NCBI RefSeq assembly: GCF_900143235.1 | Contig: NZ_FRDF01000010.1 | Coordinates: 1 to 64,000, forward strand | DNA from: Erythrobacter sanguineus | GTDB taxonomy: Bacteria > Pseudomonadota > Alphaproteobacteria > Sphingomonadales > Sphingomonadaceae | Direction of reading: 5' to 3' | DNA: 64,000 nucleotides | Shown: positions 1-64,000 of the stretch, piece after piece | Numbering within the stretch: position 1 is the first letter of the stretch | Layout of the letters: each line of letters starts with the position of its first letter | Notes under the pieces: model-generated | Told to the model about the DNA's origin: nothing | The model's database searches: none | The model's input: the letters and a program-made list of their open reading frames with translations, nothing else | Position numbers and translations under genes: made by a program

Positions 1-128
1 TCGAGCACGATGCGGATCTTGTCCTCAGCCGAGAAATGGCGACGGGTTGCACGCCGGATGTCCTTCACCACCCGCTCGGCAGGGGCCTTCTTGGGGGGCG
101 ATTTCTTCAAGGAGGGTTGGGTCTTCAT
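1..128 (-). CDS. IS3-family transposase OrfA, N-terminal part (runs off window)
   Basis: About 42 residues are visible from an ATG at 128. They start MKTQPSL, followed by a Lys/Pro-rich stretch and then RRATRRHFSAEDKIRIVLE. The last segment is the usual beginning of the helix-turn-helix domain of IS3-family OrfA proteins (residues about 26-42). OrfA binds the IS ends and is normally fused to the DDE recombinase OrfB by programmed frameshifting. A GGAGGG sequence lies upstream, about 37 bases from the ATG. The remainder of the gene lies outside the window, so whether the element is intact is unknown. Confidence 0.6.
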   Translation of the reverse strand, partial: MKTQPSLKKSPPKKAPAERVVKDIRRATRRHFSAEDKIRIVL

Positions 129-213
129 CTTCGTTCCTTCGTCACTACGACGAAGCCCCAACCCTCCTTAAATCACAACCTCAAATCTGTGCCATTGGTG
201 CTGACGGGGGACA
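1..213 (-). mobile_element. IS3-family insertion sequence, left part cut by window edge
   Basis: On the minus strand this stretch starts with TGTCCCCCGTCAG, a TG-initial end as in IS3-family elements, and about 85 bases later opens the transposase OrfA reading frame. The outer boundary at 213 is inferred from that TG end and from the point where hydrolase-like coding sequence resumes. The other end lies outside the window, so neither the inverted-repeat partner nor a target duplication can be checked. Confidence 0.6.
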
Positions 214-508
214 CGCTTGGTGGGGCGAGCTTTTCCGCATCAGTGACCTTGAAGCGGGCGAGGTTCCGTTCCTCATCCTGCATGGCGAAAATGACCCGCT
301 GGTAGATATCCAGGTCTCGCGTGATCTGGCGGCGCGGGCCGATGCGGTGGGCGTGCGCTATGCGTTCTACACGCTGGTCGGCACCGGGCACGGTTTCGAC
401 ACGAACAATCAGGCGCAGACCGCTGCCGGCGTCGAGGCTTCGGTCAGGTTTGCGGTGGATCAACTGACGGGCGGCACGCCGACCTATGGGCGCTTTGATG
501 TGCCTTAG
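214..508 (+). pseudogene. alpha/beta-hydrolase, C-terminal fragment cut by the IS
   Basis: The frame reads AWWGELF, then EVPFLILHGENDPLVDIQ, and later GTGHGFDT. These match the C-terminal third of alpha/beta-hydrolases of the carboxylesterase/BD-FAE type: the acidic residue of the triad sits in HGENDPLV and the histidine in GHGF. The nucleophile elbow and the oxyanion loop are missing because the IS end abuts at about 213. The open frame continues into the IS upstream, but that part is not hydrolase-like. I therefore call it a 5'-truncated remnant of about 98 codons. The substrate cannot be named. Confidence 0.6.
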
Positions 509-1105
509 GTAGAGTAGCGAGCGGCGCCGCCTCTTTACCACGCAAGCACTACCGAGGAATGAGCGTTGCCGCCATTCCGGAATCCACCCAATACCGGTCA
601 TGAGCGCGGTTGTTGCGCGATCCCGAAAACGGAACAGCGGCTGTTGGCAAAACCCGACATTCAACTCCACGACCGGGAGTGACCGGGTTTGGATAGCAAC
701 CCGCCATTTATTTCCTGGCCCATAAGCTGCCATGATACCTGCTCAATGACTTGGAGCGATTAGGCTTTCTGTCAGGGCAAACTGTTCCAATTGGAACGCT
801 GGCGAACGGTGCTCGACCCTGACGGCTCCTCGTACCCAAATCTGGCTTCTCTGGGGTTCGGCATTGCTCGAACCAGGCTCAAAGCGGTACGGATGAGCTC
901 GCTCATCCGTTTTCAAGCGAGATCTGAGAACAGCGATAGCCGCAATGCCACTCGTTCGTTTCGACGACATCGCATCGGGAATTCTTCAAAACGCTGAATT
1001 CTCACCATATTTGCGCGACTGTTGCAATTAGAACGCCGACAAAACGAAAGCATGGAAGGCTGCGTTAAGCAGCAAAAGCCTCATCAGCTAAAGCATTGAA
1101 ATCAT
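509..1105. other. gene-poor, lower-GC stretch between IS remnant and tRNA-Gly
   Basis: No frame here has a recognisable product or a convincing ribosome-binding site. Two lines that I counted are about 58 % and 45 % GC, against about 63 % in nearby genes. The short frames on both strands look like remnants. The stretch lies directly downstream of the 3' end of tRNA-Gly, where integrative elements commonly insert, so I read it as the eroded edge of an integrated element. No integrase or att repeat was found. Confidence 0.4.
889..913 (+). terminator. candidate intrinsic terminator
   Basis: ACGGATGAG (889-897) and CTCATCCGT (902-910) are perfectly complementary around the loop CTCG and are followed by TTT. 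It is a short, stable hairpin with a weak T-tract. No intact gene ends just upstream, so its role is unclear. Confidence 0.35.
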
Positions 1106-1180
1106 TGGAGCGGGCGAAGGGATTCGAACCCTCGACCCCAACCTTGGCAAGGTTGTGCTCTACCCCTGAGCTACGCCCGC
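1106..1180 (-). tRNA. tRNA-Gly (GCC)
   Basis: The minus strand gives an acceptor stem GCGGGCG (1180-1174) pairing with CGCCCGC, a D-loop with GCTCAGGGGTAGAGC, an anticodon arm ACCTT-GCC-AAGGT, a T-arm GAGGGTTCGAATCCCT and an encoded CCA at 1108-1106. The anticodon GCC reads GGC/GGU glycine codons. Its 3' end faces the lower-GC stretch and the IS remnant. Confidence 0.95.
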
Positions 1181-1379
1181 TCACTGGCGCTGGCAGAATC
1201 CGCAAAAGCTGCGGTTGCTGCTGGAGAGGCGGCGCGAGTAGCAGCGCCTTGGCACACCTGCAAGCGCAAAATTCCGCGCGGCAGGGGCTTGATCGGTCCG
1301 CGGTGAACCGCCAGCACAAATCGCTGCTTCACATCCGCCGAAGATGCCCCACATTGGGGCGGACAAGCAGCCCGCAACG

Positions 1380-1385
1380 TATAAT
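1380..1385 (+). promoter_or_regulatory. -10 element (TATAAT) ahead of the thioredoxin-TPR gene
   Basis: An exact TATAAT lies 15 bases before the TTG at 1401 and 24 before the ATG at 1410. No good -35 stands at 17 bases; TTGGGG at 1354-1359 would need a 20-base spacer. If used, the 5' leader would be very short. Confidence 0.35.
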
Positions 1386-1400
1386 GACAGGAGCACGATT

Positions 1401-2339
1401 TTGGCCAGCATGGGACTGAGCATTGACGAACAGAAGGCGGTCGAGCGCTTTCGCACGGCCGTGGTCGAGCCGTCGCAGACCAAGCTCGTCATCCTCGATT
1501 TCTGGGCCGAATGGTGCGGACCGTGCAAGGCGCTGGCCCCGATGCTGGAAAAGGTCGTCGGCGAATATGCGGACAAGGGCGTGGTGCTGGCCAAGATCAA
1601 TGTCGACGAGGACCAGTTCATCGCCGCGCAGTTCCAGGTGCAATCGATCCCCACCGTCTATGCGATGTTCCAGGGGCAGCCGGTTGCCGACCTTACCAGT
1701 GCCCGCAGTGAATCGCAGCTGCGCCAGGCGCTCGACCAGTTGCTGGCGCAATTACCGGTGCAGGAGGGAGGCACCGGCGAGGCTGCGTCGCAAGGCCCTT
1801 CGCCCGAGCAGCTCGCGCAATATGTGAAGATGGGTGAAGAGGCGCTGGCGGGTGATGATCCGCAGCGCGCGGCGGGAATTTTCGCCCAGATCACCGAATT
1901 CGCGCCCGATAATGCACCGGCCCATGCCGGTCTGGTGCGGGCGCTGGTGCAGATGGATCAGGTCGAGGAAGCCACGCGCGTGATGCAGGCGATCGAGACC
2001 GATCCGCGCCTCGCCGCCGATCCTGCCATTGCCGCTGCCCGTAGCGCGATCGAGCTTGCTGCGACCAAGGTCGATGATGGCGAGCTGGCCGGTTTGCGCG
2101 CCGCCGCCGAAGCCAATCCTGCCGATATGGACGCGCAGTTCGCCTTTGCCGAAGGCGCCTTTGCCGCCGGTCAGCGCGATGCCGCGGCCGACACGCTGCT
2201 GGCGATGGTCGCTTCTGACCGCGACTGGAACGAGGGCGCAGCGCGGGCCAAGCTGCTCAAGATTTTCGAGGCGATCGGGCTTGAGGACGAATGGGTCGTC
2301 GCCACCCGTCGTCGCCTGTCCAAGATCCTGTTCGGCTGA
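1401..2339 (+). CDS. thioredoxin-fold protein with C-terminal TPR region (CnoX/YbbN type)
   Basis: The thioredoxin domain (about residues 10-115) carries the redox motif WCGPC at 38-42 and a later SIPT with the cis-proline. It is followed by an alanine-rich helical region of about 190 residues of TPR type (repeats with GEEALAGDDPQRAAGIFAQ and similar). This arrangement is that of CnoX/YbbN co-chaperones, cytoplasmic holdases that pass clients to chaperonins. No signal peptide is present. The start is uncertain: AGGAG at 1389-1393 sits 7 bases before TTG 1401 but 16 before ATG 1410, which favours TTG; the ATG removes only three residues. The LON-domain gene follows 8 bases after the stop, so the two are probably co-transcribed. 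Chaperone activity here is inferred. Confidence 0.85.
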   Translation: MASMGLSIDEQKAVERFRTAVVEPSQTKLVILDFWAEWCGPCKALAPMLEKVVGEYADKGVVLAKINVDEDQFIAAQFQVQSIPTVYAMFQGQPVADLTSARSESQLRQALDQLLAQLPVQEGGTGEAASQGPSPEQLAQYVKMGEEALAGDDPQRAAGIFAQITEFAPDNAPAHAGLVRALVQMDQVEEATRVMQAIETDPRLAADPAIAAARSAIELAATKVDDGELAGLRAAAEANPADMDAQFAFAEGAFAAGQRDAAADTLLAMVASDRDWNEGAARAKLLKIFEAIGLEDEWVVATRRRLSKILFG

Positions 2340-2347
2340 GCGCTGCA

Positions 2348-2959
2348 ATGACCAGACGCCTTTCGATCTTTCCCCTGACCGGCGCGGTGCTGTTTCCGGG
2401 ACTGCAACTGCCGCTCCACATTTTCGAGCCGCGCTACCGCGCGCTGGTTGGCGATGCGCTGATCCGTGACCGCCAGATCGCGATGATCCAGCCGCAACGT
2501 CCGGACGATGGCGCATCGCTTTACAGCGTCGGCTGTGTCGGACGGATCGGCGAGATCCAGGCGATGGACGATGGGCGCTACAACCTGATCCTTGAAGGCG
2601 TGACGCGTTTCCGGCTGGTGCGCGAACTGGATGTCACCACCGCCTATCGCCAGATCGAGGCCGAAACCTACGACGAGGACGAGGACGAGACCCTGAGCCA
2701 CGCCCAGCGCGGCGGGTTCGAGCGCGAAGCGCGGCGATTTGCCGACGCGCAGGGATACAGCGTTGACTGGGATTCGGTCGAGCGGCTGGATGATCGCTCG
2801 CTCATCAACGGGGTTTCCCAGATCGCGCCGTTTGATCCGGCCAGCAAGCAGGCGCTGCTCGAAGCCGAAACCCTGACCGACCGTTGCGAATTGCTGGTAC
2901 AGTTCATGCAGTTCTATGGCCGGCATGACGGCGGCGAGGAAATCGTGACGCTGCAATAG
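2348..2959 (+). CDS. LON N-terminal substrate-binding domain protein
   Basis: This 203-residue protein consists of a LON-N (PUA-like) domain: LSIFPLTGAVLFPG at the start, then PLHIFEPRYRALV, then a GRIGEI strand and a helical tail. It has no AAA+ module and no Ser-Lys protease domain, so it is a stand-alone LON substrate-binding protein of the kind widespread in alphaproteobacteria, with unknown biochemical role. An acidic loop (YDEDEDETL) falls near residue 107. It begins 8 bases after the thioredoxin-TPR gene. The pairing suggests a shared protein-quality-control role, which is inference from context. Confidence 0.85.
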   Translation: MTRRLSIFPLTGAVLFPGLQLPLHIFEPRYRALVGDALIRDRQIAMIQPQRPDDGASLYSVGCVGRIGEIQAMDDGRYNLILEGVTRFRLVRELDVTTAYRQIEAETYDEDEDETLSHAQRGGFEREARRFADAQGYSVDWDSVERLDDRSLINGVSQIAPFDPASKQALLEAETLTDRCELLVQFMQFYGRHDGGEEIVTLQ

Positions 2960-2964
2960 CGCCG

Positions 2965-2985
2965 CCTCCCCTGTTCGGGGGATGG
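2965..2985. repeat. intergenic palindromic repeat, imperfect copy
   Basis: CCTCCCCTGTTCGGGGGATGG is an imperfect copy of the perfect palindrome at 5115-5134. It lies just after the LON-domain gene and could also serve as a weak hairpin terminator. Confidence 0.4.
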
Positions 2986-3045
2986 AAAGTCCGGATAGCC
3001 TCCATAATAAGCGATCCTGATCCGTTAAGGAGAGGAGAGCCTTTC

Positions 3046-3876
3046 ATGCGCGGCCCACGCCTGCTGTGCGCATTATTCGCCCTGATCGCCGCCTTCGGGC
3101 TTGTCCCGGCTGCCCATGCCGCTCAGGCAGGAAAGCCTTCCAGGCAGGCCGAAAAGGCATGGAGCGAGGGGGGGAAAACCTATCGCGCGGGCGATATGCC
3201 GGCGACCCGCACGCATTTTTCGCGCGCCTGCAGCCTTGGTCATGAACGCGCCTGTTTCAATGTCGGGGTGATGTACCGCGACGGCGTTGGCGGCGCGCGC
3301 GATGATGCCGCCGCCCGCAAGGCGCATGAGACTGCTTGCGGCGGAGGGATCACGGAGGCTTGTAACAGCCTTGCGGTGCTGGTCGAGGCCGGACGCGGCG
3401 GCGCGCTCGATCCGGCGCAATCGCTTTCACTCTACAAGGCAGCGTGCGACGGCGGGGTGAAGCCTGCCTGCGATAATCTCGCCGCCGCCCGCAAGGGTGA
3501 CGCGGAATCGCTTGCGATCCTGCAACAGATCGCCCCCAATGTGCGGCAGGCCGAGTTTGTCTACATGATCGACACGCAGGGGCCGGACATGTCGACCCTT
3601 GGCAATTTTGCCTACGAGGTCGAGGTCTATTGTCGGTTCGGGGGCAAGAACTGCACGACGTGGAAAAAGCGCTACCAGCAGGCCGAAAACGCGAACAACC
3701 AACGCGCCTTTTCCGAACAGATGGCGCGGGCATGGGCGCCGCTGTCGCAACCGCGAGCGGGCTTCGGCAACGATCCGCGCCGCAGCGACGAGACCTTCGG
3801 TACCTGCATCACGCGTCAGGCCCGCACGCGCGGCGTGACGGCTGGGACGACGCTGCTCGATTTCGACTGCTATTGA
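3046..3876 (+). CDS. secreted Sel1-like repeat protein (first of four)
   Basis: An N-terminal signal peptide (MRGPRLL, hydrophobic core, AHA cleavage near residue 25) leads into Sel1/TPR-like helical repeats at about residues 50-160. They carry paired cysteines (ACSLGHERACFNVG, HETACGGGITEACNS, KAACDGGVKPACDN), as in cysteine-rich Sel1 proteins where each repeat is closed by a disulfide. The C-terminal 110 residues are not repeat-like but contain further cysteines. A strong RBS (AAGGAGAGGAG) precedes the ATG. A periplasmic or outer-membrane-associated adaptor role is likely from the family; no partner is known. It heads a run of related but apparently decaying genes to 5647. Confidence 0.85.
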   Translation: MRGPRLLCALFALIAAFGLVPAAHAAQAGKPSRQAEKAWSEGGKTYRAGDMPATRTHFSRACSLGHERACFNVGVMYRDGVGGARDDAAARKAHETACGGGITEACNSLAVLVEAGRGGALDPAQSLSLYKAACDGGVKPACDNLAAARKGDAESLAILQQIAPNVRQAEFVYMIDTQGPDMSTLGNFAYEVEVYCRFGGKNCTTWKKRYQQAENANNQRAFSEQMARAWAPLSQPRAGFGNDPRRSDETFGTCITRQARTRGVTAGTTLLDFDCY

Positions 3877-3912
3877 ACCGCGCGCGCGGCGCGCAGCAAC
3901 GGCGCTGCATAA

Positions 3913-4560
3913 GCATCGCCAGATAATCCCAAGGCGAACTCGCAAGAGATCCAGGCGAGCATCCTGGGGGATGCTCAGGCGATGGGGCGGGGGATCGAGG
4001 CCAAGTTGCTCGTCGAAGACAGCTTCAACAATGATCTGCGGGCCTGCGACCGGCGGTTCGGATTTGGCAAGGATGCGCCGAAGGATCGCGCACTGGCGGA
4101 CAGCCTGTTTGGCACTGCCGAGGCGTTCGGCGCAAAGACGCCGCGCAGCTTGGCCGAGGACGGGCAGATGCATGATTTCTATTATCGCGCGTGCCTGCAG
4201 GATCATGCCCGCGCCTGTTTCGGTTACGGTTTCAGCCAGACCGGCGATGCTTTCATGGGCAACGACACTGCCAAGCGCGAAGTGCTGTTCGGATATGAAC
4301 GTGCCTGCGACCTCGGCGATGGCGAGGGGTGCCTTGAGCATGCGCGCGAGCAAAGCCCGATGAAAGTGACGGCCGTGACCAAGGACTGGGCCGGGGCCGA
4401 TGCGAGCTATCGCAAGGCCTGCGATGGCCACGGCCTTGCCGCGGCCTGCGGCGAACTGGCCGGGCTGCTTGCTTCCGATCGCAATCCGACGCCTGACATT
4501 GGCGCTGCCGCCGATTTTCGCAGGAAGGCTTGCCAAGGCGGGCTGACAACGGCCTGTTGA
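3913..4560 (+). pseudogene. Sel1-like repeat protein lacking a signal peptide (probably decayed)
   Basis: The frame is open from 3913, yet its first ATG is at 3982 and no ATG, GTG or TTG lies before it. Coding-like sequence (NPKANSQEIQASILGDAQAM) precedes that ATG. The protein has cysteine-paired repeats typical of Sel1-like proteins (YYRACLQDHARACFGYG, GYERACDLGDGEGC, YRKACDGHGLAAACGE, RRKACQGGLTTAC). It lacks the signal peptide of its neighbour at 3046, although its cysteines suggest an exported origin. Starting at 3982 would give a 192-residue protein with GGGGG about 11 bases upstream. I think the 5' end was lost, but a short functional product cannot be excluded. Confidence 0.5.
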
Positions 4561-4589
4561 CCTGCCGCGGCAAACAAGGGGGCAAGTCA

Positions 4590-5083
4590 ATGCAATCAAT
4601 GACCTTGGGGCGCGGATCTGCGGCATTGCCATGGCCGCACTGGCGGCGCTGGCTGTTCCCGCAGCAGCACAGGATTCTCAATCGCCGGATGATGCTTTCG
4701 CCCGCGCCGAAGCCTTGCTCGCCAACGACAAGCCAGCCGCGCGCAAGCTGTTGGCAGGCAATTGCGAGCGCGGCCATGCGCCTTCCTGCACGCGCTATGC
4801 CACCAGCGTCGGCGCAAAGGCGATGTTCGAGGCTGCGCTCCAGCGCGAGCAGATCTGGGGTTGGGAGCGTGCCTGTGATCTTGGCGACGGTGATTCCTGC
4901 CTCACGCTCGGGGGCAGGTTCTGCCCGCCCTATATGTTCGGTTTTGACAAGGACTTGCGGAGCTGGGAGCAATCCGAAACATTCCTTGAACGGGCATGCG
5001 ATGCACACAAGCTGCAAGCCGCCTGCACCAAGCTATCGGAACTTCGCGCGCACGAAGCCAATCCGGCCAACAGGAAATTCTAG
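4590..5083 (+). pseudogene. Sel1-like repeat protein with probable frameshift in its signal peptide
   Basis: From ATG 4631 the frame reads MAALAALAVPAAAQD, the second half of a signal peptide, then Sel1-like cysteine pairs (GNCERGHAPSC, WERACDLGDGDSC, LERACDAHKLQAAC). No start codon lies upstream in this frame. ATG 4590 opens a different frame (MQSMTLG) that would give a full signal peptide if one base were shifted within the GGGG run at 4607-4610. This could be a real frameshift or a sequencing error in a homopolymer. Starting at 4631 gives a 150-residue protein with a short but passable signal. The stop is at 5081-5083. Confidence 0.5.
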
Positions 5084-5107
5084 CCCGGTACCCAACCCGC
5101 CGCGCCT

Positions 5108-5647
5108 TTGCGGGCCTCCCCTGTTCAGGGGAGGAACAAGGACGAGAAAAAGGCGCTGCGCCACCTCGAATCCGCCGCCGCGACCGAACATGTCGATGCC
5201 CTGTTCCTGCTGGGGCTGTTGCATGTCGAAGGGATCGGCACGCGCAAGAACCCGGGCAAGGGGCTGGAATATCTCAAGCAGGCTGCCGAACGCGGTCATG
5301 TCCACGCGACATTTTCGGCTGCCGATCTCGTCAACCGCGGGGCGGTGATTGCCGCCAGCGCGCTGCTGCAGCGCCGCGACGTGAAGAAGCATCAGGATGA
5401 AATCCTGCACTGGATGGATCTGGCCGCGCGCCACGGGGACGCGAAGATCAAGGGCGACATGAACCGCTTGCGTCCGCAGGTGGCGGGCATCTTCGACCGG
5501 ATGAACACACCGCCCGCCTACCGCCCGCGCGAGATCAAGGTCTGCCCGCAGCGCAAGGTTTGCTATGTTGATCGCTTTTCCGGCGCGCGCAATTCCTGCC
5601 ACAGCTATGTCGATTACTGGAACGACTGCAACACCAGTTCGCGTTAG
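5108..5647 (+). pseudogene. Sel1-like repeat protein, 5' end replaced by a palindromic repeat
   Basis: Recognisable protein starts at about 5138 (DEKKALRHLESAAATEHVDALFLLG, then GLEYLKQAAERGHVHATF). These are two Sel1 repeats, followed by a C-terminal cysteine-containing tail. Upstream, the same frame runs through the palindrome at 5115-5134 to a TTG at 5108 with no RBS. The N-terminal part and any signal peptide are missing. The sequence from KDEKK on fits the middle of a longer Sel1 protein, so I call a 5'-truncated gene made by insertion of, or recombination at, the repeat. If translated from 5108 it would be 179 residues. Confidence 0.5.
5115..5134. repeat. perfect palindromic repeat (REP-like)
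   Basis: CCTCCCCTG-TT-CAGGGGAGG forms a perfect 9-bp stem with a 2-base centre. A related imperfect copy lies at 2965-2985. Its position inside the frame of the truncated Sel1 gene suggests that it took part in the rearrangement. Confidence 0.6.
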
Positions 5648-5656
5648 TATCGCAGG

Positions 5657-7684
5657 TCAGAACCCGTAGCGCAGGCCGAGCCATATGGTGCGCGGCACGC
5701 CGAGATCGATCGATCCGCCCTGATTGCGGGTAATGATCGTCTCGTCCGTCAGGTTCTCCCCGCGCAGGACCAGCGACAATCTGCCCATCAGCGGCGCGGC
5801 AAGGAAGGCATCCACCGTGGTCGCGGGTGCCAGCCGGTCAGTTTCGCGGTCGTCCTCGAACTGGGCCGACACGTGGCGCAGCGTCCCGGCCACTTGCCAG
5901 CCCGCCGCCGGTCGCCAGCCGAAGGTCAGAGACGCGGAAAATTCGGGCACCTGCGGCGGGCGGTTGCCGTCCAGCGCGATCGCGGCGCCATCGCCCCGGA
6001 TTGCGGCATCGGTGAAGGTCAGCGAGCCATCGATGCTCACCTGCCCAAACCGCGCCGCAAGCGTGCCTTCGATCCCGCGCGCCTTGATCGCAGGCAGGTT
6101 CTGCCGCTGGCGCAGATTGGGGCTGATCGTGACATTGGCAATCGCGTCCTCGACCTTGTTGTCAAAGGCGGTGAGCGACAGCACGACCGCGTTCACCGGT
6201 TGCCAGTCCAGCCCCAGCTCGAACCCCTCAAGCCGCTCGTTGCGCAGATCGGCATTGGCCTGGGTCACGACCGGGAACACCACGAAGGGGCGGTACAGCT
6301 CGTTCAGGGTCGGCAGGCGCAGCCCGGTATAGGCCGCCGCGCGCAGATCGAGTCGCCGGGTCGCGTGGATCAGCGCACCCGCGCGCCAGCTTAGCGCCCA
6401 GTCGGACCGGTCGGCGGCGATGATCTCGCTTACCAGCGCGACGGCAGGCGTCACCGCGCGGTAGAAGCCATTGGTGATACTGGTGCGGTCAGCGCGCAGG
6501 CCGCCATTGATGAGGAGCGGGCCGATCTGCCAGTCATCCTCGATGAAAAGGCCGAGATTGCCGGTGGTGCCGCCCGCGCGCCGATTTTCAGTGATACGCC
6601 CGGTAAAGGCGCTGATCGCGTCTTCCTGCAGCTCCCCGTCGGCGCGGCGATAGTCGAGGCCGATGCGGATTTCATGCGCCTCGGCAACCGGCGGGCGCAG
6701 TTCGAACTTGCCGCCGATCCCGGTCGAAGGCGTGCTGCGCTGGTCGAGCACCGGGACAAACCGGGTCGAGCTGATCACGATGTTGGAAAAATCGCGCGCC
6801 TGGACATAGGCGAGCGCATCGAACTGCCATTTGCCCCGCCCGACGATCCTGATGCTGGCATCCTGTCCTTCGCTGGTCGAATCCGCACCGTGAAAGCGCA
6901 AGGTGCGCTCGTCGCGGAACAGGTTGACCCGCGCCTGCAATTCGATGTCGCTGGCCAGCGGCGCAACCCCGCGCAACCCCGCCTGCCAGCTGTCGAAACC
7001 GGCGCGGGCGGTGGCCGGAACGCGCTGGTCGGCGGGGGTGGTGAAAAACCCCTGCCCGCGGTCCCAGCGACCGCTGGCCACCGCAAAACCGCTGCCCAGA
7101 CGCTGGGTCACGACGCCGCTCGCCTCGGTTTCGGCGCGGTGGTTGATTGCCGCGCTGCCAAGCACTGGCCCGGTTGCGCCCGGATCGGCGCTTTCCAGTT
7201 CGATCGTGCCTGCCAGCGCCCCTGCGCCGAAAGGCCCCGACCCGCCGCCGCGCGTCACCCGGATCTGCCCCAGTGTCTCGGGCGCGATCGCACTCAATGG
7301 GATGTAGCCGAAGAACGGATCGGCAACTGGCACGCCGTCGAGCAGCACCAGCGCGCGGCTGGTCGCATTGCCGCCCAGCGCGCGCAGCGTCACGCCTTGC
7401 GCGCTCGGGTTGGCTGAACGGCTGTCCGAGCGGCGAAATTGCTGGAACCCTGCGACATTGCGCAACACATCCTCGATCCGGCCCGATGGGCTGGAAATGA
7501 TCGTCTCGCGCTCTATCGTGGTGGTGGCATAGATGCTGGTCGACAGCGCCGGGTCGAGCCCGCGCCCGGTGACGATGATTTCGGGCCGCTGATCATCCGC
7601 CGCATCTGCATCATCCTGCGCCGCCAGCGGCGCGCATGGCAGCAGGGCGGGGACACAGACAGACAGACGCAAAATCGATCTCAT
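5657..7684 (-). CDS. TonB-dependent outer-membrane receptor (BtuB/FecA-like plug)
   Basis: This 675-residue protein has a signal peptide ending near residue 22 (PLAAQ), a TonB-box-like EIIVTG at 35-40, a plug domain with SSPSGRIEDVLRNVAGFQQFRRSDSR and VLLDGVPVADPFFGY, and a beta-barrel ending in an aromatic residue (WLGLRYGF). It imports a scarce ligand across the outer membrane using TonB energy. The plug with repeated phase-changing glycines (VTRGGGSGPFGAGALAG) recalls vitamin- and metal-chelate receptors, but no riboswitch or transport operon next to it reveals the substrate. It is monocistronic as far as can be seen, ending head-on with the Sel1 cluster. Confidence 0.9.
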   Translation of the reverse strand: MRSILRLSVCVPALLPCAPLAAQDDADAADDQRPEIIVTGRGLDPALSTSIYATTTIERETIISSPSGRIEDVLRNVAGFQQFRRSDSRSANPSAQGVTLRALGGNATSRALVLLDGVPVADPFFGYIPLSAIAPETLGQIRVTRGGGSGPFGAGALAGTIELESADPGATGPVLGSAAINHRAETEASGVVTQRLGSGFAVASGRWDRGQGFFTTPADQRVPATARAGFDSWQAGLRGVAPLASDIELQARVNLFRDERTLRFHGADSTSEGQDASIRIVGRGKWQFDALAYVQARDFSNIVISSTRFVPVLDQRSTPSTGIGGKFELRPPVAEAHEIRIGLDYRRADGELQEDAISAFTGRITENRRAGGTTGNLGLFIEDDWQIGPLLINGGLRADRTSITNGFYRAVTPAVALVSEIIAADRSDWALSWRAGALIHATRRLDLRAAAYTGLRLPTLNELYRPFVVFPVVTQANADLRNERLEGFELGLDWQPVNAVVLSLTAFDNKVEDAIANVTISPNLRQRQNLPAIKARGIEGTLAARFGQVSIDGSLTFTDAAIRGDGAAIALDGNRPPQVPEFSASLTFGWRPAAGWQVAGTLRHVSAQFEDDRETDRLAPATTVDAFLAAPLMGRLSLVLRGENLTDETIITRNQGGSIDLGVPRTIWLGLRYGF

Positions 7685-7792
7685 TGAGGAACTTTCAAAA
7701 TCTTGAAGCCTGGCCGGATGGGCGGGCGATTCCCGCGCAGCGCAAGGCGAGCCCGCCGGGGATGCTGTCCGGCGCGGATCATGACCAGGGCC

Positions 7793-7824
7793 AATTGCCA
7801 GCGGCGCGAAATTGCCAGCGGCGC
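7793..7824. repeat. two direct repeats upstream of the TonB receptor
   Basis: AATTGCCAGCGGCGC occurs at 7793-7807 and again at 7810-7824, a 17-bp period. The pair is flanked by ATGACCA (7781-7787) and its complement TGGTCAT (7838-7844). It lies about 110-140 bp upstream of the receptor start and may be a regulatory region. No known factor is recognised. Confidence 0.35.
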
Positions 7825-7934
7825 CACAAGGGTATCATGGTCATCGCGGAAAAACCGGTGCCTCCATGGCCTGATGATACGTCCGGATCAGCAGAACATC
7901 ACCTGCTGACGGCACAAAGCCGAAAGCAGGCAGG

Positions 7935-8025
7935 TGGCGGAGACGGAGGGATTCGAACCCTCGGTACCCTGATAGAGTACGGTTCCTTAGCAGGGAACTG
8001 GTTTCAGCCACTCACCCACGTCTCC
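7935..8025 (-). tRNA. tRNA-Ser (GCT)
   Basis: The minus strand reads acceptor GGAGACG (8025-8019), a D-arm GTGAGTGGCTGAAACC, an anticodon stem GTTCC with loop CTGCTAA (anticodon GCT), a long class II variable arm (GTACTCTATCAGGGTACC), a T-arm GAGGGTTCGAATCCCTC and an encoded CCA at 7937-7935. It decodes AGC/AGU serine codons. Confidence 0.95.
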
Positions 8026-8296
8026 GGGCAACAGCGAGGCTTCGAGGGGCGCGCTATAATGGCCCTGAACGCCAGCGGCAAGGTGGCTTGGGATAAAAAC
8101 GAAAAATCCCGTTCCGCCTTTCTGCGGGGCGAACCCGCAATTCGGCGCAGGTTCAGCCTTGCCGCCCTAGCTGGGAACGCCTTGTCGCAAATCCGATTCG
8201 CTCCGGCGATGCGTGATTGCGCCGGGCAGAAATTGGGATTCTTTGCCATAGTGCCACGTTGCGACGATTGGCGCGTTCACGGGAAGAGGCTGCTAC

Positions 8297-9118
8297 ATGA
8301 CCGGATTGTATGGACAAACTGCCACCTGCTGCCGCCAGCTGGGGCGCATCGTCGCCGGGTTGCTGGCGATGCTTGCTTTGGCCGGGCCCGCCGCTGCGCA
8401 GGAGCTGGAGCGGTTCGACCCTGATCAGGCCTTTACGGCGCAGCAAGCTGAGGCAGGCAGCATTGATGGCGATCTGATCGCGCCTGAGGGGCAACCAGCA
8501 CCAGCACCAGCGCCAGATCCGGCACCCAGCCCCGCTTTTGAGGAAAGCTTTGGTGATTATGCTGCGGCTCCGGCTGTTCCCGCCACTTCCGAGCCTGCCG
8601 CGCCGCAAGCTGCGCCTGCGGCAACTCCGGTCGATGGCACCTATGCCGAGGACGATCTGATCGGCGCGGCCGAAGGCGTGTTCGGCAAGGGTGCCGAAGG
8701 TGTCGCGCGGATGATCGAGGACCTGCTTGAAAAGCAGGGCAAGCCCAATGCCTATATCGTCGGGCGCGAGGCGGGCGGAGCCTTCATCGTCGGCGCGCGT
8801 TACGGTTCGGGCACGCTGCACCACAAGATCGAAGGCACCCAGCAGGTCTACTGGACCGGGCCTTCGATCGGCTTTGACGCCGGGGCCAATGCTGCCAACA
8901 CCTTTGTGCTGGTCTACAACCTCTATGACAGCGAAGACCTGTTCAAACGCTTCCCTGCGGGCGAGGGGCAGGCCTATTTCGTCGGCGGCTTGCACGCCAG
9001 CTACCTGCGCTGGGGCGACGTGGTGCTGATCCCGATCCGCATGGGGGCGGGCCTCAGGCTCGGGGTCAATGCGGGTTACATGAAGTTCTCCAAGAAACAG
9101 CGTTGGCTGCCGTTTTAG
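8297..9118 (+). CDS. EipA family (DUF1134) periplasmic protein
   Basis: A signal peptide (residues 1-35, ending GPAAAQ) is followed by a Pro/Ala-rich linker (residues about 60-110). The conserved DUF1134 domain follows from DDLIGAAEGVFGKGAEGVARMIEDLLEK to the end, including YIVGREAGGAFIVGARYGSG and VVLIPIRMGAGLRLGVNAGY. The family includes Brucella EipA, a periplasmic beta-barrel protein needed for envelope integrity. The length of 273 is usual for sphingomonads. The domain and export are visible directly; the envelope function is inferred from the family. It stands alone, with the aminotransferase starting 55 bases downstream. Confidence 0.9.
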   Translation: MTGLYGQTATCCRQLGRIVAGLLAMLALAGPAAAQELERFDPDQAFTAQQAEAGSIDGDLIAPEGQPAPAPAPDPAPSPAFEESFGDYAAAPAVPATSEPAAPQAAPAATPVDGTYAEDDLIGAAEGVFGKGAEGVARMIEDLLEKQGKPNAYIVGREAGGAFIVGARYGSGTLHHKIEGTQQVYWTGPSIGFDAGANAANTFVLVYNLYDSEDLFKRFPAGEGQAYFVGGLHASYLRWGDVVLIPIRMGAGLRLGVNAGYMKFSKKQRWLPF

Positions 9119-9172
9119 AAAATTGCACGAAACCCGGTTGCGATGCGGCTCTGCCCGCGCCATGGCCGTGCC

Positions 9173-10351
9173 ATGATGCTTGACCGACTCAGCCCCCAGG
9201 CGCCCGATGCGCTGCTCGCCCTGATCCGCCTCTACAGCGAAGATTCGCGTGAGGACAAGATTGACCTCGGTGTCGGGGTCTATCGCACCGATGATGGCGA
9301 CACCCCGGTGTTTGCCGCGATCAAATCTGCTGAACAGCAGCTGGTCGATGAACAGGACAGCAAGTCCTATCTCGGCCCCGAAGGCGACATGGGCTTCGTC
9401 AATGCGCTGATGCCCCATATTTTCGGCGCCGACCCGACCATGGGCGGGCGGATTGCCGGGATGCAGACCCCGGGCGGCACCGGCGCGGTGCGCCTTGCGC
9501 TGGCGCTGGCACAGAAGGCCGGGGTCCGCCGCGTCCACATGGGCGTGCCGAGCTGGCCCAACCATGCGCAGATCCTTGCCGACCTTGGCATGGAGCTGGT
9601 GCCCTTCGACCACGCCAATCTCGATGGCAGCGCCAATCTCGATGCGGTGCTGGGCGCGATCAATGGTGCGGGTGCCGATGCGGCGGTGATGCTGCACGGC
9701 TGCTGCCACAACCCCACCGGGATCGATTACACACCCGCCGAATGGACCGCGATTGCCGAGGCTTTTGCCGCCAGCGGCACCTTTCCGATCATCGATGTGG
9801 CCTATCAGGGCCTTGGCCACGGACTGGAGGAAGACGCAGCCGGGATGCGCACCGTGCTGGCCGCCGTGCCCGAAGCCTTCATCGCCTATAGCTGCGACAA
9901 GAATTTCGGCCAGTATCGCGACCGTGTGGGCGCTTTCTACATCCTCGGGCAGGGCCAGGACACGATCCAGACCGCATTCAGCAATGCCAATGCGCTGGCC
10001 CGGGCGTGCTGGTCGATGCCGCCCGATCACGGCGGCGCGGCGGTGCGGATCATCCTGCGCGATCCGGACATGACCAAGTCGTGGCTCGCCGAGCTTGATA
10101 CCATGCGGGCCCGGATGAGAAGCGTGCGCGATGCGCTGGCGGCCACCGGCTGTGCTGGGCGGATCGACCTGACCCCGCTGGGCACCCAGAACGGGCTGTT
10201 CGCGATGCTTCCCGTCACCAAGGAGGAAGTCGCCCGCCTGCGCGAGGATCACGCGATCTACATGGCCGGCTCGGGCCGTATCAACATCGCCGGGCTGACG
10301 ATGGCAAACTTGCCGAAATTCGTCGCCGCGCTGGCCAAAGTGGCGGTCTGA
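9173..10351 (+). CDS. aromatic amino-acid / aspartate aminotransferase (class I)
   Basis: This is a PLP-dependent fold-type I aminotransferase of 392 residues. Features are DLGVGVYRTDDGDTPVF near the start, YLGPEGDMGF, TPGGTGAVRLA, HGCCHNPTGIDY, IIDVAYQGLGHGLEED and the PLP lysine K243 in SCDKNFGQYRDRVG. The family transfers amino groups between aspartate or aromatic amino acids and 2-oxoglutarate. The TyrB/AspC-like pattern leaves the preferred substrate open between Asp and Tyr/Phe. I start at ATG 9173 (MMLDRLSP) rather than the ATG at 9143, since conserved sequence begins just after. It is cytoplasmic and probably monocistronic. Confidence 0.88.
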   Translation: MMLDRLSPQAPDALLALIRLYSEDSREDKIDLGVGVYRTDDGDTPVFAAIKSAEQQLVDEQDSKSYLGPEGDMGFVNALMPHIFGADPTMGGRIAGMQTPGGTGAVRLALALAQKAGVRRVHMGVPSWPNHAQILADLGMELVPFDHANLDGSANLDAVLGAINGAGADAAVMLHGCCHNPTGIDYTPAEWTAIAEAFAASGTFPIIDVAYQGLGHGLEEDAAGMRTVLAAVPEAFIAYSCDKNFGQYRDRVGAFYILGQGQDTIQTAFSNANALARACWSMPPDHGGAAVRIILRDPDMTKSWLAELDTMRARMRSVRDALAATGCAGRIDLTPLGTQNGLFAMLPVTKEEVARLREDHAIYMAGSGRINIAGLTMANLPKFVAALAKVAV

Positions 10352-10520
10352 ACACCCTGTCCTGCGCCATGTCCGCTTTCGGGCGGGTGGCGCAGGGTTG
10401 GTGATGAGCGGGAGCGCGGACGGACAGATTCCGTTTTACAAAAGCGCTTGTGCCCGTCCGGTCAAATCCCGAGGATTTCGCTTCATTGTCGGTGGGACCT
10501 TCACGCCGCACCCGCCACAT

Positions 10521-11456
10521 CTAGATGGTCAGAAAATGGCCATCGGCTTGCAATGCGTCCATGAAACCCTGCGTGTAGGCCTGTTCCGGATTCGCGCGGA
10601 CCGCTTGATCGAGCGCCGTGGCATCCGCGCCGACCAGAATGCGCCATTGCCCTGCCTTGACCCCTTCGAGGATCACCCGCGCCGCCTCGGCCGACGACAT
10701 CGGCGCGTTATCGCGGAAATCGGCATTGGCGAGTTCGATGATCTGATCCTCGCTCAAGGTTGCCGGATCGATACCCTGCGTTTCGAGAATGAAATTCAGC
10801 TCTTTTTCGACGGCGCCCTGAATGCGCATCGAATTGCCCGCAATTTCGGTGCCGATATGGCCCGGCATGACGACCGAGCAGGTGATATGGGGCGCGTTGA
10901 TGGCCAGATCATTGATCAGCGCCTCGGTAAAGCCCTTCACCGCGAATTTTGCCGCCGAATAGGCGGTATGCGGACGCTGCGGCCCAAGCGTTGCCCAGAA
11001 GCCGTTGATGCTGGAAGTGTTGACGATGTGGCCCGCATCGGCGTTTTTCAGCAGCGGCAAAAATGCGCGTACACCGTGGATAACACCGTAAAAGCAGATG
11101 TTGAACGTCAGCTCCCATGCAGCGCGATCGCCCACGACAAAGCTGCCGCCGCCGGCAATCCCGGCATTGTTGACCAAGAGATGGATCTTGTCGGTATCAA
11201 ACGCGCTGCGCACCTCGTCGGCCCATGCATTCATTTCCGCTTCGATCGCGACATCGGCGCGGGTGCAATGAACCATCGTCCCCTGCGGTGCGGCGGCGCG
11301 GCAGAGGCGCTCTGTCTCCGCCATGTTGGCCGCCGACACATCACACATCGCGACGGAACAGCCTTCAGAAGCCAGAGCCAGCGCCAGTTCGCGCCCCATG
11401 CCCGTTCCGCCGCCGGTGATGACCGCGATTTTTCCTGCAAAGTCTTTCAGTGCCAT
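10521..11456 (-). CDS. SDR-family oxidoreductase
   Basis: This 311-residue short-chain dehydrogenase/reductase has the nucleotide-binding motif TGGGTGMG at 14-21, NNAG at 96-99, a serine in NTSS near 147 and the catalytic pair Y166/K170 in YSAAKFAVK. The Asp after beta-2 (AMCDVSA) favours NAD(H). Length and C-terminus fit classical SDRs that oxidise hydroxyl groups on lipids or small alcohols; the substrate is unknown. Start at ATG 11456 follows AAGGA. Upstream is a 355-base gene-free stretch, then the PHB depolymerase on the same strand, so a link to hydroxyalkanoate metabolism is possible but not shown. Confidence 0.85.
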   Translation of the reverse strand: MALKDFAGKIAVITGGGTGMGRELALALASEGCSVAMCDVSAANMAETERLCRAAAPQGTMVHCTRADVAIEAEMNAWADEVRSAFDTDKIHLLVNNAGIAGGGSFVVGDRAAWELTFNICFYGVIHGVRAFLPLLKNADAGHIVNTSSINGFWATLGPQRPHTAYSAAKFAVKGFTEALINDLAINAPHITCSVVMPGHIGTEIAGNSMRIQGAVEKELNFILETQGIDPATLSEDQIIELANADFRDNAPMSSAEAARVILEGVKAGQWRILVGADATALDQAVRANPEQAYTQGFMDALQADGHFLTI

Positions 11457-11811
11457 GATCCTTGCCCCCAAATTGTCGGACCCGTTGCGTCCGAAACCTT
11501 TCCCGTCTCACTCGATACCTATCAGAAGGCGAATTCCCAAACGGTTCGGGCGACCGGATCACTTGTGTCCCTGTCAAGATTTGTTGCCGTGCTTTGCCAG
11601 CAAGGCGGTCGCTTCCTGAAGCTCCGGCTTTCCTACCCGCTGCGGGGGTGGCAGGTGGTGGTCATGAACTGCTGCACAGCCCGATCATCCGCTGCTCCCC
11701 GTGCGCTTTGCAGGGAAGGGTTTTCAGTCTCTGGACAGTGTCTCATCTGTCTCCAACAGACAGGAAAGGAGCACGATAACTGAACTGGCAGGGTGCGCTG
11801 GCGATTCGTCT
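11457..11811. other. intergenic stretch with one operator-like inverted repeat
   Basis: No gene is visible between the SDR and the depolymerase. CTGTCT-CCAAC-AGACAG at 11747-11763 is a perfect 6-5-6 inverted repeat, followed by an AGGAAAGGAG run. It might be an operator or part of a transcript end; the evidence is weak. Confidence 0.3.
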
Positions 11812-13050
11812 CTACCCGGCGTGGGCGGCGATCCATTGATCGACCACCGGGGCGACCTTGTCGCGCCAGCGGCTGCCGTTGAAGATGCCGTAATGGCCTG
11901 CGCCTTCGGCCATGTAGTAACGCTTCATCGTCTCGGGCAGGTTCGGGGTCAGCTTCAGCGCCGCGCGGGTCTGGCCAAGGCCCGAGATGTCGTCACGCTC
12001 GCCCTCGATCGCCAGCAGCGCGGTGTCGGTGATCCGGGTGATGTCGACCAGTTCACCCTTGTGGCGGAATTCGCCCTTGGGGATCGAGTGGGTCTGGAAC
12101 ACCTCTTCCACCGTCTGGAGGTAGAATTCGGCGGTCATGTCGCACACGCTGCGGTATTCGTCGTAGAAAGTCTTGGTTGCCTGCGCGCTGGCATCATCGC
12201 CCACCGTCAGGTGTTTGAACATCTCGTAATGGCTCATCATGTGGCCCGACAGGTTCATGGACATGAACGCGTTGAGCTGCATGAATCCCGGATAGACCCG
12301 CCGTCCGGTGCCGGGGTATTTCATCGGCACGGTGGCGATCACGGTCTGGCGGAACCATTCGATCGGGCGCTGCATCGCCATGTTGTTGACCGCCGTTGGG
12401 CATTCGCGGGTGTCGATCGGGCCGCCCATCATGGTGAGGGTGGCAGGCGTTGCGGGCGATTTGTGAAGGTTCATCAGCGCGGTCGCGGCAAAGGCCGGGA
12501 CGCTTGGCTGGCACACCGCCATCATGTGGATGCGCTGGCCGCTGGCTTCGCCATGGATATGTTCCGAAAATTCGATCAGGTAGTCGATATAATCGTCGAG
12601 ATCGAACTTGCCTGCGTCGGTCGGCACCATCTTGGCGTCGGCCCAGTCGGTAATGAACACCTCAGCGGATTCGAGCATCCGTTCGACCGTGCCGCGCAGC
12701 AGTGTGGCGTAGTGGCCGCTCATTGGAGCGACGATCAACAGGCGCGGGCGATCTGCCGGTGCGCCTTCGACGGTGAAGTGCAGCAAATCACCGAACGGGC
12801 GCTTTATCGCCACGCTTTCAGTGACCGCGTGGGCCTTGCCGCCGATTTCCACTTCGGTGATGCCGAAGGCGGGCTTGCCATAATGCGCGGTAGCGTGGGC
12901 GAACACGTCAAGCGCGCTTGCAGCCATTGGCCCCATGCCGAGATAAGCGAACGGATTGGCCGGGTTCGACAGCATTCCGGCGCTGATCGAAGCCAGCGCG
13001 CTCGCGCTGTTCATCCAGCTGCGTTGCAGTTCATAGGCATGGTAAAGCAT
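11812..13050 (-). CDS. phaZ: intracellular polyhydroxyalkanoate (PHB) depolymerase
   Basis: This 412-residue alpha/beta-hydrolase is of the intracellular PHB depolymerase type. It has LLIVAPMSGHYATLLRGTVE, ITDWADAKMVP, the nucleophile region VCQPSVPAFAA with cysteine about 180 in place of serine, TMMGGPIDTRE and a C-terminal GAGHYGIFNGSRWR with the histidine. It degrades stored native PHB granules to hydroxybutyrate units. The cysteine nucleophile is a known trait of the PhaZa1 class. No signal peptide is present, which fits cytosolic action. No PHA synthase or phasin is in the window. Start is ATG 13050; a TTG one codon earlier is possible. Confidence 0.92.
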   Translation of the reverse strand: MLYHAYELQRSWMNSASALASISAGMLSNPANPFAYLGMGPMAASALDVFAHATAHYGKPAFGITEVEIGGKAHAVTESVAIKRPFGDLLHFTVEGAPADRPRLLIVAPMSGHYATLLRGTVERMLESAEVFITDWADAKMVPTDAGKFDLDDYIDYLIEFSEHIHGEASGQRIHMMAVCQPSVPAFAATALMNLHKSPATPATLTMMGGPIDTRECPTAVNNMAMQRPIEWFRQTVIATVPMKYPGTGRRVYPGFMQLNAFMSMNLSGHMMSHYEMFKHLTVGDDASAQATKTFYDEYRSVCDMTAEFYLQTVEEVFQTHSIPKGEFRHKGELVDITRITDTALLAIEGERDDISGLGQTRAALKLTPNLPETMKRYYMAEGAGHYGIFNGSRWRDKVAPVVDQWIAAHAG

Positions 13051-13229
13051 CAAGAAGCCCCTGTGCGACGAACGTTATGGCGCCTCTCTGCCGGGCACCT
13101 GCCACCTGTAAATGGGCCTTTGCGCGCCATTGTGCAATGCACAATATTGTCACGCTTCGGCGCGTTGCCATCGCTTTGTTGCTTTTTGCACGTGAAATTC
13201 GTCGCGGGCGTGGCTAGAGCGGCGGCGTG

Positions 13230-15122
13230 ATGCATGGCGATACCCCCCAAAACCTGGACACAACCCAATCGGCTGGCGACGGGTCGGAGCAGGTCTTCGA
13301 GCCGGTCGCAGTGGATGCCGCAGCCGCGGCGGCCCTCGACGAGGCCGAGGCAACGGCGCGCGCCCGCTCGCTTGCGCCTTTGCGGATGGTCTATCGCGAG
13401 GCTGCCAAATACCCGGCCCAGGTCATGTTTGCCCTGATCGCGCTGACCATTACCGCGGCGGGGACGCTGGCGATCCCGGCGGCGATGCAATTGATCGTCG
13501 ATCGCGGTTTCGGCAGTGTAAACGGCATCGAGGGCGCGGGCGATGTCGGGCGCTGGTTCCGCTATCTGTTCGTGATCGTGCTGGTGATCGCCTTTGGTAC
13601 GGCGGCACGGTTCTACTTCGTCAGCTGGATCGGTGAACGCGTGGTCGCCGATATCCGCCGCAAGGTGCAGCGCAACCTCCTCAGGCTCAGCCCGAGTTTC
13701 TACGAGGAAAACAGCCCCAAGGAAATTTCGAGCCGGATGACATCCGACACCGCGATCATTGAAACGGTGGTCGGGACGACGGTTTCGGTGGCGCTGCGCA
13801 ACATGTTCCTTGGCGTCGGCGGGACGATCTACCTGTTCTGGCTTTTGCCCGGCCTGACCGTCTGGCTTGCCGTGGGCATCCCCGGCATCATCCTGCCGAT
13901 CGTGTTCTTCGGCCGCAAGATCCGCTTGCTTTCGCGCGACAACCAGGACCGCGTGGCTGATGTCGGCGCGATGGTGACCGAGGTGCTGAGCGCCATGAAA
14001 GTGGTTCAGAGCTTTGGGCAGGAAAGCCGCGAGGCGGATCGTTTTGGCGGCGCGGTGGAGCGGACGTTCGACACGGCGCGACGGCGTATCGTGCTGCGTT
14101 CGATCATGACCGCGGTGATCATTCTGGCGATCTTCGGTTCGATCGTGCTGCTGCTGTGGCGCGGTGCCGAAGGGGTGGCAGCAGGAGAAATCACCGGCGG
14201 CACGATCCTGTCCTTCATCGTGGGCGCGATGATCGTTGCCGGGGCCTTTGGTGCGCTGACGGAAGTGTACGGCGAATTGCTGCGCGGTGCAGGCGCAGCA
14301 AGCCGGCTGGCCGAACTGCTCGAGGCCCGTCCCGAGATTGCGCCTCCGGTGCGCCCCGAAAAGCTGCCCGTGCCGGCGCGCGGGAGCCTGTCGTTCCGCA
14401 ATGTCACCTTCCGTTACCCGGCGCGGCCGGAAACGGCGGCGCTGAAGGACTTCACGCTCGAGATCGAACCGGGCGAGACAGTTGCCATCGTCGGCCCTTC
14501 GGGTGCGGGCAAGAGCACGATCTTCCAGCTGGTCGAACGTTTCTACGATCCGCAGGTTGGCACCATCCGTCTGGACGGCATTCCGCTGACCAAGGCTGAT
14601 CCGGCCGATATCCGCGCGCGGTTGGCGCTGGTGCCGCAGGACGGGGTGCTGTTCAGCGCCAATGCCCGCGATAACCTGCGTTATGGCAAGTGGGACGCCA
14701 GCGACGAGGACATCTGGGACGCGGCCCGCGCCGCCAATGCCGAGGCCTTCCTGCGTGCCTTGCCACGGGGTCTCGATACCTATCTGGGCGAGGGCGGCAC
14801 GCAATTGTCGGGCGGCCAGCAACAGCGCGTCGCCATCGCCCGCGCGCTGCTGCGCGATGCGCCGATCCTGCTGCTCGACGAGGCGACCAGTGCGCTCGAT
14901 GCCGAAAGCGAGCAATTGGTGCAGCAGGCGCTGGAAGAGCTGATGAAGAACCGCACCACGCTGGTTATCGCTCACCGCCTTGCCACTGTGCGCGCGGCTG
15001 ACCGGATCGTGGTGCTGGAAGAAGGCCGGATCGTCGAACAGGGAACGCATGATGCGCTGTCGAAGGCGGGCGGGCTTTATGCGCGGCTCGCCCGGCTGCA
15101 GTTCGCCGCAGACGCCGCCTGA
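13230..15122 (+). CDS. ABC exporter, fused transmembrane and ATPase domains
   Basis: This 630-residue half-transporter has an N-terminal leader of about 60 residues, six transmembrane helices (about residues 60-350, with the coupling sequence SFYEENSPKEISSRMTSDT) and a nucleotide-binding domain. The latter has Walker A GPSGAGKS at 422-429, signature LSGGQ at 526-530, Walker B ILLLDEATSALD near 546 and an H-loop in LVIAHRLATV. It resembles type IV exporters annotated as lipid or multidrug pumps (MsbA-like); the substrate is unknown. It probably works as a homodimer in the inner membrane. ATG 13230 is preferred over GTG 13227. The start lies 179 bases from the divergent depolymerase start, so promoters may be shared there. 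Confidence 0.9.
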   Translation: MHGDTPQNLDTTQSAGDGSEQVFEPVAVDAAAAAALDEAEATARARSLAPLRMVYREAAKYPAQVMFALIALTITAAGTLAIPAAMQLIVDRGFGSVNGIEGAGDVGRWFRYLFVIVLVIAFGTAARFYFVSWIGERVVADIRRKVQRNLLRLSPSFYEENSPKEISSRMTSDTAIIETVVGTTVSVALRNMFLGVGGTIYLFWLLPGLTVWLAVGIPGIILPIVFFGRKIRLLSRDNQDRVADVGAMVTEVLSAMKVVQSFGQESREADRFGGAVERTFDTARRRIVLRSIMTAVIILAIFGSIVLLLWRGAEGVAAGEITGGTILSFIVGAMIVAGAFGALTEVYGELLRGAGAASRLAELLEARPEIAPPVRPEKLPVPARGSLSFRNVTFRYPARPETAALKDFTLEIEPGETVAIVGPSGAGKSTIFQLVERFYDPQVGTIRLDGIPLTKADPADIRARLALVPQDGVLFSANARDNLRYGKWDASDEDIWDAARAANAEAFLRALPRGLDTYLGEGGTQLSGGQQQRVAIARALLRDAPILLLDEATSALDAESEQLVQQALEELMKNRTTLVIAHRLATVRAADRIVVLEEGRIVEQGTHDALSKAGGLYARLARLQFAADAA

Positions 15123-15249
15123 AACGGCAGGATCGCGGGCGCTTTTCGACGAAGCGTCGGGTCTGACGGATAAAGGGCAACCTTTCGCGCCCGGCTGCGT
15201 TAGGAGCGGTGCGTCGCATAATCCTGTTCAAGCTCTCGGGAAAACCACC

Positions 15250-17424
15250 ATGATCCGCACCTCCGCTCTTATCGGCGCCAGCCTGTTCGCGCTCGCGCTG
15301 GCTGCGCCTGCCTTCGCCAGTGACGATACCCAGAGCCATGAAGGCGGCATCGAATTGCTGCTGGAAGACAGCGAAGCCACCGCGCCCGCGCTGCCGACCA
15401 TGAGCTTTGGCGAGTGGGGCGTCGACCCCGATCTGCTGGCCACCGACGTGAAGCCGGGCGATGATTTCAACGCCTATGTCAACGGGCCGTGGATCGCCGC
15501 CAACCCGCTCCCGGCGGAATTCAGCCGGATCGGTGCGTTCACGCTGCTTGGCGAAAAGAGCACCGCTGACGTCAAGGCGCTGATGGACGAACTGCTGGCG
15601 AAGGATGCCGCAAGCCTGAGCGTGGATGAGCGCCGGATCGTGGCTGCTTACACGTCCTATCTCGATATCGCCGCCATCGAAGCGGCGGGCCTCGCCCCGG
15701 CGCAGCCGCATCTGGCGCGGATCTTCGGCGCGACCAGTCTCGATGATCTCGCGATGCTTTGGGCCGCGCCCGGCTATGCCAGCCTGATCAGCGCGGGCGT
15801 CAGCGTCGATGCCAAACAGCCCGATCGCCACATCGCCTCGGTCAGCTTTGGCGGACTGGGCCTGCCGGACCGCGATTACTACCTCGACGATAGCGAGAAG
15901 GGCCGCGGCATCCAGGTTAAGTACAAGGATTACCTTGCGTTCCTGTTGGCAGAGGCGGGCTATCAGGACCCCGCCGCCGCCGCCGAAGCGGTCTATGCCT
16001 TCGAAGACCGCATCGCCCGCACTGTCGCGTGGGATCGCACCGTGCGCCGCAACCGGGACCTCACCTACAACCTGCTGACCGCTGAAGACCTGGCGGGTAT
16101 CGGCGGCGCGGTGCCGGTGTCCGCGATGCTCGCTGCCATCGGTGTTGCCAACAGCCCCGGCTTCGTCGTCAGCCTGATGCCGCCCACCCCGGAAGAAATC
16201 GAAACTCTTGGGCTGGACGATGCCACCCTCGCCAGGATTGGCACCGGCCTGCCGGGGATGTTCGCATTGCTCGGCGAAACCCCGGTCGCCACCTTGCAGG
16301 CGTGGATGGCGAAGGAATTCCTGTCCGATCACGCCGCCGTGCTGCCTTCGCGCTTCGACGCTGCCAGCTTTGCATTCTACGGCAAGACCCTGCGCGGCAC
16401 GCCTGAACAGCGCCCGCGCTGGAAGCGCGCCATCGGCGAATCCGAAAGCCTGCTGGGCGAATTGATCGGCAAGGCCTATGTCGAGCGCTACTTCCCGCCC
16501 GAAAACAAGGCAGCGATGGATGAACTGGTCGTCAACCTGCGGATTGCCTTGCGCGAATCCATCGCCGAAATCGACTGGATGGGCGAGGAAACCAAGATAC
16601 AGGCGCGCGCCAAGCTCGACAGTTTCGACCCCAAGATCGGCTATCGCCCCAACCTCGAAACCTATGAAGGCCTCGCCATCACGTCGGGCGATCCGATCGC
16701 CAACCGCATGGCCGCCGCCGAGTGGGGCATGGCCGACAACGTGGCGAAGCTGGGCCAGCCGATCGACCGCACCGAATGGTTCATGCTGCCCCAGACGGTG
16801 AACGCCTATTACAACTCGACCAAGAACGAGATCGTCTTCCCTGCCGGCATCCTGCAACAGCCGTTCTTCGCGCTTAGCAACGACATTGCGGTCAATTACG
16901 GCGCGATTGGCGGGGTGATCGGCCACGAAATCGGCCACGGCTTCGACGATCAGGGTTCGAAGTCGGATGCCACCGGCGCACTGCGCAACTGGTGGACCGA
17001 TGAAGACCGCAAGGCGTTTGACACCCTCGGTGATCGGCTGGTGGCGCAATATAATGCCTTCTGTCCGCTCGACAATGGCGCAACCTGCGTCAACGGCCGC
17101 CTGACCCTGGGTGAGAACATCGGCGATGTCGGCGGCCTCTCCATGGCCTACCGCGCCTACAAGATCGCGACCAGGGACACAGATGTTCCCGTGATCGACG
17201 GGCTGACCGGCGACCAGCGCTTCTTCCTGGCCTGGGCGCAGGTGTGGCGTTCGACCCAGCGCGAAGAGAATTACCGCAACCGCCTGCGCACCGACAGTCA
17301 CAGCCCCGAGGAATACCGGGTCAACGGCGTCGTGCGCAATCTGGACGAATGGTACGAAGCCTTCGGCGTGAAGCCGGGCGATGCGCTGTATCTGCCGCCC
17401 GATCAGCGCGTGCGGATCTGGTGA
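15250..17424 (+). CDS. M13 (neprilysin/PepO-like) zinc metallopeptidase, exported
   Basis: A signal peptide (MIRTSALIGASLFALALAAPAFA) leads into a 700-residue M13 peptidase. Visible are DFNAYVNGPW near residue 75, the substrate-binding NAYYNSTKNEIVFPAG near 517, the zinc motif HEIGH at 559-563, GENIGDVGG near 622 carrying the third zinc ligand, and a C-terminal DQRVRIW close to the usual RCRLW-type end. These enzymes cut oligopeptides in the periplasm or outside the cell. Length 724 is normal. The frame is open further upstream to 14980, but that part overlaps the ABC exporter; ATG 15250 starts the signal peptide. Confidence 0.93.
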   Translation: MIRTSALIGASLFALALAAPAFASDDTQSHEGGIELLLEDSEATAPALPTMSFGEWGVDPDLLATDVKPGDDFNAYVNGPWIAANPLPAEFSRIGAFTLLGEKSTADVKALMDELLAKDAASLSVDERRIVAAYTSYLDIAAIEAAGLAPAQPHLARIFGATSLDDLAMLWAAPGYASLISAGVSVDAKQPDRHIASVSFGGLGLPDRDYYLDDSEKGRGIQVKYKDYLAFLLAEAGYQDPAAAAEAVYAFEDRIARTVAWDRTVRRNRDLTYNLLTAEDLAGIGGAVPVSAMLAAIGVANSPGFVVSLMPPTPEEIETLGLDDATLARIGTGLPGMFALLGETPVATLQAWMAKEFLSDHAAVLPSRFDAASFAFYGKTLRGTPEQRPRWKRAIGESESLLGELIGKAYVERYFPPENKAAMDELVVNLRIALRESIAEIDWMGEETKIQARAKLDSFDPKIGYRPNLETYEGLAITSGDPIANRMAAAEWGMADNVAKLGQPIDRTEWFMLPQTVNAYYNSTKNEIVFPAGILQQPFFALSNDIAVNYGAIGGVIGHEIGHGFDDQGSKSDATGALRNWWTDEDRKAFDTLGDRLVAQYNAFCPLDNGATCVNGRLTLGENIGDVGGLSMAYRAYKIATRDTDVPVIDGLTGDQRFFLAWAQVWRSTQREENYRNRLRTDSHSPEEYRVNGVVRNLDEWYEAFGVKPGDALYLPPDQRVRIW

Positions 17425-17495
17425 GGTAATCTGCTGGCGATGCCCGGCGGCAAATTGATTGACTTGGCCAGCGCCCCTGCCAAGGGACGCTCGCC

Positions 17496-18290
17496 ATGAC
17501 CTTTATCCAGCTTGTCATCATTGCTGTCGTCCAAGGGATCACCGAGTTCCTGCCGATTTCCTCGTCAGGCCATCTGATCCTCATCCCGTTCCTGACCGAC
17601 TTTCCCGATCAGGGTCCGCTGATCGATGTCGCGGTTCATGTCGGGTCGCTGATGGCGATCATCATCTATTTCTGGCGCGATGTCTTCGGGCTTGCGCGCG
17701 GCGGCTTTGCGACCATCGGGCTGGGCAAGGACCCGTTGCAGCGGCGGCTGTTCCTGTGGGTCGTGGCCGGCACGATCCCGGCGGTTGCGCTGGGCCTGTT
17801 CCTCAAGCTCGGCGGTTATCTGGATGGTTTCCGCAGCACCGATCTGGTCGCGACCAACCTGATCATCTTCGGCGTCCTGCTGGGCATTGCCGACCGGTTT
17901 GGCCGCCAGCAAAAGCGGTTCGAGGATCTGACGCTGCGTGATGCCATTCTGGTGGGCATTGCCCAGGCGATGGCGCTGATACCGGGAACCAGCCGTTCCG
18001 GCGCGACCATGACTGCGGCCCGCGCGCTCGGTTATGACCGGGTCGAGGCCGCCCGTTTTTCCTTCCTGCTGGCGATCCCGGCGGTGGCCGGGGCGGGCCT
18101 GCTCGCGGTGCTGGAATTGGCCGAAGCCAGCAGCCAGATGCAGCTTGATGCGCTGATCGCAGGTGCGATGACCTTTGTCGCCGCCTTTGCGACCATGGCG
18201 TTCCTGATGAAGTTCCTGCAGCGCGCATCGATGCTGGTATTTGTGCTCTACCGGATCGCGCTGGGCTGCGCGCTGCTCTACTTCTTCTGA
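17496..18290 (+). CDS. uppP: undecaprenyl-diphosphatase UppP (BacA)
   Basis: This 264-residue multi-helix membrane protein has the UppP signature motifs: QGITEFLPISSSGHL at residues 14-28 and ALIPGTSRSGATM near 162-174, with the active-site Glu, Ser and Arg residues. It dephosphorylates undecaprenyl pyrophosphate at the inner membrane, regenerating the lipid carrier for peptidoglycan and other envelope polymers, and gives bacitracin tolerance in other species. It starts 71 bases after the M13 peptidase. A small membrane protein follows on the same strand after 94 bases. Confidence 0.95.
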   Translation: MTFIQLVIIAVVQGITEFLPISSSGHLILIPFLTDFPDQGPLIDVAVHVGSLMAIIIYFWRDVFGLARGGFATIGLGKDPLQRRLFLWVVAGTIPAVALGLFLKLGGYLDGFRSTDLVATNLIIFGVLLGIADRFGRQQKRFEDLTLRDAILVGIAQAMALIPGTSRSGATMTAARALGYDRVEAARFSFLLAIPAVAGAGLLAVLELAEASSQMQLDALIAGAMTFVAAFATMAFLMKFLQRASMLVFVLYRIALGCALLYFF

Positions 18291-18384
18291 GCCCCATGCA
18301 CATCACGCGGAACCAGTCCGCACCACACGGGTTCTCCCCACACGGCAGATGTCAAACCTGCCGTTGCTGGAGATTGATGGGATA

Positions 18385-18642
18385 ATGGCGTTACTGGTGC
18401 TGATCGTGTTGGGGGCGACGCTGGGCTGGCTGGCCTCGATCATCGCGCGCACCGAAGCGCCGGGTGCGATTCTGCGCCAGATTGCAGGCGGGATCGTGGT
18501 GTCGCTGGTTGCCGGGGTTGTCGCCAATGGCGGGACAATGCTGGGGAGCCTCTCGTTCCTGGGCCTGGGTGTGGCGCTGGCGGTGACCGCCATCATGCTG
18601 GTGCTCTACCACGCCCTTCACCGGCGCAAGGTCAACGCCTAG
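18385..18642 (+). CDS. small three-helix membrane protein, GlsB/YeaQ/YmgE-like
   Basis: The 85-residue product has three hydrophobic segments (about 1-20, 30-52, 56-76) and a basic tail HRRKVNA. Spacing and the small glycines (LGWLASIIA, GGIVVSLVAGVVANGG) recall the GlsB/YeaQ/YmgE (transglycosylase-associated) stress membrane proteins, whose function is poorly known. ATG 18385 is preferred; ATG 18349 would add 12 residues without an RBS. Its TAG stop overlaps the stop of phenylalanine hydroxylase on the other strand through the shared CTAG at 18639-18642. Confidence 0.65.
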   Translation: MALLVLIVLGATLGWLASIIARTEAPGAILRQIAGGIVVSLVAGVVANGGTMLGSLSFLGLGVALAVTAIMLVLYHALHRRKVNA

Positions 18643-19580
18643 ACCGGACGCGCCCCGCTGCCGCGACCGCCGCGCAGATGGTATTCCTGGCTCCCCCGGT
18701 GCAACACATTATCGACATCGATCACGGCTGAATTGGCATAGGTGAAGCCCGCCGGAAGGCTGCGATAGAGCCGGTCGAAATCCCGCTCCACGGTCTGGCG
18801 GTAAAGATCTTCAAAGCTCTCGACCACGAAATAGGTCGGTTGCAGGTCGCTGATCACATAATCGGTGCGCATCACCCGGTCGACATTGAGCATGATGCGG
18901 TTGGGGCTTTGCGCCTCCACCGCAAAGCGCACCTCGGTCGGCCCCGACAGGATGCCTGCGCCATAGGCCCGCAAATCCTTGCCGCCTTCGAGGATCAGCC
19001 CGAATTCGACCGTGTACCAGTACAGCGCGCCCAAAGCCTTCAGGCGGTTGTACCGCATCGCCTTCCACCCGGCGCGGCCATATTCCTGCATGTAATCGGC
19101 ATAGACCGGATCGGTCAGCATGGGGACATGGCCGAACACGTCGTGGAACACGTCGGGTTCCTGAATATAGTCGAAAGTCTCGCGCGTGCGGATGAAATTG
19201 CCTGCCGGAAAACGGCGGTTGGCAAGGTGCCAGAAGAACACGTGATCGGGGATCAGCATCGGCACCGGGACAACGCTCCATCCGGTGAGTTGCCTGAGTT
19301 CCTGTGACAATTGTCCGAATTCGGGCACCCCGCCGCGCCCCAGATCGAGCTTTTCCAGACCTGTCATGAAAGCGCTTGCCGCGCGGCCGGGCAGGATATC
19401 CAGCTGCCGGGCGAAAAGATCATCCCATACGCCATGATCTTCCGCGGTGTAATCGGCCTGCCGGGGCTCGAGCCAGTCCTCTGCCACATGGGCGGGGCGG
19501 GCCAGCGGTGCTGTGAAGATATCGTCCGCCATTTCGGGCAGGATCGTGTAATCGGGGGTGGGATCTGCGAGCGTGGCCAT
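18639..19580 (-). CDS. phhA: phenylalanine 4-monooxygenase
   Basis: This 313-residue monomeric bacterial phenylalanine hydroxylase carries the catalytic-domain motifs VPVPMLIPDHVFFWHLANRRFP, the iron-binding histidines in DVFHDVFGHVPML and the iron-binding glutamate in YWYTVEFGL. It uses tetrahydropterin, O2 and non-haem iron to turn Phe into Tyr. No regulatory ACT domain is present, which is normal for bacteria. Pterin carbinolamine dehydratase is not in the window. Start is ATG 19580, 56 bases from the divergent ppk2 start, so promoters overlap there. Confidence 0.95.
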   Translation of the reverse strand: MATLADPTPDYTILPEMADDIFTAPLARPAHVAEDWLEPRQADYTAEDHGVWDDLFARQLDILPGRAASAFMTGLEKLDLGRGGVPEFGQLSQELRQLTGWSVVPVPMLIPDHVFFWHLANRRFPAGNFIRTRETFDYIQEPDVFHDVFGHVPMLTDPVYADYMQEYGRAGWKAMRYNRLKALGALYWYTVEFGLILEGGKDLRAYGAGILSGPTEVRFAVEAQSPNRIMLNVDRVMRTDYVISDLQPTYFVVESFEDLYRQTVERDFDRLYRSLPAGFTYANSAVIDVDNVLHRGSQEYHLRGGRGSGARPV

Positions 19581-19636
19581 ATCGTTGCAAATGATACTAC
19601 CATCGCAGGTCTGCAAGGACAAATGGGGAGATAGTG

Positions 19637-20428
19637 ATGGGCATAAAGCGCAAGCAATACGAAGAGGCGCTGGAACCGCTGACGCTGGAACTGGTCAGCA
19701 TGGCGCGCTGGGCCAAGGCGACAGGTGCGCGCATCGTGGTGCTGTTCGAAGGACGTGACACCGCCGGCAAGGGCGGGGCAATCACCGCCGTGCGGAACAG
19801 ATTGAACCCGCGCCAGTGCCGCACCGTGGCGCTTTCCAAGCCCAGCGAAGCGGAGCTGACCCAGTGGTATTTCCAGCGTTATGTTCCCCACCTGCCAAGC
19901 GCGGGCGAGATCGTGCTGTTCGACCGATCATGGTATAATCGCGCAGGGGTCGAGAAAGTGATGGGCTATTGCACCGAGGCCCAGTCCGAGGCGTTTCTGG
20001 CAGCCGTGCCGACCTTCGAGAGACTGCTGGTGGATGATGGCATATTGCTGTGCAAATACTGGCTGGCGACCGATCAGGCCAAGCAGGAAGAGCGGTTGCG
20101 TGAACGGCTGGAAGACCCGCTGAAGCGCTGGAAGCTCTCGCCCGTCGATCTTGCCGCGCGCGCCCGATATGATGATTACACCGCCGCGCGCGAGGCAATG
20201 CTGGCCGCGACCCACACGAACCATGCGCCGTGGACGGTGGTCGATTTCAACGACCAGCGGCGCGGTCGGCTGACGCTGATCCGCGACCTGCTCGACCGGG
20301 TGCCCGATACGCACAAGGATCCGCCAGCGATTGATTTCCCCGATCTCGGGCGTGAACCGGTGCCAGAAACCTATGGGGTAATGCGGCCGATTGCAGATTA
20401 TCCGCTCGATCAGGCGGGGTTCGATTAG
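19637..20428 (+). CDS. ppk2: polyphosphate kinase 2 (PPK2 family)
   Basis: This 263-residue one-domain PPK2 has Walker A GRDTAGKGG at 39-47, PSEAELTQWYFQRYVPHLP, Walker B DRSWYNRAG near 96-104 and the lid LSPVDLAARARYDDYTAAR. PPK2 enzymes phosphorylate nucleoside mono- or diphosphates with polyphosphate, usually favouring nucleotide formation. Length and motif spacing fit class I (NDP-phosphorylating), but class cannot be fixed by eye. GGGGAG at 19625-19630 supports ATG 19637. It is divergent from phhA. Confidence 0.92.
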   Translation: MGIKRKQYEEALEPLTLELVSMARWAKATGARIVVLFEGRDTAGKGGAITAVRNRLNPRQCRTVALSKPSEAELTQWYFQRYVPHLPSAGEIVLFDRSWYNRAGVEKVMGYCTEAQSEAFLAAVPTFERLLVDDGILLCKYWLATDQAKQEERLRERLEDPLKRWKLSPVDLAARARYDDYTAAREAMLAATHTNHAPWTVVDFNDQRRGRLTLIRDLLDRVPDTHKDPPAIDFPDLGREPVPETYGVMRPIADYPLDQAGFD

Positions 20429-20458
20429 GCAGGGATGGGGGCAAAGGTGGCGCGCGCG

Positions 20459-21310
20459 TCAGATCGTCGCGCTCGCCTGCGTTACCTGCCGCCCGTCATC
20501 CGCGAAGGCGGCAAGGTCATACCCCTTCTCGCCCTTGCGCATCACCAGATGCAGCGGTTCGTCCGCGATGGCCGGGGACAGGCCGCGAAACCGGAACGTC
20601 CGCAAACGGTTCTCGCCCAGTTCGGCGGCGGCCAGTTGCAGCAGCAGGCTGGCCGTCAGCGGGCCGTGGACGACAAGCCCGCGATACCGCTCGACGCTTT
20701 GCGCATAGGGCGCATCGTAATGGATGCGATGGGTGTTGAAGGTCAGCGCCGAATAGCGGAACAAAAGGCGCGGATCAGGTGTCAGAACGCGGTGCGTGTT
20801 CCAGCCGGCTGGATCGAACTGCACATCAGCCAAAGGCGGCGGCGAGAGCGGCGCCTCAGGGCTTGCCCCCTCGCGATAGACCAATGTCTGCGTCTCGATC
20901 ACGGCCACGGTGCCGTTGGCATGCGTCTGATGCTCGACGTCGACGAAGGCGAGCCGCCCCGATCCGCCGTCCTTTTCGCTCACCGACATTACCCGGCTGC
21001 TGCGCTGGATCACCGCGCCGATGGCGATGGGTGCTTGGAAGGCGATCCTCGAGGAGGCCCACATCCGGCGCGGCAGCGGGAAGGGGGGCAGGAAGCTGTC
21101 CGGGTTGTCGTCCCGCGCCGGGTGGCCATCCTCGCCCAGTTGCGCAGTCGGCGCTTGCGGGGTGCAGAGCGCGAAATGGATGCCCTGCGGCATGATCGGC
21201 GGGTGCGGGTGAGGCAGGTCGAAAGTCGCCAGCCAGCGCGCAGCCAGCCCTTCATCTAGCCGGTCAGCGCTGCGTTTCTCGCGCCCGATCCATGCGGAAA
21301 AATCGTTCAT
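20459..21310 (-). CDS. MaoC/FAS1-like hydratase, mesaconyl-C4-CoA hydratase (Meh)-like
   Basis: This 283-residue double hotdog protein has an N-terminal FAS1-like dehydratase half (SFLPPFPLPRRMWASSRIAFQAPIAIG) and a C-terminal MaoC half (LLFRYSALTFNTHRIHYDAPYA, where Asn/His/Asp-type residues face the thioester, then VVHGPLTASLLLQLA). This layout is that of mesaconyl-C4-CoA hydratase from the 3-hydroxypropionate bicycle and of related itaconyl/methylfumaryl-CoA hydratases. Its start overlaps the thiolase stop by 4 bases (ATGA). The neighbouring Mct-like transferase strengthens the assignment. The exact acyl group hydrated is inferred. Confidence 0.75.
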   Translation of the reverse strand: MNDFSAWIGREKRSADRLDEGLAARWLATFDLPHPHPPIMPQGIHFALCTPQAPTAQLGEDGHPARDDNPDSFLPPFPLPRRMWASSRIAFQAPIAIGAVIQRSSRVMSVSEKDGGSGRLAFVDVEHQTHANGTVAVIETQTLVYREGASPEAPLSPPPLADVQFDPAGWNTHRVLTPDPRLLFRYSALTFNTHRIHYDAPYAQSVERYRGLVVHGPLTASLLLQLAAAELGENRLRTFRFRGLSPAIADEPLHLVMRKGEKGYDLAAFADDGRQVTQASATI

Positions 21311-22533
21311 TCGGCGCGCTCGAACACCGCGGCGATCCCCTGCCCACCGCCGATGCACATTGTTTCAAGCCCGTAGCGCACCCCGCGCCGGTGCATTTCA
21401 TGCGCCATATCGGCAAGGATGCGTCCCCCGGTCGCGCCGATCGGATGGCCGAGGCTGATGCCCGATCCGTTGACGTTGAGGATATTGCGGCGGCTGTCGT
21501 CCTCCGACCAGCCCCAGCCCTTGAGCACCGCAAGCACCTGCGGCGCGAAGGCTTCGTTGAGTTCGACCAGCCCGATATCGTCCCAACTGTAACCGCGCCG
21601 TTCGAACAGGCGCTCCACCGCCGGGACGGGCCCGATGCCCATGCGTGACGGGTCACATCCGGCTGCTGCCCAACCACCGAACCACAGCATCGGGGCAAGG
21701 CCCAGTTCCTCCAGCTTGTCCTCCGCGACCACCAGACAGGCGGCGGCCGCATCATTCTGCTGGCTGGCATTGCCGGCAGTGACGATGGCAGCGGGGTCGC
21801 GTTTCCCATCAATCGGGCGCAGTGCGCTCAGCGTCTCCATGCTGGCATCGGTGCGATACCCTTCGTCGTGATCGAACACGACCGGATCGCCTTTGCGCTG
21901 CGGGACTGCGACGGGCACAAGTTGCTCGGCGAACTTGCCCTCGGCCCATGCCTGCGCTGCGTTCTGGTGGCTGCGCACGGCAAACGCGTCCGCCGCCTCG
22001 CGCGAAATGTCGTAATCCTTGGCGAGGTTTTCCGCGGTTTCAATCATCCCGGTGATGACGCCAAAGCGCTCGACCGGCTGGCTCATCACGCGGCCCCGGC
22101 TGAGCCGATCATGCAGCACCATGTCGCCCATCCGCACGCCGCCACGCGCGGCAAGGGTATAGTGTTCCACGTTCGACATGCTCTCGACCCCGCCTGCGAC
22201 GACCACATCGGCCATCCCGGTTTCGACCATCATTGCTGCCGTCGCCACCGCCTGCACGCCCGATCCGCAGCGGCGATCAAGCTGGAAACCGGGGACTTCG
22301 ATCGGCAGGCCCGCCGCGAGCCAAGCCCAGTGGCCGATCGCGGGCGCCTCGCCATTGCCGTAGCCCTGGCTGAAGACCACGTCATCAACCCGCGCGGGAT
22401 CGATCCCGCTGCGTTCCATCAAGGCCTTGAGGATCACCGCGCCCAACTGGCCGGCGTTCATGCTGGAAAGCCCGCCGAGGAACTTGCCCACCGGGGTGCG
22501 AAGCGGAGTGCAAATGGCGGCGCGTCTGGTCAT
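21307..22533 (-). CDS. thiolase, acetyl-CoA acetyltransferase type
   Basis: This 408-residue thiolase has the acyl-accepting C89 in DRRCGSGVQ, VAGGVESMSN, NEAFAPQVLAVLKGW, the catalytic histidine in NGSGISLGHPIGATG and the second cysteine C393 in CIGGGQG. It either condenses two acyl-CoA molecules or splits 3-ketoacyl-CoA. Within this operon, cleavage of a 3-keto branched or dicarboxylic intermediate is plausible; that is inference. It lies downstream of the CoA transferase, separated by a pair of inverted REP-like sequences. Confidence 0.92.
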   Translation of the reverse strand: MTRRAAICTPLRTPVGKFLGGLSSMNAGQLGAVILKALMERSGIDPARVDDVVFSQGYGNGEAPAIGHWAWLAAGLPIEVPGFQLDRRCGSGVQAVATAAMMVETGMADVVVAGGVESMSNVEHYTLAARGGVRMGDMVLHDRLSRGRVMSQPVERFGVITGMIETAENLAKDYDISREAADAFAVRSHQNAAQAWAEGKFAEQLVPVAVPQRKGDPVVFDHDEGYRTDASMETLSALRPIDGKRDPAAIVTAGNASQQNDAAAACLVVAEDKLEELGLAPMLWFGGWAAAGCDPSRMGIGPVPAVERLFERRGYSWDDIGLVELNEAFAPQVLAVLKGWGWSEDDSRRNILNVNGSGISLGHPIGATGGRILADMAHEMHRRGVRYGLETMCIGGGQGIAAVFERAE

Positions 22534-22546
22534 AAGAATCTCGATT

Positions 22547-22570
22547 CCGTTGGTGCTGAGCCTGTCGAAG
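22547..22570 (+). repeat. REP-like repeat, plus orientation
   Basis: CCGTTGGTGCTGAGCCTGTCG and following bases to 22570 form one arm of an inverted pair with 22613-22636. The core GAGCCTGTCGAAG is a widespread proteobacterial extragenic element. Confidence 0.6.
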
Positions 22571-22612
22571 CACTGCTTTTCTTCAGGCCAAGGTCAATAG
22601 TGAAGCGCAACC

Positions 22613-22636
22613 CCTCGAAAAGCTCAGGGTAAACGG
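22613..22636 (-). repeat. REP-like repeat, minus orientation, overlapping a gene end
   Basis: Read on the minus strand this is CCGTTTACCCTGAGCTTTTC and following bases, matching the arm at 22547-22570 at most positions. It encodes the last four residues (NRLP) and the stop codon of the CoA transferase, so the element has become that gene's 3' end. Confidence 0.6.
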
Positions 22637-23865
22637 TTGGTGTGCTGATCCGAAAGAGCCACCGTGCCTGCATCGACCAGCTTGCCGATTGCACCTGACG
22701 AAAGCCCCAGCTTTTCCGCCAGCACCTCTTCCGAATGCTGGCCCAGGTACGGCGCTGGCGCAGGTTCGCCCGCGTCGTGCGCCGGCAGGTTTGCAAACGA
22801 GCGCGTGGCGGGGTAATCGAAGCCCGAAGGGTTGGCGGGTGCGTGGCCGAACAGCGGGTTATCCGCCACCAGCACCGGGTCATTCGCTGCTTCATAAGCC
22901 GTGCGATAGCGTTCGAAGGTGCAGCCTTCTGCCGCCATGCGCGCGGCGAGATCGGCGTAGTCCAACCCGTCCGCCGCCTGCTGGAACAGCGCGAACAGCG
23001 CAGCACGGTGCTGGAACCGGGGGGTATCGCCGTCGGCAAAGCGCACACCGACCTCGGCTTCGAGCGCGGCGATGCTGTCCTGCAATGCGAAAGCCTTGAC
23101 CAGCCCGCCCCATTGCTTGGGCGTCAGCGCCGCCACCATGAAGCGCACCCCGTCGCCGCTGCGGAAATCCCGTCCGAACGCACCCCAGATCGCATTGCCG
23201 AGCCGTTCACGGTCGCCGCCGCGATAGAGCGCTTCGGCCATCAGCCCGGCATTGGCCATGGTGCCGATAGCCACATCGCCCAGCGGCACGCGCACTTCGC
23301 TGCCCTCACCCGTGCGGCCCCGGTGGTGCAGCGCGGCGAGCATGGCGAAGGCGCTGTATGCCCCGGTGATGAAATCCCACGCAGGCAGCACCTGATTGAC
23401 CGGCGGCGCGCTGTGCGCGTCCCATTCTTCCGGCCCGGTCATCAGCGGGTATCCGGCGGCGGCGTTCACGGTGAAATCCATCGCCTGTCGCCCATCGTGC
23501 CAGCCCATGATGCGCAAGCTGATCATGTCCGCCCGCCGCGCCTGCATCGCGGTGTGCGCAAGAAAGCTCGCTTCGGGCAGGTTGGTGATGAGCTGGCCGG
23601 TTTTCGCCGCCAGTTCCACACACAGCTCGCGCCCCTCACCCGATTGCAGATCAAGCGCGACCGATTTCTTGGCGCGGTTGAGGTTTTCCCAACTCAGCGA
23701 GCGCCCCTCGGTGGTGAGCATATAGCGGTTGTAATCCAGCCCGCCGGCCTTGTGGTCGACGCGGATCACCTCCGCCCCCATCTGCGCGCAGTACAGCCCG
23801 GCAGTGGGCGAGGCGACGAAGCTGGAGACTTCGATGATGCTCAGGTCGTTCAGGAGGTTATACAT
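22624..23865 (-). CDS. CaiB/BaiF CoA transferase, mesaconyl-CoA C1-C4 transferase (Mct)-like
   Basis: This 413-residue family III CoA transferase starts LLNDLSIIEVSSFVASPTAGLYCAQMGAEVIRVD. It has MDFTVNAAAGYPLMTGP, then QVLPAWDFITGAYSAF, where Asp 164 is the probable catalytic residue, and AIWGAFGRDF. The order and wording of these blocks match 2-methylfumaryl-CoA isomerase (Mct) more than formyl- or carnitine-CoA transferases. Mct moves CoA within mesaconyl-CoA from C1 to C4 without a free acceptor. The last four residues come from a REP-like repeat. It lies between the acyl-CoA dehydrogenase and thiolase genes on one strand. Confidence 0.8.
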   Translation of the reverse strand: MYNLLNDLSIIEVSSFVASPTAGLYCAQMGAEVIRVDHKAGGLDYNRYMLTTEGRSLSWENLNRAKKSVALDLQSGEGRELCVELAAKTGQLITNLPEASFLAHTAMQARRADMISLRIMGWHDGRQAMDFTVNAAAGYPLMTGPEEWDAHSAPPVNQVLPAWDFITGAYSAFAMLAALHHRGRTGEGSEVRVPLGDVAIGTMANAGLMAEALYRGGDRERLGNAIWGAFGRDFRSGDGVRFMVAALTPKQWGGLVKAFALQDSIAALEAEVGVRFADGDTPRFQHRAALFALFQQAADGLDYADLAARMAAEGCTFERYRTAYEAANDPVLVADNPLFGHAPANPSGFDYPATRSFANLPAHDAGEPAPAPYLGQHSEEVLAEKLGLSSGAIGKLVDAGTVALSDQHTNRLP

Positions 23866-23911
23866 TCGGTAGGAAACCTATCGTGATTGTCGCCGGGAAC
23901 GGCCCGCAGGG

Positions 23912-23939
23912 CCGCAAGGGCGACCGCCCGCCCGCAGCG
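23912..23939. repeat. 28-bp dispersed repeat, copy 1
   Basis: A 28-base sequence starting CCGCAAGGGCGACCGCC is identical to that at 56193-56220. Here it sits between the CoA transferase and the acyl-CoA dehydrogenase, next to two hairpins. Confidence 0.7.
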
Positions 23940-23992
23940 ATGGGGCCTTCAGGCCCCATGAGCGAGGATTTCGCAGCCCGGATGGGCTGCGG
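23939..23992. terminator. two tandem hairpins between dehydrogenase and CoA transferase
   Basis: ATGGGGCC-TTCA-GGCCCCAT (about 23940-23959) and CGCAGCCC-GGAT-GGGCTGCG (about 23972-23991) are both perfect 8-bp stems with 4-base loops. On the minus strand they follow the dehydrogenase stop within some 5-55 bases. They lack long T-runs, so they may stabilise or attenuate the transcript rather than end it. Confidence 0.4.
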
Positions 23993-23996
23993 AAAA

Positions 23997-25196
23997 TCAA
24001 GCATCTCTCCACTCGCGCAGCATGTGCTTGGCGATCTGGAGTTGGAGGATCTGCGTCGTGCCTTCGTAGATGCGGTAGATGCGCGCATCGCGGAAGAAGC
24101 GCTCGGCGTCATATTCGGCCAAGTAGCCCGCGCCGCCATAGATCTGCACCACCCGGTCAACCACCCGGCCGCACATCTCGGAGGCGAAGACCTTGAAGGC
24201 AGCGGCCTTGACGAGGATGTTTTCCCCCCGGTCGGCGCGCGCGGTAACATCGGCCATCATCGCTTCGGCGGCGTAAATCTCGATCTCGCTATCGGCGAGC
24301 ATCGCCTGGATCAGCTGGAAATTGGCGATCGGCTCGCCAAAGGCTTTCCGTTCGTTGGCGTAACGCAGCGCCGAATCGAGCGCGCGGCGGGCATATCCGG
24401 TCGCCGCCGCGCCCACCGAAATGCGCCCGTTGTCAAGGCTTTTCATCGCGAAGACGAAGCCCTTGCCGGTTTCACCGCCGAGCAGGGCGTCACCGGGCAC
24501 ACGCACATCGTCAAGCATGATGTCGGAGATATGGCTGCCCGACTGGCCCATTTTCCTGTCAGGCGAGCCGCGCGATATGCCGGGGGTGTTCATCGGCACG
24601 ATGAAGGCGGAAACATGCGCGTTCTTGGGCAGCGCCTGCTTTTCGGTGCGGGCCATGATCAGCGCCACATCGGCGTGGGGCGCATTGGTGATGTAACGCT
24701 TGGTGCCGTTCAGGATCCAGCCATTGCCGTCGGGATCGGGGGTGGCGGTGGTCTGAAGGCCCGCGCTATCGCTGCCCGAACCCGGCTCGGTCAGGCCGAA
24801 ACAGGCGATCCGGCCCTCGGCCAGTCTGGGGAACCATTCGGCCCGCTGGGCCTCGGTTGCGCCGTTCTTCAAAGCGCTCGCGAACATTCCGACATTGATC
24901 GAGAAGATCGAACGATAGGCGGGCGCAGCGTAGCTCATGATGTTCACCACGCGGGCATATTGCGTCATGTTGAGGCCCGCACCGCCATATTCCTCGGGCA
25001 CTGACAGTCCGAACAGGCCCATCTCGCGCATTTCCTTGAGGATGGCGTCGGGAATGCGGTCATCCGCGATGACTTCGGGCTCAGCCGGGATCAGCCGTTC
25101 GCGGACATAGCGCCGGAGCTGTTCGGCGAACTGTTCGAAGGTTTCCTCGTCCATTCCGGGGTTGTGGTTCGCGGCAACCGCGCTGGGGGCGTTCAT
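23997..25196 (-). CDS. acyl-CoA dehydrogenase
   Basis: This 399-residue flavoprotein has the ACAD fold: an N-terminal helical domain, the FAD/substrate sequence ACFGLTEPGSGSD, NGTKRYITNAPHADVALIMART and GRISVGAAATGYARRAL. At the C-terminus is VQIYGGAGYLAEYDAERFFRDARIYRIYEGTTQIL, where the Glu of YEGT is at the usual catalytic-base position. It oxidises acyl-CoA to 2-enoyl-CoA and passes electrons to ETF. It heads the operon with the Mct-like, thiolase and Meh-like genes. ATG 25196 is preferred since AAGGA lies 11 bases upstream; ATG 25205 is only 2 bases from it. Confidence 0.92.
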   Translation of the reverse strand: MNAPSAVAANHNPGMDEETFEQFAEQLRRYVRERLIPAEPEVIADDRIPDAILKEMREMGLFGLSVPEEYGGAGLNMTQYARVVNIMSYAAPAYRSIFSINVGMFASALKNGATEAQRAEWFPRLAEGRIACFGLTEPGSGSDSAGLQTTATPDPDGNGWILNGTKRYITNAPHADVALIMARTEKQALPKNAHVSAFIVPMNTPGISRGSPDRKMGQSGSHISDIMLDDVRVPGDALLGGETGKGFVFAMKSLDNGRISVGAAATGYARRALDSALRYANERKAFGEPIANFQLIQAMLADSEIEIYAAEAMMADVTARADRGENILVKAAAFKVFASEMCGRVVDRVVQIYGGAGYLAEYDAERFFRDARIYRIYEGTTQILQLQIAKHMLREWRDA

Positions 25197-25271
25197 GGCA
25201 ATCATCGTCCTTGGGAAAAGCGGCTTTGCCTGCGCGGGCAGGTGCGCCGGGTGATCACAGGTCTGGCGGGG

Positions 25272-25514
25272 TCACTGGCGGCTTTGGCTGGCGGTGTCGC
25301 CTGTCATTTCGTCAGGCGCGGCCCCGCGCGCAAAGGCTTCCTGTGGCAGAGCAGCATCTGGCAGGCGGCGCTCGTCAAGCATTTGTGCGGCTTCCTCCAG
25401 CGCCTTGGCCTCGCCTGCGCTCACCCCGCCTGGCGCATCCGCCCCGGCACTGTCGCAGGCAGCAAGCAGGGGGACAAGCGCGGCGAACAGCAGCAGGTGC
25501 GGCGGGCAGGGCAT
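25272..25514 (-). CDS. small lipoprotein, unknown function
   Basis: The 80-residue product has a lipoprotein signal with lipobox LLAAC (cysteine near residue 20), then a short soluble region rich in Ala, Glu and Gly (GGVSAGEAKALEEAAQMLDERRLP). It starts 12 bases after the stop of the other small lipoprotein on the same strand, with a weak AGGG upstream, so translation may be coupled. I do not recognise a family. Its helical acidic stretch LEEAAQMLDERRLP could mediate contacts. Confidence 0.6.
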   Translation of the reverse strand: MPCPPHLLLFAALVPLLAACDSAGADAPGGVSAGEAKALEEAAQMLDERRLPDAALPQEAFARGAAPDEMTGDTASQSRQ

Positions 25515-25526
25515 GGCGTGGGCGCC

Positions 25527-25805
25527 CTATTCGCTGGCGGATTCGGCAACCGCCGCCGCTTCGGCCGCGACATCGGCGGCGGCATTGGCGGCTTCTTCGG
25601 CGCTTGCGGCATCGCCTTCGGGCGCGTCTGCTTCGGTGGCTTCGGGGTCTTCGGCGGCGTCTTCGCTGATGGCCTCCAACGCCTCGTCAGCGGGCATTTC
25701 CACGGTATCAGCGGTTGCTTCGACCGAGGCATCATCGGAACTGCCGCAGGCGGCCAGCGTCAAGGCGGTGCCAACAAGGATGGTGAGGTTGGTGCAGGTT
25801 TTCAT
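25527..25805 (-). CDS. acidic Ala/Glu-rich small lipoprotein
   Basis: The 92-residue product has a lipobox LTLAAC (cysteine near residue 20). After it comes a strongly acidic, low-complexity tail made of Ala, Glu, Asp, Ser and Thr with almost no basic residues. GGAGAGAG precedes ATG 25805 by 4 bases. The tail is probably helical or disordered. The G/C-rich Ala codons make long false frames on the opposite strand. It is divergent from the beta-helix gene across 134 bases. No function can be assigned. Confidence 0.7.
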   Translation of the reverse strand: MKTCTNLTILVGTALTLAACGSSDDASVEATADTVEMPADEALEAISEDAAEDPEATEADAPEGDAASAEEAANAAADVAAEAAAVAESASE

Positions 25806-25939
25806 GAATCTCTCTCCTGGGATACCGGTGGATTCGCCCGGTCGGGGCCGGACAGCATCGCACAGGGGTTTAGCCAAGCCTTGGGACGAAGGCCAAGAGC
25901 CAAATGGTACCTTAACCGTTGCCTGCTATTATTTCATCC

Positions 25940-26890
25940 ATGAACCGCCTTTACACTCGCGCTGCAATCGCGCTTGCCGCCCTTTCCCTGCCGCTTGCTG
26001 CCGTGTTCGCCCAAGGCGGCGCGGGGGCTTTTACCGTGGTCGAAAGCGGGCGTAGCTATGCCAGCCTGCAGGCGGCGGTGGACGCGGTGGGCAATGGCCG
26101 CGAAACCATCCGCATCGCGCCCGGCACCTATCGCCAATGCGCAGTGCAGGACGAAGGCGTGATCATCTACGAAGCCGCTGATCCCGGCAGCGTCACGCTC
26201 GCTGGCCGCGCGTGCGAGGGCAAGGCGGCGCTGGTGCTGCGCGGCGCCGGGGCGGAGATTCGCGGCCTCACCTTCACCGACATCAGCGTGCCCGATGGCA
26301 ACGGCGCGGGCATCCGGCTGGAGGAAGGCAACCTCAATGTCGCCTATGCCCGGTTCGCAAACAGCGAGCAGGGCATCCTGACCGGAGCCGTGGAGGGCGC
26401 GCGCATCTACATCACCCGCTCGACCTTCACCGGCCTTGGCACCTGCGAGAACAGCGCGGGCTGCGCGCATTCGCTCTATATCGGCGATATCGCCTCGCTG
26501 ACCGTGCGCGAAAGCCGGTTCGAACGCGGCACGGGCGGGCATTACCTGAAAGCGCGTGCTGCCGAGGTCACGATCGAGGGCAACAGCTTCGACGATGCAA
26601 ACGGGCGCGGCACCAATTACATGATCGACCTGCCGGCAGGCTCACGCGGCCGGATCGCGGATAACTGGTTCGTGCAGGGGCGCGACAAGGAGAATTACTC
26701 CGCCTTGATCGCGCTGGGCGCGGAAGACCTGCTGCACCCCTCGGACGGCCTCAGGGTCGAAAACAACGAAGCCCGCTTCGTCCCCGGCCTGCAGCGCAAG
26801 ACCACCTTCCTCGCCGACTGGACGGGCGAGCGCGTGGTGATGCAGGGCAACAAGCTGGCGGCGGGAATCGCGCAGTACGAGGCGCGCTAG
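25940..26890 (+). CDS. exported right-handed parallel beta-helix protein
   Basis: A signal peptide (MNRLYTRAAIALAALSLPLAAVFAQ) leads to a pectin-lyase-like repeat region of about 280 residues. It begins with the usual entry YASLQAAVDAVGNGRETIRIAPGTYRQ and continues with regular turns (LVLRGAGAEIRGLTFTDI, RIYITRSTFTGL, LTVRESRFERG, VTIEGNSFDDANG). Four cysteines lie at the first and third turns. Such proteins bind or process polysaccharides, but no catalytic Asp/Arg pattern of a known lyase stands out. Its stop shares the CTAG at 26887-26890 with the convergent GNAT gene. Confidence 0.85.
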   Translation: MNRLYTRAAIALAALSLPLAAVFAQGGAGAFTVVESGRSYASLQAAVDAVGNGRETIRIAPGTYRQCAVQDEGVIIYEAADPGSVTLAGRACEGKAALVLRGAGAEIRGLTFTDISVPDGNGAGIRLEEGNLNVAYARFANSEQGILTGAVEGARIYITRSTFTGLGTCENSAGCAHSLYIGDIASLTVRESRFERGTGGHYLKARAAEVTIEGNSFDDANGRGTNYMIDLPAGSRGRIADNWFVQGRDKENYSALIALGAEDLLHPSDGLRVENNEARFVPGLQRKTTFLADWTGERVVMQGNKLAAGIAQYEAR

Positions 26891-27393
26891 GACGCGCGGA
26901 AGGCGGGCGCATAACGCACCTCGCCTTGCGGCATTTCGCCTTTGAGCACGAGGCACTGGAAATATTCCGGCGGCGGGCCGGGGTAGCGCAGTTGCGACTC
27001 GTGCCGAAAGCCGAAACGGGCGTAGTATTCGGGGCTGCCGAGCAGCACGATGCCGGCCGCTCCGCGCTGATGCAGCTCGGCGATACCATGCCTGATCAGC
27101 GCACTACCGATCCCTTGGCGGTGAAGTTCGGGCCAGACCGAGACCGGGCCGAGGCCGAACCACTCGCGCGTTCCGTCGCTGATCGTCACCCGCGAGAAGG
27201 CGATATGGCCAATGATTCGCGTCTCATCTTCCGCCACCAGTGACAGTGCAAGATCGCCATCGCGGCGTAGCGCATCGACGAGGTGCTGTTCGTCGCCATC
27301 GCTGAAGGGCATGTCCTTGAAGGCCGCCGCCGTCAGGCGATGGATGATCGCCTCGTCGCCGGGCTGTTCGTCACGAATGGTGATGGCTGTCAC
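26887..27393 (-). CDS. GNAT-family N-acetyltransferase
   Basis: The 168-residue protein shows the GNAT fold: an N-terminal strand TIRDEQPGDEAIIHRLTAAAF, then IIGHIAFSRVTI, and motif A VWPELHRQGIGSALIRHGIAEL with the acetyl-CoA-binding RQGIGSAL. It ends with LLGSPEYYARFGFR, as in the YhbS subgroup. The substrate is unknown. Its start overlaps the ribA stop by 4 bases (ATGA at 27390-27393), making it the last gene of an xthA-ribA-GNAT operon. Confidence 0.85.
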   Translation of the reverse strand: MTAITIRDEQPGDEAIIHRLTAAAFKDMPFSDGDEQHLVDALRRDGDLALSLVAEDETRIIGHIAFSRVTISDGTREWFGLGPVSVWPELHRQGIGSALIRHGIAELHQRGAAGIVLLGSPEYYARFGFRHESQLRYPGPPPEYFQCLVLKGEMPQGEVRYAPAFRAS

Positions 27394-28508
27394 AGCAGCA
27401 GGTGTCCTGAACGATCCCGCTTGGTCGCCAGATAGCGAGCGTTGTGCGGGTTTTCGGGCAGTTGATGCGGCACCCGTTCACTGACCGTGATCCCTGCGAC
27501 TTGTAATGCCGCGACCTTCGCCGGGTTATTGGTCAGCAGGCGGATGGTGGTCGCCCCCAGCAATTCCAGCATCCGCGCCGCCACCGGAAAATCGCGTGCC
27601 TCATCGGGCAGGCCGAGCCGTTGGTTGGCCTCGACCGTATCAAATCCCTGATCCTGCAAGCGGTAAGCGCGCAGCTTGTTGATCAGCCCGATCCCGCGCC
27701 CTTCCTGCCGCATATAGAGCAGCACGCCCCAGCCGCCCGAATCCCTGGCCTCATGGGCCATCGCGTGAAGCGCCGCGTCGAGTTGCGGGCCGCAATCGCA
27801 TTTGAGGCTGCCGAGGATGTCTCCGGTCAGGCATTCGGAATGGAGCCGCACCAAAGGCTGCCGGTCGCCCGACTGTTTGCCGATGATCAGCGCGACGTGC
27901 TCGCGCAGGTCGGCGGCTGATCGGAAGGCGACGATCTCGGCATCCTCGCTGGCGCTGACGGGCAGGCGTGCGCGGGTGACGATCCGCAGCGCGCCCGCGT
28001 GCGAATAGGCGGCGAGATCGGACACGGCGACCGGCACCGCCTCGCCCGCCCCCTCGGGATCGACCAGAAAGGCGGGCAGGATCCCGGCGATCCGCGCGAG
28101 TTCCAGCGCGGCGCTGGCCGCCGCCTCCCAATCGAGCGTCACCGCCTTGAACGGGCCTTTCAGGGGATTGCCCAGATCGAGCGCCGGATCGGCAATCGGC
28201 AGGGCATCACGCAGCGCGAAATCCTCCCCGCCCGCGATCAGCACCGGGGCGTGTGGCACCGCTGCATCGCGCTGATTGGCGAGTTTCAGCGTGGTCGCCC
28301 GCGCCGCTGAAATCAGCATGCGCCCGGCGCTTGCCCCGCTGGCAATGGCGGTTTCGACCGGCAGCAGGGTTGGCCCGCCGTCAAACGCCAGCGGCCAGCC
28401 GTGGCGCAGCGCGTCAACCGCCTGCGCGGCGCGTCGTTCAGGGGAAGGCGCCGCGTTCAGAGATCGAACTCCGTGATCAGCGGGACATGGTCGGACGGCT
28501 TCTCCCAC
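27390..28508 (-). CDS. ribA: GTP cyclohydrolase II with N-terminal extension (RibA)
   Basis: The C-terminal 200 residues are a GTP cyclohydrolase II: LVRLHSECLTGDILGSLKCDCGPQLDAA with the three zinc cysteines, MRQEGRGIGLINKLRAY with the catalytic Arg, and LLTNNPAKVAAL. The N-terminal 160 residues are a divergent domain seen in alphaproteobacterial homologues. It makes the first riboflavin intermediate from GTP. The start is unclear: no ATG/GTG/TTG lies at the expected N-terminus. GTG 28508 (GGAAG upstream) overlaps xthA by 52 bases, while CTG 28460 has GGAG at 8 bases. I list the GTG. Confidence 0.85.
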   Translation of the reverse strand: MGEAVRPCPADHGVRSLNAAPSPERRAAQAVDALRHGWPLAFDGGPTLLPVETAIASGASAGRMLISAARATTLKLANQRDAAVPHAPVLIAGGEDFALRDALPIADPALDLGNPLKGPFKAVTLDWEAAASAALELARIAGILPAFLVDPEGAGEAVPVAVSDLAAYSHAGALRIVTRARLPVSASEDAEIVAFRSAADLREHVALIIGKQSGDRQPLVRLHSECLTGDILGSLKCDCGPQLDAALHAMAHEARDSGGWGVLLYMRQEGRGIGLINKLRAYRLQDQGFDTVEANQRLGLPDEARDFPVAARMLELLGATTIRLLTNNPAKVAALQVAGITVSERVPHQLPENPHNARYLATKRDRSGHLLL

Positions 28509-29245
28509 GACCGCGCATCTTCCAGCACGCGGTGCGCGGCCGTCTGCCGCGCCAGATCGGGCGAGGCCCACATGTGATCGAGCCGCCGTCCCTTGTCGTT
28601 CTCCTGCCAGCCCGGATTGCGGTAGCTCCACCAGGAGTAATAGCGCGCCGGAGCGGGGATATGCTGGCGGCCCAGATCGACCCAGCCGTGGGCGTCCTGA
28701 AAGCGGCCAAGCGTCTCGACCTCGATCGGCGTGTGGCTGACGACCTTCAAGAGCTGCTTGTGGCTCCACACATCGCTTTCCAGCGGGGCGATATTGAAAT
28801 CGCCGACGATCAGCGTGGGGCGGTCGAGGCTGCCCGCCCACCTGGTCATCCGTTCGAGAAAATCGAGCTTTTGGCCGAACTTGGGGTTTACTTCACGGTC
28901 AGCCACATCGCCGCCTGCGGGGACATAGACGTTTTCGATCCAGACATCCTTGCCCAGCACCTCGACCCCGATGTGGCGCGCTTCGCCATTGGCCTGCCAG
29001 TCGTGGCGGGTGACTTCGCGGATGGGCAGGCGGCTGACGGTGGCGACGCCGTGATAGCCCTTCTGCCCGCTGACCGCCTGATGGGTGTAGCCGAGTGCTG
29101 CCAGCGCCTCGGCCGGGAACAGGTGGCTTTCGCACTTGATTTCCTGCAGGCACAGGATGTCGGGCGCGGCCTCGGTGAGCAGCTTTTCGATCAGGCCGAC
29201 GCGCAGGCGGGCCGAATTGATGTTCCAGGTGGCGACAGAGATCAT
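28457..29245 (-). CDS. xthA: exodeoxyribonuclease III
   Basis: This 262-residue member of the exonuclease-endonuclease-phosphatase family has WNINSAR with the first metal ligand, CLQEIKCES, the Tyr/Asp/Asn catalytic set in NVYVPAGG and VGDFNIAP, WWSYRNPGWQENDKGRRLDHMWAS and a final PSDHVPLI with the catalytic histidine. It cuts abasic sites and removes 3' blocks in base-excision repair. It is the first gene of the operon with ribA. Confidence 0.95.
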   Translation of the reverse strand: MISVATWNINSARLRVGLIEKLLTEAAPDILCLQEIKCESHLFPAEALAALGYTHQAVSGQKGYHGVATVSRLPIREVTRHDWQANGEARHIGVEVLGKDVWIENVYVPAGGDVADREVNPKFGQKLDFLERMTRWAGSLDRPTLIVGDFNIAPLESDVWSHKQLLKVVSHTPIEVETLGRFQDAHGWVDLGRQHIPAPARYYSWWSYRNPGWQENDKGRRLDHMWASPDLARQTAAHRVLEDARSWEKPSDHVPLITEFDL

Positions 29246-29372
29246 GGCCGGGGCTTAGGGGGGTATCCGCCCGTCCTCAAGTAGCGAAGCGATAGGACGC
29301 CAAGACTCCAGCTTTCACTTTATCGACGCATTGGGGCGCGATAGGGCGGGGCGACGCTTTCGGAGACTTCCC

Positions 29373-30788
29373 ATGACCCGCACCATCCTCGCAGCCCTGC
29401 TGCTCTCCAGTGCCGCCGTTCCGGCCTTCGCCGAGGACGCGCCTGTTGAACGCGCTGCCGCGCCGCGGGCGAAGAACATCATCCTGTTCATCGGCGATGG
29501 CATGGGCATTTCCACCATCACCGCCGCCCGCATCTACGAAGCGCAAAAGCGCGGGGAAACGGGCGAGGAAAACCAGCTCAGCTTTGAAAAGTTCGACAAC
29601 GTTGCGCTGGTCAAAACCTACAACACCAATGCGCAGGTGCCCGATAGCGCAGGCACGGCGACCGCGATGCATTCAGGCTTCAAGACCCGGATCGGCGTGC
29701 TGGGCATCGGGCCGGAGGCGGAAAAGGGTGTGTGCAAGGATGCGCTGGCCCACCCGCTGCCGCTGCTCGGCGAAGAGGTGAAACAGCGCGGGCTGGCATT
29801 GGGGATTGTCACCACCACCCGCCTGACCCACGCCACCCCGGCCAGCGTCATCACCCGCAGCGCCGACCGCGATTGGGAGGCCGACGCCGCGATCCCGGCC
29901 GACCAGCAGGGCCAAGGGTGCAAGGACATCGCGCTGCAATTTGCCGAAGCGGATTTCGACCTCGCGCTGGGCGGCGGAACAGCGGTGTTTTATGGCAAGG
30001 AGAAGGGCGGTCGGCGCAGCGATCCGGCGGCTGATCTGCCCGCCGTTTGGGCTGCGCGCAGCGGCGGGGTCGTGGTCAAGGATACCGCCGGGTTGCTGGC
30101 CGCGCCGATGGATAGGCCGGTGCTTGGGCTCTTCCACCCCAGCCACCTCACCTACATGGCCGATCGCAAGCCGGATTCGCCCGAGCCGACACTGACCGAC
30201 ATGACCGCGCAGGCGATTGTGCGGCTTCAGGCCGATCCCGATGGCTTCTACCTGATGGTCGAAGGCGGGCGGATCGATCATGCCCACCATGCCGGGCAGG
30301 CCGGCTATGCGCTGGAGGAAGCGGTCGAATTCGCCCGTGCGGTGCAATGGGCGGTTGACCATACCGACCCGGAAGACACGCTGATTCTTGTCACTGCCGA
30401 TCACAGCCACGTGTTCACGATTGCCGGCTACCCCCGGCGCGGGAATGATATTCTCGGGCTGGTGGTGCCGCCGATGGGGCGCGGCGAGGACGGGGGCGAT
30501 GGCAGCCCGGCCATGGCCAGCGACGGCAAGCCCTATACAACGCTTGGTTATGCCAACGGGCCGGGGGCGGTGCACTCGGGTGAAGATCACGGTGATGAAC
30601 ATGGCCGCCCGATCCCGCAAACCGGCATCGCCGTGCGTCAGCAGGCGACCGTGCCGTTGGGCAGCGAGACCCACGGCGGCGAGGATGTCGCGCTGTTCGC
30701 CACCGGCCCCGGCGCAAGCCGCGCGCGCGGGGTGATCGAGCAGAACGTGATCTACACGATCATCCGCAAAGCGCTGGGCTGGGAGTGA
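29373..30788 (+). CDS. phoA: alkaline phosphatase (PhoA family), exported
   Basis: A signal peptide (MTRTILAALLLSSAAVPAFA) precedes a PhoA-type enzyme of 471 residues. Visible are NIILFIGDGMG with the metal Asp at 42, the phosphoserine motif VPDSAGTATAM with S92, MVEGGRIDHAHHAGQ with zinc and magnesium ligands, LILVTADHSHVF and a distal HGGEDVALFATGP with the last zinc histidine. It hydrolyses phosphomonoesters in the periplasm. No clear Pho box was found directly upstream. A structured, terminator-ended region follows on the other strand. Confidence 0.95.
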   Translation: MTRTILAALLLSSAAVPAFAEDAPVERAAAPRAKNIILFIGDGMGISTITAARIYEAQKRGETGEENQLSFEKFDNVALVKTYNTNAQVPDSAGTATAMHSGFKTRIGVLGIGPEAEKGVCKDALAHPLPLLGEEVKQRGLALGIVTTTRLTHATPASVITRSADRDWEADAAIPADQQGQGCKDIALQFAEADFDLALGGGTAVFYGKEKGGRRSDPAADLPAVWAARSGGVVVKDTAGLLAAPMDRPVLGLFHPSHLTYMADRKPDSPEPTLTDMTAQAIVRLQADPDGFYLMVEGGRIDHAHHAGQAGYALEEAVEFARAVQWAVDHTDPEDTLILVTADHSHVFTIAGYPRRGNDILGLVVPPMGRGEDGGDGSPAMASDGKPYTTLGYANGPGAVHSGEDHGDEHGRPIPQTGIAVRQQATVPLGSETHGGEDVALFATGPGASRARGVIEQNVIYTIIRKALGWE

Positions 30789-30810
30789 CACGCCGAGCGT
30801 GAAGCCGCCA

Positions 30811-30857
30811 CAAAACAAAACCCCCGACCCGGGGGCGTTGGGTCGAGGGTTCCGTTT
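30811..30857. terminator. bidirectional intrinsic terminator between phoA and lolA
   Basis: CCCCCGACCCGGGGG (30821-30835) is a GC-rich hairpin with AAAACAAAA on its left, giving a U-rich tail on the minus strand. A longer fold pairs AACCCCCGACCC with GGGTCGAGGGTT (30840-30851) with one mismatch and is followed by CCGTTT on the plus strand, which would serve phoA. Confidence 0.65.
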
Positions 30858-30937
30858 GAGCGTTCGTCACGCTTGTACAAGGCCAGCCCTGAAGAAGGGT
30901 AGGCAACAGGGGGGAAACCACCCTTCGGCCTGCCTTG
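30811..30937 (-). ncRNA. candidate small RNA with intrinsic terminator
   Basis: The minus strand can fold into a long stem-loop: 30937-30927 pairs with 30888-30878 (11 bp, one or two bulges) and 30926-30920 pairs with 30900-30894 (7 bp perfect). It ends with CCCCCGGGTCGGGGG (30835-30821) followed by TTTTGTTTTG. No convincing reading frame covers it. The 5' end is set just downstream of a Fur-box-like stretch, so about 127 nt would be made. This is a prediction from structure alone. It could also be the structured 3' end of the lolA transcript. Confidence 0.5.
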
Positions 30938-30954
30938 TTGATAATGATTAGCTG
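30936..30954. promoter_or_regulatory. Fur-box-like sequence at the candidate small RNA promoter
   Basis: The stretch TTGTTGATAATGATTAGCT includes GATAATGAT, the 9-base half of the classical Fur box, in an AT-rich island inside GC-rich DNA. It is positioned across the expected -10 of the minus-strand transcript. One half-site matches well; the second is poor. Confidence 0.4.
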
Positions 30955-31026
30955 TTTGAGTCTTTCACGGACATGAACGGCAACGAAATTCTGTCGCTTT
31001 CCTACAACCACTCATGGCTCAGCCGT

Positions 31027-31698
31027 TCACCCCGGGCGGCGGGACGCACGGCGCGGATCGCGGAAGGTGAAGGTGCTGTCCGGCACGCTTACGCCATAGC
31101 GCTGATTCGTCAGCTGCACCCGCGTACGGTGGTTTTGCGCATCAAGTGCGACCCAGTGCGTGAGCTGCCAACCGCCGGGAGCCGAGGCGTTGCGTACGAA
31201 GATCAGATTGATCATCCCGAATTCGGGCTTCTTGGGATCGCGCACCTCGACACTGATGACATCGGCATTGCCGGTCGGGATCAGCTTGCCAAAGCGTTTG
31301 ACGTCGCGCTCGGGATCGAACAGCGCGCCCAATGGCGAGTTCTTGATCGGCCAGCGTTCAACCTGGCTTACCTCGTAATCGACAACATAGAGCGACTTGC
31401 CGTTGGAGATGACGAGGAAGTCCGAATCCTTGCCATAATCGAAGCGGATCTTGCCCGGGCGCTTCAAGGTCATCACCCCGGCCATGACATTGCCCTGCCG
31501 GTCGGTCTGGGTGAAATCGGCGCGCATGGTCGAAATCGTGCGCAGGGCGTTCACCACCGCATCGAGTTCGCTGGCAGATTGCGCCGCCAAGGGGGCGGGG
31601 GCAAGCGCCGCGGGCAAAGCGGGAGCCAGGCCCAGCGCCATTGTTCCGGCGCCGAGGCCGAGCAGCAAGGTACGGGCAGAGATGCGGGGTCTGATCAT
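31027..31698 (-). CDS. lolA: outer-membrane lipoprotein carrier LolA
   Basis: This 223-residue exported protein has a signal peptide (MIRPRISARTLLLGLGAGTMALG, cleavage near APLAAQ) and a LolA-type half-barrel: LRTISTMRADFTQTDRQGNVMAGVMTLKRPGKIRFDY, then LVISNGKSLYVVDYEVSQVERWPI. LolA receives lipoproteins from LolCDE and delivers them across the periplasm to the outer membrane. The start at ATG 31698 gives the signal peptide; longer frames upstream lack coding character. rpmG lies 79 bases upstream on the same strand. Confidence 0.88.
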   Translation of the reverse strand: MIRPRISARTLLLGLGAGTMALGLAPALPAALAPAPLAAQSASELDAVVNALRTISTMRADFTQTDRQGNVMAGVMTLKRPGKIRFDYGKDSDFLVISNGKSLYVVDYEVSQVERWPIKNSPLGALFDPERDVKRFGKLIPTGNADVISVEVRDPKKPEFGMINLIFVRNASAPGGWQLTHWVALDAQNHRTRVQLTNQRYGVSVPDSTFTFRDPRRASRRPG

Positions 31699-31743
31699 GC
31701 CAAGGCGCCTAAGGCTGCTGGCTTGAACTGTCGATGAATTATC

Positions 31744-31767
31744 GCGCCCCGCGATGCTGCGGGGCGC
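31744..31767. terminator. hairpin after rpmG
   Basis: GCGCCCCGC (31744-31752) and GCGGGGCGC (31759-31767) form a perfect 9-bp stem with loop GATGCT. On the minus strand it lies 10 bases after the rpmG stop and is followed by GATAATT rather than a T-run. Confidence 0.5.
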
Positions 31768-31777
31768 AGGCCAGATC

Positions 31778-31945
31778 TTACTTGATCTTGGCTTCCTTGA
31801 ACTCGACATGCTTGCGCGCAACCGGATCATACTTCCGGAAGCTCATCTTCTCGGTGATGTTGCGCGGGTTCTTCTTGGTTACGTAGAAGAAGCCGGTGCC
31901 TTCGCTCGATACGAGGCGGATCTTCACGGTGGTGGGCTTCGCCAT
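31778..31945 (-). CDS. rpmG: 50S ribosomal protein L33
   Basis: The 55-residue product begins [20 protein letters not shown] and has [31 protein letters not shown], the standard alphaproteobacterial L33. It lacks the CxxC zinc motif, so it is the zinc-independent form. It binds 23S rRNA near the E site. It is too short for most frame lists. A GC-rich hairpin follows the stop. Confidence 0.97.
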
Positions 31946-32084
31946 GGCGGATTCCTGTCAAATGGATCAGCCCGCAAGAATGCTGCACGCGAGCGTCAAA
32001 AAGCAAACGCGGCGCACCCGGAAGGCCCGGCACACCGCTCACGCTGGCGCCATTCGCCGAATCGCGGGGAAAAGTCAAGGACGC

Positions 32085-32525
32085 TCACCAGTCCGAGGCG
32101 CGCGGCTTGCCGCGGTTGGCCTTGACCGCGCCGCGCACTTTCTTGACCTTCAGCCGCGCGGTCTTGCCCACCCGGTTGACCCGCGTTTTCGCCCGCTTCT
32201 TGGGCTCACGCTGCGCCTCTTCGAGCAGATCGGAGAGCTTGGAACGGGCGTCCTGACGGTTGGCATCCTGCGTCCGGTGCGCCTTGGAGGTGATGATCAG
32301 ATCGCCATTGCCCGCCAGCTTCGATCCCGCCAGCGCCCGCAACCGCGCGAATACCGGCGGCGGCAGGCGCAACGCGTAGATATTGACGCGCAGTTCGACT
32401 TCGGTGGCGACCTTGTTGGCGTTCTGCCCGCCGGGGCCGGATCCGGCGAGGAAGCTTTCCTGCGCCAGCCTGAGCGCGCGCGCGGTCAGCGGTTCAGCTG
32501 CTCCCTGATCGGTATCCTCATCCAT
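32085..32525 (-). CDS. arfB: alternative ribosome-rescue factor / peptidyl-tRNA hydrolase ArfB
   Basis: The 146-residue protein has the release-factor domain with GSGPGGQNANK (GGQ at 32-34). A basic C-terminal tail (KKRAKTRVNRVGKTARLKVKKVRG) follows, which in ArfB/YaeJ enters the empty mRNA channel of stalled ribosomes. It frees stalled ribosomes by hydrolysing peptidyl-tRNA. It lacks the stop-codon-recognition domain of RF1/RF2. It overlaps the upstream RluA gene by 8 bases. Confidence 0.92.
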   Translation of the reverse strand: MDEDTDQGAAEPLTARALRLAQESFLAGSGPGGQNANKVATEVELRVNIYALRLPPPVFARLRALAGSKLAGNGDLIITSKAHRTQDANRQDARSKLSDLLEEAQREPKKRAKTRVNRVGKTARLKVKKVRGAVKANRGKPRASDW

Positions 32526-33177
32526 CCTGCGCCCCCAGCGCACGGAAATCGGCGGGAAGGGGGGATCGCGCTTCGATCGGGGTCTTGCCGGGGCGGGTCA
32601 CGGTCAGGCTTTCGGCGTGGAGCATGGTTCGGCCTGCGCCCTTCACGCTCCCGGCGCCATAGACCGGATCGCCCAGCAGCGGGGCGCCCAGACCTTTCAG
32701 CGCATGCACCCGCAGCTGGTGGGTGCGGCCGGTTTCCGGGCGGAAGCGGATCAGGCTGTTGGCGCCAAGCTCGCTCACCAGTTCCCAGTGCGAAACCGCC
32801 GCCTTGCCCTTCTTTGCGGGGATCATCCGCCAGCCTTTTTCGACCGAGCTGATCTTGGCCAGCGCGAGTTCGATCGTGCCCGATGTCCCCGGCGGACGGC
32901 CTGCGAGGATGGCGAGATAGGTCTTGCCCACCAGCCGTTCCTCGAACGACTTGTTGAACCGCGCCAGCGCCTTGGGATTGCGCGCCAGCAGCAGGCAGCC
33001 CGAGGTATCGGTGTCGAGCCGGTGGACCGCGACCGGGCGGCGCTGAAAACCGAGCTTCAGGCTGTCGAGATGATCGTCCAGACACGCCCCGCCCTTGCGC
33101 GGGCGATCGACCGGCAGGCCCGCAGGCTTGTCGATCACCAGCGCCTCGCCGTCTTCATAAAGGATCGCAAGCTTCAT
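32518..33177 (-). CDS. RluA-family pseudouridine synthase
   Basis: This 219-residue enzyme starts with LAILYEDGEALVIDKPAGLPVDRP and carries the catalytic Asp 55 in HRLDTDTSG (52-60). It continues with KTYLAILAGRP and RPETGRTHQLRVHALKGLGAPLLGDPVYG. It lacks an S4 domain and is short, like RluA/TruC types. It isomerises uridine in rRNA or tRNA; the target cannot be chosen by eye. It overlaps the pabBC stop (ATGA) and arfB, forming a three-gene operon. Confidence 0.92.
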   Translation of the reverse strand: MKLAILYEDGEALVIDKPAGLPVDRPRKGGACLDDHLDSLKLGFQRRPVAVHRLDTDTSGCLLLARNPKALARFNKSFEERLVGKTYLAILAGRPPGTSGTIELALAKISSVEKGWRMIPAKKGKAAVSHWELVSELGANSLIRFRPETGRTHQLRVHALKGLGAPLLGDPVYGAGSVKGAGRTMLHAESLTVTRPGKTPIEARSPLPADFRALGAQDG

Positions 33178-34988
33178 ATCAGTTCCGCCCGTTTCAGTCC
33201 GCGCAGGGCATTGCCGAGCCAGAAGCCATTTTCGAGATTATTCAAGGTAAGTTCCGCCTCACGCGCCTTGCCTTCGGTGATAAGGTGCTCGCGCAGCACG
33301 CCGGGGAGCAGGCCGAGGCTGGCGGGCGGGGTGAGCAGCACGCCCTCCGGCCCATCCGCGAACACGCAGGTGAAGCAGCCCTCGGTGACGAGGCCATCAG
33401 CGCGCACCAGCACCGCTTCCTGCGCGCCGATCGCATGCGCCGCCGCCAGCGCATCCTCGTAGAAGCCGCGGTCGGAGGTCTTGTGCATCAGCCGCCAGTC
33501 TGACGGGTCGAGCGGATGGGGCAGCGCTGCGACCTTCACCGGTTCGCCGAGCGGCTCAGGCAGCGGCGCGGTTTCCAGTGCGCTCGCACCGCTGCGCGCG
33601 ACCAGCAGGCGCACCCTGGTGGGCGCATCGAGTTCAAAGCACAGCGCCTGAATCTGGTTGCGCAGGGCATGGCGATCAAAGGCAAAGCCGAGTTCCGCGG
33701 CGCTTGCCTTCATCCGCGCAAGGTGGAGTTCGAGCAGGGCGATGCCGCTGTCGGGCTCGAACCGCATCGTTTCGATCAGGTCGCATTGCGGTGCGCCGAG
33801 GCCGGGCGCGGCGCGGCGCACGAAGCCCGCCTTGACCTCGCATTCGCGTTTTTCGGCCATTGCCTCGCTATCGGCCACAATTGCCGAACCAATGCCGAGC
33901 ACCGCATGGCCTTGTCCGTTTTCGATGGGGGTCAGGCGCAGGGTGCGGATCGCGACATTGAAGGCGGCGTTGCCATCTGCGTCGATCCGGCCGATCGCGC
34001 CACAATAGGGCCCGCGCGCATCACGCTCGATATCGCCCAGCAGTTCCATCGCCCGGATCTTCGGCGCGCCGGTGATCGAACCGCACGGGAACAGCGCGCG
34101 CACCAGATCCATCGCGCCCTTGCCGGGGGTAAGCCGGGCGCGCACGGTCGATACCATCTGGTGCACAGTCGGATAGCTTTCGACCGCGAAGGGCGCATCG
34201 ACTTGCACGCTCCCCGCCTCGGCAACGCGCGACAGATCGTTGCGCATCAGATCGACGATCATCAGGTTTTCGGCCCGGTCCTTGACCGAAGACGCCAGAT
34301 CCTCCGCCAAGGCGCGGTCTGCCGAAGGGTCAGCGGCACGCGGGCGGGTGCCCTTCATCGGCTTGGCCTTGGCGTCGAGGCCATTGAGGGCCACGAACAA
34401 TTCGGGCGAGAAACTCAGCAGCCAGTGCGATCCGTCGAAGATCAGCCCGCCATAGCCCGCGCGCGCTGCATTGCGTAAACGCGCATATATCCCGACCGGG
34501 TCGCCGCGATAGGAACCTGCGAGGCTGTAGGTAAGGTTGGCCTGATAGATATCGCCTGCATGGATGGCCTCGCGCAGGGCGGAGAAGGCTGCTTCGTAGC
34601 TGCCGGGCGAAAGCTGCGGCTCCATTGGCCCGATTGTCCCGGCGCCGCCAGCGCGGCTTTCCAGCCAGGCCGGAACCTCTTGCGCCGACACAAGCTGCGG
34701 CGCATCGAACAGGCCGAGCCACACCAGCGGCCCGGCCGCACCCGAACGCGCCGCTGCCAGCCCCGCCAGCCTCGGTTCCAGCGCCAGCCCGGCTTCGTAG
34801 GCAACATATCCTGCCAGCGACCCGCCGCCCGCCTGCCGCGCGGCTTCAGCCTCGGTCAGCGCGCGCTCGACGTCCTCGGGCCGGGTGGCGACGAACAGCG
34901 CCTGCGGGCTTTCATAGAACAGCGCGTCGGCGGCAGCCTCTCCGGCGCGGGCATCATCGAGCAGGACAAATGGTGATGGCTGGCCCAT
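33174..34988 (-). CDS. aminodeoxychorismate synthase I fused to aminodeoxychorismate lyase (PabB-PabC)
   Basis: Residues 1 to about 370 are a chorismate-binding enzyme: GDIYQANLTYSLAG, the conserved PMKGTRPR, LMIVDLMRNDLSRV and FPCGSITGAPKIRAMELL. Residues about 390-604 are a fold-type IV PLP enzyme of the PabC kind: LIETMRFEPDSGIALLELHLARM, MHKTSDRGFYEDAL with the likely PLP lysine, LVTEGCFTCVF and LPGVLREHLI. The fusion turns chorismate into 4-aminobenzoate for folate, with glutamine amidotransferase PabA elsewhere. Start is ATG 34988; the longer frame upstream is antisense to the HerA-like gene. Confidence 0.92.
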   Translation of the reverse strand: MGQPSPFVLLDDARAGEAAADALFYESPQALFVATRPEDVERALTEAEAARQAGGGSLAGYVAYEAGLALEPRLAGLAAARSGAAGPLVWLGLFDAPQLVSAQEVPAWLESRAGGAGTIGPMEPQLSPGSYEAAFSALREAIHAGDIYQANLTYSLAGSYRGDPVGIYARLRNAARAGYGGLIFDGSHWLLSFSPELFVALNGLDAKAKPMKGTRPRAADPSADRALAEDLASSVKDRAENLMIVDLMRNDLSRVAEAGSVQVDAPFAVESYPTVHQMVSTVRARLTPGKGAMDLVRALFPCGSITGAPKIRAMELLGDIERDARGPYCGAIGRIDADGNAAFNVAIRTLRLTPIENGQGHAVLGIGSAIVADSEAMAEKRECEVKAGFVRRAAPGLGAPQCDLIETMRFEPDSGIALLELHLARMKASAAELGFAFDRHALRNQIQALCFELDAPTRVRLLVARSGASALETAPLPEPLGEPVKVAALPHPLDPSDWRLMHKTSDRGFYEDALAAAHAIGAQEAVLVRADGLVTEGCFTCVFADGPEGVLLTPPASLGLLPGVLREHLITEGKAREAELTLNNLENGFWLGNALRGLKRAELI

Positions 34989-35088
34989 GCCGCGCAGCCA
35001 TAGCCCAATTCGCCGCCAAGTCGAGAACTTGACCGCCGCGTATGCCCCCTGCACATGACCGGAAGAGTTTGAATCAGGGGGACAGGGT

Positions 35089-36675
35089 ATGGCGGACACG
35101 GCAAGCGACATCTTTCTCGGCCTTGGCGCGGACGGATCGCGGCAGGCGCTGGCGCTTAACCGATCCAACCGCCACGGGCTGGTTGCCGGGGCAACTGGTA
35201 CCGGCAAGACGGTAACCCTGCAGGGCATCGCCGAAAGCTTTTCGGCGGCCGGGGTGCCGGTGTTTGTGGCCGATGTGAAGGGCGATCTGTCCGGCATTGC
35301 CATGTCCGGCTCGCCCACCTTCAAGCATGCCGACAAGCTGGAGAGCCGCGCGAAGGAACTGGGCATCACCGACTATGCCTATTCCGACAATCCGGTAATC
35401 TTCTGGGATCTGTATGGCGAACAGGGCCATCCGATCCGCACCACGGTGAGCGAGATGGGCCCGCTGTTGCTTGCGCGCCTGCTCGATCTCAATGAAACGC
35501 AGGAAGGCGTGCTGCAGATCATCTTCCGCCATGCTGATGACAACGGGCTGCTGCTGCTCGATTTCGGCGATCTGGTCGCACTGCTGCAATGGGCGAACGA
35601 GAACGCGGCAGAGTTGTCAGGCAAGTATGGTAATGTCACCAGGCCATCGGTCGGGGCGATCCAGCGGCAGTTGCTGTCATTCGAATCGCAAGGGGCGGAT
35701 CATTTCTTCGGCGAGCCCGCGCTCGAGATCGACGATTTCCTGAAAGTCGACGAACAAGGTCGCGGCTATGTCAACGTGCTGGCCGCCGACAAGCTGATGC
35801 GCAGCCCCAAGCTTTACGCCACCTTCCTGCTGTGGCTGCTGGCCGAACTGTTCGAAAGCCTGCCCGAAGTGGGTGATCCCGCGAAGCCCAAGCTGGTGTT
35901 CTTCTTCGACGAGGCGCACCTGTTGTTCGATGACGCCCCCAAGGCGCTGCAGGACACGATCGAACAGGTGGTGCGGTTGATCCGGTCGAAGGGCGTGGGG
36001 GTGTTCTTCGTCACCCAGAACCCGATTGATATCCCTGAGGACGTGGCAGGCCAGCTCGGCAACCGGGTGCAGCACGCCCTGCGCGCTTTCACTCCGCGCG
36101 ATCAGCGGGCGATCAAGGCGGCGGCTGAAACCTTCCGCATCAACCCGAAGCTCGACGTTCAGGCCGCGATTACTGAACTGAAGGTCGGAGAGGCGCTGGT
36201 TTCCACGCTGGACGAGGACGGCGCGCCCACCATAGTCGAGCGCACGCTGATCAAGCCGCCACGCTCGCGCCTCGGCCCGGTCAGTCCCAAAGAGCGCGCG
36301 ATCATCCAGTCGATCAGTCCGCTTGAAGGCAAGTATGATACCCGCGTGAACCGCGAAAGCGCCGAGGAAGTGCTCGCGGCCAAGGCTGCCGATGCCGCCG
36401 CCACCGCTGAGGAAGTCGCAGAATTGGGCGAAGAGGAAGTCGGCAAGCGTTCGCGCAAGCACACTAGCCTGTGGAGCAAGGCCGTCTCGCGCGGGGCGAA
36501 GGTGGCTGCCAGCGGCGCGGCTGGGATGGCCGCGTCGAAGATGCTGGGCAAGAAAAGCCGTGCCAATCCGATGGCATCGGGAATCACCTCGGCGGCGGGA
36601 TCAATCGCGACCGATCTGGCCGGGCCGATTGCCGGGCGGTTCGTGCGCAACCTGATCGGCGGCCTGATGCGGTGA
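35089..36675 (+). CDS. HerA-like P-loop ATPase (DUF853 family)
   Basis: This 528-residue protein has Walker A GATGTGKT at 34-41, [14 protein letters not shown], Walker [18 protein letters not shown] near 262-278 and [37 protein letters not shown] with the arginine-finger region. It ends with an Ala/Gly-rich tail ([19 protein letters not shown], then [18 protein letters not shown]). It is the stand-alone YjgR/DUF853 type of HerA-FtsK ATPase, widespread and poorly understood. No NurA-like nuclease is adjacent. It starts 100 bases from the divergent pabBC start. Confidence 0.88.
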
Positions 36676-36686
36676 ACCCGCGGGCT

Positions 36687-36724
36687 CTTTTCGGCGATGT
36701 TTCATGTGAAACATCGCCGAAAAG
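36687..36724. other. 38-bp perfect hairpin enclosing a parS-like 16-mer
   Basis: CTTTTCGGCGATGTTTCA (36687-36704), centre TG, then its exact complement to 36724. The inner TGTTTCATGTGAAACA (36698-36713) differs from the parS consensus TGTTTCACGTGAAACA at one central base. The outer arms, with TTTT at one side and AAAA at the other, also fit a bidirectional terminator between the convergent HerA-like and VOC genes. Confidence 0.6.
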
Positions 36725-36761
36725 GGGGCTGAGCAGGGTCTAAGCAGGGTTTGGCGGGCCG

Positions 36762-37145
36762 TTAGGCATCCGGCGCGACCATACAGAAGGCGTTCAGCTT
36801 GTTGCCATCGGGATCACGGAAATAGGCGGCGTAGAAGCCGTCATCGCCGCGCGGGCCGGGCGCGCCTTCATCGGTCGCGCCGTGGGCCATGGCGATACCA
36901 TGCACCGCATCGACATCAGCCGGGGACTTCACTTCGAGCGCGACCATCACCCCATTGCCCACGGTGGCGGGCTGGCCATCGAACGGCACGGTCGCCGCTA
37001 TCCCCGCCGGGCCGCCCCAATCGCCCCAGGCGACAAAGCTTGCCGTATCCATCATCCGCCCGACCCCGAAATGCGCGGCCAGCGCGTCATAGAACGCCGC
37101 CGCACGCGGCAGATCATTGGTGCCCAGTGTCACATAGCCGATCAT
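36762..37145 (-). CDS. VOC-superfamily protein (glyoxalase/bleomycin-resistance fold)
   Basis: The 127-residue protein has paired beta-alpha-beta-beta-beta modules: MIGYVTLGTNDLPRAAAFYDAL at the start and GFYAAYFRDPDGNKLNAFCMV at the end. The first metal-site histidine of typical VOC dioxygenases is replaced (YVTLGTND), so metal use is uncertain. This is the common small VOC type of unknown substrate. Start at ATG 37145 follows GGGAGGAAC. Confidence 0.88.
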   Translation of the reverse strand: MIGYVTLGTNDLPRAAAFYDALAAHFGVGRMMDTASFVAWGDWGGPAGIAATVPFDGQPATVGNGVMVALEVKSPADVDAVHGIAMAHGATDEGAPGPRGDDGFYAAYFRDPDGNKLNAFCMVAPDA

Positions 37146-37224
37146 GTTTGTTCCTCCCGAACCGCGTGACGCGACTCGCCCATGCGTGAACATTACAGGA
37201 ACAAAAATTGCCCCGCAAGCATGT

Positions 37225-39042
37225 TCAAAGCGGCGCGGTCTCGCGCTGCATCCACGCCAGATCCTCGCCTTCAAGCCGGGATGCGAGCACTTCGCGAACC
37301 CGCGCATGATAGGCATCGACCCAGGCGATCTCGTCCGCCGTCAGCAGCGCCTTGTCGATCAGCTTGCGATCAATTGGCACGAAGGTCAGCGTTTCGAAAC
37401 CGAGATAGCGCCCTTCCATGCCTTCGATCTGGCGCTCTTCGGTCAACACCAGATTTTCGATCCGGATGCCGAACGCGCCAGCCTTGTAATATCCCGGCTC
37501 GTTGGACAGGATCATGCCCGCGAGCAATTCCTGCGCGGTCCCGGCTTGCCCGCCGCCCGGTTTGGCAATGCGCTGCGGGCCTTCATGCACGCCCAGGAAG
37601 CTGCCGACCCCGTGGCCGGTGCCGTGGGCGTAATCGACGCCTGCTTCCCACAGATATTGCCGCGCCAGCACATCAAGCTGACCGCCATTGGTGCCTTGCG
37701 GGAACACCGCACGGTCGATCTGGATGTGGCCCTTCAGCACGCGGGTGAAGCGGTCGCGCATTTCCTGCGTTGGTTCACCCGCGCCGTCTGGCGTCCCGAC
37801 CCAGACGGTGCGGGTGATGTCGGTGGTTCCGCCCGGATACTGCCCGCCCGAATCCACCAGATAGATCGAGCCGGGAGGGATCGGGATATTGCTGTCCTCG
37901 TCTACCTTGTAATGCGGCAGCGCGGCGTGCCCGGCGGCGGCCGAGATGGTGTCGAAGCTTAGGTCACGCAGGCCTGCATCTTCTTCGCGGAACGCCTGCA
38001 ACCGCGCGGCGGCGGCGAGTTCATCGACCCCGCCTTTGGACGCTTCGATCTCCAGCCAGCGCAGGAAGCGGCTCACCGCCGCCCCGTCTCTTGCCTGCGC
38101 ATCGCGGTGGCCCTGTTGTTCGGTGGGGTTCTTGATCGCCTTGGCAAGGATTGTCGGGTCTTGTTTGAAGGCGAATTTCGCCCCCCCTGCGCGCAGCGCC
38201 TGTGCAATCCCGACCACGGCGAAATCGGGATCGAGCACGACGTTCTTGCCCGAAAGCTCGCCCAGCGCGCCTTCAAAGGCATCGCGGTTGCGGACCGTCA
38301 CCGCATTGCCGAGATGGCGCGTCAGTTCCGGCGTGACTTTCTCCGGCGCGATGAACAATTCGGCGCTGCCGTCACGATGCGCGATCACGTAAGACAGCGC
38401 GACCGGTGTGTGCGGCACGTCGGCACCGCGGATATTGAGCAGCCACGCGACCGAATCGAGCGCCGGGATCACCACGGCATCATGGCCTTCCTTGACGAGC
38501 CAATCGGCCACTGCAGCGCGCTTGTCCGCCGAGGAGCGCCCGGCATCGGTCTCGTTATGAACCAGCGCTGCGGCGGGCGAGGGCGCGGGCCGGTCTGCCC
38601 ACACCGCGTCGATCGGATTGCTTTCGGCAGGGACAAGGGTGATGCCGCGCGGGGCCACCTTGTCTTCCAGCGCCTCGACCCAGGCCCAGGTGTGCAGCCA
38701 CGGATCATAGGCAATGCGCGTGCTGCCCTCGCACACCTCTGCCAGCCATGCGCCGAGACTGTCGGCGGGCACGCTCTTGTAATCGAACAACTGCCCGTCG
38801 ACCTGATCGCGCACCTGCACGGTGTAGCGTCCATCGACGAAAATCGCCGCGTGGTTCATTGTCACCGCCGCAAACCCTGCCGAACCGCCGAAGCCGGTCA
38901 GCCAGTGCAAGCGCTGGGCATAATCGCCGACATATTCGCTCATATGTTCATCGCTGATGGGGATGATGAAGCCATTCACCCCGCGCCGCTTCAACTCCTC
39001 GCGCAGGGCGGCAAGGCGGGCCTCATGAGTTTGCATCAGCAT
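37225..39042 (-). CDS. aminopeptidase P-family protein (M24B)
   Basis: This 605-residue three-domain M24 peptidase has two creatinase-like N-terminal domains (to about residue 310), then the pita-bread domain. The metal ligands are YLVDSGGQYPGGTTDITRT (two Asp), HGTGHGVGSFLGVHEGP (His), ILSNEPGYY (Glu) and GIRIENLVL (Glu). It removes N-terminal residues next to proline in the cytoplasm. The length fits the long eukaryote-like form. ATG 39042 is used; ATG 39036 is two codons later. Confidence 0.92.
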   Translation of the reverse strand: MLMQTHEARLAALREELKRRGVNGFIIPISDEHMSEYVGDYAQRLHWLTGFGGSAGFAAVTMNHAAIFVDGRYTVQVRDQVDGQLFDYKSVPADSLGAWLAEVCEGSTRIAYDPWLHTWAWVEALEDKVAPRGITLVPAESNPIDAVWADRPAPSPAAALVHNETDAGRSSADKRAAVADWLVKEGHDAVVIPALDSVAWLLNIRGADVPHTPVALSYVIAHRDGSAELFIAPEKVTPELTRHLGNAVTVRNRDAFEGALGELSGKNVVLDPDFAVVGIAQALRAGGAKFAFKQDPTILAKAIKNPTEQQGHRDAQARDGAAVSRFLRWLEIEASKGGVDELAAAARLQAFREEDAGLRDLSFDTISAAAGHAALPHYKVDEDSNIPIPPGSIYLVDSGGQYPGGTTDITRTVWVGTPDGAGEPTQEMRDRFTRVLKGHIQIDRAVFPQGTNGGQLDVLARQYLWEAGVDYAHGTGHGVGSFLGVHEGPQRIAKPGGGQAGTAQELLAGMILSNEPGYYKAGAFGIRIENLVLTEERQIEGMEGRYLGFETLTFVPIDRKLIDKALLTADEIAWVDAYHARVREVLASRLEGEDLAWMQRETAPL

Positions 39043-39159
39043 GGCATCGATCCTCAGGTCTAGGCGCAGGCTCTTGCCGCGCGGGAATGTATGACTAGAA
39101 CCCCCACATAGGCCCGACGCCTGCGCCTTTCCACCCACACCCGGTATGAGGGACTGCCG

Positions 39160-41397
39160 ATGACCCGCCAGCCCAGCACCTTTGCCCTTGCCGCAGCGCT
39201 GGCTGCCACCATTTTCCCGCTTGCTGCCACCACGGCCGCCAACAACGAGGAACCGACCCGCGTGACCACGTCTTCAGCCGCTGCTGCCGTCCAGACCCCT
39301 GCCGCCGACATCAAGCCGCCGGTCGCCGCCAAGCGCCCGCACAGCTACACCTATCACGGGATCACCATTTCCGACCCCTATGACTGGCTTTACGACAAGT
39401 CCTATCCGGTGGTGGATGATCAGGAAGTGCTCGATCATCTCAAGGCCGAAAACGCCTTTTTCGAAGCCCACATGGCCGCCCAAGGCCCGCTGACCGAGGC
39501 GCTGTTCACCGAAATGCGCGCGCGCATCAAGGAGGACGACAGCACTGTTCCGCAGAAGGATGGCGACTGGATCTACTGGTCGGAATTCGAAGAAGGCGCG
39601 CAATATCGCAAGCACTGGCGCAAGCCGGCAGCGGGCGGCGAGCCGCAATTGCTCATTGACGAAAACGTGTTGGCTGAAGGCATTGAATATTTCCGCCTTG
39701 GCGCCGCCTCGGTCAGCCAGAACGGGCGGTTCCTCGCCTTTTCGACCGACACCAATGGTTCGGAGCGCTACACCGCGCGGATCAAGGATCTTGAGACCGG
39801 CGAATTGCTGCCCGACGAACTTGCCAACCTGCGCGGCGGGCTGACCTGGGTCGCGGGCGACACCGCGCTGGTCTATGGCCCCGCGACCGAGGAATGGCGC
39901 ACGCTTGAGGCAAAGCTGCACGTCATCGGCACCCCGGTGGAGCAGGACGTCACGCTCTACAAGGAGGAAGACCAGTCCTTCGGCGTGGGCACCGGGCTGA
40001 CCGCGCAGGAAGACTGGCTGATCATCGCCACCGGCGACAACGAGACGAGCGAGGTGCGCATTGTTCCCGCCGCCAATCCGACTGCGGAGCCGATCCTCGT
40101 CAAGGCGCGGCAGAAGGGTGTCGAATACAGCGTCGATATCCGCGACGGCGAGCTGTGGGTGCTCACCAATGATGCGCACATCAATTTCCGCCTCGCCAAG
40201 GCGCCTTTGCGCAATCCTGACGCGTGGGAGACGGTGCTGACCGGATCGGACGAGTTCTACCTCACCGATTTCGATCTCTACAAGGATTTCTTCGTTACGG
40301 AGGGACGCCGCAACGGGCTCGATCAGATCGAACTGCGCACCTATGACGCGCCGACCGTTGCGAAACCGATCGCCTTTCCCGAGGCCAGCTACACCGCGGG
40401 ACTTTCCAACAACCCCGAATATGCGATGTCGAAACTGCGGCTCGCCTACCAGAGCATGGTCACGCCGAGCACGGTCTATGATTACGACGTGGCAAGCGGC
40501 GGGCTTGAACAGCTCAAGCAGCAGGAAATCCCCAGCGGCTATGACGCGACGCAATATGTCACCGAGCGGGTGACGGTCGAGGCGCGCGACGGGACGATGG
40601 TGCCGGTCAGCGTGGTGATGCGGAAAGACCGCGCCGAAATCCTGAAAGCTGCCGGGATCGAGGGGCCGGGGCCGCTGCACCTTTATGCTTACGGTGCCTA
40701 TGGCTATGCCATTCCGCCGGGCTTTTCGACCACGCGGCTCAGCCTTGTGGATCGCGGCTTTGCCTATGCCATCGCCCATATTCGGGGCGGCGATGATCTG
40801 GGGCGGCGCTGGTATCTGCAAGGCAAGCTGTTCGAACGCGCCAACACCTTCAACGATTTCGTCGATGCCGGGCGCGGGCTGATCGCGCAGGGCTACACCG
40901 CCGAAGGCATGGTCACCGCGAGCGGCGGTTCGGCAGGCGGCGAGTTGATGGGCGCGATCATCAATCAGGACCCTGCGCAGTACGGCGCGATTGTCGCCCA
41001 CGTGCCGTTTGTCGATGTGCTGGGCACGATGCTGAACGAGAAACTGCCGCTCACCCCGGGCGAATGGCAGGAATGGGGCAACCCGATCACCGACAAGGCG
41101 GCGTTTGCCTATATCCTGTCCTATTCGCCCTATGATCAGGTGGCGGCCAGGGATTACCCGCCGATGCTGGTGACAGCGGGGCTCAACGATCCGCGCGTGA
41201 CCTATTGGGAACCGGCCAAGTGGGTCGCGAAACTCCGCGAAGTGAAGACCGACGACAACCTGCTGCTGATGAAGACCAACATGGGCGCAGGCCACGGCGG
41301 GCAGTCGGGCCGCTGGAACTCCTTGAAGGAAACGGCAGAGGAATTCGCCTTCATCCTGTGGCAGATGGGGATGGCGGGAGAGACGGGTGCGGAGTGA
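39160..41397 (+). CDS. S9A prolyl-oligopeptidase-like peptidase (oligopeptidase B type), probably exported
   Basis: A hydrophobic N-terminus (FALAAALAATIFPLAATTAA) suggests export. A beta-propeller follows (DPYDWLYDKSYPVVDDQEVLDHLKAEN through about residue 450). The C-terminal alpha/beta-hydrolase has catalytic S591 in GGSAGGELMGA, D677 in GLNDPRV and H712 in GAGHGG. YAYGAYGYAIPPGFSTTRLSLVDRG is the usual oxyanion region. It cleaves short peptides, with basic-residue preference if truly oligopeptidase B. The GTG of the thioesterase overlaps its TGA stop. Confidence 0.9.
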   Translation: MTRQPSTFALAAALAATIFPLAATTAANNEEPTRVTTSSAAAAVQTPAADIKPPVAAKRPHSYTYHGITISDPYDWLYDKSYPVVDDQEVLDHLKAENAFFEAHMAAQGPLTEALFTEMRARIKEDDSTVPQKDGDWIYWSEFEEGAQYRKHWRKPAAGGEPQLLIDENVLAEGIEYFRLGAASVSQNGRFLAFSTDTNGSERYTARIKDLETGELLPDELANLRGGLTWVAGDTALVYGPATEEWRTLEAKLHVIGTPVEQDVTLYKEEDQSFGVGTGLTAQEDWLIIATGDNETSEVRIVPAANPTAEPILVKARQKGVEYSVDIRDGELWVLTNDAHINFRLAKAPLRNPDAWETVLTGSDEFYLTDFDLYKDFFVTEGRRNGLDQIELRTYDAPTVAKPIAFPEASYTAGLSNNPEYAMSKLRLAYQSMVTPSTVYDYDVASGGLEQLKQQEIPSGYDATQYVTERVTVEARDGTMVPVSVVMRKDRAEILKAAGIEGPGPLHLYAYGAYGYAIPPGFSTTRLSLVDRGFAYAIAHIRGGDDLGRRWYLQGKLFERANTFNDFVDAGRGLIAQGYTAEGMVTASGGSAGGELMGAIINQDPAQYGAIVAHVPFVDVLGTMLNEKLPLTPGEWQEWGNPITDKAAFAYILSYSPYDQVAARDYPPMLVTAGLNDPRVTYWEPAKWVAKLREVKTDDNLLLMKTNMGAGHGGQSGRWNSLKETAEEFAFILWQMGMAGETGAE

Positions 41398-41798
41398 GCG
41401 AAGCTGATCGTTTTAACCGCACCTTCGTGGCGCTCCCTGAGCACATCGACGAACTCGGCCACGTCAACAACACCGTCTGGGTGCAGTGGATTCAGGACAT
41501 GGCCACCGCCCACTGGGATGCGGTCGCCCGTCCGGAAGATCGCGCGGCGTTCTTCTGGGTCGTGGTGCGGCACGAGATCGATTATCGCGGGAATGTGAGT
41601 GAGGGCGAGGCCGTCACTGCAACCACGTGGATCGAAGGCCCCGCGCAAGGTGCCAAATCGCTCCGCCGCGTGGAGTTCACCGATCACGCAGGCAAACGCC
41701 TCGTCAGCGCGGCCACCACATGGGCGATGCTCGACCGCGCCACCGGCAGGCTGGCGCGGGTGCGGCCCGAGGTGCTCGCGCCGTTTCGCGGAGACTAG
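41394..41798 (+). CDS. hotdog thioesterase (4HBT type)
   Basis: The 134-residue product starts VSEADRFNRTFVALPEHIDELGHVNNTVWVQWIQDMATAHW, the YbgC/FcbC-like hotdog sequence in which the Asp before ELGHVNN is the catalytic position. WVVVRHEIDYRGNVSEGE and RRVEFTDHAGKRLVSAATTWAML follow. It hydrolyses acyl-CoA thioesters. GTG 41394 overlaps the peptidase stop (GTGA), implying coupling. Its TAG shares CTAG (41795-41798) with the convergent GGDEF gene. Confidence 0.9.
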   Translation: MSEADRFNRTFVALPEHIDELGHVNNTVWVQWIQDMATAHWDAVARPEDRAAFFWVVVRHEIDYRGNVSEGEAVTATTWIEGPAQGAKSLRRVEFTDHAGKRLVSAATTWAMLDRATGRLARVRPEVLAPFRGD

Positions 41799-43543
41799 GT
41801 CGCTTGTCCCTTGCGCGCTGCTTTGCGGCGCAGGGCAGGTGGTTCGCTGAAAACCGTGAGACGTTCATAGGCGAGCCGGTTGCGGCCCGAAGCCTTGGCC
41901 TCGTACATCAGCGCATCCGCGCGGGCGTAGAATTCGGCGAATTGCATGGTCTGGTGCGCCGCCCGCGACAGCATGATCACTCCCATGCTCGCAGTCACCG
42001 GCAGTTCGAGTCCAGGCACGTCCTGCGCGATGCGCAGCGGGATCGCCTGCCGCAACGCCTCGGCCCGGTGGAGCGTATTTTCGCCGCGCAACAGCACCAC
42101 GAATTCCTCGCCGCCCAGCCGCACTGCGATTGAATCCCGATCCCCGGCGGCGCGGATCGCATTGGCGCAGGCAATCAGCGCCGCATCGCCCATCTGGTGG
42201 CCATGCCGGTCGTTGATCGCCTTGAACCGGTCAAGATCGACCAGCGCGAAGGTATCGAAGCCCTGTGTCAGCAAGGCATCGAAGCGCGCCTCGATCGCGC
42301 GGCGGTTCATCAACCCGGTGAGCGAATCGCGGGTCGAAATCTGCTCCAGCATCCGCGCCTCGGTCAGCGCCGCATCGCGTTCATTGCGGATCGCAAGGAA
42401 ACGGTCGGCAATCGCAAGGCTGATCACCACCACCTCGATCCCCGTGGCAAGGAACATCATCAGGTCGAGGTTTGACGGGCCGGCATAGATCCCGAGCCCG
42501 CGGAGCAGCCGCGCTATCGAGGTGAGGATAAGCGGGAACCATGCCGCTGCCACGAACCTGGCAGAGCGGCTGCCGCGCAAGATCGCATGGACCAGCGCCA
42601 CCGACACCACCATCGCCGAAGGCATGATGGTGAGGAAATAGCCGGTATCGTCGAACGCCTGGGTCGCGTGAAGCTGCAAGGCAAAGAAGCCCGGCACTGC
42701 AATCGTCCAGCATCCCGTCCAGTAGGTGATCCGTCGCATGCGCCGCGACAAGGCCCCGCGCTCGAGGAATTCGCTCAGGAACAGCAGTGCCGCACCGCAG
42801 CCCACCGCCCAGCACAGCGGCGCCATGACCGCGAGGAACGCGACCGGCAGGCTCGCAAGGACCGAAATTACCCCGCCTGCAAACAGCACATAGCCCATCA
42901 TCGCGACGACCATGATCGAATGGAACATCACGAAGCGTTCGCGCAGGACGATGAAAAAGGTGATGTCGAACAGCAGCGGCAGCACCAGCATGCCCAGCAC
43001 CAGCGCCAGCAGCATCATTTCCTGCACGCTGCGATAGGCATCTTCGGGATCATGCACGACCCCGGCTTCGGACAGCAGCGGGATCGAATGCGGGCGGTCG
43101 ATCCGCACCAGCAGAGCCTCGGTCTCGGGGGTGACAACGGGCAGCGGCAGGCGGAACACCGGTCCGGCCGGGAACGTGCGGCCATCGGCTTCGGCAAAGC
43201 TGCGTCCGCGCAAGCTGCCCCCGGTATCGAGCGAATAGATCGTGATCCGCTCGTGCCGCGATGTGCGGGTCAAGAAATGGCGCGGCACCTTCGCGCCCTG
43301 CCAGTCGGCGGCTTCAAACCGGAGCCAGGCAACCGGCCGGTCAGCCTGCCAGCCGGTGTCGGTGCAGTTCCACGCTGAACGGTCGATCATCGCCTCGGCA
43401 CTGCGGCTGGAGTCGGACGCGGCGTGGCAGCGCGGGGAAAAAACGCCGCCAGCCTGATCATCCGCCGCGGCAGGCGCAGCAAGGCCCAGCGCGACCAGCG
43501 CAGCAGCCATCCATAGCCATATCGTCAGGCGCAATCGTCCCAT
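41795..43543 (-). CDS. diguanylate cyclase with 7TMR-DISM-like sensor
   Basis: This 582-residue protein has a signal peptide, a periplasmic beta-rich domain of about 150 residues (VAWLRFEAADW, ITIYSLDTGG), seven hydrophobic segments (about 185-380), a short coiled linker (RNERDAALTEARMLEQ) and a C-terminal GGDEF domain. That domain has DSLTGLMNRRAIEARFD, VDLDRFKAINDRHGHQMGD and active-site GGEEF at 477-481, so it should make cyclic-di-GMP. The inhibitory RxxD I-site five residues before GGEEF is absent (DRDS instead). The ligand sensed outside is unknown. Confidence 0.92.
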   Translation of the reverse strand: MGRLRLTIWLWMAAALVALGLAAPAAADDQAGGVFSPRCHAASDSSRSAEAMIDRSAWNCTDTGWQADRPVAWLRFEAADWQGAKVPRHFLTRTSRHERITIYSLDTGGSLRGRSFAEADGRTFPAGPVFRLPLPVVTPETEALLVRIDRPHSIPLLSEAGVVHDPEDAYRSVQEMMLLALVLGMLVLPLLFDITFFIVLRERFVMFHSIMVVAMMGYVLFAGGVISVLASLPVAFLAVMAPLCWAVGCGAALLFLSEFLERGALSRRMRRITYWTGCWTIAVPGFFALQLHATQAFDDTGYFLTIMPSAMVVSVALVHAILRGSRSARFVAAAWFPLILTSIARLLRGLGIYAGPSNLDLMMFLATGIEVVVISLAIADRFLAIRNERDAALTEARMLEQISTRDSLTGLMNRRAIEARFDALLTQGFDTFALVDLDRFKAINDRHGHQMGDAALIACANAIRAAGDRDSIAVRLGGEEFVVLLRGENTLHRAEALRQAIPLRIAQDVPGLELPVTASMGVIMLSRAAHQTMQFAEFYARADALMYEAKASGRNRLAYERLTVFSEPPALRRKAARKGQAT

Positions 43544-43691
43544 GTCTTGGCGCTACCACACAAGCCCTTACGATGCTGTTAAACGAAACATCTCCATTCC
43601 GGAGAGAAGTTGTCGTAAAATCAGATATTTGGTTTCAGGGCTGGGTTCTTTTGCGGGCGTCTTCGCGAAGGCGCGGACCTATCTGGCGCGC

Positions 43692-43709
43692 GCGTCATGC
43701 GGTTGTCAT
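43692..43709 (+). promoter_or_regulatory. Pho box upstream of pstS
   Basis: GCGTCAT (43692-43698) and TTGTCAT (43703-43709) are direct repeats with the 11-base period of PhoB sites (consensus CTGTCAT, four bases, CTGTCAT). The box ends 44 bases before the pstS start, the right place to replace a -35. Confidence 0.65.
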
Positions 43710-43753
43710 GAACAGGCACTAGCGGCCATGGGCTATCACCATCAGGATCACCC

Positions 43754-44815
43754 ATGCCCGCACCGATCACCACCATCGCCAGGACTGGCGTCGCACTTGC
43801 TCTGGCTGCGCTCACCCTTTCTGCCTGTGACAGTGGCGGCGGCGGAGCGCGCAATTCGGTGCATGCGGTCGGTTCATCGACGGTCTATCCCTTTGCCAAG
43901 CTGGTGGCGGAAAGCTTTTCCCGCTCGAACACTGATTTCCGCTCTCCGCTGATCGAATCCACCGGCACTGGCAACGGTATCCAGCTGTTTTGCAAGGGTC
44001 TGGGATCGAACACCCCCGACATGGTCAACGCCTCGCGCCGGATGAAGGCAAGCGAGTTTGAGCGCTGCCTTGCCAACAAAGTCGACGAGATCATCGAATT
44101 GCAGGTAGGGCTTGACGGGATTGCCTTCGCTTCGTCGCAGGACGGGATCATGCTCAACCTGTCCCCCCGGACGGTTTACGAAGCGCTCGCCGCCAGCCCC
44201 TATGGCCGCGAACAGACGGCCAAGACCTGGGCCGATGTCGATCCGGCGCTGCCAGCCGATCCCATTCTGGTCTACGGCCCGCCCAGCACTTCGGGCACGC
44301 GCGATGCGCTGAAGGAACTGGTGCTTGAAGTCGGCTGCGCGTCAAACCCGGAAATGGCCGCGCTCAAGAAGAGCGATGAAAACCGCTACAAGCAGGTCTG
44401 CACCGAAGTGCGCGACGATGGCGGCTATGTCGATCAGGGCGAACAGGACAACCTCATCGTCCAGAAGATCGAAAGCAATCCGCGTGCGGTCGGCATCTTC
44501 GGCTTTTCCTATCTCGATGAAAACGCCGACAAGGTGCAAGGCCTGCCGATGAACGGGGTTCAGCCCACCTATGACAACATCGCCAGCTTCGCCTATCCCG
44601 GCGCGCGGCCGCTTTATGTTTATGTAAAGAAAGCGCACATGCGCGCGATCCCGGGCCTTGGCGCCTATATGGACGAATGGGCCAAGAGCTGGAAAAAGGA
44701 CGGCCCGCTGGCCCGTATCGGCATGGTCGCGATGACACCCGAAGCGATGGAGGCCAATCTCCGCAAGGTGCGCGAACAGATCGTCCTCACCCGCGAGGAT
44801 CTCGCCGCAGATTAA
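43754..44815 (+). CDS. pstS: phosphate ABC transporter substrate-binding lipoprotein PstS
   Basis: The 353-residue product has a lipoprotein signal with lipobox LSAC (Cys 25). A type II periplasmic binding fold follows, with VHAVGSSTVYPFAKLVAESF, ESTGTGNGIQLFCKG, VNASRRMKASE and VYGPPSTSGTRDALKEL, which are phosphate-contacting loops of PstS (Ser, Thr, Arg and Gly residues). It captures phosphate for PstCAB. No pstC, pstA, pstB or phoU follows; an unrelated membrane gene does. A Pho box lies upstream. Confidence 0.92.
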   Translation: MPAPITTIARTGVALALAALTLSACDSGGGGARNSVHAVGSSTVYPFAKLVAESFSRSNTDFRSPLIESTGTGNGIQLFCKGLGSNTPDMVNASRRMKASEFERCLANKVDEIIELQVGLDGIAFASSQDGIMLNLSPRTVYEALAASPYGREQTAKTWADVDPALPADPILVYGPPSTSGTRDALKELVLEVGCASNPEMAALKKSDENRYKQVCTEVRDDGGYVDQGEQDNLIVQKIESNPRAVGIFGFSYLDENADKVQGLPMNGVQPTYDNIASFAYPGARPLYVYVKKAHMRAIPGLGAYMDEWAKSWKKDGPLARIGMVAMTPEAMEANLRKVREQIVLTREDLAAD

Positions 44816-44859
44816 ACCAGCGATTGCCGCGGGCAAGGCCGCGCGGTAACCTGACGGCC

Positions 44860-46014
44860 ATGAGCGCCCGCAAAATCGCAGCATGGCACGAAGCCGGCCT
44901 GATCGATGCGGCGACGCGCGACCGTTTGCTGGCGCATGAGGCCGAACACGCCCGTCCGCTGGCGCTGTGGGCGGTGTTCGGTATCGGTGCGCTGGCGATC
45001 GGGCTGGGGCTGGTTTCGGTGATTGCCGCCAATTGGGAGGACATCCCCGGACAGCTGCGGCTGGCGGTGCATCTTGCGCTGATTGTTGCTGCGCTTGCTG
45101 CGCTGTTCCTGCGTGAAGCCCGGATGGCGGCGGCATCACCATGGGCAGTCGAGGCGCTGCTGTTCGTTAGCGCGGCACTGGGCCTCACGTTTTTCGGTCA
45201 TCTTGGGCAGGTCTACCAGACATCCTCGCCGTTGTGGCAGCCGCTGGCGGTGTGGCTGGCGCTGTTCGCGCCGGTGCTGCTGCTGATGGGGCGAAGCTGG
45301 CCTGCGGCGGCAGCGGTCATGGGCGGAATGATCTGGTGCGTGTGGGACTATGTCGGGGCAAGCATCGGCTTCGGATCGGTGGTGCGCCATGGGGCTGATC
45401 CGGCCTATTTGTGGCTGGCATTCGTAAGCGCGGCTCCGGTGCTGTCCGCTCCGCTGGCGGCTGCGATGCGCACCCGCAGCACCCGCAGCGATTTCTGGCG
45501 GCGGCTCGAACAATTGGCACTGGCCTATGCGGTGGGAGGTGCGTCCTTTGCTTGCGTGCTGGCGAGTGCGGGCGGCTTCGCGGACGGTGAAATGACGCAG
45601 GAAGCGTCCAGCATGGTGCTGCGGGGCGTGGTCGCAGTGCTTGCGGGTGTTGGCGTGGTGTTGGCCCGGCGGGGCGTCTCCGGCCAGATGGCGGGCGCGA
45701 TTATTGCCGGAGCCGGTGTGGCCATGCCGCTTGCCTATGGCGCGGATGACCTCACCATTCCCGCTGCTGCGCTGTTCATGATGCTGTGGATCGGTATCGC
45801 CGCCGCCGCACTTGCCGCGCATTGGCGCGGGGTGTTCCAGCTGGCGGTGGCGGTGATTGCCTTCAGGCTCATCATCCTCAGTTTCGAACTGGCGGGCGAT
45901 CTTCTGGCAAGCGGTTTCGGGCTGATCGCGTCGGGTGTGCTGATCCTCGGCGTGGCATGGGCGGCGGTGCGGGTGTCGAAACGTTTCGCCCCGGATGTGG
46001 AGGGCGAGGCATGA
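44860..46014 (+). CDS. DUF2157 multi-spanning membrane protein
   Basis: The cytoplasmic N-terminus MSARKIAAWHEAGLIDAATRDRLLAHE is the signature start of DUF2157 (a short helical repeat-like motif). About ten hydrophobic segments follow to residue 370, including FGIGALAIGLGLVSVIAANWEDIP. The family has no established function. It is 384 residues, with the last codon overlapping the ATG of the GDYXXLXY gene (ATGA at 46011-46014), and the two families are commonly neighbours. The C-terminal tail is cytoplasmic and short. Confidence 0.85.
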   Translation: MSARKIAAWHEAGLIDAATRDRLLAHEAEHARPLALWAVFGIGALAIGLGLVSVIAANWEDIPGQLRLAVHLALIVAALAALFLREARMAAASPWAVEALLFVSAALGLTFFGHLGQVYQTSSPLWQPLAVWLALFAPVLLLMGRSWPAAAAVMGGMIWCVWDYVGASIGFGSVVRHGADPAYLWLAFVSAAPVLSAPLAAAMRTRSTRSDFWRRLEQLALAYAVGGASFACVLASAGGFADGEMTQEASSMVLRGVVAVLAGVGVVLARRGVSGQMAGAIIAGAGVAMPLAYGADDLTIPAAALFMMLWIGIAAAALAAHWRGVFQLAVAVIAFRLIILSFELAGDLLASGFGLIASGVLILGVAWAAVRVSKRFAPDVEGEA

Positions 46015-46586
46015 GCCGGCTGCTCCGCCTTGCTGCCGTGCTGATCCCCGCGCTTGGTCTGGCGGGCCTGTGGGGCATGAGCGACCACACCTACAGACAG
46101 GGCACGGAGTGGGAGGTGCCGATCATGGGCTACGACCCGCGCGACATCCTGCGCGGGCACTATGTCGAATTTACCTATGACTGGCCGCGTGAAGGTGCAG
46201 CGGAAGGCAGGCTGGCGTACCTGTGCCTGTTTGGCGATCCGCCGCGGCTTGATCGTGCCGTTCCCGCCGAAAGCGAGGCTGACCTCGCGGATTGCGCCCA
46301 TCCTGCCAAGGCCGATCCGAACCACATCTATGGCATGTCCAGCCTTGAACGCGGGCGGCTCTATCTCGATCAGAACCGCGCCCGCGTGCTTGATAAGCAA
46401 TTGCGGAACCGCGACCAGCGCGGGATCGTCACCATCCGCCAGCGCGAGGACGGCAGCTTTACCCCTATCGCCATCCACTTCCGCCCGCACACCCCCGAAG
46501 AGCGTGCCGGGCGCGATATGCCGGAACAACGCCCCTTCACCCCGCCGCCGATCATGGACACGCCTAGCGGAAATCCTCGCCCGTAG
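46011..46586 (+). CDS. GDYXXLXY-domain protein, membrane-anchored
   Basis: The 191-residue product has one N-terminal membrane segment (LLRLAAVLIPALGLAGLWG). It is followed by WEVPIMGYDPRDILRGHYVEFTYDW, where GHYVEFTY stands for the family motif GDYxxLxY with Asp replaced by His. The C-terminal half is soluble, probably periplasmic, with VTIRQREDGSFTPIAIHFRP. The function is unknown in the family. It pairs with DUF2157. Its 3' end overlaps the convergent ATP-grasp gene by 23 bases (46564-46586). Confidence 0.8.
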   Translation: MSRLLRLAAVLIPALGLAGLWGMSDHTYRQGTEWEVPIMGYDPRDILRGHYVEFTYDWPREGAAEGRLAYLCLFGDPPRLDRAVPAESEADLADCAHPAKADPNHIYGMSSLERGRLYLDQNRARVLDKQLRNRDQRGIVTIRQREDGSFTPIAIHFRPHTPEERAGRDMPEQRPFTPPPIMDTPSGNPRP

Positions 46587-47478
46587 CCGCGATCCGGGCC
46601 TTCAACCCTTCCTGGCAGATATTCTGGATTTCGATTCCGGGATGCGCGTTGACTTCGATCACCAGCGGGCCTTCGTTGACGTCGAGCACGATATCCGCCC
46701 CGCAGTAACCCAGTCCGACGGCGGGTCCGCAATTCGCCGCGAGTTCCAGCACGCGCTCCCAGCCGGGAATGGCAAACCCGATCAGCGGCACGCCGGTATC
46801 GGGGTGATGGGTGATGGGCGTGCCTTTCACCACCGCGCGGGTGATCCTGCCGGTGATCATGTCGATCCCCGCGCCGATTGCGCGCTGGTGGAGGTTGGCC
46901 TTGCCATCGGATTCATTGGTCGGCAGCCGCACCATTGCCATCAGTGGGGTATGGTGCAGGCTGATGACGCGCAGATCGGGCAGGCCTTCGGGCACGATCC
47001 CCGCCAGCGCCGGATCGGCGATGATCAGCGGTTCGATCAGCGCGGCGTCCTCGGCCGCGGAATCGCCTGAAAAGCCGCCATCGACGACCTTCTGGATGTG
47101 GTGCATCACCGCGTCCTCGGTCAGGGCTGCGCCCGATCCCTTGAACCAGGTGTTCCCTTCGCGCCGCACCGCCAGCAGGATCCCGTCGCCCTGCGATCCG
47201 CGCGCGGGCTTGATCGCCCAGGCATCGGGCATGTCGCGCAGGGGTTTGAATTCGCCAAGTTTCTGGTGGTCGTCGATCACCGCCACAGTGCCGGTGCAGG
47301 CGATCCCGGCCGCCTCCAGCGCCACTTTGGCTGCCACCTTGTCACGCGCCCGCTCGATCGCGCTGCGCGCGTTGTATTTCGCGATCAATGCGTTGCGCAT
47401 GTTGATCCCGAGAATCTCGTCGAGCGGATTATGGAGCCGAGGGGCACCGCCGAATATCTTTCCCAGACCCATGACCAT
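46564..47478 (-). CDS. ATP-grasp ligase, alpha-L-glutamate ligase-like (RimK-related)
   Basis: This 304-residue protein has an ATP-grasp core: DKVAAKVALEAAGIACTGTVAVID, the ATP-binding AWAIKPARGSQGDGILLAVRR, LPDLRVISLHHTPLMAMVRLPT and the metal-ligand strand ADIVLDVNEGPLVIEVNAHPGIEIQNICQEGLKAR. Its N-terminus LGINMRNALIAKYNAR is typical of the RimK-related ligase family found beside 7TM proteins. Such enzymes form amide bonds between an acceptor carboxylate and an amino acid. The substrate is unknown. It follows the 7TM gene stop by a single base, so it is co-translated. ATG 47478 or 47472. Confidence 0.82.
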   Translation of the reverse strand: MVMGLGKIFGGAPRLHNPLDEILGINMRNALIAKYNARSAIERARDKVAAKVALEAAGIACTGTVAVIDDHQKLGEFKPLRDMPDAWAIKPARGSQGDGILLAVRREGNTWFKGSGAALTEDAVMHHIQKVVDGGFSGDSAAEDAALIEPLIIADPALAGIVPEGLPDLRVISLHHTPLMAMVRLPTNESDGKANLHQRAIGAGIDMITGRITRAVVKGTPITHHPDTGVPLIGFAIPGWERVLELAANCGPAVGLGYCGADIVLDVNEGPLVIEVNAHPGIEIQNICQEGLKARIAATGEDFR

Positions 47479-47479
47479 G

Positions 47480-48640
47480 TCACACGTCCTCGACCTTGCG
47501 GATGATCCAGGCATTGTGAATCGGCGGCCTCCAGCTTTCCGGACCGCCGCCGGACGCGCCAACGCGAGGCAGGAATTGTGCCTCGCGATTGGGGATCACT
47601 TCGGATGTTGCCTGCGGAACCCGCCTTCGCGCGAATTCCTCGAGGTCGGCGGGCGAGTTTATGACCCACATGCCGGAAAGTGGCGGCACACCTCCTCCCG
47701 CCGCGGCAAGGGCCGGTCTGGCTGGGTGCGGCCCGGCCGGGCCTTCGCGTTCTTTGATCGGGGCCACACGCCGCCTATCCGGCCGCCCCTTGCGCCGCTC
47801 ATCGATCGCATCATCAGCCACATCTTCAGGCAGTACGAGCGATCTGCCCTGCAGTCGCCGTTCAAGCCAGATCGGGGCGAACCTGGCGATTTCCGAAAGC
47901 CGCAATCCGCGATACCGGCCAAGGATCGCAATCGCGATGCCGGTCGCCGCCGGCATCAGCAGCGGCGAAGCCTCGATCAGCGCCAGCGCGAAATCGCTGA
48001 CCATCACGAACTGGATCACGACTGCCAGAATGAAGGTGTTGAAGGCCATCAGCGCCGCCGGCTTGGCGCCGTCCTTGCCCCATTGCTTCCACCACCTTTC
48101 AACGCACAGCCCGCAGACGATCACCGGGAAGGCGTCCACCTGAAGCTTGGTATCGAGGATCATCTGCAGGGAAACCAGCACCAGCACGATCAGCGAGATC
48201 AGCACGCCCAGAAACCCGACCCGAGTCATGCGCAATTTGAGCAAGGTGGGCGTGACCAGCATTCCCGCCATCACCGACGAAATCAGCACCACCGGTCCCA
48301 TGACCGGGCCGATCTGCAGGAATGCCAGAGCGATCAGCATCGGGGTAAACAGGCCGAATGCCTTCAATCCGATAAAGCTGCGCGCCAGCACAACCAGAAA
48401 TGCGCCCAGCGGCAGCACCATCAGCAGGTTGGACGGCTTCAGCCCCCACACGGCTTGCGAAGTGGAAACGCCATTGAAGGACGATGGCAGCGAAAGAAAG
48501 GTGCCGGTATTGGCAAGCCCGAGCGCGACCAGCACAGCAATGCACAGTCCGACGACGATCCCGATATAGATCGGGCGCCGGATCTGCGGCGTCGCTCTTT
48601 CCCAGAACTGCCGAAAGGTCGAGATCAGTCTAGAACGCAT
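47480..48640 (-). CDS. 7TM-domain membrane protein without transglutaminase domain
   Basis: This 386-residue protein has one hydrophobic segment near residues 22-45 and seven between about 72 and 240 (LLMVLPLGAFLVVLARSFIGLKAFGLFTPMLIALAF, then VGFLGVLISLIVLVLVSLQMIL). RYRGLRLSEIARFAPIW follows, as in the 7TM domain usually fused to an inactive transglutaminase (UUP1 type). Here that periplasmic domain is missing, and a cytoplasmic tail of about 120 Pro/Arg-rich residues replaces it. It starts 11 bases inside the end of the barrel gene and is followed by the ATP-grasp gene. Confidence 0.8.
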   Translation of the reverse strand: MRSRLISTFRQFWERATPQIRRPIYIGIVVGLCIAVLVALGLANTGTFLSLPSSFNGVSTSQAVWGLKPSNLLMVLPLGAFLVVLARSFIGLKAFGLFTPMLIALAFLQIGPVMGPVVLISSVMAGMLVTPTLLKLRMTRVGFLGVLISLIVLVLVSLQMILDTKLQVDAFPVIVCGLCVERWWKQWGKDGAKPAALMAFNTFILAVVIQFVMVSDFALALIEASPLLMPAATGIAIAILGRYRGLRLSEIARFAPIWLERRLQGRSLVLPEDVADDAIDERRKGRPDRRRVAPIKEREGPAGPHPARPALAAAGGGVPPLSGMWVINSPADLEEFARRRVPQATSEVIPNREAQFLPRVGASGGGPESWRPPIHNAWIIRKVEDV

Positions 48641-49559
48641 ATCCGACCGAAATGGTCAGCCGGTAACCCTCGCGTTCGCGGATGGGTTCGTTGCTGCCGG
48701 CAAAGATATACTTGGCTTCGCCTTCGATGCGCCATCTGCCCGGCCACCACAGCACCTCCACCTCGGGCACGACCAGCCGGTCGCGGCGTTGATTGCCGGC
48801 ATCGGTCAGGCGGCCGTCGAATCGGGTGCGGATCACCTCGATCGCCGGGCGTATGCGCAGATCGGGAGTGATCGGGCGGGTATAGGCGACCCCTGCAGAT
48901 TCGCGCTCGTACCCGCGCCGTGCATCGTCGGAACGGATTGATTCGGCGCGCAGGTCAAAGGCCAGATAGTGATAGCGACCGAAGCGGCGGCGATATTGTG
49001 CGTCGACGCGCGGCCCCTCGCCGGTGGTCTCGGCCAGCGGCCCATTGGCATATTCGCGATCCCGCCAGCTTCCCTGCACGCGCACGCGATGCGCGCGTTC
49101 GGGTTCCCAGGTCAGTCGCGCCGAACCCTGCCATTCGTCGGTATCATTGGCCTCGACCGAAACCGCGTCATCGAAATGCCGCGCCTGAAGCTGTAGCTCC
49201 CAGTCTTTCTCGATGTCGGTCTGGATGGTCGCGGTGAAGCGGTCGCGGGCAAAGTCACGCCGCCCTTCGCCAAGCCGGAACACCTCGATCCGGTCGGCCT
49301 CCAGCCGCAGTCGCACGCCGCGCTTTTCCAGCGCCAGGCCGACCTGCCCGCGGACGCTGACCGCCTCGCCATCGACCACCAGATCATTGTCACGGGTGGT
49401 GGTCTGGGCGCTCACTGTCTGCACCTCGATGCGGGCATCAGGTTCGAGCTGCCAGCCCGAATTCTGCGCTGTTGCCGGTGCTGCGACAGAGATCGCAAGC
49501 ACAGACATCGCAAGCAATGTGACAAACATCCGGACGTAGCCGGGCATGGAGTAATGCAT
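48630..49559 (-). CDS. outer-membrane beta-barrel protein, unknown
   Basis: A signal peptide (MSVLAISVAAPATAQ) is followed by about 280 residues of alternating polar/hydrophobic strands with many aromatic residues. Examples are GVRLRLEADRIEVFRL, DWELQLQARHFDDAVSV, YHYLAFDLRAESIRSD and WRIEGEAKYIF. The end, YRLTISVGYAF, is a terminal-phenylalanine barrel signal. I count roughly twelve to fourteen strand-like segments. No known family is recognised. It is the first gene of the operon with the 7TM and ATP-grasp genes. ATG 49559 follows GGGGG; ATG 49544 is also possible. Confidence 0.75.
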   Translation of the reverse strand: MHYSMPGYVRMFVTLLAMSVLAISVAAPATAQNSGWQLEPDARIEVQTVSAQTTTRDNDLVVDGEAVSVRGQVGLALEKRGVRLRLEADRIEVFRLGEGRRDFARDRFTATIQTDIEKDWELQLQARHFDDAVSVEANDTDEWQGSARLTWEPERAHRVRVQGSWRDREYANGPLAETTGEGPRVDAQYRRRFGRYHYLAFDLRAESIRSDDARRGYERESAGVAYTRPITPDLRIRPAIEVIRTRFDGRLTDAGNQRRDRLVVPEVEVLWWPGRWRIEGEAKYIFAGSNEPIREREGYRLTISVGYAF

Positions 49560-49662
49560 CACGTAAGCCCCCGTTGACTTACGCAGGTCTACGGGGAGGG
49601 CGTTTAGAAAATCCTAACCGTGTTCTTCAACCATCATGGAAGCCGGAATTATCATGAAAGAC

Positions 49663-49695
49663 AGGCGGGTAATCCGGCTGGACCACCCGCCTTTC
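49663..49695. terminator. bidirectional hairpin after the TonB receptor
   Basis: AGGCGGGT (49663-49670) and ACCCGCCT (49685-49692) form an 8-bp stem with a 14-base loop, flanked by AAAG and TTTC. On the minus strand it lies 22 bases after the receptor stop. Confidence 0.55.
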
Positions 49696-49713
49696 ACTAT
49701 CGCGGTTTCACCA

Positions 49714-52044
49714 TCAAAAGCGTGCCGTGATCGTCACCCCGTACAACCGCGGCTCCGCCTGAATGAACGTAGGGATGCCAAACGCGCCGCCGGTGTTCCC
49801 GGCGTCCAGCAGGTAGTCTTCGTCAAAGGCGTTGCGGATGAAGCCGGCAATTTCGTAGCGGTTGTCCGCGAAGCTGAGGCCGGCGCGGCCGTTGACCAGC
49901 GTGACCGGGCCTTGCGCGATAAGGGGATTGTTGGGCACCTCAAAGAAGATCCGGCTCCGATGCGTCACGCTCGGGGTGGCAAAGAAACGCATGCCGTTGC
50001 CGAATTCGTGATTCACCGTGAACCCGCCGGCAGCCTGCCATTCGGGCTGAAGGCGGAAGCGCGCACCCGAAAAGGCGGGCGAGAAGGCTCCGTCTTCATC
50101 AATGCCGCCGTCGATAAAGCCGAAATTGCCGAACACCTGGAACCAGTCGGCCAGATCGACCAGCAGTTCACCTTCGACCCCAAGGTTCGACGCGGTGCCC
50201 GCGCTCTGGGTGATGAAAGCCCCGGTCGGGTTGCCTTGGCCATCGACCTCGGCAACGCTGACCTGAAAGCCGTCATAGACCTGATAATACACGCCGAGCG
50301 AGGCTGAAACCGGGCCGCTGGCGAGCTTGATCCCGCCTTCGTAGTTCCACACGGTTTCTTCCGGCACATCCAGCCGGTTGGCCACGACATTGCCGCCCGT
50401 GTCGCGCCGCGCGCCCAGCTGCAACACCGGCGAACGGCGGCCCTTGGACACGGTGGCGAACACGTTCACATCATCGCTGATCCGGTACAATGCGTTGAAA
50501 CGCGGCAGCACCGCCTGAAAATTCTCATCCGTGGTAAAAACACGCCCGCCTGTATCGACCCCGCCGGGGACCAGCGGTGCGCCGGTCAGCACGCTGTTCG
50601 GAATATCGGAGGAGAAGCTGGACTGGCGATATTCGTCAAGAATCCGGACGCCCGCAGTCAGTTCGAGCGAGTCTGCCGGGATCCAGGTCACGTCGGCAAA
50701 CACCGAATAAGCCTCGTTGCGGCCGCGATTTTCAAACAACACCGCGCTGTAGGGGAAGTTGGTCGCACCAAGCGCAGGAACGCTGCCGTCGGGCGCGACG
50801 CAGAGGTTGCGCGGGTTGCTGAACAGGCCGCCGAGACAGGTCAGGAACACCCCTTCTTCGGTCGCGAAGGGCACGTTTTGGCGGCCGTCTTCGATGAACA
50901 GGTTCCAGCCCGCGCTCGCCCGCAGGTTGCCGCCTTGATAGGCAAAGCGGCCTTCGTGGCTGATCTGCCAGCCATCGGCAATTTCGCTGAACTCAAGGAA
51001 GGGTGCTGCCGAACCGTCGGCATCGAATACCTCGCGGCTGTCGAATTTGCGATAACCGTTCACCGTGGTGAAGGTCCATTCGTCGGCAAACTGGTATTCG
51101 GCGGTGATGTTGAAGTCATAGACTTCGCGGTTGAGGCCGAGCTGGTCGTCGCCCAGCACCGCAGCGCCAGCAGGGTTACCGCCAAGATTGACGGGCTCGA
51201 AGGCGTTGGCTGCACCGCCGGGCGCGCCCGCAAACGCCGCGAAGGTGCCCGAGGTGAACGGCGTGCCGCCGTTGCGCTGCTGGTCATAGGTGGCGACCAG
51301 ATCCAGCGTGAAATCGGCGGTAGGGGTGTAGCGCAGCGATGCGCGCACGCCGAGCTGGTCCTGCGCGTAGAGATCCTCTTCCTGATTGGGATTGAGGTTT
51401 TCGACATAGCCGTCGCGGGTGCGCCATTCGAAGGCGATGCGGCCAGCAAGCACATCGGACCCGGCGTTCAGGTGTCCGCCCAGCAAGGTCTGGTTGAAAT
51501 TGCCGTAACCGCCGTTGAGCTCGCCCGAGAACCCCTCGCGCGGGCGGGCCGAGACGAGGCTGATCGCGCCAACCGCGCTGGCCGTGCCGAACAGCGTTGC
51601 CTGCGGGCCCTTGATCACTTCGACGCGCTCCAGATCATAGATCGCCTGATACGAGCCGCGCGAACGCGAGATGTCGACGCCATTGTAATAGAGCGTGACG
51701 CGCGGGCCCTGCTGCGCCGAGCCGCTGTCCGAGTTGATCCCGCGGATCACGATGCCAGGGTTGTTGGCGCTCTGTTCCTGGATGTTGAGGCCGGGGATGT
51801 AATTGGAAAGCTCGTCGAGATCGGTGACGCCAAGGTCGCGGATCCGTTCGCCCGACACGGCAGAGATGGTGATCGGCACGTCCAGCGCGCGTTGTTCGAT
51901 CTTCTGCGCGGTCACAATGATCTGGTTGCGGGCAGCATTGTCTTCGCTGTCCGCTTCGGAACCTTGCGCGAAGGCAGCCTGCGGCGCGGCAGCGAGCATG
52001 GTGGTGAGCGCGATCAGCGAGACGCGCCGGAGTTCTGTGGGCAT
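49714..52044 (-). CDS. TonB-dependent receptor (sphingomonad type)
   Basis: This 776-residue receptor has a signal peptide (ALTTMLAAAPQAAFAQ), a TonB-box-like QIIVTAQKIEQRALDVPITISAVSG, plug motifs NNPGIVIRGINSDSGSAQQ, TLYYNGVDISRSRGSY and RVEVIKGPQATLFGTASAVGAI, and a long barrel ending in YGVTITARF. This plug type is expanded in sphingomonads and takes up carbohydrates, aromatics or siderophores. The neighbours give no clue to substrate. GGGAAG precedes ATG 52044. A 14-bp inverted repeat about 190 bp upstream could be its operator. Confidence 0.92.
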   Translation of the reverse strand: MPTELRRVSLIALTTMLAAAPQAAFAQGSEADSEDNAARNQIIVTAQKIEQRALDVPITISAVSGERIRDLGVTDLDELSNYIPGLNIQEQSANNPGIVIRGINSDSGSAQQGPRVTLYYNGVDISRSRGSYQAIYDLERVEVIKGPQATLFGTASAVGAISLVSARPREGFSGELNGGYGNFNQTLLGGHLNAGSDVLAGRIAFEWRTRDGYVENLNPNQEEDLYAQDQLGVRASLRYTPTADFTLDLVATYDQQRNGGTPFTSGTFAAFAGAPGGAANAFEPVNLGGNPAGAAVLGDDQLGLNREVYDFNITAEYQFADEWTFTTVNGYRKFDSREVFDADGSAAPFLEFSEIADGWQISHEGRFAYQGGNLRASAGWNLFIEDGRQNVPFATEEGVFLTCLGGLFSNPRNLCVAPDGSVPALGATNFPYSAVLFENRGRNEAYSVFADVTWIPADSLELTAGVRILDEYRQSSFSSDIPNSVLTGAPLVPGGVDTGGRVFTTDENFQAVLPRFNALYRISDDVNVFATVSKGRRSPVLQLGARRDTGGNVVANRLDVPEETVWNYEGGIKLASGPVSASLGVYYQVYDGFQVSVAEVDGQGNPTGAFITQSAGTASNLGVEGELLVDLADWFQVFGNFGFIDGGIDEDGAFSPAFSGARFRLQPEWQAAGGFTVNHEFGNGMRFFATPSVTHRSRIFFEVPNNPLIAQGPVTLVNGRAGLSFADNRYEIAGFIRNAFDEDYLLDAGNTGGAFGIPTFIQAEPRLYGVTITARF

Positions 52045-52230
52045 GGTTTGGCTTCCCTGTTGGTGGAGAGAGGCCTTGCCCGTGGCAGGCGATGGTGACG
52101 CCAGCGCGACGAGAGCGTTAAGCCGGCGTGACAGCCGATTTACAATTTCGGGACGTTGCGATTTTGCATCTCTTGCTTGGGGCCACCTTGCGGTGACGCC
52201 AACCACCCGAGCCGGATTTCCGCCCTGTCA

Positions 52231-52265
52231 CCAATGATGCCATCATAGGCCGATGGTATCATTGG
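52231..52265. promoter_or_regulatory. 14-bp inverted repeat between ftsK and the TonB receptor
   Basis: CCAATGATGCCATC (52231-52244) and GATGGTATCATTGG (52252-52265) are complementary but for one base, with a 7-base centre. It lies about 190 bases upstream of the receptor start and 45 after the ftsK stop. A dimeric-repressor operator or an ftsK transcript end are both possible. Confidence 0.45.
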
Positions 52266-52309
52266 CGGCGAGGCAGGGTTCTGCATCGCGGGCAAGCGCG
52301 ATTGCAGAA

Positions 52310-54715
52310 CTAGAGCGGATTGCCATCCCGATCGCGGTAGATTTCACGCCGCCCGACGTGGTTGGCCGGGCCGACCAGCCCGTCTTCCTCCATCCGCTCG
52401 ATCCACTTGGCCGCGGTGTTGTAGCCCACGCCCATCTGCCGCTGGAGCCACGATCCCGATGCCTTCTGGTTTTCGATCACGATCTGGCAGGCCTGCCGGT
52501 ACTTGCGTTCCTCCGGGTTGTCGGAGGCGGTCATGTCATCCTCGAAGCCGAAGCCGCCGTCTTCGGGTTCTTCGGTGACGGCATCGACATATTCCGGCGC
52601 ACCCTGACTGCGCCAGAAATCGGCCACAGCCTCCACTTCTTCGTCGCTGACAAACGGCCCGTGGACGCGCACCATCGCACCGGTATTGGGCTTGTAGAGC
52701 ATATCGCCCTTGCCCAGCAATTGTTCGGCCCCCTGTTCGCCAAGGATGGTGCGGCTGTCGATCCGGCTGGTCACCTTGAAACTGATGCGGGTCGGCAGGT
52801 TGGCCTTGATCACCCCGGTGATGACATCCACCGAAGGCCGCTGCGTCGCCATGATCAGGTGGATGCCGGCCGCGCGCGACTTTTGCGACAGGCGCTGGAT
52901 CAGCACTTCGATTTCCTTGCCGATGGTCACCATCAGATCGGCGAGTTCATCGACGATCAGCACGATCTGCGGCAGCGGCTGGTAATCGAGCTGTTCTTCC
53001 TCGAACAATTGCTCGCCGGTTTCAGGGTCGAACCCGGTCTGCACCCGGCGGCCCAGCGGCTTGCCCTTGGCAATCGCGGCGCTGACCTTTTCGTTGAAGG
53101 AATGGATATTGCGGCTGCTGACCGCGCTCATCATCCGGTAACGCCGCTCCATTTCCTCGACCGCCCATTTCAGCGCGCGCACGGACTTGTGCGGCTCTGT
53201 CACCACCGGGGAAAGCAGGTGAGGAATGTCGTCGTAAGTCTTCAATTCCAGCACCTTGGGATCGATCAGGATCAGGCGCAGTTCGGCAGGTGTAAAGCGA
53301 TAGAGCAGGCTCAGCAGGATCACGTTCAATCCCACCGACTTGCCCGATCCGGTGGTGCCCGCGACCAGCAGATGCGGCATGGCGGCGAGATCGGCAATGA
53401 TCGGTTCGCCGGCAATATCCTTGCCCAGAATGATCGGCAGGCTGCCCTTGGCGTCGGCAAAGGCGGTGCAGGCGGCCAGTTCCTTGAGCATCACCACCTG
53501 GCGATCCTGATTGGGCAGTTCGATGCCCATCACCGTGCGTCCCGGAATGGGGGAGACGCGCGCAGAAATCGCGCTCATGTTGCGGGCGATGTCTTCGGCC
53601 AGACCGACCACGCGGCTGGCCTTGATGCCGGGCGCGGGTTCGAGTTCGTACATCGTCACCACCGGGCCGGTTCTTACCGCGGTGATTTCACCCTTCACGT
53701 TGAAATCGTCGAGCACATTTTCGAGCAGGCGGGCGTTGCGTTCCAGCGCCATCTTGTCGAGCTTGGGCGCCTTGTCGGCAGGCGGCTCGGCCAGCAGGTC
53801 GAGGCTAGGCAGCGTGAAGGCGGCAAACATGTCGCCCTGCGCGGTCTTGGTTGGCAGCGCGCGCTTGGGCGGCGCGGAAGGATCGCTGATTTCCGGCGCA
53901 CGGCGCGGACGTTCGTCAATTTCGGCGGGGGCGGGCTCGCCCTTGGCCATGCGGCGCGGGCGGGCAGGAGGCTCGTCAGCGTCATCATCGGCAAAGGCCA
54001 GCGCAGGTGCGGCTTTGCGGCCCGCCAGCGGCAGGCGGCGCAGCAGGCCAGCCAGCGAGCCGCCACCGAGGAAATCGGGCAGGCTCAGCAGTCCGCGCCA
54101 GTCAATCGCGAAGATCCGGGTGAGCAGCCCCACAGCAACAGCAAGGCAGGCAAGCCCCGCGCCAAGGATCACCCAGCCCTGCGCCTCGCCGGCAAAGCGC
54201 TCGGCCAGCGCCTGAATCGCACCTGCGCCGAGCAAGCCTGCCAGCCCGCCAGCTTGCGCCGGCAGCGTCCCGCCCGGCCCGGCAAAGGCCAGCGCCAGCC
54301 CGGTCGAAAGCAGCGTCATGGCAATCAGCAACAGCCCGGCGGGCAGCCACCACGGGGTGGTTTCGGCCTCGTCCCCGTTTTCCACATCGCGCCACAGCTT
54401 GCGCGCCGAAACATAAAGCAGCGGCAGCAGCAGCACGGCAGACAGGCCGAACACCAGCAGCACGCGGTCTGCCACCCATGCGCCCGCCGCGCCCATCCAG
54501 TTGGCGACCGCGCCCGGATCGGCAGCGGTCGATGGGCTGGGATCGGTCTGGGTGTAGCTCACCAGCGCGAGCGCGAGGAACAATGTCGCGCCCAGCAGCA
54601 GCCCCGCGCCGGTCATCTGCGCAAGTCGGCGCAAGCCGCGGCGCAGGCCCGCGCGCCATTCGGCGTCGGACTGGCGCGCAGCGGTTTTGCGAGGGGTGAC
54701 GGCGCGGCTGGCCAT
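52310..54715 (-). CDS. ftsK: DNA translocase FtsK
   Basis: The 801-residue protein has an N-terminal membrane domain of about four helices (residues 30-210) and a Pro/Ala-rich linker to about 300. The RecA-like motor has AGTTGSGKS (Walker A near 452-459), IDPKVLELKTYDDIPHLLSPVVTEP and VLIVDELADLMVTIGKEIE. The C-terminal gamma winged helix is YRQACQIVIENQKASGSWLQRQMGVGYNTAAKWIERMEEDGLVG, which reads KOPS. It pumps chromosome dimers at the septum for XerCD resolution. The linker is short compared with E. coli. AGGAG precedes ATG 54715. Confidence 0.97.
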   Translation of the reverse strand: MASRAVTPRKTAARQSDAEWRAGLRRGLRRLAQMTGAGLLLGATLFLALALVSYTQTDPSPSTAADPGAVANWMGAAGAWVADRVLLVFGLSAVLLLPLLYVSARKLWRDVENGDEAETTPWWLPAGLLLIAMTLLSTGLALAFAGPGGTLPAQAGGLAGLLGAGAIQALAERFAGEAQGWVILGAGLACLAVAVGLLTRIFAIDWRGLLSLPDFLGGGSLAGLLRRLPLAGRKAAPALAFADDDADEPPARPRRMAKGEPAPAEIDERPRRAPEISDPSAPPKRALPTKTAQGDMFAAFTLPSLDLLAEPPADKAPKLDKMALERNARLLENVLDDFNVKGEITAVRTGPVVTMYELEPAPGIKASRVVGLAEDIARNMSAISARVSPIPGRTVMGIELPNQDRQVVMLKELAACTAFADAKGSLPIILGKDIAGEPIIADLAAMPHLLVAGTTGSGKSVGLNVILLSLLYRFTPAELRLILIDPKVLELKTYDDIPHLLSPVVTEPHKSVRALKWAVEEMERRYRMMSAVSSRNIHSFNEKVSAAIAKGKPLGRRVQTGFDPETGEQLFEEEQLDYQPLPQIVLIVDELADLMVTIGKEIEVLIQRLSQKSRAAGIHLIMATQRPSVDVITGVIKANLPTRISFKVTSRIDSRTILGEQGAEQLLGKGDMLYKPNTGAMVRVHGPFVSDEEVEAVADFWRSQGAPEYVDAVTEEPEDGGFGFEDDMTASDNPEERKYRQACQIVIENQKASGSWLQRQMGVGYNTAAKWIERMEEDGLVGPANHVGRREIYRDRDGNPL

Positions 54716-54792
54716 GGCGGGTTCTCCTGAGCGGAACACATCATGAATCCTCAGAGGACTCCGGTCAAGCGATGTGCGACAGGGCGTTTTGC

Positions 54793-55326
54793 CTAGCTCA
54801 AGCCGTCGATCGCCGCCCAGCGCGGCCATTGAAGTGTTCCGGCACGTTCCGCCGTCATACCGCCCAGTGCGATGACGGGCATGTCAGCCTGCGCGGCGAG
54901 TTCATGAAACGTCGCCACGCCAAGGCATCCTCCGCCCGGATGCGAGCGGCTCGCGAAGACCGGGGAGAGGAACACGCCATCGGCCTTTGCGCGGTTGGCG
55001 AGGACGATTTCTCGCGCATCATGCGCCGTGGCCAGACGCAGCAGGCCGGGCAGTCTGGCAAGCTTGCCGGGCGGGCCATAGATGCCGTCCGCGCCCCAAT
55101 CCAGCGCCAGTTGGGCCGGGCCGGACAGGATCACCAGATGGCCGCCCGCACGCGCCATTGCGGCCAGTTGCGCGAACCGCTGAGTGCGGGCCTTGTGGTC
55201 GAGGTGGTAATGGCGGAACACAAAGGCATTGCCGCGCGGCAAGGTGGCCAGCGCCCATTCAATCCTTGCATCATTGCGAGCGTCGCTCAGCAGCCACAGG
55301 CGGGGGAGGGGGTTTGCGCGCGTCAC
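54793..55326 (-). CDS. thiamine-phosphate synthase-like protein (ThiE/TenI superfamily)
   Basis: The 177-residue TIM-barrel protein starts PLPRLWLLSDARNDARIEWAL, has FVFRHYHLDHKARTQRFAQLA, VFLSPVFASRSHPGGGCLGVATF and a final phosphate-binding VIALGGMTAERAGTL. These resemble ThiE/TenI family loops, including the Pro-Val/Phe-Ala-Ser segment. It lacks the full DxxxxD pyrophosphate set that I would expect for a confident ThiE, so TenI-like or degenerate activity is possible. GTG 55326 is chosen because TATAAC ends 9 bases upstream, fitting a leaderless mRNA; ATG 55350 overlaps the yggS start. Confidence 0.7.
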   Translation of the reverse strand: MTRANPLPRLWLLSDARNDARIEWALATLPRGNAFVFRHYHLDHKARTQRFAQLAAMARAGGHLVILSGPAQLALDWGADGIYGPPGKLARLPGLLRLATAHDAREIVLANRAKADGVFLSPVFASRSHPGGGCLGVATFHELAAQADMPVIALGGMTAERAGTLQWPRWAAIDGLS

Positions 55327-55331
55327 CCGCC

Positions 55332-55340
55332 CGTTATAGA
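55332..55340. promoter_or_regulatory. shared -10-like element for divergent thiE-like and yggS genes
   Basis: CGTTATAGA holds TTATAG/TATAGA on the plus strand, 8-10 bases before the yggS ATG at 55349. On the minus strand it holds TATAAC, about 9 bases before the GTG at 55326. Both genes would have leaderless or near-leaderless transcripts. Confidence 0.4.
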
Positions 55341-55348
55341 GCGCTGCC

Positions 55349-56023
55349 ATGGACATTGAAGCCCCCGGAGCCGCCGCCCGCCTTTCCGACGTTCGCAGCA
55401 ATATCGCCCGCGTGTGCAAGCCCGCGCGGCGCGCGCCCGAAGATGTTACCCTGATCGCGGTCAGCAAGACCAAGGGCCCCGAGGCGATCCTGCCGCTGAT
55501 CGCAGCAGGCCAGCGCGTGTTCGGTGAAAACCGAGTGCAGGAAGCCGAGGCCAAGTGGCCCGATCTGCGCGCGGCGCATCCCGATATCGAACTCCACCTG
55601 ATCGGCCAGCTGCAATCGAACAAGGCCGAGGAAGCCGTTGCATTGTTCGACTATATCCACTCGCTCGACCGCCCCAGCCTGCTGACGGCGCTGGCACGCG
55701 CGATGGACAAGGCGGGGCGGCGCGTGCCGTGCTTTGTTCAGGTCAATATTGGCGACGAGGCCCAGAAGGGCGGATGTCCGATTGTCGAACTGCCGGGGTT
55801 CCTCGAAAAGGTGCGCGCTGCCGATATCCCGCTTGCCGGGCTGATGTGCATCCCTCCCGCGGACACCGAAGCCGCGCCGTTCTTTGCGCTGCTGGCGAAA
55901 CTGGCGGCGGATCATGGATTGGAGGGCCTCAGCATGGGGATGAGTGGCGATTACGAAACGGCGGTGATGCTGGGCGCGACCCATGTGCGGGTCGGCACCG
56001 CGCTGTTCGGCGCTCGGGAATAG
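55349..56023 (+). CDS. YggS-family pyridoxal-phosphate homeostasis protein
   Basis: This 224-residue PLP-binding TIM barrel has the PLP lysine K40 in LIAVSKTKGPEAI, FGENRVQEAEAKWPDL, LHLIGQLQSNKAEEAVALFDYIHSLDR, LAGLMCIPP, SMGMSGDYETAVMLGATHVRVGTALFG. The family buffers free PLP and affects amino-acid and 2-oxoacid pools; it has no known enzymatic reaction. ATG 55349 overlaps the possible ATG 55350 of the minus-strand gene (CATG). No RBS lies before it, which agrees with leaderless initiation. Confidence 0.93.
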   Translation: MDIEAPGAAARLSDVRSNIARVCKPARRAPEDVTLIAVSKTKGPEAILPLIAAGQRVFGENRVQEAEAKWPDLRAAHPDIELHLIGQLQSNKAEEAVALFDYIHSLDRPSLLTALARAMDKAGRRVPCFVQVNIGDEAQKGGCPIVELPGFLEKVRAADIPLAGLMCIPPADTEAAPFFALLAKLAADHGLEGLSMGMSGDYETAVMLGATHVRVGTALFGARE

Positions 56024-56044
56024 GCAAAAAAGAACCTCTCCGTC

Positions 56045-56200
56045 CTGCAAGGATGGGGAGGGGGACCACCGAAGGTGGTGGAGGGGTTTTCGGCGCTTGC
56101 CAGCTTTACCCCTCCGTCAGCCCCGCGGGAGGCCACCTCGCCACCCCGGAACAGGTCCGGGGCAGGGGAGGGACTGATCGGTTGCGCAGCAACCGCAAGG
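56045..56200. repeat. cluster of intergenic repeats after yggS
   Basis: The 259 bases between yggS and the TonB receptor hold no gene. They contain ACCACCGAAGGTGGT (perfect 6-bp stem) flanked by GGGGAGGGGG and GGAGGGG, then CACCCCGGAACAGGTCCGGGG. These C/G-rich modules are of the kind repeated between sphingomonad genes. Confidence 0.5.
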
Positions 56201-56220
56201 GCGACCGCCCGCCCGCAGCG
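56193..56220. repeat. 28-bp dispersed repeat, copy 2
   Basis: Identical over 28 bases to 23912-23939. Just before it is TTGCGCAGCAA, and GCGCAGCTTGCTGCG and GATCGCCCGGAAGGGCGATC hairpins follow up to the receptor stop, so several stems stand in a row. Confidence 0.7.
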
Positions 56221-56282
56221 GGCGCAGCTTGCTGCGTGTCTGGCGAGGAGGATCGCCCGGAAGGGCGATCCCCCAAAAAGCA

Positions 56283-58634
56283 TCAAAATTCGAACAGCGC
56301 CTCGATCCCGATGTTCCGGCCGCGCTGCAGCGGCGACAAGGTGCCCGCGGTCGGGTTGGACGCAAACTGCTGGCGCACCCCGGTCGAGTTCGGGCCGCCG
56401 AATGGCAATTGCGTATCACCGCCCGCCTGCACTTCGTCGAACAGGTTGCGGCCATAGAGCGACAGCGACAGCCCTTCGAGCGGGGTCACCCAGGTGATGT
56501 TCGCTTCCAGGTTCGACATATCCTGGATGTAACCGAAATTGTCGTCGGTGAAGGCGAACTCATCGCGATACTGGTAGTTCACCCGCGTGAGGATTTCGCT
56601 GTTGCCGAGCAGCAGCTCGTGCACCAGCCCCATCCCCCAGGTCACTGCCGGCACACGTGGGATGCGCAGGTTCTCGTCTGCCCCGTCGATAGCCCCGTCG
56701 CCGGAAATGTCGAACAAGATGGTGTCATACTTGTCGTCGATCAGACCGAGGTTGGCAGTGATTATGAGCGAATCCGACACCCGCATGCGCGCTTCGCCTT
56801 CGAACCCGGTGATGGTCGCATCGGCGGTGTTGAGGATGTTCTGTACCACGCCTGCGCCCGGATCGGCGAGGTTCACTTCGCGCTGCATGTCCTGCACTTT
56901 GGTCACATAGGCCGCGACGTTGAGCGTGAAGGAGCCATCCGCGGTCTGGAACTTCCCGCCAATTTCGTAGGTGTCGACCTGCTCTTCGTCGAAGAACAGG
57001 TTTCCGGTCGCATCGACCGCGCGATTGAACACCGCAACGTTTGTGATACGAAAATTGTAGCCGCCCGAACGGAAACCGCGGCTCCAGTGGCCATAGACCT
57101 GACTGTCAGCGAATTCATACTGCAGGCCAAGCTTGGGCGAGAGGTTGCGGAACCGCACTTCATCGGTGAAGCCATTCGTCTCCGTCGCGGGATTGAAGGG
57201 CTGGGTGCCGGTTGGGCAGGTGCCCGCAAGAACCGAACAACGCGCGCGTGGGACGATATAGGTCACCGCTGCGTCCTTGGTTTCCTGATTCCAGCGCAGG
57301 CCAGCAATCACCGACAGCCCTTCGGCGAATTCATATTGCGCATTGGCAAACACGCCGATCACTTCGTGATCCTGCCGCCCACCACCGAAGAACACTGGTG
57401 GCTGAAGGTTTACAGGCAGATCGCGGCGCAGCTCGCGGCTTTCATCATAGGCAAGGCTCTGATCAAAGTAGAACCCGCCGAACGTCAGATCGAGGCTGTC
57501 AGTCGAGATTGCGTAGCGCAACTCGTTCGAGATCTGATCCTGCACCGTTTCCGTGTTCGAGTGGAACAGGAATGCCGGGGTCGAATCAATATCGCCGCGG
57601 GTGGTGGCGCTGTAGTCGCGATAGCCGAAGATGTTGGTCAGGGTGCCCGGGCCAATGTCCCATTCCGCGGTCAGTGAACCGGTCCAGATCTGGGTGTCGT
57701 AGAAGCCCGGCTCATCAATCGCCAAATCGAAGCTTTCGCGATCGAAGAATCCGCGGTTTTGGCCGGCTGGGCCATCGCCGTTGCTGTCGAAATAGTCGAG
57801 CTTGGCGCGGATCATCAGATCGCCAAAGCGCCCTTCGAGTGCGCCACGCAGGATCTTGGTGTCCGCCGCCCCTTGGTTCGACCCGTCGAACAGGTTGCGG
57901 AAATAGCCTTCGTCCTTGTTGTAATAGGCGCCCACCTTGAACAGCAGCACGTCTTCGACAATCGGGCCGGACATCACGCCGCTGACGGTGTAGTTCGCGC
58001 CGCCACGACCGCCATCGACCGGGCCATCGACCGCTGCACGGAATTTGCCGCGGAAATCTTCGGTCGGGTTGCCGGTGTTGAGCACCACAGCGCCACCGGT
58101 GACGTTGCGGCCGAACAACACGCCCTGCGGGCCGCGCAGGATTTCCACGCTGTCGAGATCGAACAGATCGAACACCACGCCGCCGTTGATGCCGAGATAC
58201 ACGCCATCGACGAAGACGCCGACAGTCGGGTCGATCGACGGGATCGAGGAGTTGATGCCAAGCCCGCGGATCGCGAAGTTGGCGGTGCCGCGACTGGTGC
58301 CGATCTGATCAAGGCTGACGTTCGGTGCCTGGAACGACAGGCCCTGAATATCGCGGATCTTGAAAGCTTCCAATGTGTCGGCATTGAACGCCGTCACGGC
58401 CAGTGCGACGTCCTGCACGTTTTCCGGGTCACGGGTCTTGGTGCCGGTGACAAGGATCTCGCTGATGGTGTCGAGTGCGCTTGTGCGCTGACCTTCGGTT
58501 TCACCCTGAGCGGTGCCTGCTTCGTCTTCGGCGATCTGGGCGTTGGCGGCAGAAGGGGCCAGCGCTGCGGTGCCGAGAAGCAGTGCGAATTTGCCAAGCC
58601 GGAGGGGGCTGGGCACGGGGTTTCTGGTGGTCAT
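56283..58634 (-). CDS. TonB-dependent receptor
   Basis: This 783-residue receptor has a signal peptide (LLLGTAALAPSAANAQ), a TonB-box-like EILVTGTKTRDPENVQDVALAVTAF, plug motifs FQAPNVSLDQIGTSRGTANFAIRGLGIN, VGVFVDGVYLGINGG and VEILRGPQGVLFGRNVTGGAV, and a barrel ending IGIEALFEF. It belongs to the large sphingomonad receptor group with unknown ligand; homologues take up aromatic or terpenoid compounds or sugars. AGGGAGAG precedes ATG 58634. It lies 129 bases downstream of glnD on the same strand, with an inverted repeat and tandem repeats between. Confidence 0.92.
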   Translation of the reverse strand: MTTRNPVPSPLRLGKFALLLGTAALAPSAANAQIAEDEAGTAQGETEGQRTSALDTISEILVTGTKTRDPENVQDVALAVTAFNADTLEAFKIRDIQGLSFQAPNVSLDQIGTSRGTANFAIRGLGINSSIPSIDPTVGVFVDGVYLGINGGVVFDLFDLDSVEILRGPQGVLFGRNVTGGAVVLNTGNPTEDFRGKFRAAVDGPVDGGRGGANYTVSGVMSGPIVEDVLLFKVGAYYNKDEGYFRNLFDGSNQGAADTKILRGALEGRFGDLMIRAKLDYFDSNGDGPAGQNRGFFDRESFDLAIDEPGFYDTQIWTGSLTAEWDIGPGTLTNIFGYRDYSATTRGDIDSTPAFLFHSNTETVQDQISNELRYAISTDSLDLTFGGFYFDQSLAYDESRELRRDLPVNLQPPVFFGGGRQDHEVIGVFANAQYEFAEGLSVIAGLRWNQETKDAAVTYIVPRARCSVLAGTCPTGTQPFNPATETNGFTDEVRFRNLSPKLGLQYEFADSQVYGHWSRGFRSGGYNFRITNVAVFNRAVDATGNLFFDEEQVDTYEIGGKFQTADGSFTLNVAAYVTKVQDMQREVNLADPGAGVVQNILNTADATITGFEGEARMRVSDSLIITANLGLIDDKYDTILFDISGDGAIDGADENLRIPRVPAVTWGMGLVHELLLGNSEILTRVNYQYRDEFAFTDDNFGYIQDMSNLEANITWVTPLEGLSLSLYGRNLFDEVQAGGDTQLPFGGPNSTGVRQQFASNPTAGTLSPLQRGRNIGIEALFEF

Positions 58635-58722
58635 TTTATAACTCTCCCTGAGTTGAGGCGCGGGGCAATAGCGAAGAGTCACGATATTGCAATCTGTTGC
58701 GGCGCCCCTTTCGTCAGAGTGC

Positions 58723-58778
58723 CAGCCCCGTGCGATCAGCCCCGTTTGAACAGGCCTGTTTGATCAGGCCTGTTCGAG
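58723..58778. repeat. four 14-bp degenerate tandem repeats at the glnD 3' end
   Basis: CAGCCCCGTGCGAT, CAGCCCCGTTTGAA, CAGGCCTGTTTGAT and CAGGCCTGTTCGAG stand head to tail. The last two also form an 11-bp inverted repeat (58748-58758 with 58765-58775) that covers the glnD stop and could act as a terminator. Confidence 0.6.
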
Positions 58779-61523
58779 CTGCTGCTGGCGGCGGTCGCTG
58801 GCCGCTTCGAGCAGCGCGGCCTCGATTTCGGCAAGCCGCTCTGGTGCCTTGATCTTGGCACCGGTCAGATCGGTCACATAGAATGTATCCGCTGCGCTTT
58901 CGCCATAGGCGGTGATATGCGCCGAATGGACGATCAGGCTGGCCTTGTAGAGCGCGTGCGCCAGCCGGTTGAGCAATGCCGGACGGTCGCGCGCGGTCAC
59001 TTCGACCACAGTGAAATTGTTGGACGCATCATTGTCGAACCCGACCCGCGGAGCGACATCGAAGGTGCGCGCGCGCGAATGGGCGAGCGGGCGCGCGGCG
59101 AGTTTCGGCACCAGTTCGATGTTGGCCAGCAGCGCGTCGCGGATGCCCTTCTCGATGCGTGCGATCTGGGTTTCCTCGCTCAGCGGCCTGCCGTGCTGGT
59201 CCTGCACCAGAAAATTATCGACAGCATAGCCGCTGCGCGCGGTGTGAATGCGCGCATCGATGATGTTCGCGCCGGCCAGGTGGATGCCGCCGGCCATGCG
59301 GTAGAACAGGCCGGGATGGTCAGCGGCAATCACGTTGACGCGGGTCGCGCCGCGCGTCTCGTCGGGCTCGCAGTGGATCGAAAGCTGGTCCTGCGCCGCA
59401 CGCGCGACGTCATATTGCACCAGATTACTGGCGATGATGTCCTCAGGCTCGGCGATCCAGTAGGCATCGCCCAGCAGCGCGCCGATATCATCGACAAGAT
59501 GCTCGGCATCGCCAAGCAGACGCGCAACCGCGTCCTTCTTGGCGGCCACCCGCTGTTTGCGTCCCTTGCCCTTGTGCCCGAGCCGCAGCCGCTCCTGCGC
59601 GGCATCATAAAGCTCGCCCAGCAGCTGGCCTTTCCAGCTGTTCCACGTGCCGGGGCCGACCGCGCGGATATCGACCGCAGTCAGGATCGCAAGGTTGCGC
59701 AGCCGTTCGAGGCTTTGCACTTCGGCGACGAAATCCTCGATCGTCTTGGGATCGGTCAGGTCGCGCTTTTGCGCGGTGCGGCTCATGAGAAGGTGTTGCA
59801 GCACCAGCCAGGCGACCAGATCGGTTTCCTTCTCGTCCAGTCCGAAGCGCGGGCCGAGCTTGCGCGCCACGTCCGCCCCCAGCACCGAATGATCGCCCCC
59901 GCGCCCCTTGGCGATATCGTGCAGCAGCACCGCGACATAGAGCGCGCGGCGCGAGGCGAGCCGGGGAAATTCGCGGGTGGCGCGCGGGTGATCGGCGGCG
60001 AGCAACCCGCGCTCGATCTGCGAGAGCAGGCCGATGGCGCGGATCGTGTGTTCATCGACGGTGTAGTGATGATACATGTCGAATTGCATCTGCGCGTTGA
60101 CCCGGCCAAAGTCCGGCACGAAGCGACCAAACACGCCCGCTTCGTTCATCCAGCGCAGCGCGGTTTCCGGATCCTTGCGACCGCTGAGCAGTTCGAGGAA
60201 CAGCCTGTTTGCGCGCTTGTCGCGGCGTACCTTGCCATCGATCAGCCTGGCATCGCGATCGGCCAGGCGCATGGTTTCAGGGTGGACTTCCAGCCCCTCG
60301 GCCTCAGCCAGCTGGAACACCTCGATCAGGCGCACCGGGTCGGCCCGGAACCAGTCGTCCCCCGGCGCGCGCAACCGCCCGCCCTCGACCATATAGCCCT
60401 TGAAGGCGCGCGGCCGCTGGGTCCAGCCGGCGAAAAACCCGCTGCGGGTGCGCTTGCGTGCGAATTCCTCGTCAAGGTGGGCGAGGAACACGCCGGTCAG
60501 GCTGCCGACGCGTTTCGCCTGCAGGAAATAGTACTGCATGAAGCGTTCGACCGCGCTCTTGCCCGGACGATCGGCGAAGTGCATCCGCTCTGCCACCTGT
60601 CGCTGCAGATCGAAGGTCAGCCGGTCTTCGGCGCGGCCTGTCATGATGTGCATGTGGCTGCGCACCGCCAGCAGGAAGCCTTCGGCGCGGCGGAAGCTGC
60701 GATATTCGGATGCCGTCAGCAGCCCGACATCGACCAGCTCGGCAGCGTTCTGGACGCGGTGGACATATTTGCCGATCCAGTAGAGCGTCTGCAGGTCGCG
60801 CAGCCCCCCCTTGCCGTCCTTGATATTGGGTTCCACGACATAGCGGCTGTCGCCCATCCGCTTGTGCCGCGCATCGCGCTCAGCCAGCTTCTGGGTCAGG
60901 AACTGCCGTTCGCTGCCCTTGACGACTTCGTTCCAGAAACGGCTGCGCAATTCCTCGTACAGCGGCTGATCGCCCCATACCATCCGCCCTTCGAGCAGCG
61001 CGGTGCGGATGGTCAGATCTTCCTTGGCGAGGCGCATCGTATCCGACACGGTGCGGCTGGAATGGCCGACCTTGAGGCCCAGATCCCACAGCAGATAGAG
61101 CATCGCCTCGATCACCTGCTCGCACCACGGCGAACGGCGCATCGGGGTGATGAAGGCGATGTCGATATCCGAATGCGGCGCCATTTCGGCGCGGCCATAT
61201 CCGCCCACCGCGAGGATCGCGAGGCGCTCTGCCGCAGTGCGGTTGGGGACGGGATAGAGGTGGGTGGTCACGTGATCGTGGATCACCCGCAGCAGCTGGT
61301 CGGTGAGGAAGGAATAGCCCCCCGTCACATCATGCCCGGCCGACGGCGCCTCGGCCAGCCGCCGTTCCAGTTCCGCCCGGCCTTCGTCCAGCGCATGACG
61401 CAGCGCCTTGACGATATCGCCGCGCGCGCGTTCGGCCCCGGCGAGCGATAGCGCCGCGATTTCGTCCGCCAGCGCACGGCGATCGATGATCGCGCGCTGG
61501 CCCGGCACGCGCCGGGGGCTCAC
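58764..61523 (-). CDS. glnD: bifunctional [protein-PII] uridylyltransferase / uridylyl-removing enzyme
   Basis: The 919-residue protein has a nucleotidyltransferase domain with GGYGRAEMAPHSDIDIAF (near 105-122), a PII-UTase helical domain with EPNIKDGKGGLRDLQTLYWIGKY, an HD domain with LLHDIAKGRGGDHSVLGA, and two ACT domains (RVNVIAADHPGLFYRMAGG and VVEVTARDRPALLNRLAHAL) that sense glutamine. It adds or removes UMP on PII to signal nitrogen status. GTG 61523 lies inside a hairpin where it pairs with its own upstream GGAAA. The C-terminus comes from a tandem repeat. The acyl-CoA ligase is 66 bases upstream on the same strand. Confidence 0.96.
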   Translation of the reverse strand: MSPRRVPGQRAIIDRRALADEIAALSLAGAERARGDIVKALRHALDEGRAELERRLAEAPSAGHDVTGGYSFLTDQLLRVIHDHVTTHLYPVPNRTAAERLAILAVGGYGRAEMAPHSDIDIAFITPMRRSPWCEQVIEAMLYLLWDLGLKVGHSSRTVSDTMRLAKEDLTIRTALLEGRMVWGDQPLYEELRSRFWNEVVKGSERQFLTQKLAERDARHKRMGDSRYVVEPNIKDGKGGLRDLQTLYWIGKYVHRVQNAAELVDVGLLTASEYRSFRRAEGFLLAVRSHMHIMTGRAEDRLTFDLQRQVAERMHFADRPGKSAVERFMQYYFLQAKRVGSLTGVFLAHLDEEFARKRTRSGFFAGWTQRPRAFKGYMVEGGRLRAPGDDWFRADPVRLIEVFQLAEAEGLEVHPETMRLADRDARLIDGKVRRDKRANRLFLELLSGRKDPETALRWMNEAGVFGRFVPDFGRVNAQMQFDMYHHYTVDEHTIRAIGLLSQIERGLLAADHPRATREFPRLASRRALYVAVLLHDIAKGRGGDHSVLGADVARKLGPRFGLDEKETDLVAWLVLQHLLMSRTAQKRDLTDPKTIEDFVAEVQSLERLRNLAILTAVDIRAVGPGTWNSWKGQLLGELYDAAQERLRLGHKGKGRKQRVAAKKDAVARLLGDAEHLVDDIGALLGDAYWIAEPEDIIASNLVQYDVARAAQDQLSIHCEPDETRGATRVNVIAADHPGLFYRMAGGIHLAGANIIDARIHTARSGYAVDNFLVQDQHGRPLSEETQIARIEKGIRDALLANIELVPKLAARPLAHSRARTFDVAPRVGFDNDASNNFTVVEVTARDRPALLNRLAHALYKASLIVHSAHITAYGESAADTFYVTDLTGAKIKAPERLAEIEAALLEAASDRRQQQLEQA

Positions 61524-61553
61524 GGAAAGGGTTTCCGTGTCTGTCCCCCGGCG
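61510..61553 (-). promoter_or_regulatory. nested hairpin covering the glnD start codon
   Basis: Outer arms CGCCGGGGG (61510-61518) and CCCCCGGCG (61545-61553) enclose inner arms CACGGAAA (61521-61528) and TTTCCGTG (61532-61539). On the mRNA the GGAAA expected to bind ribosomes pairs with the sequence holding the GTG start. It may instead be a terminator for the upstream ligase gene. Confidence 0.5.
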
Positions 61554-61589
61554 CGGGGCGCAAGGATGGGGCGCGGGCAGGTCAGCGGA

Positions 61590-63305
61590 TCAGGCCGCCA
61601 CTGCCGCATCGCCATAGCGCGCCTTGACGCTGCGCTTGTCGATCTTCTGGGTGCCGAGCCGGGGCAGCGCCTCCTCGGTGATCCAGATCTGATGTTCCAG
61701 CGGCACCTTGAACGGTGCGATCCGTTCCAGCAGGAAGGCGCGCAGTTCCCCCGGGGTGATGGCCGTGTGACCTTCCTTCATCCGGTAGACCGCCGCTGGC
61801 ACCTCGCCAAAGCGTTCGCAAGGCAGGCCGAACACCGAACATTCGCCAACATCGTCATGCGCGTAGATCGCGTCTTCGACCTCGATGCAGGAGATATTCT
61901 CGCCGCCGCGGATGATGATGTCCTTCTTGCGGTCGACGATGAACAGATATTCGTCCTCATCAAGATAGCCGAGGTCGCCGGTGCGGAAAAAGCCATCGTC
62001 GGTAAAGGCGGCTGCGGTCGCTTCGTCATTCTTCCAGTAGCCGCGGAAATTGGCGACAGAGCGGATGCAGACCTCGCCCACCTGACCTTGCGGCAATTCG
62101 TTGCCGTCATCGTCCAGAATACGCAGATCCACCATCGGCTTGCTGGCACGCCCGGTTGATCCGGGCTTGGCGATGTAGTTCTCGTTGAAATTGCCGCAGC
62201 CCACTGCGTTGGTTTCCGTAAGGCCATAGCCCAGCAGCGGGAACCCGCCGGGGAAGGCTTCCTTGATCCGGGTGACGTGCTCCACCGGACGCGGCGCGCC
62301 GCCTGCGGCAAAGCTTTTGCAGGCCGACAGGTCATACTGGTCACGATCGGGATGGTTGGCGATTTCATAGCTCATCAGCGGCACGCCGACGAAGTAGCTG
62401 ACCTTTTCTTCGGCCATCAGCCGGATTGCAAGGCCCGCGTCCCACTTGGGCATCAGCACCAGTTTGCGCGCGATGGCGAAGCTTTGCAGGAACAGCGGCA
62501 CTTCGCCGGTGACATGGAACAGCGGCACCGCGACCAGCGCACAGGGCTGATCGGTCATCGGCCCTTCCTGGCTTTCGATATGCACCTTGGCCATCGCGCT
62601 CTGCGCGACATAGCTCATCACGCCGTGCACGACGCCGCGATGATCGGACCATGCGCCCTTGGACTTGCCGGTCGAACCCGAGGTGTAGAGGATGGTGGCA
62701 ATATCATCCGGCCCGATTTGGCCCAGCATCGCCATGGCTGCGCTGGTGCCTTCAGGCACGGCCCAGACATTGGCCAGACCTCCGGGCGGCGGATTGCCGT
62801 GGCTGAACAAGACCAGTTTCGCGCTGTGCGGGTGGCCTTCAAGCCGTGCGGCGCGGCCTTCATCGGCCAGCACCAGCTTGCATTCGGCCAGATCGATTCC
62901 GTAGGCGAGCTCCTCTCCGGACGAAAATCCGTTGAGCAAGGTCGCGCAGCCGCCGGCCATGATGATGCCCATATAGGCGATCATCCAGTTGGCCGAATTG
63001 CGTGCGGCGATGGCGATGCGATCGCCCTTGGCGATGCCGTGATCCCGCACCAGGCTTTCGGCCACGCAGGTCGCGGCGCTGTAGGTTTCGCCAAAGGTCA
63101 GCCGCACATTCCCGTCGACCAGGAAGGGCAGGTCGCGATGCTCGTTGCAGAAATGCGCGAAATAATGCGCAAGGCTTGGCGGCGCGCCGGCGAAGGCGGG
63201 CATCTCCACCCCGTCGCGCGTGAACGGCACGGTGTTGAACGGCTGACCGGTTGCAGTCAGGGCGGTGATGATCGCTTCAAGCGCATCGTCCAGCTGGGTG
63301 GGCAT
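61590..63305 (-). CDS. class I adenylate-forming enzyme, acyl-CoA synthetase type
   Basis: This 571-residue AMP-binding enzyme has the P-loop motif TILYTSGSTGKSKGA, VPLFHVTGEVPLFLQ, AAGGAPRP, LLGYGLTETNAVGCGN, FFRTGDLGYLDEDEYLFIVDRKKDIIIRGGENISCIEVE and a C-terminal lysine in LPRLGTQKIDKRSVK. It activates a carboxylic acid with ATP and loads CoA, probably a fatty or aromatic acid. No transit signal is present. GAGGAAAGGA precedes ATG 63305. It lies upstream of glnD and divergent from lgt. Confidence 0.9.
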   Translation of the reverse strand: MPTQLDDALEAIITALTATGQPFNTVPFTRDGVEMPAFAGAPPSLAHYFAHFCNEHRDLPFLVDGNVRLTFGETYSAATCVAESLVRDHGIAKGDRIAIAARNSANWMIAYMGIIMAGGCATLLNGFSSGEELAYGIDLAECKLVLADEGRAARLEGHPHSAKLVLFSHGNPPPGGLANVWAVPEGTSAAMAMLGQIGPDDIATILYTSGSTGKSKGAWSDHRGVVHGVMSYVAQSAMAKVHIESQEGPMTDQPCALVAVPLFHVTGEVPLFLQSFAIARKLVLMPKWDAGLAIRLMAEEKVSYFVGVPLMSYEIANHPDRDQYDLSACKSFAAGGAPRPVEHVTRIKEAFPGGFPLLGYGLTETNAVGCGNFNENYIAKPGSTGRASKPMVDLRILDDDGNELPQGQVGEVCIRSVANFRGYWKNDEATAAAFTDDGFFRTGDLGYLDEDEYLFIVDRKKDIIIRGGENISCIEVEDAIYAHDDVGECSVFGLPCERFGEVPAAVYRMKEGHTAITPGELRAFLLERIAPFKVPLEHQIWITEEALPRLGTQKIDKRSVKARYGDAAVAA

Positions 63306-63498
63306 GCGGTGTCCTTTCCTCTCTCAATTGCTGGAAGCCCGGTGCGGCATGCGCTTGTCCGATCTTCCGATCCCATTATCTGCCCACGGGTCTGCGCCCC
63401 TTCCCCTGCCCCGCGCGCTGTGCCAGAAGCGCCAGCGTGAACGGGGCCATGTCAGGCCCGCCGATACGGCATATCATTGTCAATAAGGGGTTCGCTGC

Positions 63499-64000
63499 GT
63501 GCTGTCACTACTTGCCGCGAGCGGCGCTGCCGATCCGGTCTACTGGTCCGACCTCGGCCTGCGGCCGGGCATTGATCTGGGGTTCTTTACCCTGCGATTC
63601 TATTCGCTGGCTTACCTGATCGGGGTGATCTTTGCCTATTGGCATGTCTCCGTGATGATCAAGCAGCCCGGCGCGCCGATGGCGCAGCGCCATGCCGATG
63701 ACCTGTTCTTCTATTGCACGCTGGGGGTAATTCTCGGCGGGCGGCTGGGTTATGCGCTGTTTTATACCGGGGGCGAGACCGGGATTCCCAGCGCCTTCAC
63801 CGATTTTTCCGGCGATGGCTGGGTCAAGTGGAAGCTGCTGCGGCTGTGGGATGGCGGCATGGCGTTTCACGGCGGGCTGCTGGGCGTGGCGGCAGCAATG
63901 GCGTGGGTATCCTGGCGCGAAAAGCTCAATTTCATCCGGGTCACCGATTATGTCGCGGTCAGCGTGCCGATGGGCATGCTGCTCGGGCGGATGGCGAATT
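63499..64000 (+). CDS. lgt: prolipoprotein diacylglyceryl transferase, N-terminal part (cut by window edge)
   Basis: The visible 167 residues start VLSLLAASGAADPVYWSDLG (GTG start, AAGGGG 8 bases upstream). They continue with membrane segments FFTLRFYSLAYLIGVIFAYWH and FFYCTLGVILGGRLGYALFY and the conserved LWDGGMAFHGGLLGVAAAM, whose histidine belongs to the Lgt active region. Lgt transfers diacylglycerol to the lipobox cysteine of prolipoproteins in the inner membrane. The C-terminal part, including the Lgt signature arginine, is outside the window. Confidence 0.95.
   Translation, partial: MLSLLAASGAADPVYWSDLGLRPGIDLGFFTLRFYSLAYLIGVIFAYWHVSVMIKQPGAPMAQRHADDLFFYCTLGVILGGRLGYALFYTGGETGIPSAFTDFSGDGWVKWKLLRLWDGGMAFHGGLLGVAAAMAWVSWREKLNFIRVTDYVAVSVPMGMLLGRMAN

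What the first reader, a model, noticed from the sequence alone, without database searches (positions are those of the whole stretch)
30811..30954. Candidate iron-linked small RNA between phoA and lolA
Seen: an AT-rich GATAATGAT stretch (30940-30948), directly followed on the minus strand by a long foldable element (30937-30927/30888-30878 and 30926-30920/30900-30894) and then a strong intrinsic terminator with a U-rich tail (30835-30811). Known: Fur boxes contain GATAATGAT halves, and Fur-repressed small RNAs are common regulators in proteobacteria. Inference: this is an independently transcribed RNA of about 127 nt. The coincidence of a regulatory box, stem and terminator without a plausible protein makes it the best non-coding candidate in the window. 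The weak points are a poor -35 and the possibility that it is lolA 3' UTR.
Basis: partly seen in the sequence, partly recalled or inferred. Interest (0 to 1): 0.75.

Follow-up and report, generated by a model that had tools for sequence, protein, structure and literature searches.

The report
Conserved lolA-linked small RNA in sphingomonads
Behind the lolA gene sits a small regulatory RNA gene that nearly every genome examined in this bacterial family carries; its location and build resemble RusT, a Caulobacter RNA that responds to iron starvation, so it may help these bacteria change their outer-membrane importers when iron is scarce.

Summary
On the minus strand at about 30938-30812 lies a ~127-nt structured RNA gene, single-copy in its genome: a long hairpin with a C-rich loop, a small hairpin, a terminator. 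It is not chance: blastn finds it in 36 of 37 own-genus genomes, a covariance model in 212 genomes of the family (one listed without), and three of four helices covary; the fourth is nearly invariant. It matches no Rfam 15 family; 6S and suhB lie elsewhere.

'lolA 3' UTR only' is unlikely: a promoter-like block between lolA and the RNA is conserved (loosely in 208 of 214 loci) and remains in the two loci where no lolA was detected.

The Fur box is not supported outside the own genus. Yet an iron link is plausible: the RNA sits between lolA and xth, where Caulobacter encodes RusT, an Hfq-bound, iron-starvation-induced, NtrYX-controlled sRNA repressing TonB receptors (here a phoA-like gene intervenes before xth). 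I propose a RusT-like sRNA whose loop CCCCUGUUGCC pairs with mRNA leaders. Candidate sites exist (a TonB-receptor gene cluster, sdhC), but enrichment is weak and one site is not conserved. Similar C-rich RNAs follow lolA in some other alphaproteobacterial families.

The parts
30812..30938 (-). small RNA gene (about 127 nt; 5' end near 30938 inferred, 3' end in the T-rich tail)
   Evidence: fold z -5.35; covariance model hit 30810-30949 in own genome, 125.5 bits, though this locus is one of the model's own sequences; MFE of the 127-mer -65.8 kcal/mol
30878..30937 (-). long hairpin: helix P1 (30937-30927 with 30888-30878) enclosing P2/P3 and a C-rich apical loop
   Evidence: P1 and P2/P3: 16 of 17 pairs with double substitutions; 79.5% and 75.6% of cells paired on an alignment not fitted to structure
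30902..30917 (-). apical loop UUUCCCCCCUGUUGCC (part of it closes P3), presumed target-pairing seed
   Evidence: CCCCTGTT in 98 of 98 loci fetched by blastn
30859..30873 (-). small hairpin AGCGUGACGAACGCU
   Evidence: GCGTGACGAACGC in 97 of 98 loci fetched by blastn; 4 of its 5 pairs never vary, so they say nothing on structure
30812..30857 (-). intrinsic terminator with C-rich loop (GCCCCC) and T-rich tail
   Evidence: 99.5% of cells paired, 9 of 13 pairs with double substitutions; terminator scan
   Evidence: T and A at 0.98-0.99 in the alignment of 214 loci
30962..30977 (-). TTCAT-N6-G(A/C)(A/C)AG block at about -39 to -24, presumed regulator or sigma contact
   Evidence: TTCA and the A of G..A at 1.00 in the alignment of 214 loci; TTCAT-N6-GMMAG-N11-TA exactly in 161 of 214, a loose form in 208 of 214
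30992..31008 (-). GTTGTA-N5-GCGACA block, imperfect inverted repeat upstream of the promoter
   Evidence: alignment of 98 loci, partly conserved; weaker
31027..31698 (-). lolA, upstream neighbour on the same strand
   Evidence: Pfam PF03548, E 4.2e-21; lolA hit directly upstream in 206 of 208 loci
28457..29245 (-). xthA (exonuclease III family), downstream neighbour; here a phoA-like gene lies between
   Evidence: Pfam PF03372; xth downstream on the same strand in 157 of 207 loci, within 400 nt in 132

Best explanation
It is the gene of a trans-acting, probably Hfq-dependent small RNA, near-universal in Sphingomonadaceae and the syntenic, functional counterpart of Caulobacter RusT. SHOWN by sequence: a conserved RNA element, single-copy in the own genome, with covarying helices, an invariant loop and a terminator, and a conserved promoter-like block between lolA and the RNA that remains where no lolA was detected. 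INFERRED: it is transcribed from its own promoter under a dedicated regulator (NtrX is the lead by analogy, not Fur); the small hairpin plus U-tail bind Hfq; the loop CCCCUGUUGCC pairs with (GG)CAACAGGG(G) near ribosome-binding sites and blocks translation of TonB-dependent receptor mRNAs and perhaps of iron enzymes such as succinate dehydrogenase, to remodel the envelope when iron is short.
For: Conservation and covariation. lolA upstream in 206 of 208 loci, xth within 400 nt downstream in 132 of 207. Promoter block: strict form in 161 of 214 loci, loose form in 208 of 214; L049 has the strict form and L148 the form with one changed base (GCAAT), and in both no lolA was detected upstream. RusT: 118 nt, between lolA and xth, four stem-loops, Hfq contacts in the stem-loop before the terminator, seed in a hairpin loop, TonB-receptor targets (PMC11005374). 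C-rich RNAs behind lolA in other families. Candidate sites in own genome: GGCAACAGGGG, 11 perfect bases, before a racemase gene followed on the same strand by two SnoaL-like genes and a TonB receptor; CAACAGGG before a receptor in the window; AACAGGG before another receptor and before sdhC (Pfam identities of the cluster, the second receptor and sdhC). AACAGGG within 24 nt of a possible start: 2 of 12 receptors against 9 of 1083 other genes, p 0.006; 2 of 21 annotated plasmid receptors of other Sphingomonadales. The loop complement with up to 3 mismatches has 34 places in the genome, the gene itself included, against 13 for the reversed pattern.
Against: No transcript data. The RusT sequence could not be obtained, so the link rests on position and architecture; RusT has four stem-loops, this RNA three. 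The receptor test came after I had seen one site; two wider motif sets gave p 0.027 and 0.12, 3 of 140 permuted heptamers (this one included) have as many receptor hits, and 35 of 140 have as many hits in all. Over the wider leader, 7-mers are in 2 of 12 receptors and 76 of 1083 others, 8-mers in 0 of 12 and 15 of 1083. Relatives of the window's receptor on plasmids lack the site, 0 of 6. Predicted duplex energies do not discriminate: -26.9 for the racemase leader, but -26.4, -23.6 and -23.1 occur among the leaders of 44 called window genes. Another 11-base match precedes an EF-hand protein of no known iron role. Hfq binding and NtrX control were not testable. Outside the order the model gives nothing clear: 40 of 289 class genomes reach E 0.01, but apart from four family members the best is E 5.7e-7.
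Confidence: 0.55

Rival explanations
1. It is a conserved 3' UTR of lolA: lolA transcription reads through and the RNA element stabilises or terminates the lolA mRNA, or is processed from it (a 3' UTR-derived sRNA) without its own promoter.
For: lolA lies directly upstream on the same strand in 206 of 208 loci, and the scan finds no terminator-like site between them, so read-through into this terminator is likely.
Against: A block TTCAT-N6-G..AG-N11-TA sits just before the RNA (strict in 161, loose in 208 of 214 loci), with poorly conserved spacers; it remains, in L148 with one change, in the two loci where no lolA was detected upstream. Neither an invariant loop nor a covarying long hairpin is needed for a plain terminator.
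Confidence: 0.15
2. A Fur-repressed sRNA of the RyhB/PrrF/NrrF kind, with the Fur box over the -10 region.
For: The own locus matches 14 of 19 positions of the recalled Fur consensus, joint best of the window; TAATCATTCTC recurs in close relatives and genus loci average 11.0 against 9.7 shuffled. A possible sdhC site is RyhB-like.
Against: Only one half-site; in 182 loci outside the genus the match equals shuffles (9.25 against 9.16) and 1 of 182 reaches 13. The RusT authors found no Fur site either.
Confidence: 0.1
3. A constitutive or growth-related C-rich-loop sRNA of another regulon (such as general stress, like GsrN) that pairs with G-rich leaders but has nothing to do with iron.
For: C-rich loops pairing with G-rich mRNAs are the GsrN mode (PMC5869019, passages); the promoter block matches no regulator that I could name.
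Against: gsrN homologues are typically near the general-stress genes (not in C. crescentus itself) and Erythrobacter litoralis has no apparent gsrN-like gene; the lolA-xth position matches RusT.
Confidence: 0.2

Closest known systems
RusT (CCNA_R0199), Caulobacter crescentus, mBio 2024 (PMC11005374; passages and four sections read)
   Same: Position between lolA and xth on the lolA strand; length 118 against ~127 nt; hairpin with conserved loop, a hairpin just before the terminator, terminator with U-tail; no convincing Fur box
GsrN, Caulobacter (PMC5869019; passages read)
   Same: Exposed C-rich loop able to pair with G-rich leaders
   Different: General-stress regulon (sigma-T/EcfG); reported as not apparent in Erythrobacter litoralis
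suhB sRNA, Rfam RF00519 / SuhB of Sphingopyxis granuli (61 nt; PMC6563040, passages read)
   Same: A characterised sRNA of sphingomonads
   Different: RF00519 matches elsewhere in this genome (contig C5, 43.5 bits); different size and sequence
BjrC80, Rfam RF02354 (Bradyrhizobiaceae)
   Same: C-rich hairpin loops and terminator; a lolA-downstream RNA of another family (L305) aligns end to end, E 0.17
   Different: Below cut-off (25.6 against 80 bits); the window RNA itself gives no such match
RyhB/PrrF/NrrF class of Fur-repressed sRNAs (named in PMC11005374; details recalled)
   Same: Would share iron-sparing targets if sdhC pairing is real
   Different: No conserved Fur box; different sequence and structure

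Membership tests
RusT family | located between lolA and xth, same strand | tested here: met
   lolA upstream 206 of 208; xth within 400 nt downstream 132 of 207, anywhere downstream in the locus 157 of 207; in the window a phoA-like gene is inserted
RusT family | sequence or structure homology with Caulobacter RusT | not testable with these tools
RusT family | conserved hairpin loop used as seed | tested here: inconclusive
   Invariant C-rich loop present; pairing with targets only predicted, with mixed controls
RusT family | Hfq binding | not testable with these tools
   a hairpin before a U-tailed terminator is present, binding not measured
RusT family | NtrX-controlled promoter, induction by iron starvation | not testable with these tools
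   a conserved promoter block exists; its regulator is unknown
Fur-repressed sRNA | conserved Fur box in the promoter | tested here: not met
   182 loci outside the genus equal shuffles; one half-site and a mild excess in 33 genus loci
6S RNA | match to RF00013 at this place | tested here: not met
   6S lies on contig C15; no match here
suhB (RF00519) | match to the family model at this place | tested here: not met
   match on contig C5 only
any Rfam 15 family | covariance-model match | tested here: not met
   none at gathering score; with E up to 5 only a 10-bit opposite-strand match at E 3.8
GsrN | EcfG promoter and general-stress locus | tested here: inconclusive
   locus is lolA-xth, but gsrN is off the stress locus in C. 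crescentus too; the EcfG motif (recalled) is not among the conserved blocks, judged by eye only
intrinsically terminated structured RNA | helices supported by compensatory changes | tested here: met
   26 of 35 pairs with double changes; 0 of 500 shuffles reach any of five measures; slid versions far lower

The most novel reading that the evidence does not exclude
The lolA-xth interval is an ancient alphaproteobacterial sRNA locus: a class-wide family of lolA-linked RNAs with C-rich loops, of which RusT and this Sphingomonadaceae RNA are two branches, links envelope lipoprotein transport and iron status to TonB-receptor and iron-enzyme mRNAs, by a regulator that is not Fur.
Probability: 0.4. 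Interest if true: 0.8.

Novelty: new member of a known kind. Interest (0 to 1): 0.6.

Why it matters
An RNA found in 212 genomes of a large environmental family, single-copy in the own genome, with an invariant loop, looks like a core regulator; it matches no Rfam 15 family and the listings of my library searches show no description of it. If it is the counterpart of RusT, sphingomonads gain a candidate master sRNA for outer-membrane remodelling, and the question whether alphaproteobacteria share a RyhB-like iron response without Fur becomes directly testable.

Tried and rejected
Fur box: rejected outside the genus (simple two-base block shuffles). 6S, suhB, BjrC80 and other Rfam families: no match here; for lolA-downstream RNAs of other families only sub-cut-off matches, among them L439 to SorX at E 0.3. 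RF02354 in 289 class genomes: three weak hits, none over the cut-off, none with lolA or a clear xth within 1.5 kb. Coding ORF: rejected. Promoter pattern TTCAT-N6-GMMAG-N11-TANNNT in 13 genomes: 3 matches, all at this RNA's own promoter by coordinates; the own locus fails the final T, so 0 in the own genome, and regulon members with a looser motif could have been missed. Literature: searches gave RusT but, in the listings shown, no sphingomonad description; most subscription journals are not held, and a transcription-start data set for Novosphingobium aromaticivorans exists (PMC7471390, seen in a listing only).

Targets: loop complement GGCAACAGGGGGGAAA with up to 3 mismatches, 34 places against 13 reversed; contexts of the 30 with loci were listed, without a clear winner. 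Leader 7- and 8-mers: no clear receptor enrichment. TCCCCY-hairpin count behind lolA: 15 of 91 stretches (two genomes are in twice, so 14 of 89 genomes) against a block-shuffle mean of 6.7 and maximum 12 of 50 shuffles: a modest excess. The first alignment dropped 31 loci by orientation and was replaced.

Full report
Observation. On the minus strand CAAGGCAGGCC (30937-30927) pairs with GGCTGGCCTTG (30888-30878) but for one mismatch, GAAGGGT with ACCCTTC inside it, and a terminator follows. The 130-nt fold is -66.1 kcal/mol, z -5.35, 0 of 200 shuffles as stable.

Conservation. With the 237-bp interval as query, blastn finds one place in the own genome besides short chance pieces, 36 of 37 genus genomes including the own one, and 159 of 298 family genomes, 53 of 96 genera. 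A covariance model (R1, 76 sequences that I picked by hand from 167 non-redundant ones) matches 217 of 296 genomes of the order at E 0.001, of which 212 are of the same family (weakest family match in the list E 3.6e-10). The listing shows one family genome without a match (G065); 59 unmatched genomes are not listed but, by the sort order, should lie outside the family. The five matches in other families of the order are weaker (best E 7.5e-11, not followed up). In the class 40 of 289 genomes reach E 0.01, but only four family members score 70 bits or more and the best other genome is at E 5.7e-7, which looks like background. Some of these are the same genomes as unnamed ones.

Anatomy. In 98 loci fetched by blastn, none dropped, CCCCTGTT is present in 98, GCGTGACGAACGC in 97 and GCCCCCGG in 95. 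Loci from the pattern scan have the first two by construction, so they do not count for invariance. On the MAFFT alignment, which was not fitted to structure, the four helices give 88.5% standard pairs, 26 of 35 pairs with changes on both sides and 239 such cells; 0 of 500 shuffles reach any of the five measures, and sliding partners by 1-3 columns drops pairing to 30-58%. The helix columns were taken from the fold of one member, which favours the unslid version somewhat. The terminator and the long hairpin covary; the small hairpin hardly varies, as if its sequence, not only its pairing, matters. It is not in Rfam 15; 6S and suhB are elsewhere in the genome. It is not protein-coding.

Promoter and neighbours. 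The lolA stop lies about 90 nt before the RNA; lolA was found upstream in 206 of 208 loci. Between them the alignment of 214 loci shows TTCAT-N6-G(A/C)(A/C)AG-N11-TA, with TTCA and TA practically invariant and free spacers; as a pattern, the strict form is in 161 of 214 loci and a loose form in 208. The TA is placed right for a -10 element, while the usual -35 positions are not conserved, which suggests an activator or an unusual sigma contact. The two loci where no lolA was detected, L049 and L148, keep the block, L148 with one changed base. This argues for an independent gene. In 132 of 207 loci xth starts within 400 nt downstream, in 157 it is found downstream on the same strand; in the window a phoA-like gene on the other strand separates them.

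The Fur question. The best 19-mer match to a Fur consensus (recalled) averages 11.0 against 9.7 shuffled in 33 genus loci, with a single half-site, and 9.25 against 9.16 in 182 others. A family-wide Fur box is therefore rejected; a species-level one cannot be excluded.

RusT. A paper on Caulobacter (PMC11005374; passages, four sections) describes RusT: 118 nt, transcribed between lolA and xth, Hfq-bound at the stem-loop before the terminator, induced by chelator or zinc, repressed by NtrX, no Fur site found, repressing TonB receptors and OmpW, with a conserved hairpin loop shown by point mutation to matter for some targets. Position, size, hairpin order and terminator agree with the RNA here; the number of stem-loops differs and the sequence could not be compared. 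I therefore claim that it works like RusT with moderate confidence, and orthology only as likely.

Other families. lolA lies near xth in 21 of 85 class loci examined. Behind lolA, RNAs with a hairpin loop of the TCCCCTCCC type appear in L305, L317, L400, L412 and L420, with similar ones in L323 and L372/L439. Overall 15 of 91 lolA-downstream stretches (14 of 89 genomes) carry a TCCCCY hairpin loop against 6.7 per block shuffle (maximum 12 of 50) and 3 on the other strand; some of the 15 look unrelated. This is the basis of the class-wide reading, which stays unproven.

Targets. The loop CCCCUGUUGCC has an 11-base perfect complement just before a racemase gene (Asp_Glu_race), followed on the same strand by two SnoaL-like genes and a TonB receptor, and 8- and 7-base matches before two more receptors and before sdhC (Sdh_cyt). 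An EF-hand protein has an 11-base match as well, GCAACAGGGGG. In 1.26 Mb with 1095 home-called genes, AACAGGG within 24 nt of a possible start is found for 2 of 12 receptors and 9 of 1083 others (p 0.006), but I had seen one receptor site before the test, two wider motif sets gave p 0.027 and 0.12, and 3 of 140 permuted heptamers, this one included, have as many receptor hits. Leader 8-mers are in 0 of 12 receptors and 15 of 1083 others. Duplex energies do not single the candidates out. In 24 receptors fetched from plasmids of other Sphingomonadales, 3 without annotated start set aside, 2 of 21 carry AACAGGG there; the 6 relatives of the window receptor carry none, one of them with a doubtful annotated start. 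The target list is a set of leads.

Verdict.

Noticed in passing
L305, L317, L323, L372, L400, L412, L420, L439 (intervals behind lolA): Other alphaproteobacterial families have RNAs with C-rich hairpin loops (TCCCCTCCC type) right behind lolA; none reaches an Rfam cut-off.
   Followed up: partly
L305:650-791; L439:969-1031: Sub-cut-off resemblance of lolA-downstream RNAs to Rfam BjrC80 (L305, E 0.17) and to SorX and anti-hemB (L439, E 0.3 and 0.08).
   Followed up: partly
window 5657-7684, 49714-52206, 56283-58682: Three TonB-dependent receptor genes lie in the window (by eye and phmmer); the second has CAACAGGGAA just before its likely ATG at 52044.
   Followed up: partly
window 30992-31008: A second, partly conserved upstream block, GTTGTA-N5-GCGACA, an imperfect inverted repeat, of unknown reader.
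   Followed up: no
window 29331-30788: A phoA-like gene on the opposite strand is inserted between the RNA and xth; a phoA-like gene is found within 1.2 kb downstream in 58 of 203 loci.
   Followed up: no
L534, L535, L536: Plasmid relatives of the second window receptor sit beside an alkaline phosphatase D family gene.
   Followed up: no
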